From contig DATKMQ010000145.1 in NCBI GenBank assembly GCA_035541755.1, forward strand, positions 1 to 43,674: 43,674 nt of DNA. Direction: 5' to 3'. Under the pieces are notes generated by a model, which saw only the letters and a program-made list of their open reading frames with translations, searched no databases and was not told the DNA's origin. The translations under genes and the position numbers were made by a program. Source of the stretch: Syntrophorhabdaceae bacterium. Lineage in GTDB: Bacteria > Desulfobacterota > Syntrophorhabdia > Syntrophorhabdales > Syntrophorhabdaceae. Below are positions 1 to 43,674 of the stretch, piece after piece. Positions within the stretch are counted from its first letter, which is position 1, and each line of letters begins with the position of its first letter.

Positions 1-20
1 AAAGCCCGAGCCCGGTACAT
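1..20 (-). CDS. Start of an unidentified gene, cut by the left edge
   Basis: On the minus strand an ATG at 18-20 follows a GGAGG Shine-Dalgarno (27-31 on the plus strand as CCTCC) with 6 nt spacing. It lies about 70 bp downstream of the pdxA stop in the same direction, so it looks like the next gene of the mfd-ppiC-surA-pdxA unit. Only about six codons (M-Y-R-A-R-A) are in the window, too few to name a product. The call rests on the ribosome binding site and context alone. Confidence 0.4.
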
Positions 21-87
21 CGAGATCCTCCAAATCCTGACAGGACAGGGGCTGTAAAGGCGTCAAATACGGGCGATCCTCGTCGAT

Positions 88-1038
88 CTAGCCGGATAGT
101 CGTTCGGCCAGCCGGTACGCTTCTATGAAGCTCGATGGGTCGGCCAGGCCCGTCCCTGCTATGTCGAAACCTGTCCCATGGCCGGGAGAGGTCCGTACGA
201 ATGGCAAGCCCAGCGTGACATTCACCGTTCTTTTGAAATCGAGAGTCTTTACCGGTATAAGGCCTTGATCGTGGTACATGGCGACGTATGCATCGCAGTC
301 GACTTTATGGAAGAGTGTATCGGCGGGATAGGGGCCATAAACATTGATACCCATTGATCGCGCTTGATCGATGGCCTCTTGAATACGGACTTCTTCGTCA
401 CCGATAGTTCTGTTTTCGCCTGCATGTGGGTTAAGCCCACAAACCTTGATGTGGGGTTTACTCAAACCGAATAAATTCCTGAGAGATTTTTCCGTGATGG
501 ATATGCAGGAAAGAACCGCATCCCGCGAGACAGATGGCGCCACGCTTCGCAAGGGAATATGTATGGTGACGAGAGACACCCGCATGATTGGGTTAGCCAT
601 CATCATGATGTAGTGCGTGACCCCGCAGAAATGGGCGAGCAGCTCGGTATGCCCGGTGAAGGGGACGCCTGCCAGATGGATTGATGCCTTGCTGATAGGA
701 CAGGTCACCATGGCCGAGACTTCCCCGAGAAAGGTCAGTTTTAGAGCCTCCGTAATATACCGATATGAAGCCTCTCCGTATCGTCTATCAAGTGACCCGA
801 AATCTACGGAGCTGATGCACGCCATGTCGAGGAATTCGATCTCTCCCGGGCCGCCCTCCTTGAATCTTTTAAAGTGAAACGTTTGATTTGAAAAGACTTT
901 CTGTCTGAGGGCGGTGATGGCCGAAAGATCGCCCACGATAACGGGCATGCTTCTTTTGCAGATTTCCTTAAGGGACTTCAGGATGATTTCCCCGCCGATA
1001 CCTGCAGGGTCTCCCATTGTTACGGCTACGCGTTTCAG
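88..1038 (-). CDS. pdxA: 4-hydroxythreonine-4-phosphate dehydrogenase (PdxA)
   Basis: Cytoplasmic metal-dependent NAD(P) dehydrogenase that oxidises 4-phosphohydroxy-L-threonine for the DXP-dependent pathway to pyridoxal phosphate. The family signatures are present: MGDPAGIG at the N terminus and the three metal-binding histidine motifs GHTELLA, NPHAGE and MYHDQG (His123, His198 and His249 counted from the internal ATG), then TSPGHGTGFDIAG. I place the start at a CTG (1036-1038), not at the ATG at 1017. This adds LKRVAVT, which completes the first beta strand normally found before MGDPAGIG. It also has an AGAGG Shine-Dalgarno 7 nt upstream and overlaps the TGA of the preceding surA-like gene; the ATG has no such site. 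The resulting 316 residues are close to the usual family length of about 330. It is last of the complete genes in a minus-strand unit behind two foldase genes. Confidence 0.93.
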   Translation of the reverse strand: MKRVAVTMGDPAGIGGEIILKSLKEICKRSMPVIVGDLSAITALRQKVFSNQTFHFKRFKEGGPGEIEFLDMACISSVDFGSLDRRYGEASYRYITEALKLTFLGEVSAMVTCPISKASIHLAGVPFTGHTELLAHFCGVTHYIMMMANPIMRVSLVTIHIPLRSVAPSVSRDAVLSCISITEKSLRNLFGLSKPHIKVCGLNPHAGENRTIGDEEVRIQEAIDQARSMGINVYGPYPADTLFHKVDCDAYVAMYHDQGLIPVKTLDFKRTVNVTLGLPFVRTSPGHGTGFDIAGTGLADPSSFIEAYRLAERLSG

Positions 1039-1964
1039 ATCTTGACCTCTATGTAAGAAGCCTGCCTCAGTTTGTTGATATAATCCTTGTACCGTTTTTC
1101 CGATTCTTCGGAAACAATACGTTCATGCATCTTGTCCTTCAACGTCTCGAATGAAGGCACATCTCCCTTTTGTATTTCGATGAGTTTGAGTATATGAAAT
1201 CCGTAAGGGGTCTGAATCACATTCGTGTATTTGCCTGGGGCGAGGCCCTTGAGAGACTCCCTCAAGGCCGGAAGAACTTCCCCACCCTTGACCAATCCTA
1301 TGTCCCCTCCCTGATTGGCAGAGGGATCGTCAGAATACTGTTTTGCCATATCTTCAAAGGACGCACCCTGGAGAAGAAGCCTGTAGGCGTTTTGTGCCCT
1401 TGAACTTGCATCGTTTCTTTGATTTGAGACGAATATCTGTCCGAGATGGTATTCTTCCTGGACATACTCTTCTTTGTGCCGGTCGTAGTACAATTTCAAG
1501 TCCGCATTAGTGATATTGACTTCGGGTGAGATAACCCGCCCCAATACGCGGCTCCGTAAAACGCTTAGTCTAATCCCCTCTACGAAATTCTCGTAGGTGA
1601 TATTTTCCCGCTTGAGTTGCTCCTTTAATTCAATCTCCGTGATGAGATTTTGCTTCTTGATATTTTCGACAATTGACTCTACCTCTTTGTCCGACACGTC
1701 GATTTTGAGTTTTTTGGCCTGCTGCTTGATGAGAAGAGCGTCGATAAAGAAATCGAGCCTTTCCCTGAGTTTCAAGTTTGTCAGATATTCGTCCACAGAA
1801 GTGAACTCGTTTTTCTTTTCTACCTGGACGAAGTTCTCTGCTTCCCGGAGGGTGATGATATCGTCATTTACAATTGCGATTATGCGGTCAACTACCTCAC
1901 AATAACACGTCGTTGCAAAGACGAAAGAAGCAACAACGAAAAGAACTTTTGGAAGAATTCTCAT
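1035..1964 (-). CDS. SurA-like periplasmic chaperone / peptidyl-prolyl isomerase
   Basis: A 309-residue exported foldase. The N terminus is a signal peptide (hydrophobic residues about 5-20), followed by EVVDRIIAIVNDDIIT, the characteristic opening of the SurA N-terminal chaperone domain. A single parvulin (PpiC) domain follows at about residues 170-265 with the typical SDDPSA...GGDIG and YGFHI elements. E. coli SurA carries two parvulin domains; this one has only one, as in many delta-proteobacterial homologues. The likely role is helping outer-membrane proteins fold in the periplasm. Its ATG overlaps the stop of the upstream ppiC lipoprotein gene (TAATG), and its stop overlaps the proposed pdxA start, so the three are probably translationally coupled. 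I leave the symbol blank because the one-domain form may not be a strict SurA orthologue. Confidence 0.85.
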   Translation of the reverse strand: MRILPKVLFVVASFVFATTCYCEVVDRIIAIVNDDIITLREAENFVQVEKKNEFTSVDEYLTNLKLRERLDFFIDALLIKQQAKKLKIDVSDKEVESIVENIKKQNLITEIELKEQLKRENITYENFVEGIRLSVLRSRVLGRVISPEVNITNADLKLYYDRHKEEYVQEEYHLGQIFVSNQRNDASSRAQNAYRLLLQGASFEDMAKQYSDDPSANQGGDIGLVKGGEVLPALRESLKGLAPGKYTNVIQTPYGFHILKLIEIQKGDVPSFETLKDKMHERIVSEESEKRYKDYINKLRQASYIEVKI

Positions 1965-2908
1965 TACTTTTTAGCGGGAGAAGAATCTTTGGTCTCCGGC
2001 GTTTTTGCAACATCGCCCGCGCTTTCTTTACCCGGCGCCGGGGCCTGACCGGCTTCCGGTTTCTCGGGCGCCTGGGGCGTTTCATCCTTAAGCAGGCTGT
2101 CGTTTACGGTTATCTTGGCGTTCTTTTTCAGTTCTTCGATATACTTCTCAACAAGCTCCTTCTGCTTCTCCTGCGCCAGCTGCTGTTTGATGAATTCCTT
2201 CACCTCATCAAAGGGAACATAGGAGGGCGGTTTAGCTCCTTCGAGCCGTATGATGTGATAGCCGAACTGGGTTTTGACGATGCCGCTTACCTGTCCGACT
2301 TTAGATAATTTGAAAGCCGCTTCCTCATATTCGGGAAGGAGCGTGCCTTTAGGGTGAAAACCGACTTCTCCTCCTGTCGCTTTTGCACTGGGGTCAATCG
2401 AGTACTGTTTGGCAAGCTCAACAAAATCCTCACCGTTCTGGAGTTTTTCCTTTATCTGTTTAGCTTCTTCTTCCGTTTTTAAGAGGATGTGCCGGGTGTT
2501 GATCTCTCTTTCCTTCTTAAACTTGTCTTTATTGGCATCGTAGTATTTCTTGATTTCTTCGTCACCGAGCTGTGTATCCGCCGTCAGTCTTTTCTTCAGA
2601 ACCGATTCGATGAGGAGCTGTTCCTTGACATCAGCCAATCTGGTCTGAAACTCTTTTTCATTTTCCACATGGTTCTTGTTCGCTTCCCTCAAGAGAAGCT
2701 TTTTCATAATGAGTCTGTCGAGATAGCTCTTTTTGCCGCTTTCCGTTGCGACCATCATCTTCATATTCACCGGTATTTTGTCCAGTTCCTTATTGAACTC
2801 GTCCAACGTAATTTTATCGTTGTCTATTGTCACAAGTACCTTGCCTTCCTGCTTCTTACACGCAAAAAGGCAAAGCATTATGCACATGCTTATCAATATT
2901 CTTTTCAT
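1964..2908 (-). CDS. PpiC-type peptidyl-prolyl cis-trans isomerase lipoprotein
   Basis: A 314-residue predicted lipoprotein foldase. The signal peptide ends in a lipobox (LFAC) with the acylated cysteine at residue 17; the following residue is Lys, not Asp, which favours outer-membrane rather than inner-membrane retention. A SurA-N/PrsA-like helical region covers about residues 25-130, and a parvulin domain covers about 138-225 (RHILL, SIDPSA, GGEVGF, QFGYHII). The last roughly 40 residues are low-complexity and rich in Pro, Ala, Lys and Glu, probably a flexible tail. A GAGGTGA ribosome binding site precedes the ATG. It lies 100 bp after mfd and is coupled to the SurA-like gene, giving two envelope foldases in tandem, one anchored and one soluble. 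Confidence 0.88.
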   Translation of the reverse strand: MKRILISMCIMLCLFACKKQEGKVLVTIDNDKITLDEFNKELDKIPVNMKMMVATESGKKSYLDRLIMKKLLLREANKNHVENEKEFQTRLADVKEQLLIESVLKKRLTADTQLGDEEIKKYYDANKDKFKKEREINTRHILLKTEEEAKQIKEKLQNGEDFVELAKQYSIDPSAKATGGEVGFHPKGTLLPEYEEAAFKLSKVGQVSGIVKTQFGYHIIRLEGAKPPSYVPFDEVKEFIKQQLAQEKQKELVEKYIEELKKNAKITVNDSLLKDETPQAPEKPEAGQAPAPGKESAGDVAKTPETKDSSPAKK

Positions 2909-3008
2909 CCTCTCACCTCATTTTAGGCTGTCGGCTGTGGCCGTCAAAAATCGCCCTCGCTTTCTCCATATTTCCGTATCATTTGAGGACTATTGAGATA
3001 ACGAGACG

Positions 3009-6000
3009 CTATTGTTTTATATCACGTATGGTGATTTCCATCAACAGATTTCTTAAGAAATAGATTAAATCCTCCGCTTTCTTTTCGGTTTTGAGAATAA
3101 TACGCCCGTCCGGCATGAGCTTGAGTCCCTCCTGTGTGGCCGTTGCTCTCTTGAGCACCCGTTCCATGTTGAGCGGGGTTTTATCGGTTATATGGATGGC
3201 GAGGTGCTTGCCGGAGCAGTCGAGCTTCCTGATTTTGAGATCGGTGAGAAAGCATTTCAGAGAGATGATGTCGAATAAATGCAGAAGCGGTTTCGGAGCT
3301 GACCCGTATCTATCAGAACACTCCTCCCGGATATCATGCAGTTCCTCCTCGTTGCGGACTTTTGACAATCTTTTGTACATGAGGAGTTTCTGGCTCGAAT
3401 CGGGAATATAGTAGTCCGGTATGAATGCGTCGATCGGAACGTTGAGTTCCGCAACGGACTCGACCTGGCCAACTTCCGGTTCATTCCTCAGGTTCTGAAC
3501 GGCTTCTTCGAGCATATCACAGTAAAGCTCAAAACCTATAAGATTGATGTTGCCGGATTGCTCCTTTCCGAGGAGATTACCGGCCCCACGTATCTCGAGG
3601 TCGTAGTTGGCGATATGGAAGCCCGATCCCAATTCGGTCATTTCTTCGATGATCTTAAGCCGGAGCAGGGCATCCTTGGTCAAGCTCTCCTGTTTGGGAA
3701 CGAGAAGATATGCGTAGGCTTGCTTTTCGCTTCTGCCTACCCTGCCTCTCAACTGATAGAGGTCCGCGAGCCCCATCTTATGTGCATTATTGATAAAAAT
3801 TGTGTTCACGTTGGAAATATCCAAACCCGATTCTATGATGTTCGTGGACAGGAGGATATCATATTTCTTGTCTATGAAATCGAACATGATCTTCTCCAAT
3901 CTCTTTCCATCCATCTGGCCGTGAGCAACAACGATCTTTACATCAGGAAGAAGCCTTGTTAAATGATCAAAGACCACGCCGATGTTATGGATATAATTAT
4001 GAACAAAAAATACCTGGCCACCCCGTTTAAGCTCGTCGGTGATTCCTTTCTTGATGATAGCGTCATTGAACTGCACAACAAATGTTTTCACGGCAAGCCT
4101 GTCCAGGGGAGGCGTATTGATCACACTCAAATCTTTGATCCCCATGGTTGCCATGTAGAGGGTCCTCGGTATGGGGGTCGCGCTGAGCGTGAGCACATCC
4201 ACATCCTTCCTCATGAGTTTCAGTCTTTCTTTATGCTTTACGCCGAACCGCTGTTCCTCGTCGATAATCAGAAGACCTAAGTCTCTGAAGGCCACGTCCT
4301 TCTGGAGCATCCTGTGTGTGCCTATAATGATGTCGATGCTGCCCTTCTTGATAAGTTCGGCGATAGCCTTCTGCTCATCCTTTCTTTTGAAGCGGCTGAG
4401 CATCCCGACAGTGACGGGATAGTCGCCGAGGCGGTCCTTAAACGTCTTATAATGCTGCTGCGCAAGGATGGTGGTTGGCACGAGAATGGCAACCTGTTTA
4501 TTATCCAACACTACCTTGAAAGAAGCTCGAAGCGCGACTTCCGTTTTGCCGAAACCCACATCACCGCAGACGAGCCTGTCCATAGGTTTTGTGCTCTGCA
4601 GATCATGGATGACCTCTTCGATGGTTTTGAGCTGGCCTTCCGTCTCCTCGAAGGGGAAACCTGATGCCATTTCCCTGAAAAGCTCATCTTCGGCGGAATA
4701 ACTAAAACCTTGAGCCAACTGACGCGCCGCGTGTATCTCTATGAGCTCCCCCGCAATATCCTCGATCTGTTTCTTGACTTTCTTTTTGACATTCCGCCAC
4801 AGCGGTGAGCCAAGTCTGTCTATCTTCGGCTTAAACCTCTCGCTTCCGATGAATTTTTGCACAAGATGGAGGTCTTCGACGGGCACGTAGAGTTTGTCTG
4901 CTTCCTGGTACTCTATGAGGATGAAATCCTTTGTAAAACCGTTAATAACAAGGGGCAATATACCCCGGTAAACGCCGATTCCATGCTCGATGTGCACTAC
5001 CCACTCGCCCGGGGTAAGATCCTTGAATGAGCTCAAGAATTCGTCGAAACCGTTCCACTTCTTCTTAATAGCCCTCTTCTTTTGACCGACAATATCCTCC
5101 TCGGTCAGGACTATGATATCGTCGGTGCGAAAACCTCGTCTTACCGGGCTTATGACAATGCCCCATTCTCTATCCGATTTGCGAACGGGTATGTGAGGCA
5201 GAATAGGGAAGAACACACCGTAGTTCTTGAATATCTCCTGAAGTCTCGTGCCCTGGTGTTCGCTGCTCGCGAAGAGATAGACATGCTTATGATGCGACCA
5301 TTGCCCCGCGAACTTCTCGGAAAGTGTCTTGAATATTTCGTTCTTTCGCGTTTCAAAGAGATGGCCCAAGTCTTCGTTTGATTGAGCATGTATCGAAATG
5401 CCGGCCTCCTCCCCCTGCACGCCTGAGATATCAACATTCAATACGCACCGGATAAGACTCGCCCATCTGTCTTTAAGCGACAGTCCGTTATGGTCGCTGG
5501 GAAAATCCTTAGTGAGGTAATAGAGACCTTTATGTACGAGAACCATCTGTTCATTGAGATAGTCTATGATCGTATCGCTTGAATCTTCCAAAGATTCTTT
5601 TAGGCGCGGCAAATAGCACTTGTTAAGCGCCTTGAGCGACCTCTGAGAAAGAGGGTCGAACAGACGCAGGGAGAGGATCTCGTCGCCCAGGAACTCAATC
5701 CGGACGGGCTTGTCGGAAGAGGGCGGGAACACATCGATGATGTTGCCACGTTTTGCGTACTCGCCGGCCTCGCGCACGAGCGGGGTGTTATCGTAGCCAC
5801 CTTCCGTGAAGAATTCGATGAGGTCTTCCTGAAAGGTGACGTCTCCGACCTGAATATTCTGTATACCCGAGGACAGGGCCCCATGGCGCGCCAGGGGATG
5901 TCCTATGGCGCTGTAAGGAAAAAGGCCGACGAATTGTTCGTCGGAAACCAGATGAAAGAGAAATCCAACCCTCCTTGTCTCATCTTCTTTCTCGAAAACC

Positions 6001-6194
6001 TTGTCCGCGTACGCGGGGAATATATGGGTGCTCCTCTTGGTGTAGAACTCCACCTCTTCCTGAGTGAGGAGCGCCTCGTCCTCCGTGTCGTAGAATATCA
6101 CGACCTTCCTCCTCGTATCGGCGAGAAGAAATGAAACAAAGGAGCCTATCTTGCCCGATACGTAAATGACACCCGTTTTATTGAGTTCAAACAT
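3009..6194 (-). CDS. mfd: Transcription-repair coupling factor Mfd
   Basis: A 1061-residue DNA translocase that removes RNA polymerase stalled at lesions and recruits UvrA. In order: a UvrB-like N-terminal region (about 1-300), the RNA-polymerase-interacting Tudor-like domain (about 393-455, with EHGIGVYRG), a superfamily 2 motor with Walker A GDVGFGKT at 544-551 and the DEEQ box at 645-648, then SATPIPRT, the AHGQM and QLRGRVGR motifs of the second RecA lobe, and a C-terminal TRCF domain. It is somewhat shorter than E. coli Mfd (about 1150 residues); the shortening is in the N-terminal UvrB-like part, which is variable in this family. No nearby repair genes are seen. It is the first gene of the minus-strand group ending in pdxA, though the 100-bp gap to ppiC leaves room for a separate promoter. 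Confidence 0.97.
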   Translation of the reverse strand: MFELNKTGVIYVSGKIGSFVSFLLADTRRKVVIFYDTEDEALLTQEEVEFYTKRSTHIFPAYADKVFEKEDETRRVGFLFHLVSDEQFVGLFPYSAIGHPLARHGALSSGIQNIQVGDVTFQEDLIEFFTEGGYDNTPLVREAGEYAKRGNIIDVFPPSSDKPVRIEFLGDEILSLRLFDPLSQRSLKALNKCYLPRLKESLEDSSDTIIDYLNEQMVLVHKGLYYLTKDFPSDHNGLSLKDRWASLIRCVLNVDISGVQGEEAGISIHAQSNEDLGHLFETRKNEIFKTLSEKFAGQWSHHKHVYLFASSEHQGTRLQEIFKNYGVFFPILPHIPVRKSDREWGIVISPVRRGFRTDDIIVLTEEDIVGQKKRAIKKKWNGFDEFLSSFKDLTPGEWVVHIEHGIGVYRGILPLVINGFTKDFILIEYQEADKLYVPVEDLHLVQKFIGSERFKPKIDRLGSPLWRNVKKKVKKQIEDIAGELIEIHAARQLAQGFSYSAEDELFREMASGFPFEETEGQLKTIEEVIHDLQSTKPMDRLVCGDVGFGKTEVALRASFKVVLDNKQVAILVPTTILAQQHYKTFKDRLGDYPVTVGMLSRFKRKDEQKAIAELIKKGSIDIIIGTHRMLQKDVAFRDLGLLIIDEEQRFGVKHKERLKLMRKDVDVLTLSATPIPRTLYMATMGIKDLSVINTPPLDRLAVKTFVVQFNDAIIKKGITDELKRGGQVFFVHNYIHNIGVVFDHLTRLLPDVKIVVAHGQMDGKRLEKIMFDFIDKKYDILLSTNIIESGLDISNVNTIFINNAHKMGLADLYQLRGRVGRSEKQAYAYLLVPKQESLTKDALLRLKIIEEMTELGSGFHIANYDLEIRGAGNLLGKEQSGNINLIGFELYCDMLEEAVQNLRNEPEVGQVESVAELNVPIDAFIPDYYIPDSSQKLLMYKRLSKVRNEEELHDIREECSDRYGSAPKPLLHLFDIISLKCFLTDLKIRKLDCSGKHLAIHITDKTPLNMERVLKRATATQEGLKLMPDGRIILKTEKKAEDLIYFLRNLLMEITIRDIKQ

Positions 6195-6769
6195 GGTTCG
6201 TTACTCTCGGGCGGCGCAGCCGGATTCTACCATCACGCAGTAAGGGGAGGGAGCGCGCAGTACTCGCAAGCTGTCGGCGGGTTGCTGCGTTGTATAAGAG
6301 GGAGTGCAAGGGTGTGGCGCGAGCTCAAACATATGCAGCTCGGAGGCGACAGGGAAGAATTTGTTTATTCAAGGCACGTGTGAAAGATACCCTGCCCGTT
6401 TCTCGGACACTAGAGCAAGCGCGACGCGGTGTAAATTCAGGGTCGGATTTACAGCGCATGATAAGCGACGATGCAGGAAAAGAAGCTTAAACTGTGATTC
6501 ACGGCAGCGATCGTGGCGAGGATAGAAAAGCTTGACACATTTAGTTTATTACAATAGACCGCCTGTATATGTCAATATCCATACCGGGCGGGCTGCATTC
6601 GGGAGGCTTGCGTATTCCGCTCGTTAAGAGCAGGGCGCAAGCCATTTGCCAGGCAGGCCGAAATTGTTTTAGGGGTATGCTTGGACGAGCCCGCGGGCGG
6701 GGTAGTTGGCATAATTTTAGGGGTCATATAAAGTGCGATGTTTCACATGGCGGGGGCACAACGTTAGTC

Positions 6770-6798
6770 TTGACTGTTAACGTATATTCGAGTATTAT
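6770..6798 (+). promoter_or_regulatory. Sigma-70-like promoter, distal, upstream of porD
   Basis: A -35 TTGACT (6770-6775) and a -10 TATTAT (6793-6798) are separated by exactly 17 bp. Transcription would start near 6805, about 130 nt ahead of porD, and would pass through the terminator-like structure at 6830-6870. Confidence 0.55.
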
Positions 6799-6829
6799 TA
6801 ACAGCGGCCGAAAACGGTGGACTACGATA

Positions 6830-6870
6830 GGTAGCATGTCCATTCCTTCACATTCTACCAACGGCTTTTT
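6830..6870 (+). terminator. Possible terminator or attenuator between two por promoters
   Basis: GGTAGCATG (6830-6838) pairs with CATTCTACC (6851-6859) with one mismatch across a 12-nt loop. An outer GCCG (6807-6810) can pair with CGGC (6862-6865), directly followed by TTTTT (6866-6870). The T-run is separated from the inner stem, so this is a weaker case than a textbook terminator. It could end a short RNA of about 65 nt from the distal promoter. Confidence 0.3.
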
Positions 6871-6873
6871 ATG

Positions 6874-6901
6874 TTGAGCGCCGAAAATTTTTGTGTATAA
6901 T
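6874..6901 (+). promoter_or_regulatory. Sigma-70-like promoter of the por operon
   Basis: A -35 TTGAGC (6874-6879), a 16-bp spacer and a consensus -10 TATAAT (6896-6901). The predicted start near 6908 gives a leader of about 25 nt carrying the AAGGGGG ribosome binding site just before the porD ATG at 6933. Confidence 0.65.
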
Positions 6902-6932
6902 ATACTCTTTTATCCTGCAAGGGGGTTAAGGC

Positions 6933-7226
6933 ATGGCAAAACCGATGGAACAATATAAATGGCACGAACTGAATGTCGGATGCGTTATCGAAGAAGTTGG
7001 AAACGCGACCGAGTATAAAACGGGTGACTGGCGCTCCTCCAAGCCCGTATGGAATGATGACAAGTGCGTCAAATGCGGCCTCTGCTGGCTTTTCTGCCCT
7101 GACGCCGCGATCTACCAGAAGGAGAGCGGTTTTTACAGGGCAAATCTCGATTTCTGCAAAGGCTGCGGTATATGTGCGCACGAGTGCAAGCCCGCTGCGA
7201 TTACCATGGTGGAGGAAGAACGATGA
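6933..7226 (+). CDS. porD: 2-oxoacid:ferredoxin oxidoreductase, delta (ferredoxin) subunit
   Basis: A 97-residue iron-sulfur subunit carrying two [4Fe-4S] clusters that pass electrons between the catalytic subunits and external ferredoxin. Two CxxCxxCxxxC motifs are visible: Cys45, 48, 51 and 55, and Cys75, 78, 81 and 85. The roughly 40 residues before the first cluster and the length fit PorD/VorD delta subunits. It is the first gene of a three-gene operon, has an AAGGGGG ribosome binding site, and its TGA overlaps the ATG of porA (ATGA), indicating coupled translation and fixed stoichiometry. Substrate (pyruvate versus another 2-oxoacid) cannot be settled from the sequence. Confidence 0.92.
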   Translation: MAKPMEQYKWHELNVGCVIEEVGNATEYKTGDWRSSKPVWNDDKCVKCGLCWLFCPDAAIYQKESGFYRANLDFCKGCGICAHECKPAAITMVEEER

Positions 7227-8401
7227 CTGTTAAAAAAGGTGTCGAAGTATCGATAGCAGTCGCTGACGCAGCGAAACTCGCACGTGTTGAAGTGGTGGCC
7301 GCGTATCCCATTACCCCGCAGACCCATATCGTCGAGCATCTCTCCGAGATCGTTGCAAATGGGGAGCTAAACGCCGTTTATGTCAACGTGGAGTCCGAGC
7401 ACTCGGCTATGTCCGCCTGCTGCGGGGCCTCGGCTACCGGCGCTAGAACCTTTACATCAACAAGCGCGCAAGGCATGGAACTTATGCACGAGATTCTTTT
7501 CATCGCAGCTGGCCTCAGGCTTCCTATTGTCATGGCTGCGGTGAACCGGGCATTGTCAGCGCCCTTATCCATCTGGGGAGACCACTCCGACGTCATGGCG
7601 GCGAGAGACTCGGGTTGGATCATGCTGTTCTGTGAAAACGGCCAGGAAGCGGTTGACTCCACCATAATGGCCTTCAAGATTGCCGAAGACAGACGGGTCT
7701 TACTGCCCGTCATGGTCAATCTCGACGGGTTTTCATTGAGCCATGTGATTGAGCCCATCGAGTTTCCCACCCAGGAAGAGGTTGATAAGTTCCTGCCTCC
7801 CTACAATCCCCTGTATACGCTCCACCCTGACAAGCCCGTCACCATGGGGGCCTACGGCATGCCTGAGCTTTATACCGAGGCGAAGTACGCCCAGGAAATG
7901 GCGATCAGGGAGTCAAAGGACGTGGTCAAGGAAGTGCTGGATGACTTCGGCAAACGTTTTGGAAGGCAGTACAACATTGTTGAGACCTATAATACGGAGA
8001 ATGCAGATACGGTGTTCATATCGCTCGGCGCAATTAACGAGAATATTAAAACCACCATCGACGACCTGAAGAAAGAAGGCAAGGAGTTGGGCCACGTGAG
8101 TCTGAGACTCTTCAGACCCTTCCCTCAGGAAGAGCTTGCCGCCGCCATTAAGGGAAAAAAGAAGATTGCAGTGATCGAGCGAGTGATGCCCGGAGGCGCA
8201 ACAAATGGGCCACTCTTCAATGAGATTTCTGCGCTCGTCCATACCAAGGGATTGAAGATCCAATTGTCGAATTATATCGTCGGCCTCGGTGGACGGGATG
8301 TTAATCTGGAAGATTTCCGGTCAATCTTTAAGAGTATCGGCTCGACCAAGAAGACGCAAAAAGATGATAAGAATTATCAGGTGATAGGGGTGAGAGCATG
8401 A
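7223..8401 (+). CDS. porA: 2-oxoacid:ferredoxin oxidoreductase, alpha subunit
   Basis: The 392-residue alpha subunit of a multi-subunit pyruvate (or related 2-oxoacid):ferredoxin oxidoreductase, which oxidatively decarboxylates the 2-oxoacid to an acyl-CoA. The start is the ATG at 7223, overlapping the porD stop; the longer open frame from 7172 is not used. The PorA hallmark AYPITPQTHIVE lies near residues 31-42, and a transketolase-C-like region occupies the C-terminal third (RLFRPFP...IERV). The length is normal for an unfused alpha subunit, so no gamma domain is attached. It overlaps the downstream porB start by 4 nt (8398-8401). Confidence 0.92.
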   Translation: MTVKKGVEVSIAVADAAKLARVEVVAAYPITPQTHIVEHLSEIVANGELNAVYVNVESEHSAMSACCGASATGARTFTSTSAQGMELMHEILFIAAGLRLPIVMAAVNRALSAPLSIWGDHSDVMAARDSGWIMLFCENGQEAVDSTIMAFKIAEDRRVLLPVMVNLDGFSLSHVIEPIEFPTQEEVDKFLPPYNPLYTLHPDKPVTMGAYGMPELYTEAKYAQEMAIRESKDVVKEVLDDFGKRFGRQYNIVETYNTENADTVFISLGAINENIKTTIDDLKKEGKELGHVSLRLFRPFPQEELAAAIKGKKKIAVIERVMPGGATNGPLFNEISALVHTKGLKIQLSNYIVGLGGRDVNLEDFRSIFKSIGSTKKTQKDDKNYQVIGVRA

Positions 8402-9324
8402 GTATGAAAGGCATCGAAAAGTACATGGATGAGCCTGATGTTGAGTTCGCCACATCCGGCCACAGGGCCTGCCAGGGCTGCGCAGAGATACTTTCCTTGA
8501 GGCTCGCCCTCAAGGTCTTCGGCAAGGATACCGTTCTTGCGATGGCCACAGGCTGTATGGAGATTATATCCACTCCGCTTCCCCTTACGAGTTGGCGCCT
8601 TCCTTGGATTCACGTAGCGTTTGAAAACGCGGCTGCAGTTGCCTCCGGTATGGAGTCGGGCCTCAAGATCCTCATGAATAAAGGCAAGATTCCCGAGAAA
8701 GATATCCATGTGGTTGCCATAGCCGGGGATGGAGGCACGAGCGATATCGGGCTTCAGGCCCTTTCGGGCGCTCTGGAGAGGGGACACAAGTTCACCTATC
8801 TTTGTGTGGACAATGAGGCCTATATGAATACGGGCACACAACGTTCATCGTCCACTCCATATGGGGCCATGACCACGACGAGCCCTCCGGGCAAGAATAG
8901 CATCGGACAGTCCACGCAGAAAAAGAATATGCCCAAGATTGCCGCCGCCCACAACATACCCTATGTGGCCACGGCCTGTCCCTCCTACCCCTTCGATTTT
9001 CTGGCCAAAATTAAGAAGGCAAGGACCGTAAACGGGCCCTCCTACATTCACATTCTCTCTGTGTGCCCCAGTGGTTGGAGAATACCATCGGATCAGGCTG
9101 TTCACTACGGCAGATTGGCCGTGCAAACCGGCCTTTTTCCGCTTTACGAGGTCGAGAACGGAAAATACAAGATCACGCACAAGACGGATACACTCAAGCC
9201 GGTGTCAGACTATATAAAAGGGCAGGGCAGGTTCAGACACTTAACTGATGATATCATCGCTCAAATTCAGGAGAGGGTTCATTTAGACTGGGAGGACCTG
9301 AAATTCCAGGCCGGCGTCAAGTAG
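8398..9324 (+). CDS. porB: 2-oxoacid:ferredoxin oxidoreductase, beta (TPP-binding) subunit
   Basis: The 308-residue beta subunit, which binds thiamine diphosphate and the proximal [4Fe-4S] cluster. The TPP/Mg2+ signature starts at GDGG (residues 110-113) and ends at NEAYMNTG (139-146). Cluster ligands are likely Cys25 and Cys28 (CQGC), Cys53 (TGCME) and Cys223 (SVCPSGW), matching PorB enzymes. The coupled order delta-alpha-beta ends here: no gamma subunit gene follows within the window. A 319-bp AT-rich gap separates it from the next gene, and no clear terminator is seen. Confidence 0.93.
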   Translation: MSMKGIEKYMDEPDVEFATSGHRACQGCAEILSLRLALKVFGKDTVLAMATGCMEIISTPLPLTSWRLPWIHVAFENAAAVASGMESGLKILMNKGKIPEKDIHVVAIAGDGGTSDIGLQALSGALERGHKFTYLCVDNEAYMNTGTQRSSSTPYGAMTTTSPPGKNSIGQSTQKKNMPKIAAAHNIPYVATACPSYPFDFLAKIKKARTVNGPSYIHILSVCPSGWRIPSDQAVHYGRLAVQTGLFPLYEVENGKYKITHKTDTLKPVSDYIKGQGRFRHLTDDIIAQIQERVHLDWEDLKFQAGVK

Positions 9325-9643
9325 CGGTGTCGTCTTAGCTGCAAGCAGGGCTTTAGAAAATAACAGGGTCACACGTATCCGACGGCAGTTTTTGTCACTA
9401 TTTTATGTAGATACCTCCTTTTGGTTACTATTTTCCTCTTTACTCAGCAGAAATAAACAATAAGTGTGACGAAGAGCACAGAAAAAAAGCAATTATTCTA
9501 ATAGAATTAAAAATAGTGTTGCAATTAATTTCTAAAAATATAAAATATAAACACCGAATATGAATCGGTTAAACTATCGGCGCTCAAAAATGTGGGGTAA
9601 CTCCGCGATTCGTTGAAAAGTGAAATTATCGTAAGGCGAGGAC
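9325..9643. other. AT-rich intergenic region between porB and the rodZ-like gene
   Basis: The stretch is markedly more A+T rich than its surroundings, especially 9410-9560. Several TATAAA-like hexamers (9539-9544 and 9546-9551) and a TTGCAA (9519-9524) are present, but no pair has acceptable 16-18 bp spacing, so I do not call a specific promoter. It presumably holds the promoter of the rodZ-like gene. I see no gene here. Confidence 0.5.
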
Positions 9644-10372
9644 ATGTCCATCGATCTTGAAAAGATAGGCAAGTTTCTTAGGGAAAAGCGAGAGCTCAAA
9701 GGCCTTACCTTGAGTGATGTATCCCATTCTCTGTGCATCCGGAAATCCCTGCTCGATGCCATGGAGTCCGGCAACTGGAAGCTTCTACCCCACGAGGTCT
9801 ACGTCAAGGGCTACGTCAAGGAATATGCCCACCTTCTCGAGGTATATGGTGAAATCTTTGACGATCTCGCGAGCGAGGTAGTCAGAGCGCCGGCGGAAGT
9901 ACCTATTCAACAGAAAATCAGTCCAAAGCCTAGTCGTTTGTCCAAGAGAGCACTCCTTTATCCTCTCGCGTTTGTTCTTCTGGTTGGCCTCGTCATCCTG
10001 AGTCAGATCTACAGAGAGCAGCCCCTTTCCGGACAGATGAACGGCGCAGGACATGTGCCCGCTCGCGTAGATACAAGCAATACTGCGCCAGATGGGCGCG
10101 CTGCCCCTGAAGGTCGAATAGCCGAGACCCAGGCGCCGGAAGCAAAGAAGCTCATGATAACCTGCCTTGAGCGCACATGGATTAGCGTGGTGATCGACGA
10201 GAAGGAAAAAAAGGAATTCATGCTCAACCCTCAGGACATAGTTGTGTTAAACGCTCAGGATAAATATGACCTTCTCATCGGTAATGCAGCAGGGGTAAAG
10301 TTGGCTCTCAATGGGAACGACGTCCAATTCGGCGGACAGAGCGGAGAGGTAAAAAGGATTAAGCTTCCGTAA
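9644..10372 (+). CDS. RodZ-like helix-turn-helix membrane protein
   Basis: A 242-residue single-pass membrane protein of the RodZ family, which links MreB to the cell-wall elongation machinery. It has a Cro/C1-type helix-turn-helix (about residues 7-65, with the family's YVKGYVKEYA segment), one transmembrane helix (about 103-123), a Pro/Ala-rich linker, and a C-terminal DUF4115 beta domain (about 165-242, with CLERTWISVVIDEKEKKEF). The HTH would be cytoplasmic and the DUF4115 domain periplasmic. It is shorter than E. coli RodZ (337 residues), as is common outside enterobacteria. It stands alone, convergent with yebC, 27 bp away. No mreB or other morphogene is nearby, so the role is assigned by domain architecture only. 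Confidence 0.82.
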   Translation: MSIDLEKIGKFLREKRELKGLTLSDVSHSLCIRKSLLDAMESGNWKLLPHEVYVKGYVKEYAHLLEVYGEIFDDLASEVVRAPAEVPIQQKISPKPSRLSKRALLYPLAFVLLVGLVILSQIYREQPLSGQMNGAGHVPARVDTSNTAPDGRAAPEGRIAETQAPEAKKLMITCLERTWISVVIDEKEKKEFMLNPQDIVVLNAQDKYDLLIGNAAGVKLALNGNDVQFGGQSGEVKRIKLP

Positions 10373-10399
10373 GATCTTGCGGCGAGAGGTACCGGAAGG

Positions 10400-11152
10400 T
10401 CAGCTACTCAGTTTTTCCATTTCTTCCATGGAAATATCAAAGTTTGCATACACGTTCTGAACATCATCGGAGTCTTCAAGCGCTTCCATAAGTTTCAACA
10501 TGGTTTCAGCGTTCTTCCCTTCAAGTTTTACGGAATTCTGAGGGATCATGCTGATTTCGGCGACCGTATACTTAATCCCATTCCGATCAAATACTTTCTT
10601 AAGGTTCTCGAAGTTAGCCACTTCGACGGTCACTTCAACCTCATTTTCAGATTCAGAAATATCTTCTGCGCCCGCATCAAGGGCGAGCTCCATGATCCTG
10701 TCGCCATCGACTGACTTCTTATCGAATGAGATGTAGCCCTTCTTGCTGAATAACCACGAAACACACCCCGCCTCGCCAAGATTGCCGTTGAGTCTTGAAA
10801 GGATGTGACGGATTTCGGCGGCAGTCCTTTTCTTATTGTCTGTCAGTACTTCGATCAGTACCGCAACGCCTCCCGGCCCGTAGCCTTCATAGGTATACTC
10901 TTCGTAACTCTGACCGTCATCAAGGGTTCCCAGGCCTTTCTTTATGGCCCTGTCTATATTGTCTTTGGGCATGTTTTCCGCTTTCGCCCGTGCTACGGCA
11001 TCACGTAGTCTGGAGTTTGCCTCGGGGTCCCCTCCACTAATTCTCACCGCCGTGGAGATCTCTTTGATGAGTTTAGTGAATATTTTGCCTCTCTTCGCGT
11101 CTGCAGCACCTTTCTTGTGCTTGATGGAACTCCACTTACTATGTCCTGACAT
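10400..11152 (-). CDS. yebC: YebC/TACO1 family protein
   Basis: A 250-residue cytoplasmic protein that opens with the family signature [20 protein letters not shown] and is of normal length. Members have been described both as DNA-binding regulators (PmpR/YebC) and, for TACO1/YebC proteins, as translation factors that help ribosomes through difficult stretches such as polyproline; the sequence alone does not choose between them. Its AGGGGG ribosome binding site is 5 nt before the ATG. The start is only 20 nt from the 3' end of a tRNA-Val gene on the same strand, so the two are probably transcribed together. Confidence 0.95.
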
Positions 11153-11172
11153 TGGACCCCCTGAACATCGAA

Positions 11173-11249
11173 TGGTGGGCGATATTGGATTCGAACCAAC
11201 GACCTCTGGTATGTGAGACCAGCGCTCTAACCATCTGAGCTAATCGCCC
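11173..11249 (-). tRNA. tRNA-Val (anticodon CAC)
   Basis: A complete 77-nt cloverleaf on the minus strand. The acceptor stem is GGGCGAT paired with ATCGCCC, the D-arm contains TAGCTCAGATGGTTAGAGC, the anticodon stem CTGGT/ACCAG encloses loop CTCACAT with anticodon CAC (reads GUG), and the T-arm contains GGTTCGAATCC. The 3' CCA is encoded (11173-11175). A TATAAT lies 14 bp upstream (11264-11269 on the opposite strand) and a TTGACT 12 bp further up, a short spacing for a sigma-70 promoter. The gene directly precedes yebC. Confidence 0.96.
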
Positions 11250-11360
11250 GAGACTCTTTTTTTATTATATTATGGTTCAAAAGTCAACAGAAGAGAAGGT
11301 CAAACACATGCCGGAACCTGCTTTTGTGTTTCCTTTTCAGGCCGAATCGTTTATTATCTC

Positions 11361-12287
11361 TTGGTGACGAGATTCGTTTTTGGTCCGGTCCCATCGAGAA
11401 GGCTTGGTTTTTCACTGGGCGTGGATGTAATTCCGAGCAAGTACTGCTCCTATGATTGCATCTATTGCCAGATAGGAAAGACCACGGACAAGGAAATAAC
11501 GCGGAAAAGTTTTTTTGACCCCCATACAATCATCGATGAAGTGGCTGAGAAGGTGAAAAGAACCAGCCGCATCGACCACATCTCTTTCTCCGGATCGGGA
11601 GAGCCTACCTTAAACGCAGATATTGGATTTATGATCCGGGAAGTAAAGAAGATTACGAGTATTCCCGTTTCGGTCATCACGAACGGCGCTATGCTCTACG
11701 AGGACGAAGTCAGAAGAGACCTCATGGCTGCTGATGTGGTACTTCCGTCACTCGATGCAGTGAGTGAAGATCTCTTTCGTTACGTCAATAGACCGCATCC
11801 GGCCTTAGAGGTTGAGGCGATCCTCAATGGTTTGAGACGGTTCAGGCAGGAATACACGGGCAAATTGTGGCTAGAAGTCATGCTCATGAAGAATGTCAAC
11901 GATGACAAGGAAGAGTTGAAGAAATTCAAGAAGGTTATTGAGGATCTCAACGCAGACAAGGTGCAAATCAATACAGTCGTAAGGCCTCCGACAGAAGAGG
12001 GGCTAGAGAGCTTGACCAGGGAAGAGCTCGACAGGGCGTGCAGATTTCTTGGAAAACCGTGTGAAATCATTTGTAACTTTGAAAAGTCTGTGAGGGAAAT
12101 TGACGAAGAGAACTGGTCGCAACGAGTGCTGACCATCCTGAAGAGAAGATCTCTTACGCTCGACGACATCGTAAAGATCACCGGCGTATCCTTGCACAAG
12201 GCCAAAGAGCGTCTTAAAAGCCTTGAAAACGAGGGTTTCATTAAGAGTTATATCTTTGATGGCAAGACTTTTTATTTGACGCCTTGA
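11361..12287 (+). CDS. Radical SAM protein with C-terminal winged helix (TYW1-like, COG0731 type)
   Basis: A radical S-adenosylmethionine enzyme of about 308 residues. The [4Fe-4S]-SAM motif CxxxCxxC is at Cys29, Cys33 and Cys36, within KYCSYDCIYCQIGK; the opening FGPVPSRRLG is typical of the bacterial relatives of wyosine synthase TYW1. After the radical SAM core, the last roughly 60 residues resemble a winged helix (LTLDDIVKITGVS...LKSLENEGFI). The reaction in bacteria is not established; a tRNA- or protein-modifying role is only a guess. No ATG is suitable: the start is either TTG at 11361 or GTG at 11364, neither with a good Shine-Dalgarno. It is transcribed divergently from the tRNA-Val/yebC unit and shows no clear link to its neighbours. 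Confidence 0.85.
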   Translation: MVTRFVFGPVPSRRLGFSLGVDVIPSKYCSYDCIYCQIGKTTDKEITRKSFFDPHTIIDEVAEKVKRTSRIDHISFSGSGEPTLNADIGFMIREVKKITSIPVSVITNGAMLYEDEVRRDLMAADVVLPSLDAVSEDLFRYVNRPHPALEVEAILNGLRRFRQEYTGKLWLEVMLMKNVNDDKEELKKFKKVIEDLNADKVQINTVVRPPTEEGLESLTREELDRACRFLGKPCEIICNFEKSVREIDEENWSQRVLTILKRRSLTLDDIVKITGVSLHKAKERLKSLENEGFIKSYIFDGKTFYLTP

Positions 12288-12351
12288 GTCTTGAAGATAA
12301 AAGGAATGTGCTCGGCCTCGCTCAATCGGTTTTAAGGTAACGGAAAAGATA

Positions 12352-12381
12352 TTGACAAACACTTCTCCCAACATTTAGTAT
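12352..12381 (+). promoter_or_regulatory. Promoter of the purH-purD-leuB operon
   Basis: A perfect -35 TTGACA (12352-12357), an 18-bp spacer and -10 TAGTAT (12376-12381). The leader would be about 110 nt and contains a small CCTG/CAGG hairpin near its start; I recognise no known purine riboswitch in it. Confidence 0.6.
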
Positions 12382-12500
12382 AAGACCTGCATCAATTTCA
12401 GGTATATAGACTTAGGACCGGACGTTGATATGTAGTTGCAAGGAAGTTGATCAAAGGTTAGAGCGGGACATGACGGGTCGTTTAGACAAAAGGAGGGTAT

Positions 12501-13091
12501 ATGAAAATAAACCGGGCTGTGGTAAGCGTTTCGAGCAAGGCTAATCTCTCTGATCTTGCACTGCTCCTGAAAAATTATAACGTCGAGATCCTCTCCACAG
12601 GCGGCACCAAGAAGTATCTTGAAAGCATAGGTTTGAGCCCCACGGAGGTGAGCAGTTACACGGGATTCCCTGAAATCATGGATGGCAGGGTGAAGACTCT
12701 TCATCCGAAGATACATGGGGGGATCCTCAACGTCCGTAACAACGCAGAGCACCAAAAGGCCATGGCCACATTTGACATCAAACCGATCGACATGATCGTG
12801 GTAAACCTGTATCCGTTCAAAGAAGTGATCAGCAAAGGATGTTCTTTCGAGGAGGCTATCGAAAACATCGATATCGGGGGCCCTTCGATGATCCGGGCTG
12901 CGGCCAAAAATTTCAAATTCGTGACCGTCGTGGTGGACCCGCAGGATTACCCCCGGGTAATGGAAGATATGAAGATGCATAATGGCGAAACCACCGAAGA
13001 ACTCAGGTTCTATCTGGCCAAGAAGGTATTCTCCATCACATCGGATTACGATAGGACTATTTTTCAGTACCTCGAAAAGGCTAAAGGATAG
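12501..13091 (+). CDS. purH: Stand-alone IMP cyclohydrolase (PurH N-terminal domain only)
   Basis: Catalyses the last step of de novo IMP synthesis, ring closure of FAICAR. The 196 residues match the whole IMP cyclohydrolase (MGS-like fold) half of bifunctional PurH: SVSSKANL near the start, [26 protein letters not shown] and [15 protein letters not shown]. The AICAR formyltransferase half (about 300 further residues in the usual 510-530-residue enzyme) is absent. This does not look like decay: the frame ends cleanly, and purD begins 3 nt later. The formylation step must be done by a protein encoded elsewhere. An AGGAGG ribosome binding site precedes the ATG, and the operon promoter is at 12352. 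Confidence 0.93.
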
Positions 13092-13094
13092 CCC

Positions 13095-14378
13095 ATGAAG
13101 ATCCTTGTAATCGGAAGCGGAGGCAGGGAGCACGCACTGGTCTGGAAACTGTCGCAGTCCAGAGAGGTGAGCCAAATCTGGGCCGTACCAGGCAACGGGG
13201 GTATATCGGATCTCGCCCAGTGCGTTGAGATGGATTTAAGCGATATTGCAGGCCTTATCGAATTCTCGAGGACCAAGAAGATTGATCTTGTGGTCGTAGG
13301 CCCCGAAAATCCGTTGGCAAACGGTATTGTCGATGCCTTCAAGGAGAGAGGCATACCAATTTTTGGACCAAGACGGAAGGGGGCTCTGATCGAGGCAAGC
13401 AAGATTTTTGCAAAAGAGTTGATGAGAAAAAACGGCATTCCTACGGCCGATTTCGAAACTTTTGCTGATTATGACAAAGCGCAGGCGTATCTGGATAAAC
13501 TTCAGGCCCCATTCGTGTTGAAAGCGGATGGTCTATGCGCCGGCAAGGGCGTCTACGTGATAAAGGAGAAGGCGGAGGCAGAAGGCGTCTTAAAAAAACT
13601 GATGGTCGAAGGCCTCTACGGCGAGGCAGGCCGCAATGTTGTGTTTGAGAAGTTTTTGTCGGGCATTGAAGCGTCCTATCTCGCATTTACCGACGGTACA
13701 TCCATACTGCCGATGCTTCCCGCTCAGGATCATAAACCGCTCTTAGACGGAGACAAAGGTCCAAACACAGGCGGAATGGGGGCATATACACCAATTCCAT
13801 TTATTTCCAAAGAGTTGGAACAAGAAATCAGAGAATCTATCATGCTGAGGACAATTAAGGCCCTGGCTGCAAACGGGGTCACGTACGAAGGGGTGCTTTA
13901 TGGCGGCCTCATGCTGTCGGATGGACACCCGTATGTCATAGAGTTCAATGCACGGCTTGGGGACCCCGAAACGCAACCCATACTCTTCAAAATGAAGAGT
14001 GATATAACGCCCATCCTGACTGCATGCGTGGAAGGCAGATTGGGTTCTCTCACGCAGATCGAGTGGAAAGAGGGCGTCTCTATCTGTGTGGTTATCGCCT
14101 CTAAAGGATACCCTGAAAAACCCGAAAAAGGCCGATTGATAAAGGGACTTGATCGCCTGAAAGAAGATGATAATATTATGGTTTTTCATGCCGGGACAAA
14201 GAAGGTGGACGGTCAATATTATACCTCCGGCGGGAGGGTGCTCTGTGTGACGGCGCTGGACAAAACGCACGAAGAGGCGATGGACAGGGTATATGAGGCT
14301 GTCTCGAAGATAGAATTTGAGGGCATGCAATTCCGGAGTGATATCGGTAAGAAGGCGCTTTTTATGCCATATTTATAG
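13095..14378 (+). CDS. purD: Phosphoribosylamine--glycine ligase (GAR synthetase)
   Basis: An ATP-grasp enzyme of 427 residues that joins glycine to phosphoribosylamine, the second step of purine synthesis. It begins KILVIGSGGREHALVWKL, the PurD nucleotide-fold signature, followed by VVVGPENPLANG, the ATP-grasp LKADGLCAGKGV segment, NTGGMGAYTP and the metal-binding EFNARLGDPETQ. The length is normal. It starts 3 nt after the IMP cyclohydrolase stop, so the two purine genes are tightly coupled, and the leuB-like gene follows after 10 nt. Confidence 0.97.
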   Translation: MKILVIGSGGREHALVWKLSQSREVSQIWAVPGNGGISDLAQCVEMDLSDIAGLIEFSRTKKIDLVVVGPENPLANGIVDAFKERGIPIFGPRRKGALIEASKIFAKELMRKNGIPTADFETFADYDKAQAYLDKLQAPFVLKADGLCAGKGVYVIKEKAEAEGVLKKLMVEGLYGEAGRNVVFEKFLSGIEASYLAFTDGTSILPMLPAQDHKPLLDGDKGPNTGGMGAYTPIPFISKELEQEIRESIMLRTIKALAANGVTYEGVLYGGLMLSDGHPYVIEFNARLGDPETQPILFKMKSDITPILTACVEGRLGSLTQIEWKEGVSICVVIASKGYPEKPEKGRLIKGLDRLKEDDNIMVFHAGTKKVDGQYYTSGGRVLCVTALDKTHEEAMDRVYEAVSKIEFEGMQFRSDIGKKALFMPYL

Positions 14379-14388
14379 GAGGAGAAGT

Positions 14389-15456
14389 ATGACGAAGGAA
14401 TACAATATTGGCGTAATACCCGGCGATGGGACAGGACCCGAGGTCATAGCCGAAGGGATTAAAGTTCTTAATGCGACCTCAGAAAGGCTTGGATTCAAAC
14501 TCAAATACACACAATACGATATAGGCGGCGAGCGTTATCTCAAGACGAAGGAGACGCTGCCTGAGGGAATTCTCAGCGAATTCAAGCAACACGATGCTCT
14601 ATATCTTGGCGCAATCGGCCATCCGGGTGTTACCCCGGGGATACTTGAAAAAGAGATCCTATTGAGGACACGCTTTGAGCTTGATCAATATATTAATCTG
14701 AGGCCGGTCACGCTGTATGAAGGCGTGGATACTCCGCTCAAGGACAAAGGGCCCAAGGAGATCGACTTTGTGGTCGTCCGCGAAAACACTGAAGGTCTGT
14801 ATGCGGGCGCCGGAGGTACGCTCAAGAAGGGAACAAAAGACGAAGTGGCGGTTCAGGAGTCAATTAACACCAGAAAGGGCGTGGAGCGATGCCTGAGATT
14901 TGCCTTTGAGTATACTAAGAAGAGGAACAAAGAGCGGAAACTCACCTTATGCGGGAAAACCAACGTACTTACGTATGCTTTCAATCTATGGGAGAGAGCC
15001 TTTTATGAGATTGCAAAGGAATATCCTGAAATTCATACGGATTATGCTCACGTGGATGCGACCTGCATGTGGATGATCAAGAATCCTGAATGGTTCGACG
15101 TGATCGTCACAGACAACATGTTCGGCGATATTATTACTGATTTAGGGGCGATGATTCAGGGGGGCATGGGAATCGCCTGTGGCGGTAACATTAATCCGGA
15201 GGGCGTATCCATGTATGAGCCAATCGGAGGGTCGGCCCCGAAATACACCGGGAAGAACGTTATAAATCCGCTGGCTGGAATACTTGCCGGTGCCATGATG
15301 ATTGAATTCCTCGGCGAGGGTGAGGCCGCGCGGTTAATTGAAAAGAGCGTGCAGTATGCGTTAAACAAGGACATCAGATCGCTCGAGGCAGGAAAAATGG
15401 GAATGGGTACGAGCCAGGTCGGGGATCTAATCAAAAAGTATGTCTTAGCCCTGTGA
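14389..15456 (+). CDS. leuB: 3-isopropylmalate dehydrogenase-type decarboxylating dehydrogenase (LeuB-like)
   Basis: A 355-residue member of the isocitrate/isopropylmalate dehydrogenase family, which oxidatively decarboxylates 2-hydroxy dicarboxylic acids with NAD(P). The start is the ATG at 14389 behind an AGGAGGAG ribosome binding site; the longer frame from 14317 overlaps purD and is rejected. Key segments are [34 protein letters not shown], the KTNVL lysine region, and the metal-binding [11 protein letters not shown] aspartates. From memory, the [17 protein letters not shown] stretch and the spacing resemble actinobacterial LeuB more than E. coli LeuB. No leuA, leuC or leuD is adjacent and it lies in a purine operon, so tartrate, malate or homoisocitrate activity remains possible. 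Confidence 0.72.
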
Positions 15457-15742
15457 GATGCTCCGGTATGGTGGCAAGTTTGGTTTAGTTCTAGTTAGTT
15501 GAATGTTATAGCTATGGTGCATTATCAATGATGTTGCGTTACTATCAAAAACTACTATGGTATATTTGTTGGGTGTTTTCGGAATGAGTGCGATCTGTGG
15601 TATTAGTGCTGATAATAGATATTATGTCAACTTGCATTACGCACGCCTCTTAGCGTCAGGACTGCTCGCCATACACCCCTTTCCAAATTCCATGCTTGAC
15701 AAATAACCTGTTACCCATAAAATATGCTAATAGACAATCGAC
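15457..15742. other. Intergenic region between leuB-like gene and S1C protease
   Basis: No gene is visible in this AT-rich 286-bp stretch. It contains short TAGTT repeats near 15486-15500 and, at its right end, the protease promoter. I found no convincing terminator for the upstream operon. Confidence 0.5.
15696..15723 (+). promoter_or_regulatory. Promoter of the S1C protease gene
   Basis: A perfect -35 TTGACA (15696-15701), a 16-bp spacer and -10 TAAAAT (15718-15723). Transcription would begin near 15730, leaving only about a dozen leader bases before the ATG at 15743, which has no Shine-Dalgarno. The mRNA may be nearly leaderless. Confidence 0.6.
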
Positions 15743-17188
15743 ATGGATACTAACCTTATAAGATGCTACCAGATAATAGGCCTATCCGAGGACGCCGGCA
15801 TAGAGGACGTTGAGCTTTCGTATCAGCGCCTCACCCAGAAGATTCATCAGGGACTTATACCATGGGATCAATCCAAGGAAATCCTTTGGGCGCATGATTA
15901 TCTCCTCAACTTCCTCAAAGCTGAGCACGTGCCTGACAGATCGGAAGGATTATCCCCCGAAGCGCTTCGGAGCCCCTCTCAAACAGATCCCCCACGGCAA
16001 ACGATCAGCCCGGATGCAACTCGTTCCAGGGTCGTCGATTCGTCTGACCGTCCGTCTTCGCGCTCCCTGCGACTTCCCCTCTTGATCGCCACTCTTCTTA
16101 TCCTCGTCGCCCTGGCAGCAGGCCTTGCGTACTTCGGCCGTCCATTCGTCATGATTGCTTCAGCTCCCAAGGGCGACCTTGACAGCGCCTCTATCATTAA
16201 GAGGATAAAACCGTCGATTGTCACCATCCACGTAGGTAGTTCGGGTACCGGTTCGGGATTTGTTGTGGACAAACAAGGCTATATCGTCACGAACGCGCAT
16301 GTTATGAGAGAAAAGACCGCAACCGCAATATTCTCCGATGGATTTCAGACAGATGTGAATCTTGTGATGCTCGACGAACAGAGGGACTTCGCCCTGATAA
16401 AGGCAACCGCAAATCGTATCTACGAGCCCCTCCGCCTGGGTGACAGCGCCAGATGCGCGGAGGGGGACACGGTCATCGCCGCCGGAGCTCCTTTCAACCT
16501 CGATTTCTCCTTTACTAAAGGTATCATCAGTTCGACCAGGAGAACGGTTCCATTTCTTCAGGGGGAGATTATACAAACCGATGCGGCGATCAATCCCGGG
16601 AACAGCGGCGGCCCTCTCGTCAACACACGCGGAGAGGTTGTGGGGATCAATTTCCTAAAACTGGCCAATGTGGCTATCGAGGGCATCGGTTTTGCCATCG
16701 CAATCAATGATGTGAGGCCGTACATTGAGAAGAAGGCACAGATGAGCGATGCTGAACTCAATCAGGCCATGGCGCGCGAGACGAAGAAACTTGAAGAGCT
16801 GACACAGATGCCCACGGATGAGATCAACAGGATGAAAGACCGAGCCATAGAAGAACAATGGGAAAGAGAGCGGCGAAGGCGCGAGCTCAATGAGAAAGTG
16901 GAGGCGGCCAATAGAGATATTCAGGAACAAAAAGAGAAGATTGAGAGACGTCTCCAGGATGAAGCCGCGGAACGCAAAAAGCGTTCCCAGGAGATGGCCG
17001 AGGCCCGCAACAAGGCCCTCTCCGACTGTCTCCAGAACGCCACCAATCAGTACCAATGGACTTGGAACGACTACTGCAGAAAGAACAACCAGCAGGATAG
17101 CTGTTCCCTGCCTTACAATATGGCGAGCCTCCTTGAGCAGCGGCTCGGCCAGATGCGAAATGAATGCTATCGCGTGAACTCACCGTAA
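15743..17188 (+). CDS. Membrane-anchored S1C (DegP/HtrA-like) serine protease with J-like N-terminus and cysteine-containing C-terminus
   Basis: A 481-residue multidomain protein. Residues 5-60 resemble a degenerate DnaJ J-domain (YQIIGLSEDAGIEDVELSYQ) but lack the HPD motif. A Pro/Ser-rich linker and one transmembrane helix (about 110-130) follow. The trypsin-like domain (about 150-330) has an intact triad, His186 (TNAHVM), Asp215 (RDFALI) and Ser288 (GNSGGPL). In place of the PDZ domains of DegP there is a highly charged coiled coil (about 340-430), then a tail of about 50 residues with four cysteines (429, 445, 454 and 475). With the J-like part inside, the protease and tail would be periplasmic, where the cysteines could form disulfides. 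It is monocistronic with its own promoter. The substrate is unknown; membrane-protein or envelope quality control is an inference from the protease family. Confidence 0.85.
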   Translation: MDTNLIRCYQIIGLSEDAGIEDVELSYQRLTQKIHQGLIPWDQSKEILWAHDYLLNFLKAEHVPDRSEGLSPEALRSPSQTDPPRQTISPDATRSRVVDSSDRPSSRSLRLPLLIATLLILVALAAGLAYFGRPFVMIASAPKGDLDSASIIKRIKPSIVTIHVGSSGTGSGFVVDKQGYIVTNAHVMREKTATAIFSDGFQTDVNLVMLDEQRDFALIKATANRIYEPLRLGDSARCAEGDTVIAAGAPFNLDFSFTKGIISSTRRTVPFLQGEIIQTDAAINPGNSGGPLVNTRGEVVGINFLKLANVAIEGIGFAIAINDVRPYIEKKAQMSDAELNQAMARETKKLEELTQMPTDEINRMKDRAIEEQWERERRRRELNEKVEAANRDIQEQKEKIERRLQDEAAERKKRSQEMAEARNKALSDCLQNATNQYQWTWNDYCRKNNQQDSCSLPYNMASLLEQRLGQMRNECYRVNSP

Positions 17189-17434
17189 AATGCGAGCATC
17201 CCGTCCCGTATCACGGGAGAGCGTGCGTCATCCGACGGGGAAAGGTGCGACCTGATGTTCAGCTAACCGGCGACCTGTGGCAAATCACATGGCGGCGGAG
17301 CGGCACGAGGTAGAAGACGAAGGCCACCTCCACCGATACTCTGGTCGCGCATCAACGTAGATTGAATAATGCGAACGATAAACGGCCTGCCCACACACAA
17401 TACCCATCTCTCAAAAGCGTCGTAACCCTAATCC

Positions 17435-17462
17435 TTGACATGGGGACGATAGGACTTAGTAT
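17435..17462 (+). promoter_or_regulatory. Promoter of the nuo operon
   Basis: A perfect -35 TTGACA (17435-17440), a 16-bp spacer and -10 TAGTAT (17457-17462). The predicted start near 17469 gives a leader of about 160 nt before nuoA. Confidence 0.6.
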
Positions 17463-17465
17463 TAA

Positions 17466-17485
17466 ACGTGCACAATCGTGTACGT
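17466..17485. promoter_or_regulatory. Inverted repeat overlapping the nuo transcription start (candidate operator)
   Basis: ACGTGCACAATCGTGTACGT has 8-bp arms around AATC, with a single mismatched pair. It sits directly behind the -10 element, where a bound repressor would block RNA polymerase. In RNA it would be an 8-bp hairpin with one G-U pair at the very 5' end of the transcript. Confidence 0.4.
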
Positions 17486-17627
17486 GGCGCGTTTCCTCAA
17501 AGGAACAGGGGTAACGAAGGGGGGTACCTTGTTCACTTTTGGCACCCGCGGGTGACAAATCGCCATCGATAGACCCAAAAAGCGGGGACCGTGAAAACTG
17601 ACAACGAAGTAAAACCGGGAGGCGTCA

Positions 17628-18041
17628 ATAGAAACCGCTGATTCCACCTCGCTCTTGCCTTTTGTCTTTTACGGTGTGGGCACCGTGTTGCTGGTGGCCT
17701 CAATGATAGCCCTTTCCTATCTGCTGGGCGAACGCCACAAAGATCGCGCAACCAACGAGCCCTATGAGTCAGGTATGCCACTCATCGGTCCTGCCCGAAT
17801 GAGGATTGATGTGAAGTACTATCTCATCGCAATGTTCTTCGTTATCTTTGACCTTGAAGCTGTATTCCTTTTTGCCTGGGCAATTTCCGTGAGGGAGACC
17901 GGGTGGCTGGGCTATATGGAAGCCGTTGTATTCATAGGCATTTTATTTATCGCCCTGGTCTATCTCTGGCGCATGAATGCTCTCAACTGGAGCGCGCCAG
18001 CACGGCGAGATCACAAAACGGGACCGGCTGATACGCCATGA
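17628..18041 (+). CDS. nuoA: NADH-quinone oxidoreductase subunit A
   Basis: A small membrane subunit of complex I with three transmembrane helices (in the TTG-start numbering about 3-25, 55-77 and 87-107) and the conserved loop [30 protein letters not shown], whose shape is typical of NuoA. The start is uncertain. A TTG at 17655 has no ribosome binding site. A GGGAGG (17617-17622) instead points to an in-frame ATA at 17628, adding nine mostly polar residues (ETADSTSL) as is normal for NuoA. I use 17628, giving 137 residues. The gene opens a 13-gene operon, and its TGA overlaps the nuoB ATG. Confidence 0.9.
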
Positions 18042-18676
18042 AATGGTCCCTGACAGGAACCGGAAAATCGTCCGGTACGCATGTTCAGAGGGGGGGACTC
18101 GAGTCGCTCACCTGCGGCAGTTTTGTCTTATCGAGGCTTGACCTGCTTATTTCGTGGGGCCGCAAGAACTCCATCTGGCCATTCAATTTTGGTCCTTCTT
18201 GTTGCTATGTCGAGATGGCTACGAGCATTACGAGCAAATATGATATCGCCCGCTTCGGCGCTGAAGTGATCCGCAGCTCGCCCAGAGAGGCCGACCTCAT
18301 GGTTATTGCGGGCACGCCCTTTATCAAGCTTGCACCGGTTATCAGGCGGCTCTACGAACAACTCATGGAACCGAGATGGGTAATCTCCATGGGTTCCTGT
18401 GCCAATTCGGGCGGCATGTACGATATATACAGTGTGGTTCAAGGGGTAGACAAATTTCTTCCTGTAGATGTTTATATTCCGGGCTGTCCTCCGAGCCCGT
18501 ACGCTTTTATGGAAGGGCTTTTGCTTCTCCGTGACGCTGTCGGATCGGAAAAGAGGCCTCTCACCTGGCTGTCAGAGGTAAGACAAAGGCAAAGACCGGG
18601 CCGACCGGTATTCAGGGATGTGAAGCGTGCATCCCGGGGGTCGGCCACCACTTTTCCTGCACCCGATGAGGTCTAA
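18038..18676 (+). CDS. nuoB: NADH-quinone oxidoreductase subunit B
   Basis: A 212-residue peripheral subunit carrying cluster N2, the last iron-sulfur centre before quinone. The tandem cysteines Cys55-Cys56 (SCCYVE), Cys121 (GSCANSGG) and Cys150 (PGCPPSPYA) supply the four ligands. The C-terminal roughly 35 residues are basic and appear unstructured. The start overlaps the nuoA stop. A 42-nt gap follows before nuoCD. Confidence 0.97.
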
Positions 18677-18718
18677 AACCAATAATTCGGTACGATACCT
18701 GGGCAGATTCGGCCACAG

Positions 18719-20548
18719 GTGGATATCGAGCACTGCGCTCAACTGCAATCCTTCAATATTTCGGACGAATCCACCTCGTCCTTAAGCCCACTCGACCATA
18801 TGAATTTAGACCAGGCCATTGCATCTGAGCTTAACGGGCGTTTCGCTCAGGCCATCCTCTATGAGCAGTCCACATTAGACAACATTCCCACCCTCTGGGC
18901 TAATAGGAAAGATCTCGCCTCCGTGCTGAACTATGTGAAGGCCGAGGCAGAGATGCCCTATAAGGTACTCTATGATCTCACGGCCATCGATGAGCGCGGA
19001 CGGATCCATAGGGGTCAACAACCGGAAAGCGTGTTCACCATGGTTTATCACCTGATTTCTTATGAGAGAAACCAGGACCTGCGCATCAAGGTTCCTTTGA
19101 ATACGGAGAAGCCTTCAGTCCCGAGCGTTACTTCTATATGGCCTTCTGCGGATTGGTATGAGTGTGAGGCGTGGGACATGTTCGGTATCGACTTTGAAGG
19201 CCACCCGCGTCTAAGAAGGATCCTCATGCCCTCTGCCTGGAACGGACACCCGCTTCGCAAGGACCATCCGGCGAGGGCCACCGAGGGAGCGCCATTCCAC
19301 ATGTCCAACCTGGATGCGGAAGAACAAGAGCGAGCGCTCTGTTTCCACCCCGAGGACTGGGGCATGAAGAGACACGGACGCGATACAGATTTTATGTTCC
19401 TCAACGTGGGACCTAACCACCCAAGCACGCACGGCATGTTCCGCATTGTGTTGGAGCTGGACGGTGAAGAGATCGTCGACGCCGTACCCGAGATTGGTTA
19501 TCATCATCGCGGCGCCGAAAAAATGGGGGAGAGACAGACCTGGCACACCTACATCCCCTATACGGACCGGATCGACTATCTGGCCGGGTCTCTCAACAAT
19601 TTTCCCTATGTTCTTGCGGTTGAAAAGATGGCCGGAATTGAGGTTCCTGACAGGGCGAAGATGGTCCGCATAATGGTGGCGGAGCTCTTTCGCATCGCGA
19701 GCCACTTGGTTTTTTACGGTACCCTCGCCCAGGATACGGGGGCCATGTCACCAGTTTTCTATACGTTTAACGATAGGGAACGCATCCTCTATATTATCCA
19801 GGCTATCTGCGGAGGACGCATGCATCCCGAATGGTTCCGCATCGGCGGCGTGGCCGAGGATTTGCCCGAAGGATGGGACGAACTCATAAGAGAGTTCTTG
19901 AGCTATATGCCTTCGAGGATCATAGAGCTGGAAAGATTAGTGCTCAAGAACAGATTGTTCAAGATGCGTACACAGGGTGTAGGCCGGTACACCCTTGAAG
20001 AGGCCATTGAGTGGGGCGTAACCGGTCCCAACCTCAGGGCCTGCGGCCTTGAATGGGACCTTCGCAAAAAAAGGCCCTATTCGGGCTACGATCAATTCGA
20101 ATTTGATGTGCCTGTAGGGACCGGTGGTGACTGCTACGCCAGGGCCGTGCTGCGTGTTGAAGAGATGCGTCAGAGCTTGAAGATCATTAAGCAGTGCGTG
20201 GACGGGATGCCCGCCGGACCATACAAGGCCCACCACCCCCTCACCACCCCTCCCCTGAAAGAACGGACCTTGCACGATATTGAAACGTTGATCCATCATT
20301 TTGTGCAGACGGCCTGGGGGCCCATAGTACCACCGGGAGAGACGGCCTTCGCATGCGAATCTGCCAAAGGGAATAACAGCTACTATTTAATCAGTGATGG
20401 AAATACTGGTTCATACCGCACACGCATCAGGACCCCGTCTTTTGCCCACTTGCAAATGGTGCCGTCTCTCTGCAAGGGGCTTCTCGTCTCCGACCTCATA
20501 GCGATCCTGGGAAGTATCGACTATGTGATGGGCGATGTAGACCGGTAG
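18719..20548 (+). CDS. nuoCD: NADH-quinone oxidoreductase subunits C and D, fused
   Basis: A fusion of about 609 residues of the two peripheral-arm subunits that form the quinone-binding region. The NuoC (30-kDa) part covers about residues 30-215 (with [17 protein letters not shown] and LRKDHPA), and the NuoD (49-kDa, hydrogenase-like) part covers about 225-609 ([26 protein letters not shown], the conserved C-terminal GDVDR). Fusion is the state in E. coli; separate genes are the rule in many other bacteria. The start taken is GTG at 18719, but an in-frame ATG at 18800 also fits; neither has a strong ribosome binding site. Confidence 0.96.
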
Positions 20549-20564
20549 AAGGCAAACGCGTACC

Positions 20565-21029
20565 ATGCTCACAGACAAAGAGATAGGCGAAATTCAAACC
20601 GTATTAAGTAAAATCGGTGAGCCCCGGTCCCATAGTGTGGAGGCCCTTAAAATGCTTCAACAACGGCGTGGCTTCATATCCGACGAAGCAATTAGGGATC
20701 TGGCGGCTTTACTCGGAATGACCCCGGATGAGCTTGATGCCATTGCCACTTTCTATCCTTTCATCTTCCGGAAACCGGTCGGACGACATGTAATCTATAT
20801 TTGTGATAATGTCACCTGCTGGATCATGGGGTATGAAAGTATATTAGATCACATCACCAAACGGCTTGGTGTGACGCTCGGCGAAACTACGTTAGATCAT
20901 AACTTTACAGTGCTGCCGGTGAGTTGCATTGGCGCATGTGACCACGCCCCTGCCCTCATGATAGACGATGAACTCTATGGGGATCTGACCCCGGCAAAGA
21001 TAGACAGCATACTCGAAAGGTACAGCTAA
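20565..21029 (+). CDS. nuoE: NADH-quinone oxidoreductase subunit E
   Basis: A 154-residue subunit of the NADH-dehydrogenase module that holds the [2Fe-2S] cluster N1a. The thioredoxin-like fold carries ligands Cys80 and Cys85 (CDNVTC) and Cys121 and Cys125 (CIGAC). The length is normal. It lies 16 nt after nuoCD and 3 nt before nuoF. Confidence 0.97.
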   Translation: MLTDKEIGEIQTVLSKIGEPRSHSVEALKMLQQRRGFISDEAIRDLAALLGMTPDELDAIATFYPFIFRKPVGRHVIYICDNVTCWIMGYESILDHITKRLGVTLGETTLDHNFTVLPVSCIGACDHAPALMIDDELYGDLTPAKIDSILERYS

Positions 21030-21032
21030 GCC

Positions 21033-22316
21033 ATGCACGCCGCAGAATACCCACTCACGGCCGCCATGAGGGCGGATGGCGAGCCCTTGAGCGTCAGCGA
21101 ATATGTGGCTACGGGCGGCTATGAAGGTCTACGGAAAGCGCTTGCCGCCATGACGCCTCAAGAAGTGCAGAATGTTGTGAAAGATTCCAACCTCAGGGGC
21201 AGGGGCGGCGCTGGTTTCCCTACGGGTCAGAAATGGGGTCTTATACCCATGGGTAGTGATGCACCCCGGCCCAAATACATCATCTCGAACTCTGATGAGA
21301 TGGAGCCGGGGACCTTTAAGGACCGTCTTCTCATGGAAGGTAACCCGCATCAACTGATCGAGGGACTTATCATAGCGGGTTACGCCATCCAGGCGGACAT
21401 AGCCATTATTTTTCTTCGATGGGCCTACGCGAAATCCCAAAAGAGGCTCTCACAGGCGATAACTGAGGCATACACAAAGGGATATCTTGGGAAAAATATC
21501 TTAGGATCGGGGTTCACCATGGAAATGGACCTCCATGTGAGCGCAGGTCGCTACATCTGCGGCGAGGAGACGGCGCTACTCAATGCCCTTGAAGGTGAGA
21601 GGCCGATACCGCGCTCAAGGCCTCCATTTCCCCAGGCCTGCGGAGCTTTCGGACTTCCTGCCATTGTGAACAATGCAGAGACCCTTTCGAATATTCCCCA
21701 CATCGTGAGAAACGGCGCCGAATGGTACAGGTCTTTAAGTAAATCGGATGACGGGGGCACAAAGATCTACGGCGTGAGCGGAAGGGTCAAGAATCCTGGA
21801 GTGTGGGAATTGCCCATGGGCACCACGATCCGGGAGCTCCTCGAGGAACATGCCCGGGGGATGCAGGACGGATATACGTTCCGGGCCGTGATTCCTGGAG
21901 GCGCCTCGACCGATTTTCTTGTAGGAGACCATATGGATGTAAAGATGGATTTCGCCTCTTTACAAAAGGCCGGAAGCCGCCTGGGCACGGGAACCATGAT
22001 CGTCCTTGATCAGAGAACCTGTCCCGTGGGCATGGTCCACAACCTTGAGAGGTTCTTTGCGCGGGAATCATGCGGCTGGTGTACCCCCTGTCGGGAGGGA
22101 CTCCCCTGGGTTGAGAAGACGCTCGCGAGCATAGAGTCCGGTGATGGCCGTCCTGAAGATTTGGACATCTTAGAGATGCACACACGGCTTCTGCGCCCCG
22201 GCCACACTTTTTGTGTGCACGCGCCCGGGGCAATGGAGCCTATTCAGAGCGCCCTCAAGTACTTCAGGGAGGATTTTGAAGAACACATCCGCCAACGACG
22301 ATGTCCCTTTGAATGA
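21033..22316 (+). CDS. nuoF: NADH-quinone oxidoreductase subunit F (NADH/FMN-binding)
   Basis: The 427-residue catalytic subunit that oxidises NADH with FMN and passes electrons to cluster N3. It has the glycine-rich NADH/FMN segment LRGRGGAGFPTG (about 54-65), the acidic SDEMEPGTFKDR stretch, GRYICGEETALLNALEG, and [4Fe-4S] ligands Cys347, 350 and 353 (ESCGWCTPC) plus Cys394. The DEMEPGT variant and the ARESCGWCTPCREGLPW wording recall the E. coli enzyme rather than the DEGEPGT form of most complex I. The stop overlaps the nuoG start by 4 nt. Confidence 0.97.
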   Translation: MHAAEYPLTAAMRADGEPLSVSEYVATGGYEGLRKALAAMTPQEVQNVVKDSNLRGRGGAGFPTGQKWGLIPMGSDAPRPKYIISNSDEMEPGTFKDRLLMEGNPHQLIEGLIIAGYAIQADIAIIFLRWAYAKSQKRLSQAITEAYTKGYLGKNILGSGFTMEMDLHVSAGRYICGEETALLNALEGERPIPRSRPPFPQACGAFGLPAIVNNAETLSNIPHIVRNGAEWYRSLSKSDDGGTKIYGVSGRVKNPGVWELPMGTTIRELLEEHARGMQDGYTFRAVIPGGASTDFLVGDHMDVKMDFASLQKAGSRLGTGTMIVLDQRTCPVGMVHNLERFFARESCGWCTPCREGLPWVEKTLASIESGDGRPEDLDILEMHTRLLRPGHTFCVHAPGAMEPIQSALKYFREDFEEHIRQRRCPFE

Positions 22317-25045
22317 CCGTGGCCACAATCTACATAGACAACAAACCGTATGAGGCAACCGAGGGGGATAATCTCCTCCATGCCTGTCTTTCCCTCGGGT
22401 TCGACATCCCCCACTTCTGCTGGCATCCGGCGCTTCATTCAGTAGGTGCTTGCCGTCAGTGCGCGGTCGTACTTTTCAGGGACGACCAGGATACTCGAGG
22501 CAGGATTGTCATGTCCTGTATGACGGCAATAACAGACGGAATAAGGATCTCCATCGATCACAGCGAGGCAAAGGCATTCCGGGCAAGCGTCATAGAGTGG
22601 CTCATGACAAACCATCCGCATGACTGCCCGGTATGTGATGAAGGAGGCGAATGCCATCTTCAGGATATGACGGTCATGACCGGTCACGCCTACCGCACGT
22701 TCAGGTACGCCAAACGAACCCACCGGAACCAGTATTTGGGTCCACTCGTCAACCACGAGATGAACCGTTGCATCCAATGCTACCGCTGCGTGCGCTTCTA
22801 CCGTGATTTTGCCGGGGGGCGGGACTTCAATGTCTTCGGCTTCAAGAATCATGTATATTTCGGGCGCTTCGAAGATGGAGTTTTACAGAGCGCTTTCAGC
22901 GGGAATCTTGTGGAGATATGTCCTACCGGTGTGTTTACGGACAAAACCCTGAAAAAGCATTATGTAAGGAAATGGGACCTTCAGAGCGCACCCTCTGTGT
23001 GCGTGCATTGCAGTCTCGGCTGCAACACAATCCCGGCGGAACGCTACGGCACACTGAGGCGCGTCTCGAACCGCTACAACGCCGAGATAAACAGTTATTT
23101 TCTGTGTGACCGTGGACGATACGGCTATGAGTTTGTGAACAGCCCGAGAAGGATCAGGCAGCCTATGATGAGAGCGAGCGACAAAGGCCGGCTTGAGCCC
23201 GTGACAGAGAAAATCCTTGCTCAATTCCTGGCCCGCGCCCTTCTTCCTGCCGGTTCCGGAATCATCGGCATTGGCTCACCCAGGGCTTCCCTGGAGGCAA
23301 ACTTTGCGCTGCGTCGCCTTGTTGGTGCCGAGAGGTTCTATCCCGGCCTCGCCGAGGCTGAGCACGCCCTTGCTATCCTTACCGTTGACATATTGTCGCG
23401 GGCCAAGCACCCTACCCCGTCCCTCAAAGATGTTGCCGCTCATGACGCGGTCTTCGTGTTAGGCGAGGATGTGGCGAACACAGCCCCAATGATGGCCCTC
23501 GCAATACTCCAATCGATCCGTCGAAAACCCATGGAGATTGCGGCGAGGCTCGGTATTCCTCCTTGGGATGATAGGGGTGTGCGAGAAGCTTGCCAGCAAA
23601 AAAGGGGCCCTCTTTTCATCGCTTCACCTCAGGGCACTTGGCTTGACGATTTCGCCTCAACCACCTATCGCGGGGCCCCTGATGAGGTGGCCCGCCTTGG
23701 ATTTGCTGTTGCCCGTGTGATTGATCCTCAAGCTCCGGCGCCCTACGAATTGACAAGGGAGGCGAGCCTGCTCGCTCGAAATATAGCCTCCGGCTTAATT
23801 AAGGCGGATAGACCGCTTATCCTGTCAGGTATGGGATGTGGAAGCAGAACATTACTCAGGGCAGCGGAAAACGTGGCGCGCGCCCTGGCAAAAGCAGGCA
23901 AATCCGCCTCAATATCGATTATCCCTGCCGAGTGCAACACCATGGGAGTCGCGCTCATGGGTGGAAAGACACTCGAGGGCGCGCTCAACGCTGTCGATAA
24001 AGGAGAAGCCCATACGGCAATAATACTTGAAAATGATCTCTTCCGCAGAACCGAAGCCGCTAAGGTCCTTAAGCTTCTCGGAGCTTTGCGGCATATAATA
24101 GTCATCGACCAGTACTTGAATGACACTTCAGAGAGAGCCGAATTTCTGCTGCCGGCGGCAAGCTTCACGGAGAGCGACGGGACAGTCGTGAACAATGAAG
24201 GCCGCGCCCAACGGTTTTTTCGCGTCTTTGCGCCGGACGGGGCGATAAAGACGAGCTGGCGCTGGTTAAGCGAGCTCAATCGGGCATCACATTCGCCCGC
24301 AACACAGAGTTGGGCAAACCAGGATGAAGTCATCTCTGAACTCGCCGGTTCCCTGCCCGTGTTTGCTCCCCTTGCAGGAGTTGCGCCTCGTGCAGACTTT
24401 CGGATGATCGGACAAAAGATTCCTCGTCAGTCCCATCGATATAGTGGCAGAACAGCAAAAGATGCCCGGGTATCTGTGGACGAACCTCACCCACAGGACG
24501 ATCCGGATTCAGCCCTCTGTTTTTCCATGGAAGGATATACGGGACAACCCCCCTCTTCGCTCATCACACGGTTCTGGTCGCCGGGATGGAATTCGGTTCA
24601 ATCGGTCAACAGGTTCCAGAAAGAGCCGGGTGGCGACCTGCGGAACCAGGACGTGGCAGTGAAACTGATAAAGCCACAGGAGCCAGGCAATGGATCGTAT
24701 TTTGATGAGATTCCAGACCCCTTCAGGCCGCTAAATCGAGAGTTTCGCTGTCATCCCCTGTTTCACGTGTTCGGCTCTGACGAGATGAGTATGCTCGCTC
24801 CTGCCATCCGAGAATTGGCTCCCAGGCCTTATATCAGTCTTAACGCTGATGATGCAGCCGCGCTCGGTACAAAAGACTCGGAGGAAGTCGATGTATTCGT
24901 GGATGGCGAGCGTTACCGGCTTCCTGCAAGAATAGATGTTTCTCTGGCCAGAGGACTGGCGGGGATTCCAGTCGGTATCGCGGGGCCTGGGCAGATACGT
25001 CCGTCCCAAATTGCGAGAATAAGAAAAGCGGAGGGCGAAGACTAA
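22313..25045 (+). CDS. nuoG: NADH-quinone oxidoreductase subunit G
   Basis: A 910-residue iron-sulfur subunit with an inactive molybdopterin-oxidoreductase-like body. Ligands visible: [2Fe-2S] Cys36, 47, 50 and 69; N5 with His101 and Cys105, 108 and 114; N4 with Cys153, 156, 159 and 203; and the additional N7 cluster with Cys230, 233, 237 and 265. The length, N7 and the segment [20 protein letters not shown] are as in E. coli NuoG (908 residues). It overlaps nuoF by 4 nt and is 1 nt from nuoH. Confidence 0.96.
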
Positions 25046-25046
25046 G

Positions 25047-25994
25047 ATGATAAGATCAGTACTCATAGCCCTTTGCATGCTTATAGCGGCCCTTTCCTCT
25101 TCGGCTTCCCTTATCTGGATCGAACGGAGACTTCTTGCCCTCTGGCAGGATCGTTATGGACCGAACAGGGTCGGTCCACTGGGGATTCTTCAGGTTGTAG
25201 CCGATATGATTAAGATACTCACCAAAGAAGACTGGGTGCCACCATTTGCGGACAGGGCGCTTTTCGTCATGGCACCGGCGATTATCATGGCCTGTGCGCT
25301 TTTGGCGCTTGCGGTGATCCCCGTGACCCCCCATTTTGCTGTGGTCAATCTCAATATAGGAGTACTCTTTTTCCTTGCCACATCCTCCCTTGGGGTTTAC
25401 GGCATCGTGCTCGCGGGCTGGTCCTCGAACAACAAGTATGCACTGCTTGGGAGCTTGAGGGGCATAGCCCAAATGCTGAGCTACGAGGTTTTCATGGGGC
25501 TTTCCATTCTCGGTGTAGTAATGCTCGCAGGCTCGTTTAACCTGCGAGATATCGTAGAGGCCCAAAGGGGACTCTGGTTCTTCATTCCCCAGTTTCCAGG
25601 CTTCATAATCTTTGCCATAGCGGCCATCGCCGAGACGAGACGGCTTCCCTTCGATCTTCCGGAGGCAGAGACGGAACTTGTGGCCGGATACCATACTGAA
25701 TACTCGGGCATGAAGTTCGGCATGTTCTTTGTAGGTGAGTACCTCGGCGTTATCTTCATGTCCGCGCTCACGGTCACGCTCTTTTTCGGCGGCTGGATGG
25801 GGCCGTACCTTCCGCCGATCGTCTGGTTTCTCGCTAAACTCTTTGTCTGCGTCTCGGTGTTTGTGCTTCTCAGGGCTTCTCTTCCCAGGCCCCGGTATGA
25901 CCAACTCATGTCCCTTGCCTGGAAGGTGATGCTTCCCCTCTCGCTTCTCAACCTCCTCGCTGTGGGTGCTTTTGTACTAGCCCGAGGAGGCTAA
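25047..25994 (+). CDS. nuoH: NADH-quinone oxidoreductase subunit H
   Basis: A 315-residue membrane subunit at the junction of the two arms that lines the quinone channel and starts the chain of charged residues. It has about eight transmembrane helices, the conserved [19 protein letters not shown] loop, and the [20 protein letters not shown] loop with the conserved acidic residues. The length fits the family. It follows nuoG after 1 nt and precedes nuoI by 10 nt. Confidence 0.97.
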
Positions 25995-26004
25995 TTCTCA
26001 TGCC

Positions 26005-26520
26005 ATGCTGAGCATATTGAGAGTGATCTGGACTGTTTTGTTGCACACCTTTCGCAGGCGGGAGACCATCCTCTACCCCGAAGAACGACCGCGCGTTCCG
26101 CCAAGATGGAGGGGGAGAATCATACTCTCCCGTGATCCCAAGGGACAGGAACGATGCGTGGCCTGTTATCTGTGCGCCGCGGCCTGTCCTGTAGACTGTA
26201 TTGCGCTTGAGGCTCGCGAAGACGAGTCCGGAAGGAGGTATCCCGAATTCTTCCGGATCAACTTCTCGCGGTGCATCTTTTGTGGTTTTTGTGAGGAAGC
26301 CTGCCCCACGCGAGCCATTCAGCTCACCACCGACTTCGAGATGGGCGAATACGATCGATCGAGCCTTGTGTACGAAAAGGAAGACCTTCTCATATGTGGA
26401 ACGGGTAAATATCCTGACTATGATTTTTACCAGGTTGCGGGCGTGGCGGTTTCGGGCAAGAACAAGGGCCAGGCGCAAAACGAAGAACCGCCGGTGGATG
26501 TAACCGATCTCATGCCTTAA
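26005..26520 (+). CDS. nuoI: NADH-quinone oxidoreductase subunit I
   Basis: A 171-residue ferredoxin-like subunit that carries clusters N6a and N6b. The two motifs are Cys51, 54, 57 and 61 ([12 protein letters not shown]) and Cys90, 93, 96 and 100 ([12 protein letters not shown]). An amphipathic N-terminal helix contacts the membrane arm. The C terminus is extended and hydrophilic. The gap to nuoJ is 20 nt. Confidence 0.97.
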
Positions 26521-26540
26521 AGGATCGTCAACAAACTCAA

Positions 26541-27062
26541 ATGGTGATTGCCTTTCTAATAGCAGCTTGCCTCGCAATTCTGTCGAGTACCATGGTCATT
26601 ACCTGTGCGCATGCGATCCATGCGCTCCTCTACCTTATTTTATCTTTTATCTCCGTGGCCGTAATATTCTTTATCCTCGGAGCGCCCTTTGCTGCAGCGC
26701 TCGAAGTGATAATCTACGGAGGCGCCATCATGGTGCTCTTCATCTTCGTCATCATGATGCTTGATCTACACAGGTCGTTGAGACAGGAAAAGGACTACTT
26801 GAGGCCTACGGCGTGGGTCGTTCCTTGTATTATGACTCTCATTCTCGGGGCGGAAGTAATCTACGTAACGGCCTTCACAGGTGCTTCAACGACCATAGGG
26901 TCCACAGTCACGCCCAAGCAGGTGGGCGTGAGCCTTTTTGGGCCTTATCTTCTTGGAGTTGAACTAGCCTCTGTGCTTCTTCTCGCCGGCCTCGTGGGAG
27001 CGTACCATCTTGCACACCATCTCTTACGGCGGGCGCGATATGAGGAGGACGAGCGTACATGA
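26541..27062 (+). CDS. nuoJ: NADH-quinone oxidoreductase subunit J
   Basis: A 173-residue membrane subunit with five predicted helices and the conserved EVIIYGGAIMVLFIFVIMML stretch containing the pi-bulge helix (TM3). The length and hydropathy fit NuoJ. It overlaps nuoK by 4 nt (ATGA). Confidence 0.96.
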   Translation: MVIAFLIAACLAILSSTMVITCAHAIHALLYLILSFISVAVIFFILGAPFAAALEVIIYGGAIMVLFIFVIMMLDLHRSLRQEKDYLRPTAWVVPCIMTLILGAEVIYVTAFTGASTTIGSTVTPKQVGVSLFGPYLLGVELASVLLLAGLVGAYHLAHHLLRRARYEEDERT

Positions 27063-27370
27063 CATGGATTGTCTCTCCGGAATCGGGGCTCGGCGTGGCA
27101 GGTATCATATTTCTGGTGGGAATGACGGGCGTTCTCATCAGGAGAAACGTCATATTCATGCTTTTATCTCTTGAGATTATGCTCAACGCCACAGGGCTTG
27201 CCTTCGTAGCAGCAGGGGCAAAGTGGGCTGAGCCTGACGGCCAGATCATGTTTATCTTTATCCTCTCTGCGGCCGCGGCAGAGGTCTCGGTTGGTCTTGC
27301 GCTCATTCTCTGGTTCTATCACTCCCACCGAGGACTTGACGCCGATACTGAGAGGAGAATGCGAGGCTGA
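27059..27370 (+). CDS. nuoK: NADH-quinone oxidoreductase subunit K
   Basis: A 103-residue three-helix membrane subunit with the conserved acidic residues of the proton path, in LLSLEIMLNA and AAAAEVSVGLALI. It is the normal size for NuoK (about 100 residues). Start overlaps nuoJ; nuoL begins 1 nt after its stop. Confidence 0.96.
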   Translation: MTWIVSPESGLGVAGIIFLVGMTGVLIRRNVIFMLLSLEIMLNATGLAFVAAGAKWAEPDGQIMFIFILSAAAAEVSVGLALILWFYHSHRGLDADTERRMRG

Positions 27371-27371
27371 T

Positions 27372-29261
27372 ATGTTCGAGCTTCTCCCCTTGATCCCGGC
27401 CTTACCCTTTGTCGGATTTCTCGTCCTCATATGTGCGGGCTCGAGGATAGGTAGGAGCGTTGCTCCCCTCATAGGCACAGGAACCCTCGGTGCATCGGCT
27501 CTTTGCGCGATCCTTGTATGTTGGAGGTTCGTCGCCATTCCACCCGCCTCGGACGTGTGGACAAGAACTTTCTGGGTCTGGTTTAAGGCAGGAGGACTTG
27601 CCCCGACCGTAGGTTTTTACGTGGACTTCCTCTCTCTTGCAATGATCGTTGTGATTACGCTCGTAGGTTTCCTCATTCATCTATATTCCATGGGGTTTAT
27701 GGCAAGTGACGAGGGGATCAATCGTTTCTTCGCATATATGAATCTTTTTGTGGGCTCCATGCTCGTTCTTGTGCTGGCTGACAACCTGCTCCTGCTGTAT
27801 CTCGGTTGGGAGGGCGTAGGTCTCTGCAGCTATCTGCTCATCGGATTCTGGTACAAAGATCCGGACAACGTACGTGCGGCTATGAAGGCGTTTATTGTGA
27901 CTCGAATTGGTGATGCGGCCATGGTGGTGGGGTTATTCCTGATCTATAGAAATTTAGGGACACTCGCCATTCCGCAGGTTTTTCAAGGCGCGTCGGCACA
28001 ATGGCCGGCAGCCTCTCCCATCGCCCTCGCCGTGGCTTCCTTGCTGCTTGCCGGCGCTGTGGGAAAGTCTGCCCAGATTCCGTTGCAGACGTGGCTTCCC
28101 GATGCCATGGCCGGGCCCACCCCTGTGAGTGCGCTCATTCATGCCGCAACTATGGTAGCCGCAGGGGTATATCTCATCGCCAGGATGCATCCACTTTTCG
28201 AGCTTGCGCCGGCTGTGCTCACAGTTGTCGCGATAATCGGGGCGGCCACTCTTCTCATAGGCGCCACGAGCGCCCTCAGCCAACGAGATATCAAGAGGGT
28301 TCTTGCATACTCGACGTTGAGTCAGATAGGCTACATGTTTCTCGCCCTGGGGGTCAAAGCGTGGTCAGCGGCTATTTTTCATTTTATGACCCACGCCTTT
28401 TTTAAAGCCCTTCTCTTTCTCGCGGCTGGTGTGGTGATTAAAGCTTTGGGCGGGGAACACGATATGTTCAAGATGGGCGGGCTTAAGAGACGCATCCCCC
28501 TTGCGTTTTGGACGTTTCTTATTGGCGCCGCTTCGCTTTCCGCGCTTCCACTCGTAACTGCAGGTTTTTATAGCAAGGAACTGATCCTTGTTGATGTATT
28601 TGCTTCTGCGAGTAGCAATTGGTGGCTCTTTGCCGCAGGACTTATTGGCGCCTTTCTCACATCCCTCTACTCGTTTCGCGTGGTCTTTTTGGTTTTTTTC
28701 GGGGCTTCAAAATCCCCTGTTTCTTCCGTTTCGGGTCGGACCATGTCTATTCCCCTCGTCTGTCTATCTTTTCTCTCCTTAACGAGTGGATTTTTGGCTC
28801 TGCCCGAGACGTTTCCCGGGCCCAGGCCTTTTTTACAACTCCTCGAAAGGTGCCTGCCTCCGGGCCCGTTACTCTCCGGACTTGCAATACCTCATACAAT
28901 GCTCATGGCCGTGGCTTCGGCGGTCTCCGTATCAGGGATCTATCTGGCATACCAGTTCTACTTCAAGAACGCGAGAGCCCCGAGTACACAAAAGAGTAGT
29001 TTCATGAAAACCGTACACCTATACTGGTTCTCGGGCTGGGGCTTTGATTGGCTCTACGAAACATGCCTTGTCAGACCTTTTATAAGATTTGTACGGGTAA
29101 ACAAGGAAGATGCAGTGGACGTGGTCTTTGAGGCGATTGCTCATGCCGCTCACACCGGCTCCGTTCTACTGAGCTACACTCAGTCAGGCAAGGTACGTTA
29201 CTATGCGGCGGCCATATTGCTCGGCGCAATCGTGTTCCTGGCCATGGTACTTCTCTCATGA
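27372..29261 (+). CDS. nuoL: NADH-quinone oxidoreductase subunit L
   Basis: A 629-residue antiporter-like proton-pumping subunit at the far end of the membrane arm. The ATG at 27372 is chosen over the longer frame from 27291 that runs through nuoK. It shows the glutamate motif LLYLGWEGVGLCSYLLIGF, the lysine helix region SAQIPLQTWLPDAMAGPTPVSALIHAATMV (key parts only) and a C-terminal extension long enough to form the lateral helix. E. coli NuoL has 613 residues. It overlaps nuoM by 4 nt. Confidence 0.96.
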   Translation: MFELLPLIPALPFVGFLVLICAGSRIGRSVAPLIGTGTLGASALCAILVCWRFVAIPPASDVWTRTFWVWFKAGGLAPTVGFYVDFLSLAMIVVITLVGFLIHLYSMGFMASDEGINRFFAYMNLFVGSMLVLVLADNLLLLYLGWEGVGLCSYLLIGFWYKDPDNVRAAMKAFIVTRIGDAAMVVGLFLIYRNLGTLAIPQVFQGASAQWPAASPIALAVASLLLAGAVGKSAQIPLQTWLPDAMAGPTPVSALIHAATMVAAGVYLIARMHPLFELAPAVLTVVAIIGAATLLIGATSALSQRDIKRVLAYSTLSQIGYMFLALGVKAWSAAIFHFMTHAFFKALLFLAAGVVIKALGGEHDMFKMGGLKRRIPLAFWTFLIGAASLSALPLVTAGFYSKELILVDVFASASSNWWLFAAGLIGAFLTSLYSFRVVFLVFFGASKSPVSSVSGRTMSIPLVCLSFLSLTSGFLALPETFPGPRPFLQLLERCLPPGPLLSGLAIPHTMLMAVASAVSVSGIYLAYQFYFKNARAPSTQKSSFMKTVHLYWFSGWGFDWLYETCLVRPFIRFVRVNKEDAVDVVFEAIAHAAHTGSVLLSYTQSGKVRYYAAAILLGAIVFLAMVLLS

Positions 29262-30820
29262 TACTTCTCTGGCTCATTCTTTTGCCGTTTGTTGGCGGGC
29301 TTGTTGCTCTCTTCTCGGGGCGACTTGGGGACAGGTGGTCTCGCTCTGTGTCGCTCGTAACCATGGTAATCCATTTAGGCCTTGTCGTCGTAGCCTGGAT
29401 AGGATGTTTCACTCAAGCCGCGGGCGCCCATCAGGGTCCCTGGTTACTCGAGATGAGACTCCCATGGATTGACCAAGCGGGCATCAGTTTCCATCTTGCA
29501 GTGGATGGAATGAGCCTACTCCTCGTCAGTCTCGCTTCGTTTCTGGGGACTATGGCGGTGCTCGCCTCATGGACAGAGATTAAAGAGCGAGCCGGGTTAT
29601 TCCATTTCAATCTCCTCTGGTGTCTATCAGGGATCGTGGGCGTCTTCCTTGCGGTGGACCTCTTTCTCTTCTATTTCTTATGGGAACTGATGCTCGTACC
29701 CATGTATTTCCTCATTGCCCTCTGGGGCCATGAAAATAGGGCCGCCGCCGCGACCAAGTTCTTCATCTTTACCCAGCTTTCCGGTCTCTTCATGCTCGCT
29801 TCAATACTTGGACTCTACTTTGCCCACGGGCAGGCTACGGGCAGGTATACGTTCGATTATCCGGCGCTCGTAGCTCAACCGCTCGCTTCTATCCCGGCAA
29901 CCCTTCTCTTCCTTGGATTTCTCGCGGCCTTTGCAGTAAAGTTGCCGGCCGTTCCTTTGCATACGTGGCTTCCCGACGCACATACAGAAGCGCCCACAGC
30001 AGGGAGCATTCTCCTCGCAGGGTTACTCCTTAAGACCGGCGCATACGGCCTTATCCGATTCGCCCTGCCGCTCTTCCCGCACGTCGTGGCTCATTTTGCC
30101 GGGATCGGCATGGTTGTCGGGGTAATAGGAATCCTCTATGGAGCAATTCTGGCATTTGTCCAAACGGATTTGAAACGGCTCGTGGCGTACACAAGCGTAA
30201 GTCACATGGGCTTTGTGCTTCTCGCAATAGCGGCTGGGAATGAGCTTGCGCTTGAGGGAGCGATCATCCAGATGATCTCTCACGGATTAAGCACTGGGGC
30301 TCTCTTTGCGCTCGCCGGGGCGCTACAGGAAAGGACGCGAACCAGGGATTTAAGGGATTTGGGCGGCTTATGGCTACAGACCCCAAGGTTGGGTGGCGCT
30401 GTGCTCTTCTTTGCCCTTGCTTCTCTTGGGTTGCCCGGGCTTGGCAATTTCGTGGGAGAATTCCTCATCTTTTTGGGGGCCTTCCATGTGAGTATCTCAC
30501 TGACCGTCGTTGCAGTGTCGGGTCTTATCGCCTCATCTCTCTATAGCCTGACAATGGTTCAGAAGGTCTTTTTCGGACCGTCAAGGAACGACACCAAGAT
30601 ATGTGACCTGTCAGTGTGTGAAATGGCGGGCCTGGGGGCGGCAATGGCAGCCTTGCTGTGGATTGGATTGTACCCGAACGTGTGTATCCGCGAGACCGCC
30701 CGCAGCCTGAATTATATCGCGAACTCTCTATACACGCAGGCGACAGCCGCGAGAACGGCTCATACACCCCCACATATGAACGACGAATCATTTGTATTTC
30801 TTACAGACGGAAAGCCGTGA
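29258..30820 (+). CDS. nuoM: NADH-quinone oxidoreductase subunit M
   Basis: A 520-residue antiporter-like proton-pumping subunit. The conserved glutamate helix reads LFLFYFLWELMLVPMYFLI, and the lysine helix with its flanking loop reads KLPAVPLHTWLPDAHTEAP, both standard for NuoM. About 14 transmembrane helices are expected. Its TGA overlaps a GTG that starts nuoN. Confidence 0.96.
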   Translation: MILLWLILLPFVGGLVALFSGRLGDRWSRSVSLVTMVIHLGLVVVAWIGCFTQAAGAHQGPWLLEMRLPWIDQAGISFHLAVDGMSLLLVSLASFLGTMAVLASWTEIKERAGLFHFNLLWCLSGIVGVFLAVDLFLFYFLWELMLVPMYFLIALWGHENRAAAATKFFIFTQLSGLFMLASILGLYFAHGQATGRYTFDYPALVAQPLASIPATLLFLGFLAAFAVKLPAVPLHTWLPDAHTEAPTAGSILLAGLLLKTGAYGLIRFALPLFPHVVAHFAGIGMVVGVIGILYGAILAFVQTDLKRLVAYTSVSHMGFVLLAIAAGNELALEGAIIQMISHGLSTGALFALAGALQERTRTRDLRDLGGLWLQTPRLGGAVLFFALASLGLPGLGNFVGEFLIFLGAFHVSISLTVVAVSGLIASSLYSLTMVQKVFFGPSRNDTKICDLSVCEMAGLGAAMAALLWIGLYPNVCIRETARSLNYIANSLYTQATAARTAHTPPHMNDESFVFLTDGKP

Positions 30821-32235
30821 CAACCGCTCATTTCACAGCCCTCATGCCCCTCATCATAACTGGCCTCACCGCTATCATCATCGTTGTTGCCATAGCCATT
30901 CGTAGAAATCACCGGCTCATCTTTCTTCTCAGCCTGGCTGGACTCGGTGCTGCCCTGTTCTCGATCTTTCCGGTCCTGTCCTCAGTCCCGCAGCGGGTGA
31001 CCTTGCTCTTTACGGTAGACAGGTTTGGGCTTTTCTACACGGGCCTGATCATCGCTTCGACATTTGTGGTCTGCCTTCTATCATATGATTATATGAACCT
31101 CCATCTCGAGAACCTTGAAGAATATTATCTCCTCTTGCTTCTTGCTACCGTGGGTGCGATCGTCATAACAGTGGCCACCCATTTTGTCTCTTTCTTTATC
31201 GGATTAGAAATTCTGAGCGTTTCCCTGTACACGCTTATCGCCTATCAACGCATGGATATGCGTCATATAGAGGGGGGATTCAAATACCTTATTCTCTCTA
31301 TGGTCGCCTCTTCTTTTCTCCTCTTCGGCATAGCGCTCATCTACATGAGGACAGGCGCCATGGATTTTTCTGAAGTAGCCCACGTCCTTCAAGGCTCGAA
31401 GGACCTGGCCGCCACGGCCGGCACGGTCATGGTCGTGGTAGCTATTGGATTCAAACTTGCTTTGGTACCATTCCACATGTGGGCGCCGGATGTATTCGAG
31501 GGCTCATCGTCGCCCGTGGCCGCCTTCCTGGCCACGTGTTCAAAAGGTGCGCTCTTTGCGATCATGCTGCGTTATTTCTCTTCTATCAAGATGGGTGACA
31601 ATACCCCACTGGCAATGATTCTTACTCTCATTGCCGTGGCCTCCATGTTCGCCGGTAATCTTCTTGCCCTGTTTGAGGATAACTTGAAGCGGCTCCTGGC
31701 GTACTCTTCCATAGCGCACTTCGGCTACCTCCTCGTGGCCTTTCTTTCAACCGGGTCTCTCAAGGGTTTGGCGGTAGCCTATTACCTTGTTGCCTATTTC
31801 GTCTCTATACTGGGGGCCTTCGGTGTGGTGACCGTCCTGTCGGGGAGGGCAAGAGACGCTGATACCATTGAGGACTATTACGGCCTTTCGTCAGAACACC
31901 CATGGCTCGCCGGCATCCTGACTGCCTCGCTTCTGTCCTTAGCAGGCATTCCCTTGAGTGCAGGCTTTATGGGCAAGTTCTACGTGATGAGCGCCGGTAT
32001 ACAGGCAAACCTCTGGTTCCTCGTTATAATCCTCGTGGTAAACAGCGCGCTAGGTCTATTCTATTACCTCAGGATAATCGCAGCCATGTATGTGCTCCCG
32101 CCGGGAAGGCGCCTCTCAAGAGCCCCTGCGCTCATGGGAACTGTGGTTCTTACCGCTCTCTTTCTTCTTATTCTCCTGCTCGGTGTGTACCCGGCCTCTG
32201 TCACGGGTTTTATGGAGACCGTTGCCCTTCGGTAA
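30817..32235 (+). CDS. nuoN: NADH-quinone oxidoreductase subunit N
   Basis: A 472-residue antiporter-like proton-pumping subunit, last gene of the operon. The start is GTG at 30817, overlapping the nuoM stop as GTGA; the longer frame from 30658 lies inside nuoM and is rejected. Conserved features include SFFIGLEILSVSLYTLIAYQ with the key glutamate, and FKLALVPFHMWAPDVFEG. It faces cydB tail to tail with 36 bp between them, and I see no strong terminator there. Confidence 0.95.
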   Translation: MTTAHFTALMPLIITGLTAIIIVVAIAIRRNHRLIFLLSLAGLGAALFSIFPVLSSVPQRVTLLFTVDRFGLFYTGLIIASTFVVCLLSYDYMNLHLENLEEYYLLLLLATVGAIVITVATHFVSFFIGLEILSVSLYTLIAYQRMDMRHIEGGFKYLILSMVASSFLLFGIALIYMRTGAMDFSEVAHVLQGSKDLAATAGTVMVVVAIGFKLALVPFHMWAPDVFEGSSSPVAAFLATCSKGALFAIMLRYFSSIKMGDNTPLAMILTLIAVASMFAGNLLALFEDNLKRLLAYSSIAHFGYLLVAFLSTGSLKGLAVAYYLVAYFVSILGAFGVVTVLSGRARDADTIEDYYGLSSEHPWLAGILTASLLSLAGIPLSAGFMGKFYVMSAGIQANLWFLVIILVVNSALGLFYYLRIIAAMYVLPPGRRLSRAPALMGTVVLTALFLLILLLGVYPASVTGFMETVALR

Positions 32236-32271
32236 TAGAGTGAGGCAAGACAGGGTGACCGAGCCCCTCAA

Positions 32272-33273
32272 TTATGAGCCGTAATAGCCACGCTCATTCA
32301 CCTTTCCCCGGAACACGGAGTAACTGTAGATGACATATCCCAGAACCATAGGAAGAACCACGATGGCGCCCCAGAGCGTGAACCGCATAGTCTCCGGTTG
32401 GGCAGATGCCTCCCGGATCGTGATGCTCGGAGGAATGGCAAAGGGATAGAGTGACGTAGCGAGTCCCAGGTAGCCCGACAAAAAAAGGATCACCGCGTAG
32501 ACCAAAGGCATTGACTCCTCGCGCCTCTTCAGGGCTACGATGAGGCGGTAGGCTGCAACCAAGCCTGTGGCAGGAAATACCCATACAAAGTATATTCTCG
32601 GGGCGCTAAACCAAGTCGTCCACACAAGCGGATAGTGAGCGGGCGTCCACACGGTGACGATCACCATAAATCCCAGTACCGCGAGTCCTGACCAGAGTGC
32701 ATGGGTAAATGCCCGTGCCTGAACGGGACCAACGGTCTTTAAAACTAGGTAGGTGGAGGCAAGCATGACGTATCCCGGGATGAGCGCTATGGCCACCATT
32801 ACGGAAAAAGGATTGAACCAGTCAAAAGGGCCGCCGGAGAATTGTCCTTGCGAGACGTGGATGCCTGTCAGGATACCGCCGAGCATGAGTCCCTGAGAGA
32901 GGACGGCAACAAGGCTTCCGACACAGAATACCCCGTCCCAGGACTGTTTCCTTTTCGCTTCTGACCTGAACTCGAAGGTGACCCCGCGAAAAATCAGCCC
33001 GGAGATAAAGGTTACGAGTGGTATGTAGAGCGCACTTGAGAATACAGCATAGACGAGCGGAAAAGCCGCAAATATGGCACCTCCACCGAATAGAAGCCAG
33101 GTCTGATTTGCGTCCCACACAGGCGCAATCGAGCCCATCAGGGTATCTCGTTCCGTTTCGCCCCTCATAAATCCGAAGAGAAGGGCCACGCCCAGGCTGA
33201 TTCCGTCAAGGATCACGTAAAGAATCATGGCGAAACCCACGAGCGCTGCCCAGATGTCTACGAGGTTCATCAT
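32272..33273 (-). CDS. cydB: Cytochrome bd quinol oxidase subunit II
   Basis: A 333-residue membrane subunit of the cytochrome bd terminal oxidase, which reduces oxygen with quinol electrons. It opens with IWAALVGFAMILYVILDG, the standard CydB opening, followed by the conserved GSIAPVWDANQTWLLFGGGAIFAAFP block. About eight to nine helices are expected. It overlaps cydA by 4 nt (ATGA). I see no small cydX-type gene downstream. Confidence 0.95.
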   Translation of the reverse strand: MMNLVDIWAALVGFAMILYVILDGISLGVALLFGFMRGETERDTLMGSIAPVWDANQTWLLFGGGAIFAAFPLVYAVFSSALYIPLVTFISGLIFRGVTFEFRSEAKRKQSWDGVFCVGSLVAVLSQGLMLGGILTGIHVSQGQFSGGPFDWFNPFSVMVAIALIPGYVMLASTYLVLKTVGPVQARAFTHALWSGLAVLGFMVIVTVWTPAHYPLVWTTWFSAPRIYFVWVFPATGLVAAYRLIVALKRREESMPLVYAVILFLSGYLGLATSLYPFAIPPSITIREASAQPETMRFTLWGAIVVLPMVLGYVIYSYSVFRGKVNERGYYGS

Positions 33274-34661
33274 GGTTTCTCCTCGCGTTCGTCACCGGAC
33301 ATGAGGACCTTCATGCTGATGGGCATCTGAAGAGGCGGTATTGGACTCGAAAGGTCCGGGCCGTTAACTAAGGTCTTTATCACATAGTAGAGATAGCTTC
33401 CACCGATGGCCACAAAGATCATGAGAAAGAGTGCGAGTGACCAGATGACGTTGCCGGAGGGGATGGGGGATGAGCCCTCGGACGTGCGCAGCACGTTGTA
33501 TACGATCCATGGCTGGCGCCCAAGTTCAGATGTGAGCCAGCCGGTCTCAACGGCAACCCAGCCAAGAGGCTGAATGACTACTGCGGTCCACAGAAAGGGC
33601 CCGTAATCGAAGAGCCGGCGCCTGCGCCAGAGCAACGCCGCCCACATCATGAAGGCGAGAAAGACAAATCCGATTCCACTCATCACGCGAAAACTCCAGT
33701 AAATAGCGGGGGCGTTTGGCCTGTCCTGTATTGGAAAATCCTTGAGCCCAATCACTCGCCCGGTCAGGGTATGTGTGACGAGAAGACTGAGCCCGTTGGG
33801 CACAGTGATCTCAAAGAGCGTTTTTTCTCTTTCCATGTCCGGCATACCGATGACCGAAAAAGGTGCCCCCCCTCGTTCGTTTGTCTCCCAGTGGCCTTCC
33901 AGCGCAGCAAGCTTGGCAGACTGGTAGCGAAAAACCTGACGGCCGTTCAGATCCCCTAGGTATACCTGAAGCGGCGCAAATAGGGCTGCCATAATGAGCG
34001 CCACACCCATGGAACGGCGGTAGAAGGGAATATACGCACCCTTCAACAGAAAGTACGCGCTGATACCCGCTACGGCAAAGGCAGATGTCTCCAGTGCTGC
34101 AAGAATCATGTGTGCCGCGTGAACCAGAAAGTGCAGGCTCGTAAACACACTTGTATAACTTTGAGCCATGAACTTACCGCCTTGCACGTAATAACCCGTG
34201 GGATGCTGCATCCAGGAATTGGCAGCCATGATCCAGCATGCCGAAAGCATTGCGCCGCCGGCAACAAAGCACGTCGCCATGAAATGAACGCCCGGACGCA
34301 CCCTCTTCCATCCAAAGAGCACAATCCCAAGAAAACCCGCTTCCAGGAAAAATGCGGTGAGCACCTCAAAATAGAGATAAGGTGAGAATACGTTTGCTAC
34401 GGCCGAGGAGAAATGCGACCAGTTCGTGCCGAATTCGAATTCCATTACGATTCCCGTAACCACGCCCACCCCGAAATTAATAGCAAAAAGCCTGGTCCAG
34501 AATCGGCACAGCCGGAAGTAAAGGTCGTCTCCGGTCGCAAGCCACAATAGCTCGATGACCACAAGAAACAAGGCTAGACCGATGGTGAGGGTGGGAAACA
34601 ATATATGAAACATAGCGGTGAGGGCAAATTGAACACGAGAAAGGACCAACATATCCGTCAC
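33270..34661 (-). CDS. cydA: Cytochrome bd quinol oxidase subunit I, short Q-loop type
   Basis: The 463-residue haem-bearing and quinol-oxidising subunit. His19 (MFHILFP) is an expected haem ligand, the second haem-ligand His lies in HFLVHAAHMILA, and the GRQPW motif of the methionine/haem region is present. After GDLNGRQVFRYQSAKLAALEGHWE, the Q-loop lacks the C-terminal insertion of E. coli CydA (522 residues), so this is the short (S/CIO-like) type. The start is GTG at 34661 with AGGTG upstream. Supporting aerotolerance or microaerobic respiration is the family-based interpretation. Confidence 0.95.
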   Translation of the reverse strand: MTDMLVLSRVQFALTAMFHILFPTLTIGLALFLVVIELLWLATGDDLYFRLCRFWTRLFAINFGVGVVTGIVMEFEFGTNWSHFSSAVANVFSPYLYFEVLTAFFLEAGFLGIVLFGWKRVRPGVHFMATCFVAGGAMLSACWIMAANSWMQHPTGYYVQGGKFMAQSYTSVFTSLHFLVHAAHMILAALETSAFAVAGISAYFLLKGAYIPFYRRSMGVALIMAALFAPLQVYLGDLNGRQVFRYQSAKLAALEGHWETNERGGAPFSVIGMPDMEREKTLFEITVPNGLSLLVTHTLTGRVIGLKDFPIQDRPNAPAIYWSFRVMSGIGFVFLAFMMWAALLWRRRRLFDYGPFLWTAVVIQPLGWVAVETGWLTSELGRQPWIVYNVLRTSEGSSPIPSGNVIWSLALFLMIFVAIGGSYLYYVIKTLVNGPDLSSPIPPLQMPISMKVLMSGDEREEKP

Positions 34662-34963
34662 GGAGCACCTATGATCCTGGGCTGAGATGAATGCGGCAAG
34701 AAAGAAATCGACCGGGTTTCAGATCATTCAGATACATATGGCTATTTTAAACACCACCCTCCCCGACCGTCAATCTCCATACGGATCATTATATACTCGC
34801 AGGTTAGTATTCGGAGTCAATGACGTACGGACTGCCGTTTACGCTGACGATCTTCCATGGTGTACGAGCGAGCCTCCCTACCCGTGTTGCGAGACGCGAT
34901 TTCTAAGAGCATGAATGCGACAACGATTGGGACACCCTTAGTAACAGTTTACTCGGGCGCCCC
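34662..34963. other. Intergenic region between molybdopterin oxidoreductase and cydA
   Basis: About 300 bp on the path from the molybdopterin gene to cydA. On the minus strand it holds TATAAT (34788-34793) and, 21 bp further up, TTGACT (34815-34820); counting an overlapping TATATA as the -10 makes the spacing 19 bp. This may be a separate cydAB promoter. I found no FNR-type TTGAT-N4-ATCAA site and no gene. Confidence 0.4.
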
Positions 34964-37090
34964 TCACGAGGCCTTGTATACTCTACACGCAAGGCCCCGA
35001 ACCGGAAATGAACCAACTTCGGGGTTCTGTGGGCCTTGATTTCCGATGAGGGCGTTGTAATTCGACTCGGCGAATCCATAGAACTCCTCGTGACCTCTCT
35101 CGGGAAACCACCAACCATGTTCTGCAACAATCACCCTTCTATCTAAATCAGAAGATAGCCTGGCTCTTTGCCGTATCTTACCGGTCCGGGACTCAATGTA
35201 GACCCAGTCCCCCTGATTTATGTTTCGTTCATGGGCCGTGTCGGGATGGATCATAACAATCGGGTCCGGGTGCGTCTTTCTGAGACGATGAATCTGCCGG
35301 CCGCCTGAATGATGGTAGGGCATAACCTTACGACAGGTGCACGAGAGGTCATACGCTTCTGTGATCACCCGGGGATCGTCGGGCGAAACAGGCTCCCGAT
35401 ATGTGGGAAGCGGATCAAAACCCAGGCTCTCGAGTAGGGTCGAATAAAGCTCCACCTTGCCGGTGGGGGTGAAAAATCCGTTCTTCTCGTATTTCCTGTA
35501 GTGACGGGGCGTGCTGTTGTGAAAAATACCCTTTTTCCGAAATTCTTTAAAGGTGATACCGGCCGGATCCAGCATATAATCCCAGAGGTCTTCCGGATCT
35601 TCCCAGAAGTACTCTCCTAAGCCTGCCTCCTTTGCAAGACCGCTTATGATTTCGTAGTCGGATTGGCTCTCGCCCACCTGGGCAAGCTTCGTTTGCAAGT
35701 AAGCGACAGAACCACCGGGCCCCATGCGCACAGCATCGGACTCAAGGAAACTGGCGACAGGAAAGACCACGTCTGCCAGAGCCGCTGTGGGGGTCATGAA
35801 CATGTCCGAGACAACGAGAAAGTCGACCTTCTTAAAGGCATCATGGGTTCTCTTCACATCGTTCCAACTAGAAAGCGGGTTTGAAGCCTGCACGAAAGCC
35901 CCGCGGATCGGATATGGATTCCCTTCGAGCACGGCCCTGACAAAGGAGTTGGGTGTGACGTAACGGAAATCGGGCAATAAATCGGGTGCCACCTTGATAT
36001 ATCTCTGCTCGGGTGTGAGTCTGTTTCTTAACTCCATGGTTGCTGACCACCGTCCACGAATGCGCCCTCTGTCGGACTCTTGATCACACCAGCGGAACCC
36101 TGAACTCAAACCTTCGTATTCGCCGCCGGGAACATCGAGGTTGCCTGTTACAGCCATGAGCGACGCTATAGCACGGTTCGTCTGAAAACTATCCGGACCC
36201 TGATCAAGTCCGTTACCCCATCCTATACAGGACGGCCCTGACGTGGCATAGAGTCTTGCCGCTTCACTGATCAAATTTGCCGGGACCCAGGTGAACTGAG
36301 CCACGCTTTGGGGGGTATACCGCTCAACGTGCGAGCACAGTTTGTCAAAACCGATAGTATGGCGCTTCACAAAATCCGCATCATAGAGCCCCTCTGACAG
36401 GACCACGTTGAGAAGCCCCAGGGCGAGTGCCAGATCCGTGCCTGGTCTTAAGCGAAGCCACAGATCGGCAGATTGCGCATATGGTGTTTTGAAGGGATCA
36501 ATGGCTATCAGCCGAGATCCTTTCGCACGGGCCTCAACGAATTCTTTATGTCGGAAAATGCCTGTTTGTGCCCTGTTCATCCCCCATGCAATGATTGAGC
36601 CCGGCTTACTGTGAAGGTCGGGTGCGGGAAAATACCCAAACGTATACTCGGCCGCAAGCATTCGCGGGATATGGCAGACGTGGTCCGAGCAGACCACATT
36701 GGGCGTGCCGAATGCATTGGCAAATCTCACCGCGAGCGTATCTATTACTGACTTGGCCGAGCCGTGGATCACCGCGACGGCCTGAGGACCGTATTCCTCT
36801 TTGATCCGGTTCAACCCTCGAGCGGCATATCGAAGCGCCTCTTCCCAGGAAACTTCCTCCCACCGGCCTCCCCCTCTGTCCCCAACTCTCTTGAGCGGTT
36901 TCTTCAATCGGTCAGGGCTGCTCAGGTAATCCAGAGCCGCTCGTCCTACCCGGCACAGGCCGCCCCTGTTCGGCGCAACATCGGGGTCCCCATTCACCGC
37001 TACCGGTTTACCGTCCTCAAGGGTTATAAGGATCCCGCAGCAGCTCCCGCAAAAACCGCAAGCGCTTTTTATAACCTCTGTCTTTTTCAT
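34964..37090 (-). CDS. Molybdopterin (Mo/W-bisMGD) oxidoreductase, cytoplasmic single-subunit form
   Basis: A 708-residue member of the DMSO reductase family. An N-terminal [4Fe-4S] site is formed by Cys11, Cys14, Cys17 or Cys18 and Cys46; the likely metal-ligating residue is Cys139 (DHVCHIPRM). The C-terminal cofactor-binding domain (about 585-708) includes HGWWFPER and SNYNALI. There is no Tat signal, so it should act in the cytoplasm. No ferredoxin-like or membrane-anchor partner gene is adjacent. The substrate is unknown: thiosulfate/polysulfide reductases, formate dehydrogenases and acetylene hydratase all belong to this family, and this one is closest in general shape to uncharacterised members. 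A GGAGG ribosome binding site precedes the ATG, and mobA ends 23 bp upstream, so the two form an operon. Confidence 0.85.
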   Translation of the reverse strand: MKKTEVIKSACGFCGSCCGILITLEDGKPVAVNGDPDVAPNRGGLCRVGRAALDYLSSPDRLKKPLKRVGDRGGGRWEEVSWEEALRYAARGLNRIKEEYGPQAVAVIHGSAKSVIDTLAVRFANAFGTPNVVCSDHVCHIPRMLAAEYTFGYFPAPDLHSKPGSIIAWGMNRAQTGIFRHKEFVEARAKGSRLIAIDPFKTPYAQSADLWLRLRPGTDLALALGLLNVVLSEGLYDADFVKRHTIGFDKLCSHVERYTPQSVAQFTWVPANLISEAARLYATSGPSCIGWGNGLDQGPDSFQTNRAIASLMAVTGNLDVPGGEYEGLSSGFRWCDQESDRGRIRGRWSATMELRNRLTPEQRYIKVAPDLLPDFRYVTPNSFVRAVLEGNPYPIRGAFVQASNPLSSWNDVKRTHDAFKKVDFLVVSDMFMTPTAALADVVFPVASFLESDAVRMGPGGSVAYLQTKLAQVGESQSDYEIISGLAKEAGLGEYFWEDPEDLWDYMLDPAGITFKEFRKKGIFHNSTPRHYRKYEKNGFFTPTGKVELYSTLLESLGFDPLPTYREPVSPDDPRVITEAYDLSCTCRKVMPYHHSGGRQIHRLRKTHPDPIVMIHPDTAHERNINQGDWVYIESRTGKIRQRARLSSDLDRRVIVAEHGWWFPERGHEEFYGFAESNYNALIGNQGPQNPEVGSFPVRGLACRVYKAS

Positions 37091-37113
37091 GTCGATCCTC
37101 CGCTCACGGTTGC

Positions 37114-37770
37114 TTACCGAAACCGCCCTCCCGCCACGACAAAGGCGGGTTCATTATCATCGTTCAGTTTCGTCTCTAGGTCTCTCGCCTTCTGTAACTC
37201 AGATTCTGTGTTGATATTGAGAAATACCGAGCGGCCATGTGCAAAGAACGCCGGACGGCTTTCCACCGCCTTCACACACACGTAAGGGAAGACGTTTCTG
37301 ATATTGAGCTTACCCCGTTCAATGGAGTTCAGCATGTGGCAGATACAGGACCTGCTGTAAAGGGCATGAAGCGGTTCAAAACCCTGAGCAGTTTTTGGAA
37401 GGACGATATCTTCGCCTTCAAAGCTTTGGATGACCGCATATATGGACTCCTCAGATACAAAGGGCATATCGCACGCGAGCACAAAAACGTGCGAAGTCTG
37501 AGCGTGTAGAAGGGCACTCACTATGCCCACGAGGGGGGCTTTTACAGGCAGCAGATCGCCTATGATAGGAGCATCGATGTTCGTTGTCATCGGGCTATGG
37601 CAGCTCGAGACCACGAAGACCTGCTTGAAGAGCGTTTTGGCGAGCCCATAGACGCCTTCAACAAGACTTTTTTCGCCCAGGCGTAACGTTGCTTTGTCTC
37701 TACCCATACGCCCGCTTAACCCCCCCGCGAGTATGGCGCACGTGTCAAGGGGATTACTTACCTTAAGCAT
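37114..37770 (-). CDS. mobA: Molybdenum cofactor guanylyltransferase (MobA)
   Basis: A 218-residue nucleotidyltransferase that attaches GMP to molybdopterin to make the MGD cofactor. The GTP-binding signature is LAGGLSGRMGRDK (about residues 14-26), followed by the conserved DMPFVSEE and the PLHALY segment. An AGGAGAA ribosome binding site precedes the ATG. It is the first gene of an operon with the molybdopterin oxidoreductase that would use its product. Confidence 0.93.
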   Translation of the reverse strand: MLKVSNPLDTCAILAGGLSGRMGRDKATLRLGEKSLVEGVYGLAKTLFKQVFVVSSCHSPMTTNIDAPIIGDLLPVKAPLVGIVSALLHAQTSHVFVLACDMPFVSEESIYAVIQSFEGEDIVLPKTAQGFEPLHALYSRSCICHMLNSIERGKLNIRNVFPYVCVKAVESRPAFFAHGRSVFLNINTESELQKARDLETKLNDDNEPAFVVAGGRFR

Positions 37771-37821
37771 TGTTCTCCTGAATCATTTCCCGTTCCTGGC
37801 TCACACTGCACTGCTTAATCA

Positions 37822-37850
37822 ATCATACCCTGCCGACCTTTTTTGCCCAA
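37822..37850 (-). promoter_or_regulatory. Promoter of the mobA operon
   Basis: On the minus strand, -35 TTGGGC (37845-37850), a 17-bp spacer and -10 TATGAT (37822-37827). The leader to the mobA ATG would be about 45 nt. Confidence 0.5.
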
Positions 37851-38136
37851 TACGCCTTGGCCCGTCTCAAGGGATGCGCCATGCCCGCTAAAGATAACGA
37901 TAAGACGCCATATATATCCGCCACGTTCTATCATTTCTCGCCGTAAGCCGTCAAGAAAACGTCAGGTTTTTTGGGCAATTTCCTCTCCGGTCAACAGGGC
38001 ATTAACAGTAACAAGGAACAGAAAAGGTATGTTCATTTCTCGTCACCTGGTATCATTGTGTAACAATGAATGTCCACATGAACCGCAGTTTCAGTGCTTC
38101 TGGCAAGGCCAGTATCCATTTCGATAAAACTTTTAC
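37851..38136. other. Intergenic region between mobA and the riboswitch promoter
   Basis: No gene is seen. The only notable element is a perfect inverted repeat TCATTGTGTAACAATGA at 38053-38069, described in the findings. Confidence 0.5.
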
Positions 38137-38166
38137 TTGACTTAGAGTTATGCACTGTGTTACATT
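38137..38166 (+). promoter_or_regulatory. Promoter of the riboswitch-controlled gene
   Basis: A -35 TTGACT (38137-38142), an 18-bp spacer and -10 TACATT (38161-38166). The expected start near 38172 coincides with the beginning of the GEMM-I aptamer, which supports both calls. Confidence 0.5.
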
Positions 38167-38169
38167 CCG

Positions 38170-38278
38170 CACAGTCTGAAAAAAGCCAAACCATCTGCGA
38201 GGATGGGACGGAAAGCCGAGGAGTCTCAAGTTTCAAGCATCATGGGTTGAGGCGTGAGACCGGCCGGGTCGCCAGATA
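38170..38278 (+). promoter_or_regulatory. Cyclic-di-GMP-I (GEMM-I) riboswitch
   Basis: The leader contains the GEMM-I core. The P2 stem is CCATCT (38191-38196) paired with GGATGG (38201-38206) around the GNRA loop GCGA. The invariant GCCAAACC (38185-38192) and GGGACGGAAAGCC (38205-38217) flank it; C38186-C38187 can pair with G38210-G38211. A second stem, GTCTC (38223-38227) with GAGAC (38256-38260), is followed by the receptor-side CGGCCGGGTCGCC. Aligned to the V. cholerae Vc2 RNA, the residue at position 20 is G (38185), the c-di-GMP-type base, not the A of the 3',3'-cGAMP subclass. The Shine-Dalgarno AAGGAGG (38286-38292) lies 8 nt beyond the aptamer with no terminator between, suggesting control at translation. 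Confidence 0.85.
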
Positions 38279-38299
38279 ATCCACCAAGGAGGATACAGC

Positions 38300-38917
38300 A
38301 TGCAGACCCATTTCCGTTATATCAGTTTGGCGCTCCTCGCAGTTCTTCTTCTCGCAACGAGTTCTTACGCCGATGACATACGCTTCACCGCAACCGGCGT
38401 CGGCAATAGCTTAACCGGTTACGTTCAGTACGACTATGCAACATTCAAGGCACAGACCGCCGGCGCATTGCCGTGGAACGCCGTGTTCGCACAGAATTCG
38501 GCTATCACCGGCCTGAGTTTTTCAGACCCAGAGCCGGAGCAGCTCTACGATGGCTCGTACATTTCTACATCCTTTGCGACAAGTGATGTATTTAACAGTC
38601 TGGCTGCCACTCAGAGTGCCCTGGCCTTTGAGACAGACAATCAAGGGAACTACGTAGTCTTCGCAGGTGGAGGATGGCTCGTACAGTACCTCGTACCGAA
38701 TAGCAATATCACACTCACCGGCATGGGCGCAGATGGAGGCCAGGTAACATTCCGTTGGGGAGGCCGTCCGGGCTGGGATCCTTCTGGGCGCTCCTACAAT
38801 GTTACGTGGAGCACCGGGCAGATTATACCGACCGCCACTCCCTTGCCTCCGGGTCTGCTCCTTATGGCTCCCGGTTTCTTAGGCCTTGTGGCTGTGCGGA
38901 GAAGATTCAAGAAATAA
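38300..38917 (+). CDS. Secreted PEP-CTERM-like protein under riboswitch control
   Basis: A 205-residue exported protein of unknown function. It has a signal peptide (1-24, ending SSYA before DDIRF) and a mature domain rich in Gly, Ser, Thr and aromatic residues without catalytic motifs I recognise. The C terminus (about 181-205) is a tripartite sorting signal: PLPPG, a hydrophobic helix LLLMAPGFLGLVAV and a basic RRRFKK end, the variant pattern of PEP-CTERM exosortase substrates. An extracellular matrix or surface role is the usual expectation for such proteins. The AAGGAGG ribosome binding site is 7 nt before the ATG. It is flanked by the GEMM-I riboswitch and a strong terminator, so it is a single-gene regulon member. 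No exosortase gene is in the window. Confidence 0.82.
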   Translation: MQTHFRYISLALLAVLLLATSSYADDIRFTATGVGNSLTGYVQYDYATFKAQTAGALPWNAVFAQNSAITGLSFSDPEPEQLYDGSYISTSFATSDVFNSLAATQSALAFETDNQGNYVVFAGGGWLVQYLVPNSNITLTGMGADGGQVTFRWGGRPGWDPSGRSYNVTWSTGQIIPTATPLPPGLLLMAPGFLGLVAVRRRFKK

Positions 38918-38944
38918 CCTTTATTCGCTAACAATCGCAATCCC

Positions 38945-38979
38945 GGGCAGGACCGTGTGGTCCTGCCCTTTTTCTTTTT
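38945..38979 (+). terminator. Rho-independent terminator
   Basis: GGGCAGGACC (38945-38954) pairs perfectly with GGTCCTGCCC (38959-38968) around GTGT, followed at once by TTTTTCTTTTT. It ends the riboswitch gene transcript 28 bp after the stop. Confidence 0.95.
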
Positions 38980-39166
38980 CGAACGCAATTGTCTTCCCGA
39001 ATCGACCAGGAAGAGCAGAACCTGTTTGCTATCAGGACAAAGTCTCAACGTGGTACCTCCGTGATACTTCTTGTAGCAAGAAAAGCGAATAGCGCACATA
39101 ACGACCCTCGGTAGGAATGTAGTTGATCAAAACGGGATCTAGCTCACAAGCCACAAATCCTTGAGC

Positions 39167-39997
39167 CTATGTAGGCGCGTTGGTGGATAGCTCTTTCTTG
39201 AAGGAATAATAATAAACTGCCCCGATGAAGATAAAGCCACCAACGATGTTGCCGAGTGTTACCGGTACCAAGTTCCACTCAATAAATTGTCCCCAGGTTA
39301 TATGGGCGCCGAGCATTATGCCCACAGGGATAAAATACATGTTGGCTACGCTGTGCTCAAAACCGCATGAAACAAAGGCCATGATCGGAAACCAGATGCC
39401 GAAGAATTTCCCTATCATGTTCTTTGAGGATATGGCGAGCAGTATAGCCAGATTGACGAGCAGATTACAGGCAATGCCTTTCATAAATGCCGACCAGAGC
39501 CCGGAGGCTTGAGCGGCCATATAAGGCAGAACTTTAGACTCAGCTATGCCTATGGCGCTCTTGCCGAAGGCAGTGATCTCTGCAGGATTGCCACCCTTCA
39601 CAAAGGGACCCACATCCATGAGGTAGGCCCAGAAAACAGACCCGGCAAAGTTACCGATATAAACCCAGAACCACGCATTGAGTACCCTACCCCAGGTCGT
39701 CTTTTTCTGAAACACTGCCATGGGTATCAACATGGTGTCACCGGTAAAGAGTGACATACCGGTGAGTACGATAGCGATGAGGCCCACGGGAAAGACTGCT
39801 CCTGCTATCAGTGCTTTAAAACCGAGACCCATGGTGATTTCAAGTCCGGTTTGACAGACTGTAGCGAGCGCACCGCCCACAGCGATAAATAGACCTGCCA
39901 TGAAGCTCCTCGCAAGATAGTTCCCCGCTGTCAGACTTGCCTTGTATTTGCCTGCATCTCCTGCTAACTGAATGACTTCCACCGGTTTGTGCGACAT
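39167..39997 (-). CDS. Formate/nitrite transporter family (FNT) channel
   Basis: A 276-residue pentameric membrane channel of the FocA/NirC family, moving formate, nitrite, hydrosulfide or short-chain acids. FNT signatures are visible: LTGMSLFTGDTM (the omega loop with its central Thr), FMKGIACNLLVNLA with the conserved Lys, and FEHSVANM with the central His. Six helices fit the family. An AGGAGAGGA ribosome binding site precedes the ATG. It lies 67 bp behind the sigma-54 activator gene on the same strand. The substrate is not deducible; formate would suit a syntroph or fermenter. Confidence 0.9.
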   Translation of the reverse strand: MSHKPVEVIQLAGDAGKYKASLTAGNYLARSFMAGLFIAVGGALATVCQTGLEITMGLGFKALIAGAVFPVGLIAIVLTGMSLFTGDTMLIPMAVFQKKTTWGRVLNAWFWVYIGNFAGSVFWAYLMDVGPFVKGGNPAEITAFGKSAIGIAESKVLPYMAAQASGLWSAFMKGIACNLLVNLAILLAISSKNMIGKFFGIWFPIMAFVSCGFEHSVANMYFIPVGIMLGAHITWGQFIEWNLVPVTLGNIVGGFIFIGAVYYYSFKKELSTNAPT

Positions 39998-40064
39998 GCG
40001 TCCTCTCCTTGCTATTCATACAGTCGATTCTGAGATATTTGCCTTCAAAAGGGTTTACAGCCCG

Positions 40065-43000
40065 TCATCTGACTGCGACCGCGTCTTTCGGTTTCTTGAT
40101 TCCGAGCTTCTTCATTCGAAAGAGAAGCGTTGTGGCCTTCAATCCGAGGATTGAAGCTGCCCCTTTTGGTCCGCTAATTCTCCAGTACGTCGCATTCAGG
40201 ATTTTTTCGATGTGTTCTCTTTCCACTTCAGTCAAAGACAACATGAGCGTATCGCCTGAGGTCTGGCGTACTGGCCCGTGATGAAGACCAGAAAAACTTA
40301 TAGTGCTTCCGTCGGATAATATGACTGCCCTCTCAACAAAATGCTTCAGCTCTCTCACATTTCCCGGCCAGTAGTATTCCATGAGTTTATTCAGCTCTTC
40401 AGCTGGTATTCGCTCTATCGGTTTACCCATCTTCTTGCCAAAGATATCAATAAAATAACGTGCGATAAGCGGAATATCCTCTTTTCTCGTCCTTAAGGGC
40501 GGAATGCCAACCGGAAAAACATTTAAACGATAGTAAAGGTCCTGTCGGAAGGTGCCCCTCTCGACCTCCAGCGAGAGGTCCTTGTTGGTTGCCGCGATGA
40601 CCCTGAAATCAGATTTGACTGGTTTGGCGCTGCCAAGCCGTTCGAAGGATCCTTCTTGTAGCACGCGCAAGAGCTTCACCTGGACGTTGAGAGGCAGGTC
40701 GCCAACTTCGTCGAGGAAGATTGTGCCTCTGTCGGCAAGCTCAAATCTTCCTTTATTCTTTTCATGGGCACCCGTATAGGCTCCTTTTTCGTGACCGAAG
40801 AGTTCGCTCGCCACGAGTTCCTGAGGAAGCGCCGAAAGATTGATCGCGATAAACGCGCCGTCCTTTCGTTTACTCAAATTATGTATGGCCTTCGCGATCA
40901 GTTCTTTGCCCACTCCAGTTTCGCCTGTAATCAAAACACAACTATCTGTCGGAGCCACCTGCTGTATCTGATTGATAACCGCTCTGATTGATTGGGACCG
41001 TCCAATGATATTTTCTGACGAGGAAACTATTCCCATTTCTTGTTTATAAAACATCGCCTCGTTTTCATATCGGTCTTTTCGCTCTCTCATCTCCTCGTAA
41101 ATCCTGATGTTCGAAAGTCCCAGTGCAATTTGGTTGCATAAAAGTCTCACATAAGGGAGTTGGTTGACGGAAAAAGGTCTCCCCTCGAGCCGATTATCGA
41201 GGTAAAGATACCCATATCTCTCCTCGCCAAGTTTCGCTGGCATACAGATCAGGCAGTTGATACCGGCCTTGAGCAGCGAATCATCAGAGATACCATTCTG
41301 TTTCTTGTTCCGAGGCGCAATAAGCTCTACACCCTCTCTGACCGTCTCAGACACTACCTCGGCGATGAGAGCGAGCTGTTCTGGCTTGAGCATTGTCGGA
41401 TCCAGGTTACGGCTTGCCACGATCCGGGGACGGCCATCGGCGTCCACTGTGAAAAAAGCCCCTCTCGTGGCCATTGTAAAATCCATAGTAACGTTAATAA
41501 CCCGCTCCAAAAAAGAGGACCTGTCCTGTATTACGCCCAGGGATTCGTTAATGTTTATGATTCTGTCGATCATAACCTCGATTTTCTGTTCCTGGGGCAT
41601 GACAACAAGCAGATCTTTTGGAAAGAGATTCTTGTCGACCGTTGAAAAAAACGTCCACGCCTTATTGAGATAGGATTGAGCGTTCTTTCGGTCTCCCTTC
41701 AGGAGATAGACATTCCCCAGCGCGGTCCAGGTGTGTCCAAGCTCTATCTCAGCCCCAGACTCTTTCAGGTATTTTTCGCTATTTTTCAGGTCAGACAAGA
41801 CTATGCGAATGGGAGCTTTTTTCTTCATATTTCTCATGGCCCGGTATCTTAGTGCAACACCCTTCATGTAAATATCATCCCATTCAAGCATCCTGCTGAT
41901 CTCACCATCGTAATTCCATTCGTCGTAGAGAAAACCTTCTGATTCAAGGACGTCAAGATAGTCGAAGTTCCACGCCCCGTCATGATGGTGCCACCCGATA
42001 AAACGGGAGTGCTCCACGGCTTTTGTCATATATTCAAAAGCCCTTGCATGGTCACCGTTCATAGAGAAGATATAGGCCTTACAGGCCTTAACGGGCCATA
42101 ATATGTAATGCCCGACTATTTCCTCGGGAAGTGCGCTCAACCTGTTCAAATACAACTCGGCCTCTCGTATCCTCCGCAAATCAAACAACGCAAGAACGGC
42201 CATCAAGTCGGCGAAATTCGCTACTTGCTGTAGATTGAGCAGATTGGCTTTGGCGCGCACTGTGTCAATCATCCCCATTCCTCTCGCTATTCTACCGCAC
42301 CTTACGTAGCACAGGCCAACTCGGGCAGTGGCCCTGAGAGTGGTTTTATCATTTTCGAATTCTTCAAGGTCTTCAATGACATCTTCATAGCGACGGATTA
42401 CCTCGGTATACCTGCCCTTCCAGTGTAGGAACTCACTGGTCAGTAGCGTGGCTATTTTTAGCATACGGGCATTGCCAACACGTTCGGCAAGTTTCCAGAA
42501 ATCATTCATATAATGGAATGCCTTCTTGTGTTGTCCGGCAGCCTGTAATGCCTGACCAAGTGCATGCTTAATCTTCGGCATAAAATCCCATTTTTCAAAA
42601 CGTTTTGCTGCTTTTTCTGCCTCCGTTAATAGCGAGACTTGTTCTTGAACAGGCATCAGGTGCTTTGACAGAGAGATTTTGCCCAGAATGCTGTCAACAA
42701 AATTCTCCGCCTGATCGTCTGCTACCCTATTCTTTGCGAAATGCTTTAAGAGATGTTCATAATAGACGAGCGCTCTTTCCTTTTCCCCCGCACCAAGGAG
42801 AATATGCGCCGCACGCCTGATAAATCCAAGGCCCTCTGCGTTCTCTTCCATTTTTCTGTAAAGTTCAGCCAGGATGAGAGTCTTCTCATCATTTTCGGGG
42901 AGAGACGCACTGTAAAATTCGGTTATCTTCCTCATTACTTCCTGCGTGACCTCGGGCGACACTTCCTTTTGAACGAAATCGGCGAACTGAAGATCATTCA

Positions 43001-43232
43001 AAAAATAAATGCCTCTTCCGTATTCTTTCTTTTCATATGCAATTCTTTTTTTCTTCAGGCTTTCCATCACATTGAGCACCTGAATGGCGAGCGCCCCCGA
43101 CAGAACGGTAATGGTGTCGATCGAAACTGGGGAAGGCGAAAGTGTAAAACAGAGAACAATATTCTGGTCAATCGCGTGATAGGTTCGCCAAATTTTCCTA
43201 TACTCGCGAATTAATCTTGTGTTACCAGACAT
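40065..43232 (-). CDS. Sigma-54-dependent activator with TPR, GAF, AAA+ and Fis-type HTH domains
   Basis: A bacterial enhancer-binding protein of about 1055 residues (numbering from the ATG at 43232). It has a winged-helix-like N-terminal segment (about 1-100), a long helical repeat region resembling TPRs (about 120-540), a GAF sensory domain (about 570-715), the sigma-54 AAA+ domain with Walker A GETGVGKE (770-777), an intact GAYTGA sigma-54 contact loop (817-822) and the Walker B LDE near 840, and a C-terminal Fis-type helix-turn-helix (about 1000-1045). The N terminus is much longer than the 100-400 residues of typical members such as NtrC or FhlA. Alternative starts are ATG at 43250 and TTG at 43268. 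It is divergent from a corrinoid protein gene, its likely target, and followed by the FNT channel gene. Confidence 0.93.
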   Translation of the reverse strand: MSGNTRLIREYRKIWRTYHAIDQNIVLCFTLSPSPVSIDTITVLSGALAIQVLNVMESLKKKRIAYEKKEYGRGIYFLNDLQFADFVQKEVSPEVTQEVMRKITEFYSASLPENDEKTLILAELYRKMEENAEGLGFIRRAAHILLGAGEKERALVYYEHLLKHFAKNRVADDQAENFVDSILGKISLSKHLMPVQEQVSLLTEAEKAAKRFEKWDFMPKIKHALGQALQAAGQHKKAFHYMNDFWKLAERVGNARMLKIATLLTSEFLHWKGRYTEVIRRYEDVIEDLEEFENDKTTLRATARVGLCYVRCGRIARGMGMIDTVRAKANLLNLQQVANFADLMAVLALFDLRRIREAELYLNRLSALPEEIVGHYILWPVKACKAYIFSMNGDHARAFEYMTKAVEHSRFIGWHHHDGAWNFDYLDVLESEGFLYDEWNYDGEISRMLEWDDIYMKGVALRYRAMRNMKKKAPIRIVLSDLKNSEKYLKESGAEIELGHTWTALGNVYLLKGDRKNAQSYLNKAWTFFSTVDKNLFPKDLLVVMPQEQKIEVMIDRIININESLGVIQDRSSFLERVINVTMDFTMATRGAFFTVDADGRPRIVASRNLDPTMLKPEQLALIAEVVSETVREGVELIAPRNKKQNGISDDSLLKAGINCLICMPAKLGEERYGYLYLDNRLEGRPFSVNQLPYVRLLCNQIALGLSNIRIYEEMRERKDRYENEAMFYKQEMGIVSSSENIIGRSQSIRAVINQIQQVAPTDSCVLITGETGVGKELIAKAIHNLSKRKDGAFIAINLSALPQELVASELFGHEKGAYTGAHEKNKGRFELADRGTIFLDEVGDLPLNVQVKLLRVLQEGSFERLGSAKPVKSDFRVIAATNKDLSLEVERGTFRQDLYYRLNVFPVGIPPLRTRKEDIPLIARYFIDIFGKKMGKPIERIPAEELNKLMEYYWPGNVRELKHFVERAVILSDGSTISFSGLHHGPVRQTSGDTLMLSLTEVEREHIEKILNATYWRISGPKGAASILGLKATTLLFRMKKLGIKKPKDAVAVR

Positions 43233-43305
43233 ATGTCGGATTTCTCCCATCTCACATATAAGAATCAATAGTACGCTTAGGAAGCATTTCTTGTCAATAG
43301 TGTAC

Positions 43306-43337
43306 TTTCAATATATTGCAATAATTTCAACATATTG
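43306..43337. repeat. Tandem 13-bp repeats upstream of the sigma-54 activator
   Basis: TTTCAATATATTG (43306-43318) and TTTCAACATATTG (43325-43337) match at 12 of 13 positions with a 19-bp period, close to two helical turns, in a very AT-rich stretch. They are well placed as upstream activator sites for the divergent corrinoid gene. Confidence 0.5.
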
Positions 43338-43404
43338 ATTTAATAAAGGTATATATAATTATCTATTAATGATATTAGAACATAATATCAGCTACTTAGG
43401 ACAA

Positions 43405-43420
43405 TGGCATATCAATTGAA
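43405..43420 (+). promoter_or_regulatory. Possible sigma-54 promoter of the corrinoid protein gene
   Basis: TGGCAT (43405-43410), five bases, then TTGAA (43416-43420) resembles the -24/-12 consensus TGGCAC-N5-TTGCA. The C of the -12 GC dinucleotide is missing, so this is weak. The 9-mer TGGCATATC recurs at 43457-43465. Confidence 0.3.
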
Positions 43421-43509
43421 TACGGAAAGGGGAGGCTTGCATTCTACATACTCTTTTGGCATATCCTTTTAGTAGTTAGCCGCAGACGAATAAAAAGTGT
43501 GGAGGCACT

Positions 43510-43674
43510 ATGAACGACAAACTCATACAACTTATGGCAGACCTCATGGAAGACGAGGTCACGGCTGAGGTAAAAAAGCTCGTTGCATCAGGCGCAAGCC
43601 CCATGGACATCCTCGATGATGCAGGGCAAGCCATGGCGATCGTAGGAAAGAGGTTTGAGACAGGAGAGTACTTC
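43510..43674 (+). CDS. Corrinoid (B12-binding) protein, partial, cut by the right edge
   Basis: The first 55 codons of a gene that begins MNDKLIQLMADLMEDEV and reaches MAIVGKRFETGEYF, the helical-bundle (B12-binding-2/methionine synthase cap) segment found at the start of corrinoid proteins that serve methyltransferases acting on methylamines, methanol or methoxylated compounds. The cobalamin-binding DxHxxG motif would lie beyond the window. A GGAGG (43501-43505) precedes the ATG. The divergent sigma-54 activator is its likely regulator. Confidence 0.85.
   Translation, partial: MNDKLIQLMADLMEDEVTAEVKKLVASGASPMDILDDAGQAMAIVGKRFETGEYF

Follow-up and report, generated by a model that had tools for sequence, protein, structure and literature searches.

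The window analysed here, a stretch of 43,674 nucleotides from the genome of a Syntrophorhabdaceae bacterium (assembly GCA_035541755.1, contig DATKMQ010000145.1), contains a gene for a predicted secreted protein whose leader matches the GEMM-I riboswitch aptamer and whose end is marked by an intrinsic terminator (Table 1). The genes on either side, one MobA-like and the other coding for a formate/nitrite transporter, both lie on the opposite strand; since the gene also has a strong terminator of its own, it constitutes a single-gene unit, in agreement with a preliminary description of the locus as self-contained and closed by a strong terminator. The fitting promoter that this description placed just upstream is a more mixed case: the site is conserved in a paralogous copy of the unit (L005, see below), but sigma-70-like sites are no more frequent in the scan than chance would have it (one found, 0.8 expected).

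Table 1. Features of the riboswitch unit in the window and the box found at related loci.
Feature	Position	Strand	Basis
Putative sigma-70 promoter, TTGACT-18 nt-TACATT, extended TG	38137-38166	+	Scan; 80% conserved in the L005 cassette
c-di-GMP-I (GEMM-I) aptamer	38175-38276	+	RF01051, 42.1 bits
P2 hairpin, GCGA tetraloop	38191-38206	+	Covariance-model alignment, sequence
Shine-Dalgarno AAGGAGG, probable expression platform (translational)	38286-38292	+	Sequence; 10 nt past the aptamer
205-aa secreted protein (predicted) with exosortase-type C-terminal signal	38300-38917	+	ORF, tail profile
Predicted signal peptide, residues 1-24, ...SSYA/DD	38300-38371	+	Read from sequence
VPLPA-CTERM-like sorting tail, TATPLPPGLLLMAPGFLGLVAVRRRFKK	38828-38914	+	Lineage tail profile; TIGR03370 below cut-off
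Intrinsic terminator, 10-bp stem, GUGU loop, T-tract	38945-38978	+	Scan; fold z-score -4.1
TGTCGTAnnTATCCTACATACAA box upstream of aptamer	L007, L011, L013-L018, L021-L023, L027-L030		Genome G021

Aptamer core and expected ligand

The Rfam covariance model RF01051 matches the leader above its gathering score of 35 bits (E=5.1e-5 for the whole window), and this check, which had been proposed for it, upholds the assignment to class I of the c-di-GMP riboswitches. The only other Rfam match in the window is a tRNA at 11176-11249; the aptamer is its sole riboswitch. The elements of the GEMM-I core named in the preliminary description are all present (the GCGA loop in P2, GCCAAACC, GGGACGGAAAGCC and CGGCCGGGTCGCC), but the core is not that of the Rfam consensus: it reads GCC/GACGG against GGC/GACGC, because pair 21-46 is swapped, with C21-G46 (38186/38211) in place of G21-C46 by a two-sided compensatory change. 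The numbering of this pair follows from the pairing of C22 with G45 in PMC3764141, where the contact positions are G20, A47, A48 and C92.

The bases in contact with the ligand are those of the c-di-GMP type, with G20 at 38185, A47 at 38212 and C92 at 38272. GEMM-Ib riboswitches, which sense cGAMP, carry A at position 20, and G20A mutants bind cGAMP; this mark is absent from the window aptamer. Four GGDEF domains are intact in the genome (GHKVGD, GHLAGD, GHDKGD and GNHFGD); they are canonical, each having Asp at the Hypr selectivity position, where Hypr enzymes making cGAMP have Ser (PMC6456294), and none of the four is of the Hypr type. Contact bases and GGDEF residues taken together, c-di-GMP is the ligand to be expected, and not cGAMP.

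The swapped pair lines the pocket and adjoins the ligand, and it could therefore go with an altered specificity, for 3',3'-cGAMP as in GEMM-Ib or for another ligand. This is very improbable, as position 20, which sets the specificity for G or A, is G, and C92 is retained; as the swap recurs in dozens of genomes, across phyla; as other C21-G46 copies precede targets of many kinds, which is usual for c-di-GMP riboswitches; and as the intact GGDEF domains have Asp rather than Ser throughout. Specificity for cGAMP in particular is rejected on account of G20 and the GGDEF residues, and c-di-GMP stands as the expected ligand.

Sorting tail and exosortase

The protein has the parts that had been read into it, a predicted signal peptide at the one end and, at the other, a proline motif, a hydrophobic segment and clustered basic residues (PLPPG/hydrophobic/RRR), in a form common to unrelated proteins of the genome. 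A low-confidence AlphaFold model (no alignment, pLDDT 36) has an N-terminal hydrophobic helix. Searches of the protein body against Pfam, NCBIfam and the PDB returned nothing significant, and within the family only the C-terminal region has relatives, the body being unique there. The gene further contains an imperfect 23-nt direct repeat (38539-38561 and 38663-38685, 124 nt apart).

A profile made from 16 tails of other genes, the window's own being excluded, gives the tail 44 bits (E=9.4e-11), in support of the sorting tail. The NCBIfam model for VPLPA-CTERM, TIGR03370, gives it 15.5 bits, under the cut-off of 25.35, and the protein has no PEP-CTERM match in Pfam; the tail might on these grounds be taken for an ordinary transmembrane anchor instead of an exosortase signal. 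Such a reading is highly improbable beside the score from a lineage profile built without the window tail, the roughly 20 similarly built tails carried by proteins that are otherwise unrelated, and the XrtD encoded by the same genome. The tail is better read as an exosortase signal, and its cognate enzyme is at hand: XrtD, the VPLPA-CTERM-specific exosortase, is found on contig C25 with 617 bits against a cut-off of 400, which answers the search for an exosortase recommended at the outset. It lies inside an exopolysaccharide cluster, with PrsT, WecA-like, polysaccharide export and chain-length genes alongside.

Sister units and core types

Five GEMM-I matches occur in the genome, two with the canonical core and three, including the window copy, with the swapped one. 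The three swapped copies precede proteins whose C-terminus is made up of a P-x-P-P motif, a hydrophobic segment and clustered basic residues, so that the unit is not the lone one it had been held to be; nor is there a single exosortase-type surface protein, the tail profile having 20 matches in the genome (about 17 with E < 1e-4). The two canonical copies (L001 and L002) lie ahead of secreted proteins in which repeats or fibronectin-like stretches were discerned by eye; the aptamer of L002 is better fitted by the Rfam subfamily c-di-GMP-I-GGC.

One of the swapped copies, L005, is closely akin to the window copy in its regulatory part, with identities of 80% in the promoter, 90% in the aptamer and 75% in the spacer from aptamer to ATG, whereas the upstream flank (59%) and the coding sequence (57%) are at background; the two proteins are alike in their C-terminal part only. 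A block that remains similar while flank and coding sequence do not points to duplication ahead of different genes, and these identities mark the promoter-aptamer-SD block as a duplicated cassette, whose L005 copy precedes a different tailed gene. Directly 3' of the gene controlled by L005, and on the same strand, lies a second tailed gene (G000:C72:9939-10019; L332 2434-3204), which is possibly co-transcribed with it.

Within the family, GEMM-I matches are found in 6 of 39 genomes, and an XrtD-like exosortase (here one scoring at least about 225 bits with PF09721) in 5 of these 6 against 5 of the 33 others (one-sided Fisher p=0.002). In one relative, G021, there are 22 GEMM-I matches; of the 20 whose loci were inspected, at least 13 lie ahead of tailed genes. 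Nearly all its riboswitch aptamers have a repeated box, TGTCGTAnnTATCCTACATACAA, some 30-85 nt to their 5' side, often in two copies; it looks like a transcription-factor site, which would provide a second layer of control, and is not present upstream of the window copy. Two swapped-core copies, L014 in the same relative and L009 in genome G029, lie ahead of small proteins that resemble each other, are about 107-125 aa long and have no sorting tail.

Exact patterns place the swapped core in 65 and the canonical core in 68 of 394 genomes of the phylum; the swapped core is also seen in many phyla. Over all sampled loci, the target is tailed for 19 of 105 swapped-core riboswitches against none of 54 canonical ones (p=4e-4), and outside the family of the window for 10 of 94 against none of 51 (p=0.015), in counts that include repeated copies per genome, ignore kinship and retain some false pattern matches in the swapped set; the tail detector is a heuristic, which flags 54 of 1268 ORFs of at least 150 aa in those same tail-enriched loci. 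The pair is moreover tightly coupled to the P2 loop, which is GAAA in 40 of 55 sampled loci with G21-C46 against 4 of 117 with C21-G46 (Fisher p=4e-22, kinship ignored). This coupling suggests two structural subfamilies of GEMM-I, one with G-C and GAAA and the other with C-G and another GNRA loop; the GCGA loop of the window copy is typical of the latter. It is a tentative extension, and a rather doubtful one, that of two such subfamilies the C21-G46/other-GNRA one has been repeatedly recruited as c-di-GMP control for exosortase substrates, its ligand affinity or ligand preference having perhaps shifted.

Direction of control and relation to known systems

A terminator was sought in the leader of the window copy and none was found upstream of the gene, by which a terminator-based platform is rejected for this copy; with the Shine-Dalgarno sequence following so closely on the aptamer, control is probably translational. 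Energy modelling yields no clear, conserved expression platform for the window copy. In the free state its predicted fold pairs the aptamer core with early codons (-59.3 vs -44.9 kcal/mol), a pairing that L005 does not conserve and that is set aside as the mechanism; when the aptamer is enforced, the fold ensemble shows no clear exposure of the Shine-Dalgarno sequence. The direction of switching is thus taken from the sister copies. In three of these from G021 (L013, L017 and L018) the 3' strand of the aptamer doubles as the 5' arm of an intrinsic terminator; bound ligand should accordingly block termination, and by analogy c-di-GMP would switch the window gene ON. An opposite effect, in which the ligand-bound fold hides the Shine-Dalgarno sequence and c-di-GMP turns the gene OFF, could draw on the predicted pairing of this sequence with a segment of the coding sequence in the enforced fold; it is unlikely, as that pairing is altered once P1 is left unenforced, has no counterpart in L005, and runs counter to the ON geometry of the sister copies with terminators.

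The best explanation of the locus, to which we assign a probability of about 0.8, is a self-contained c-di-GMP-responsive cassette that feeds an exosortase-sorted protein with ON control. The RNA would start from the promoter at about 38137-38166 and have the GEMM-I aptamer as its first element; c-di-GMP, bound through G20, A47 and C92, would close P1 just 5' of the ribosome binding site, most likely permitting the start of translation. The product would be secreted, recognised by XrtD, for which the PLPPG-hydrophobic-RRR tail would serve as the signal, and delivered to the envelope or the exopolysaccharide matrix. As the regulatory module is duplicated before several exosortase substrates, c-di-GMP would raise a subset of matrix proteins together. 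The messenger of the biofilm state would in this way be tied directly, via RNA, to exosortase-sorted proteins that accompany exopolysaccharide. To our knowledge, the regulation of PEP-CTERM proteins is poorly understood; the duplicated promoter-riboswitch cassette, together with the relative rich in riboswitch matches, offers a testable regulon.

With Vc2 of Vibrio cholerae (RF01051) the window aptamer shares the fold, G20, A47, C92 and the architecture of GNRA loop and receptor, but it differs from aptamers of this type in its C21-G46 pair, GCGA loop, extended P3 and lower score. With the GEMM-Ib (3',3'-cGAMP) riboswitches of Geobacter it has the overall fold in common, but G20 where these have A20. 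The XrtD/VPLPA-CTERM system (TIGR04152, TIGR03370) recurs in the exosortase and in the layout of the tail, whose core is PLPPG and not VPLPA and which stays under the TIGR03370 cut-off. In the methylotroph Methylophaga nitratireducenticrescens GP59 (2025), four of seven c-di-GMP riboswitches lie beside PEP-CTERM or VPLPA-CTERM genes (PMC12530212); a search of the literature library found no further paper on this link. The same class of riboswitch thus stands ahead of the same type of exosortase substrate in both, but GP59 belongs to a different group of organisms, its copies are close to EPS genes whereas the loci here are scattered, and the GP59 paper has no variant analysis. The riboswitch-gene unit of the window is a real and essentially ordinary member of known families; to what is known of these it adds the duplicated cassette, the link to XrtD, and the association of tailed targets with the C21-G46/GNRA form.
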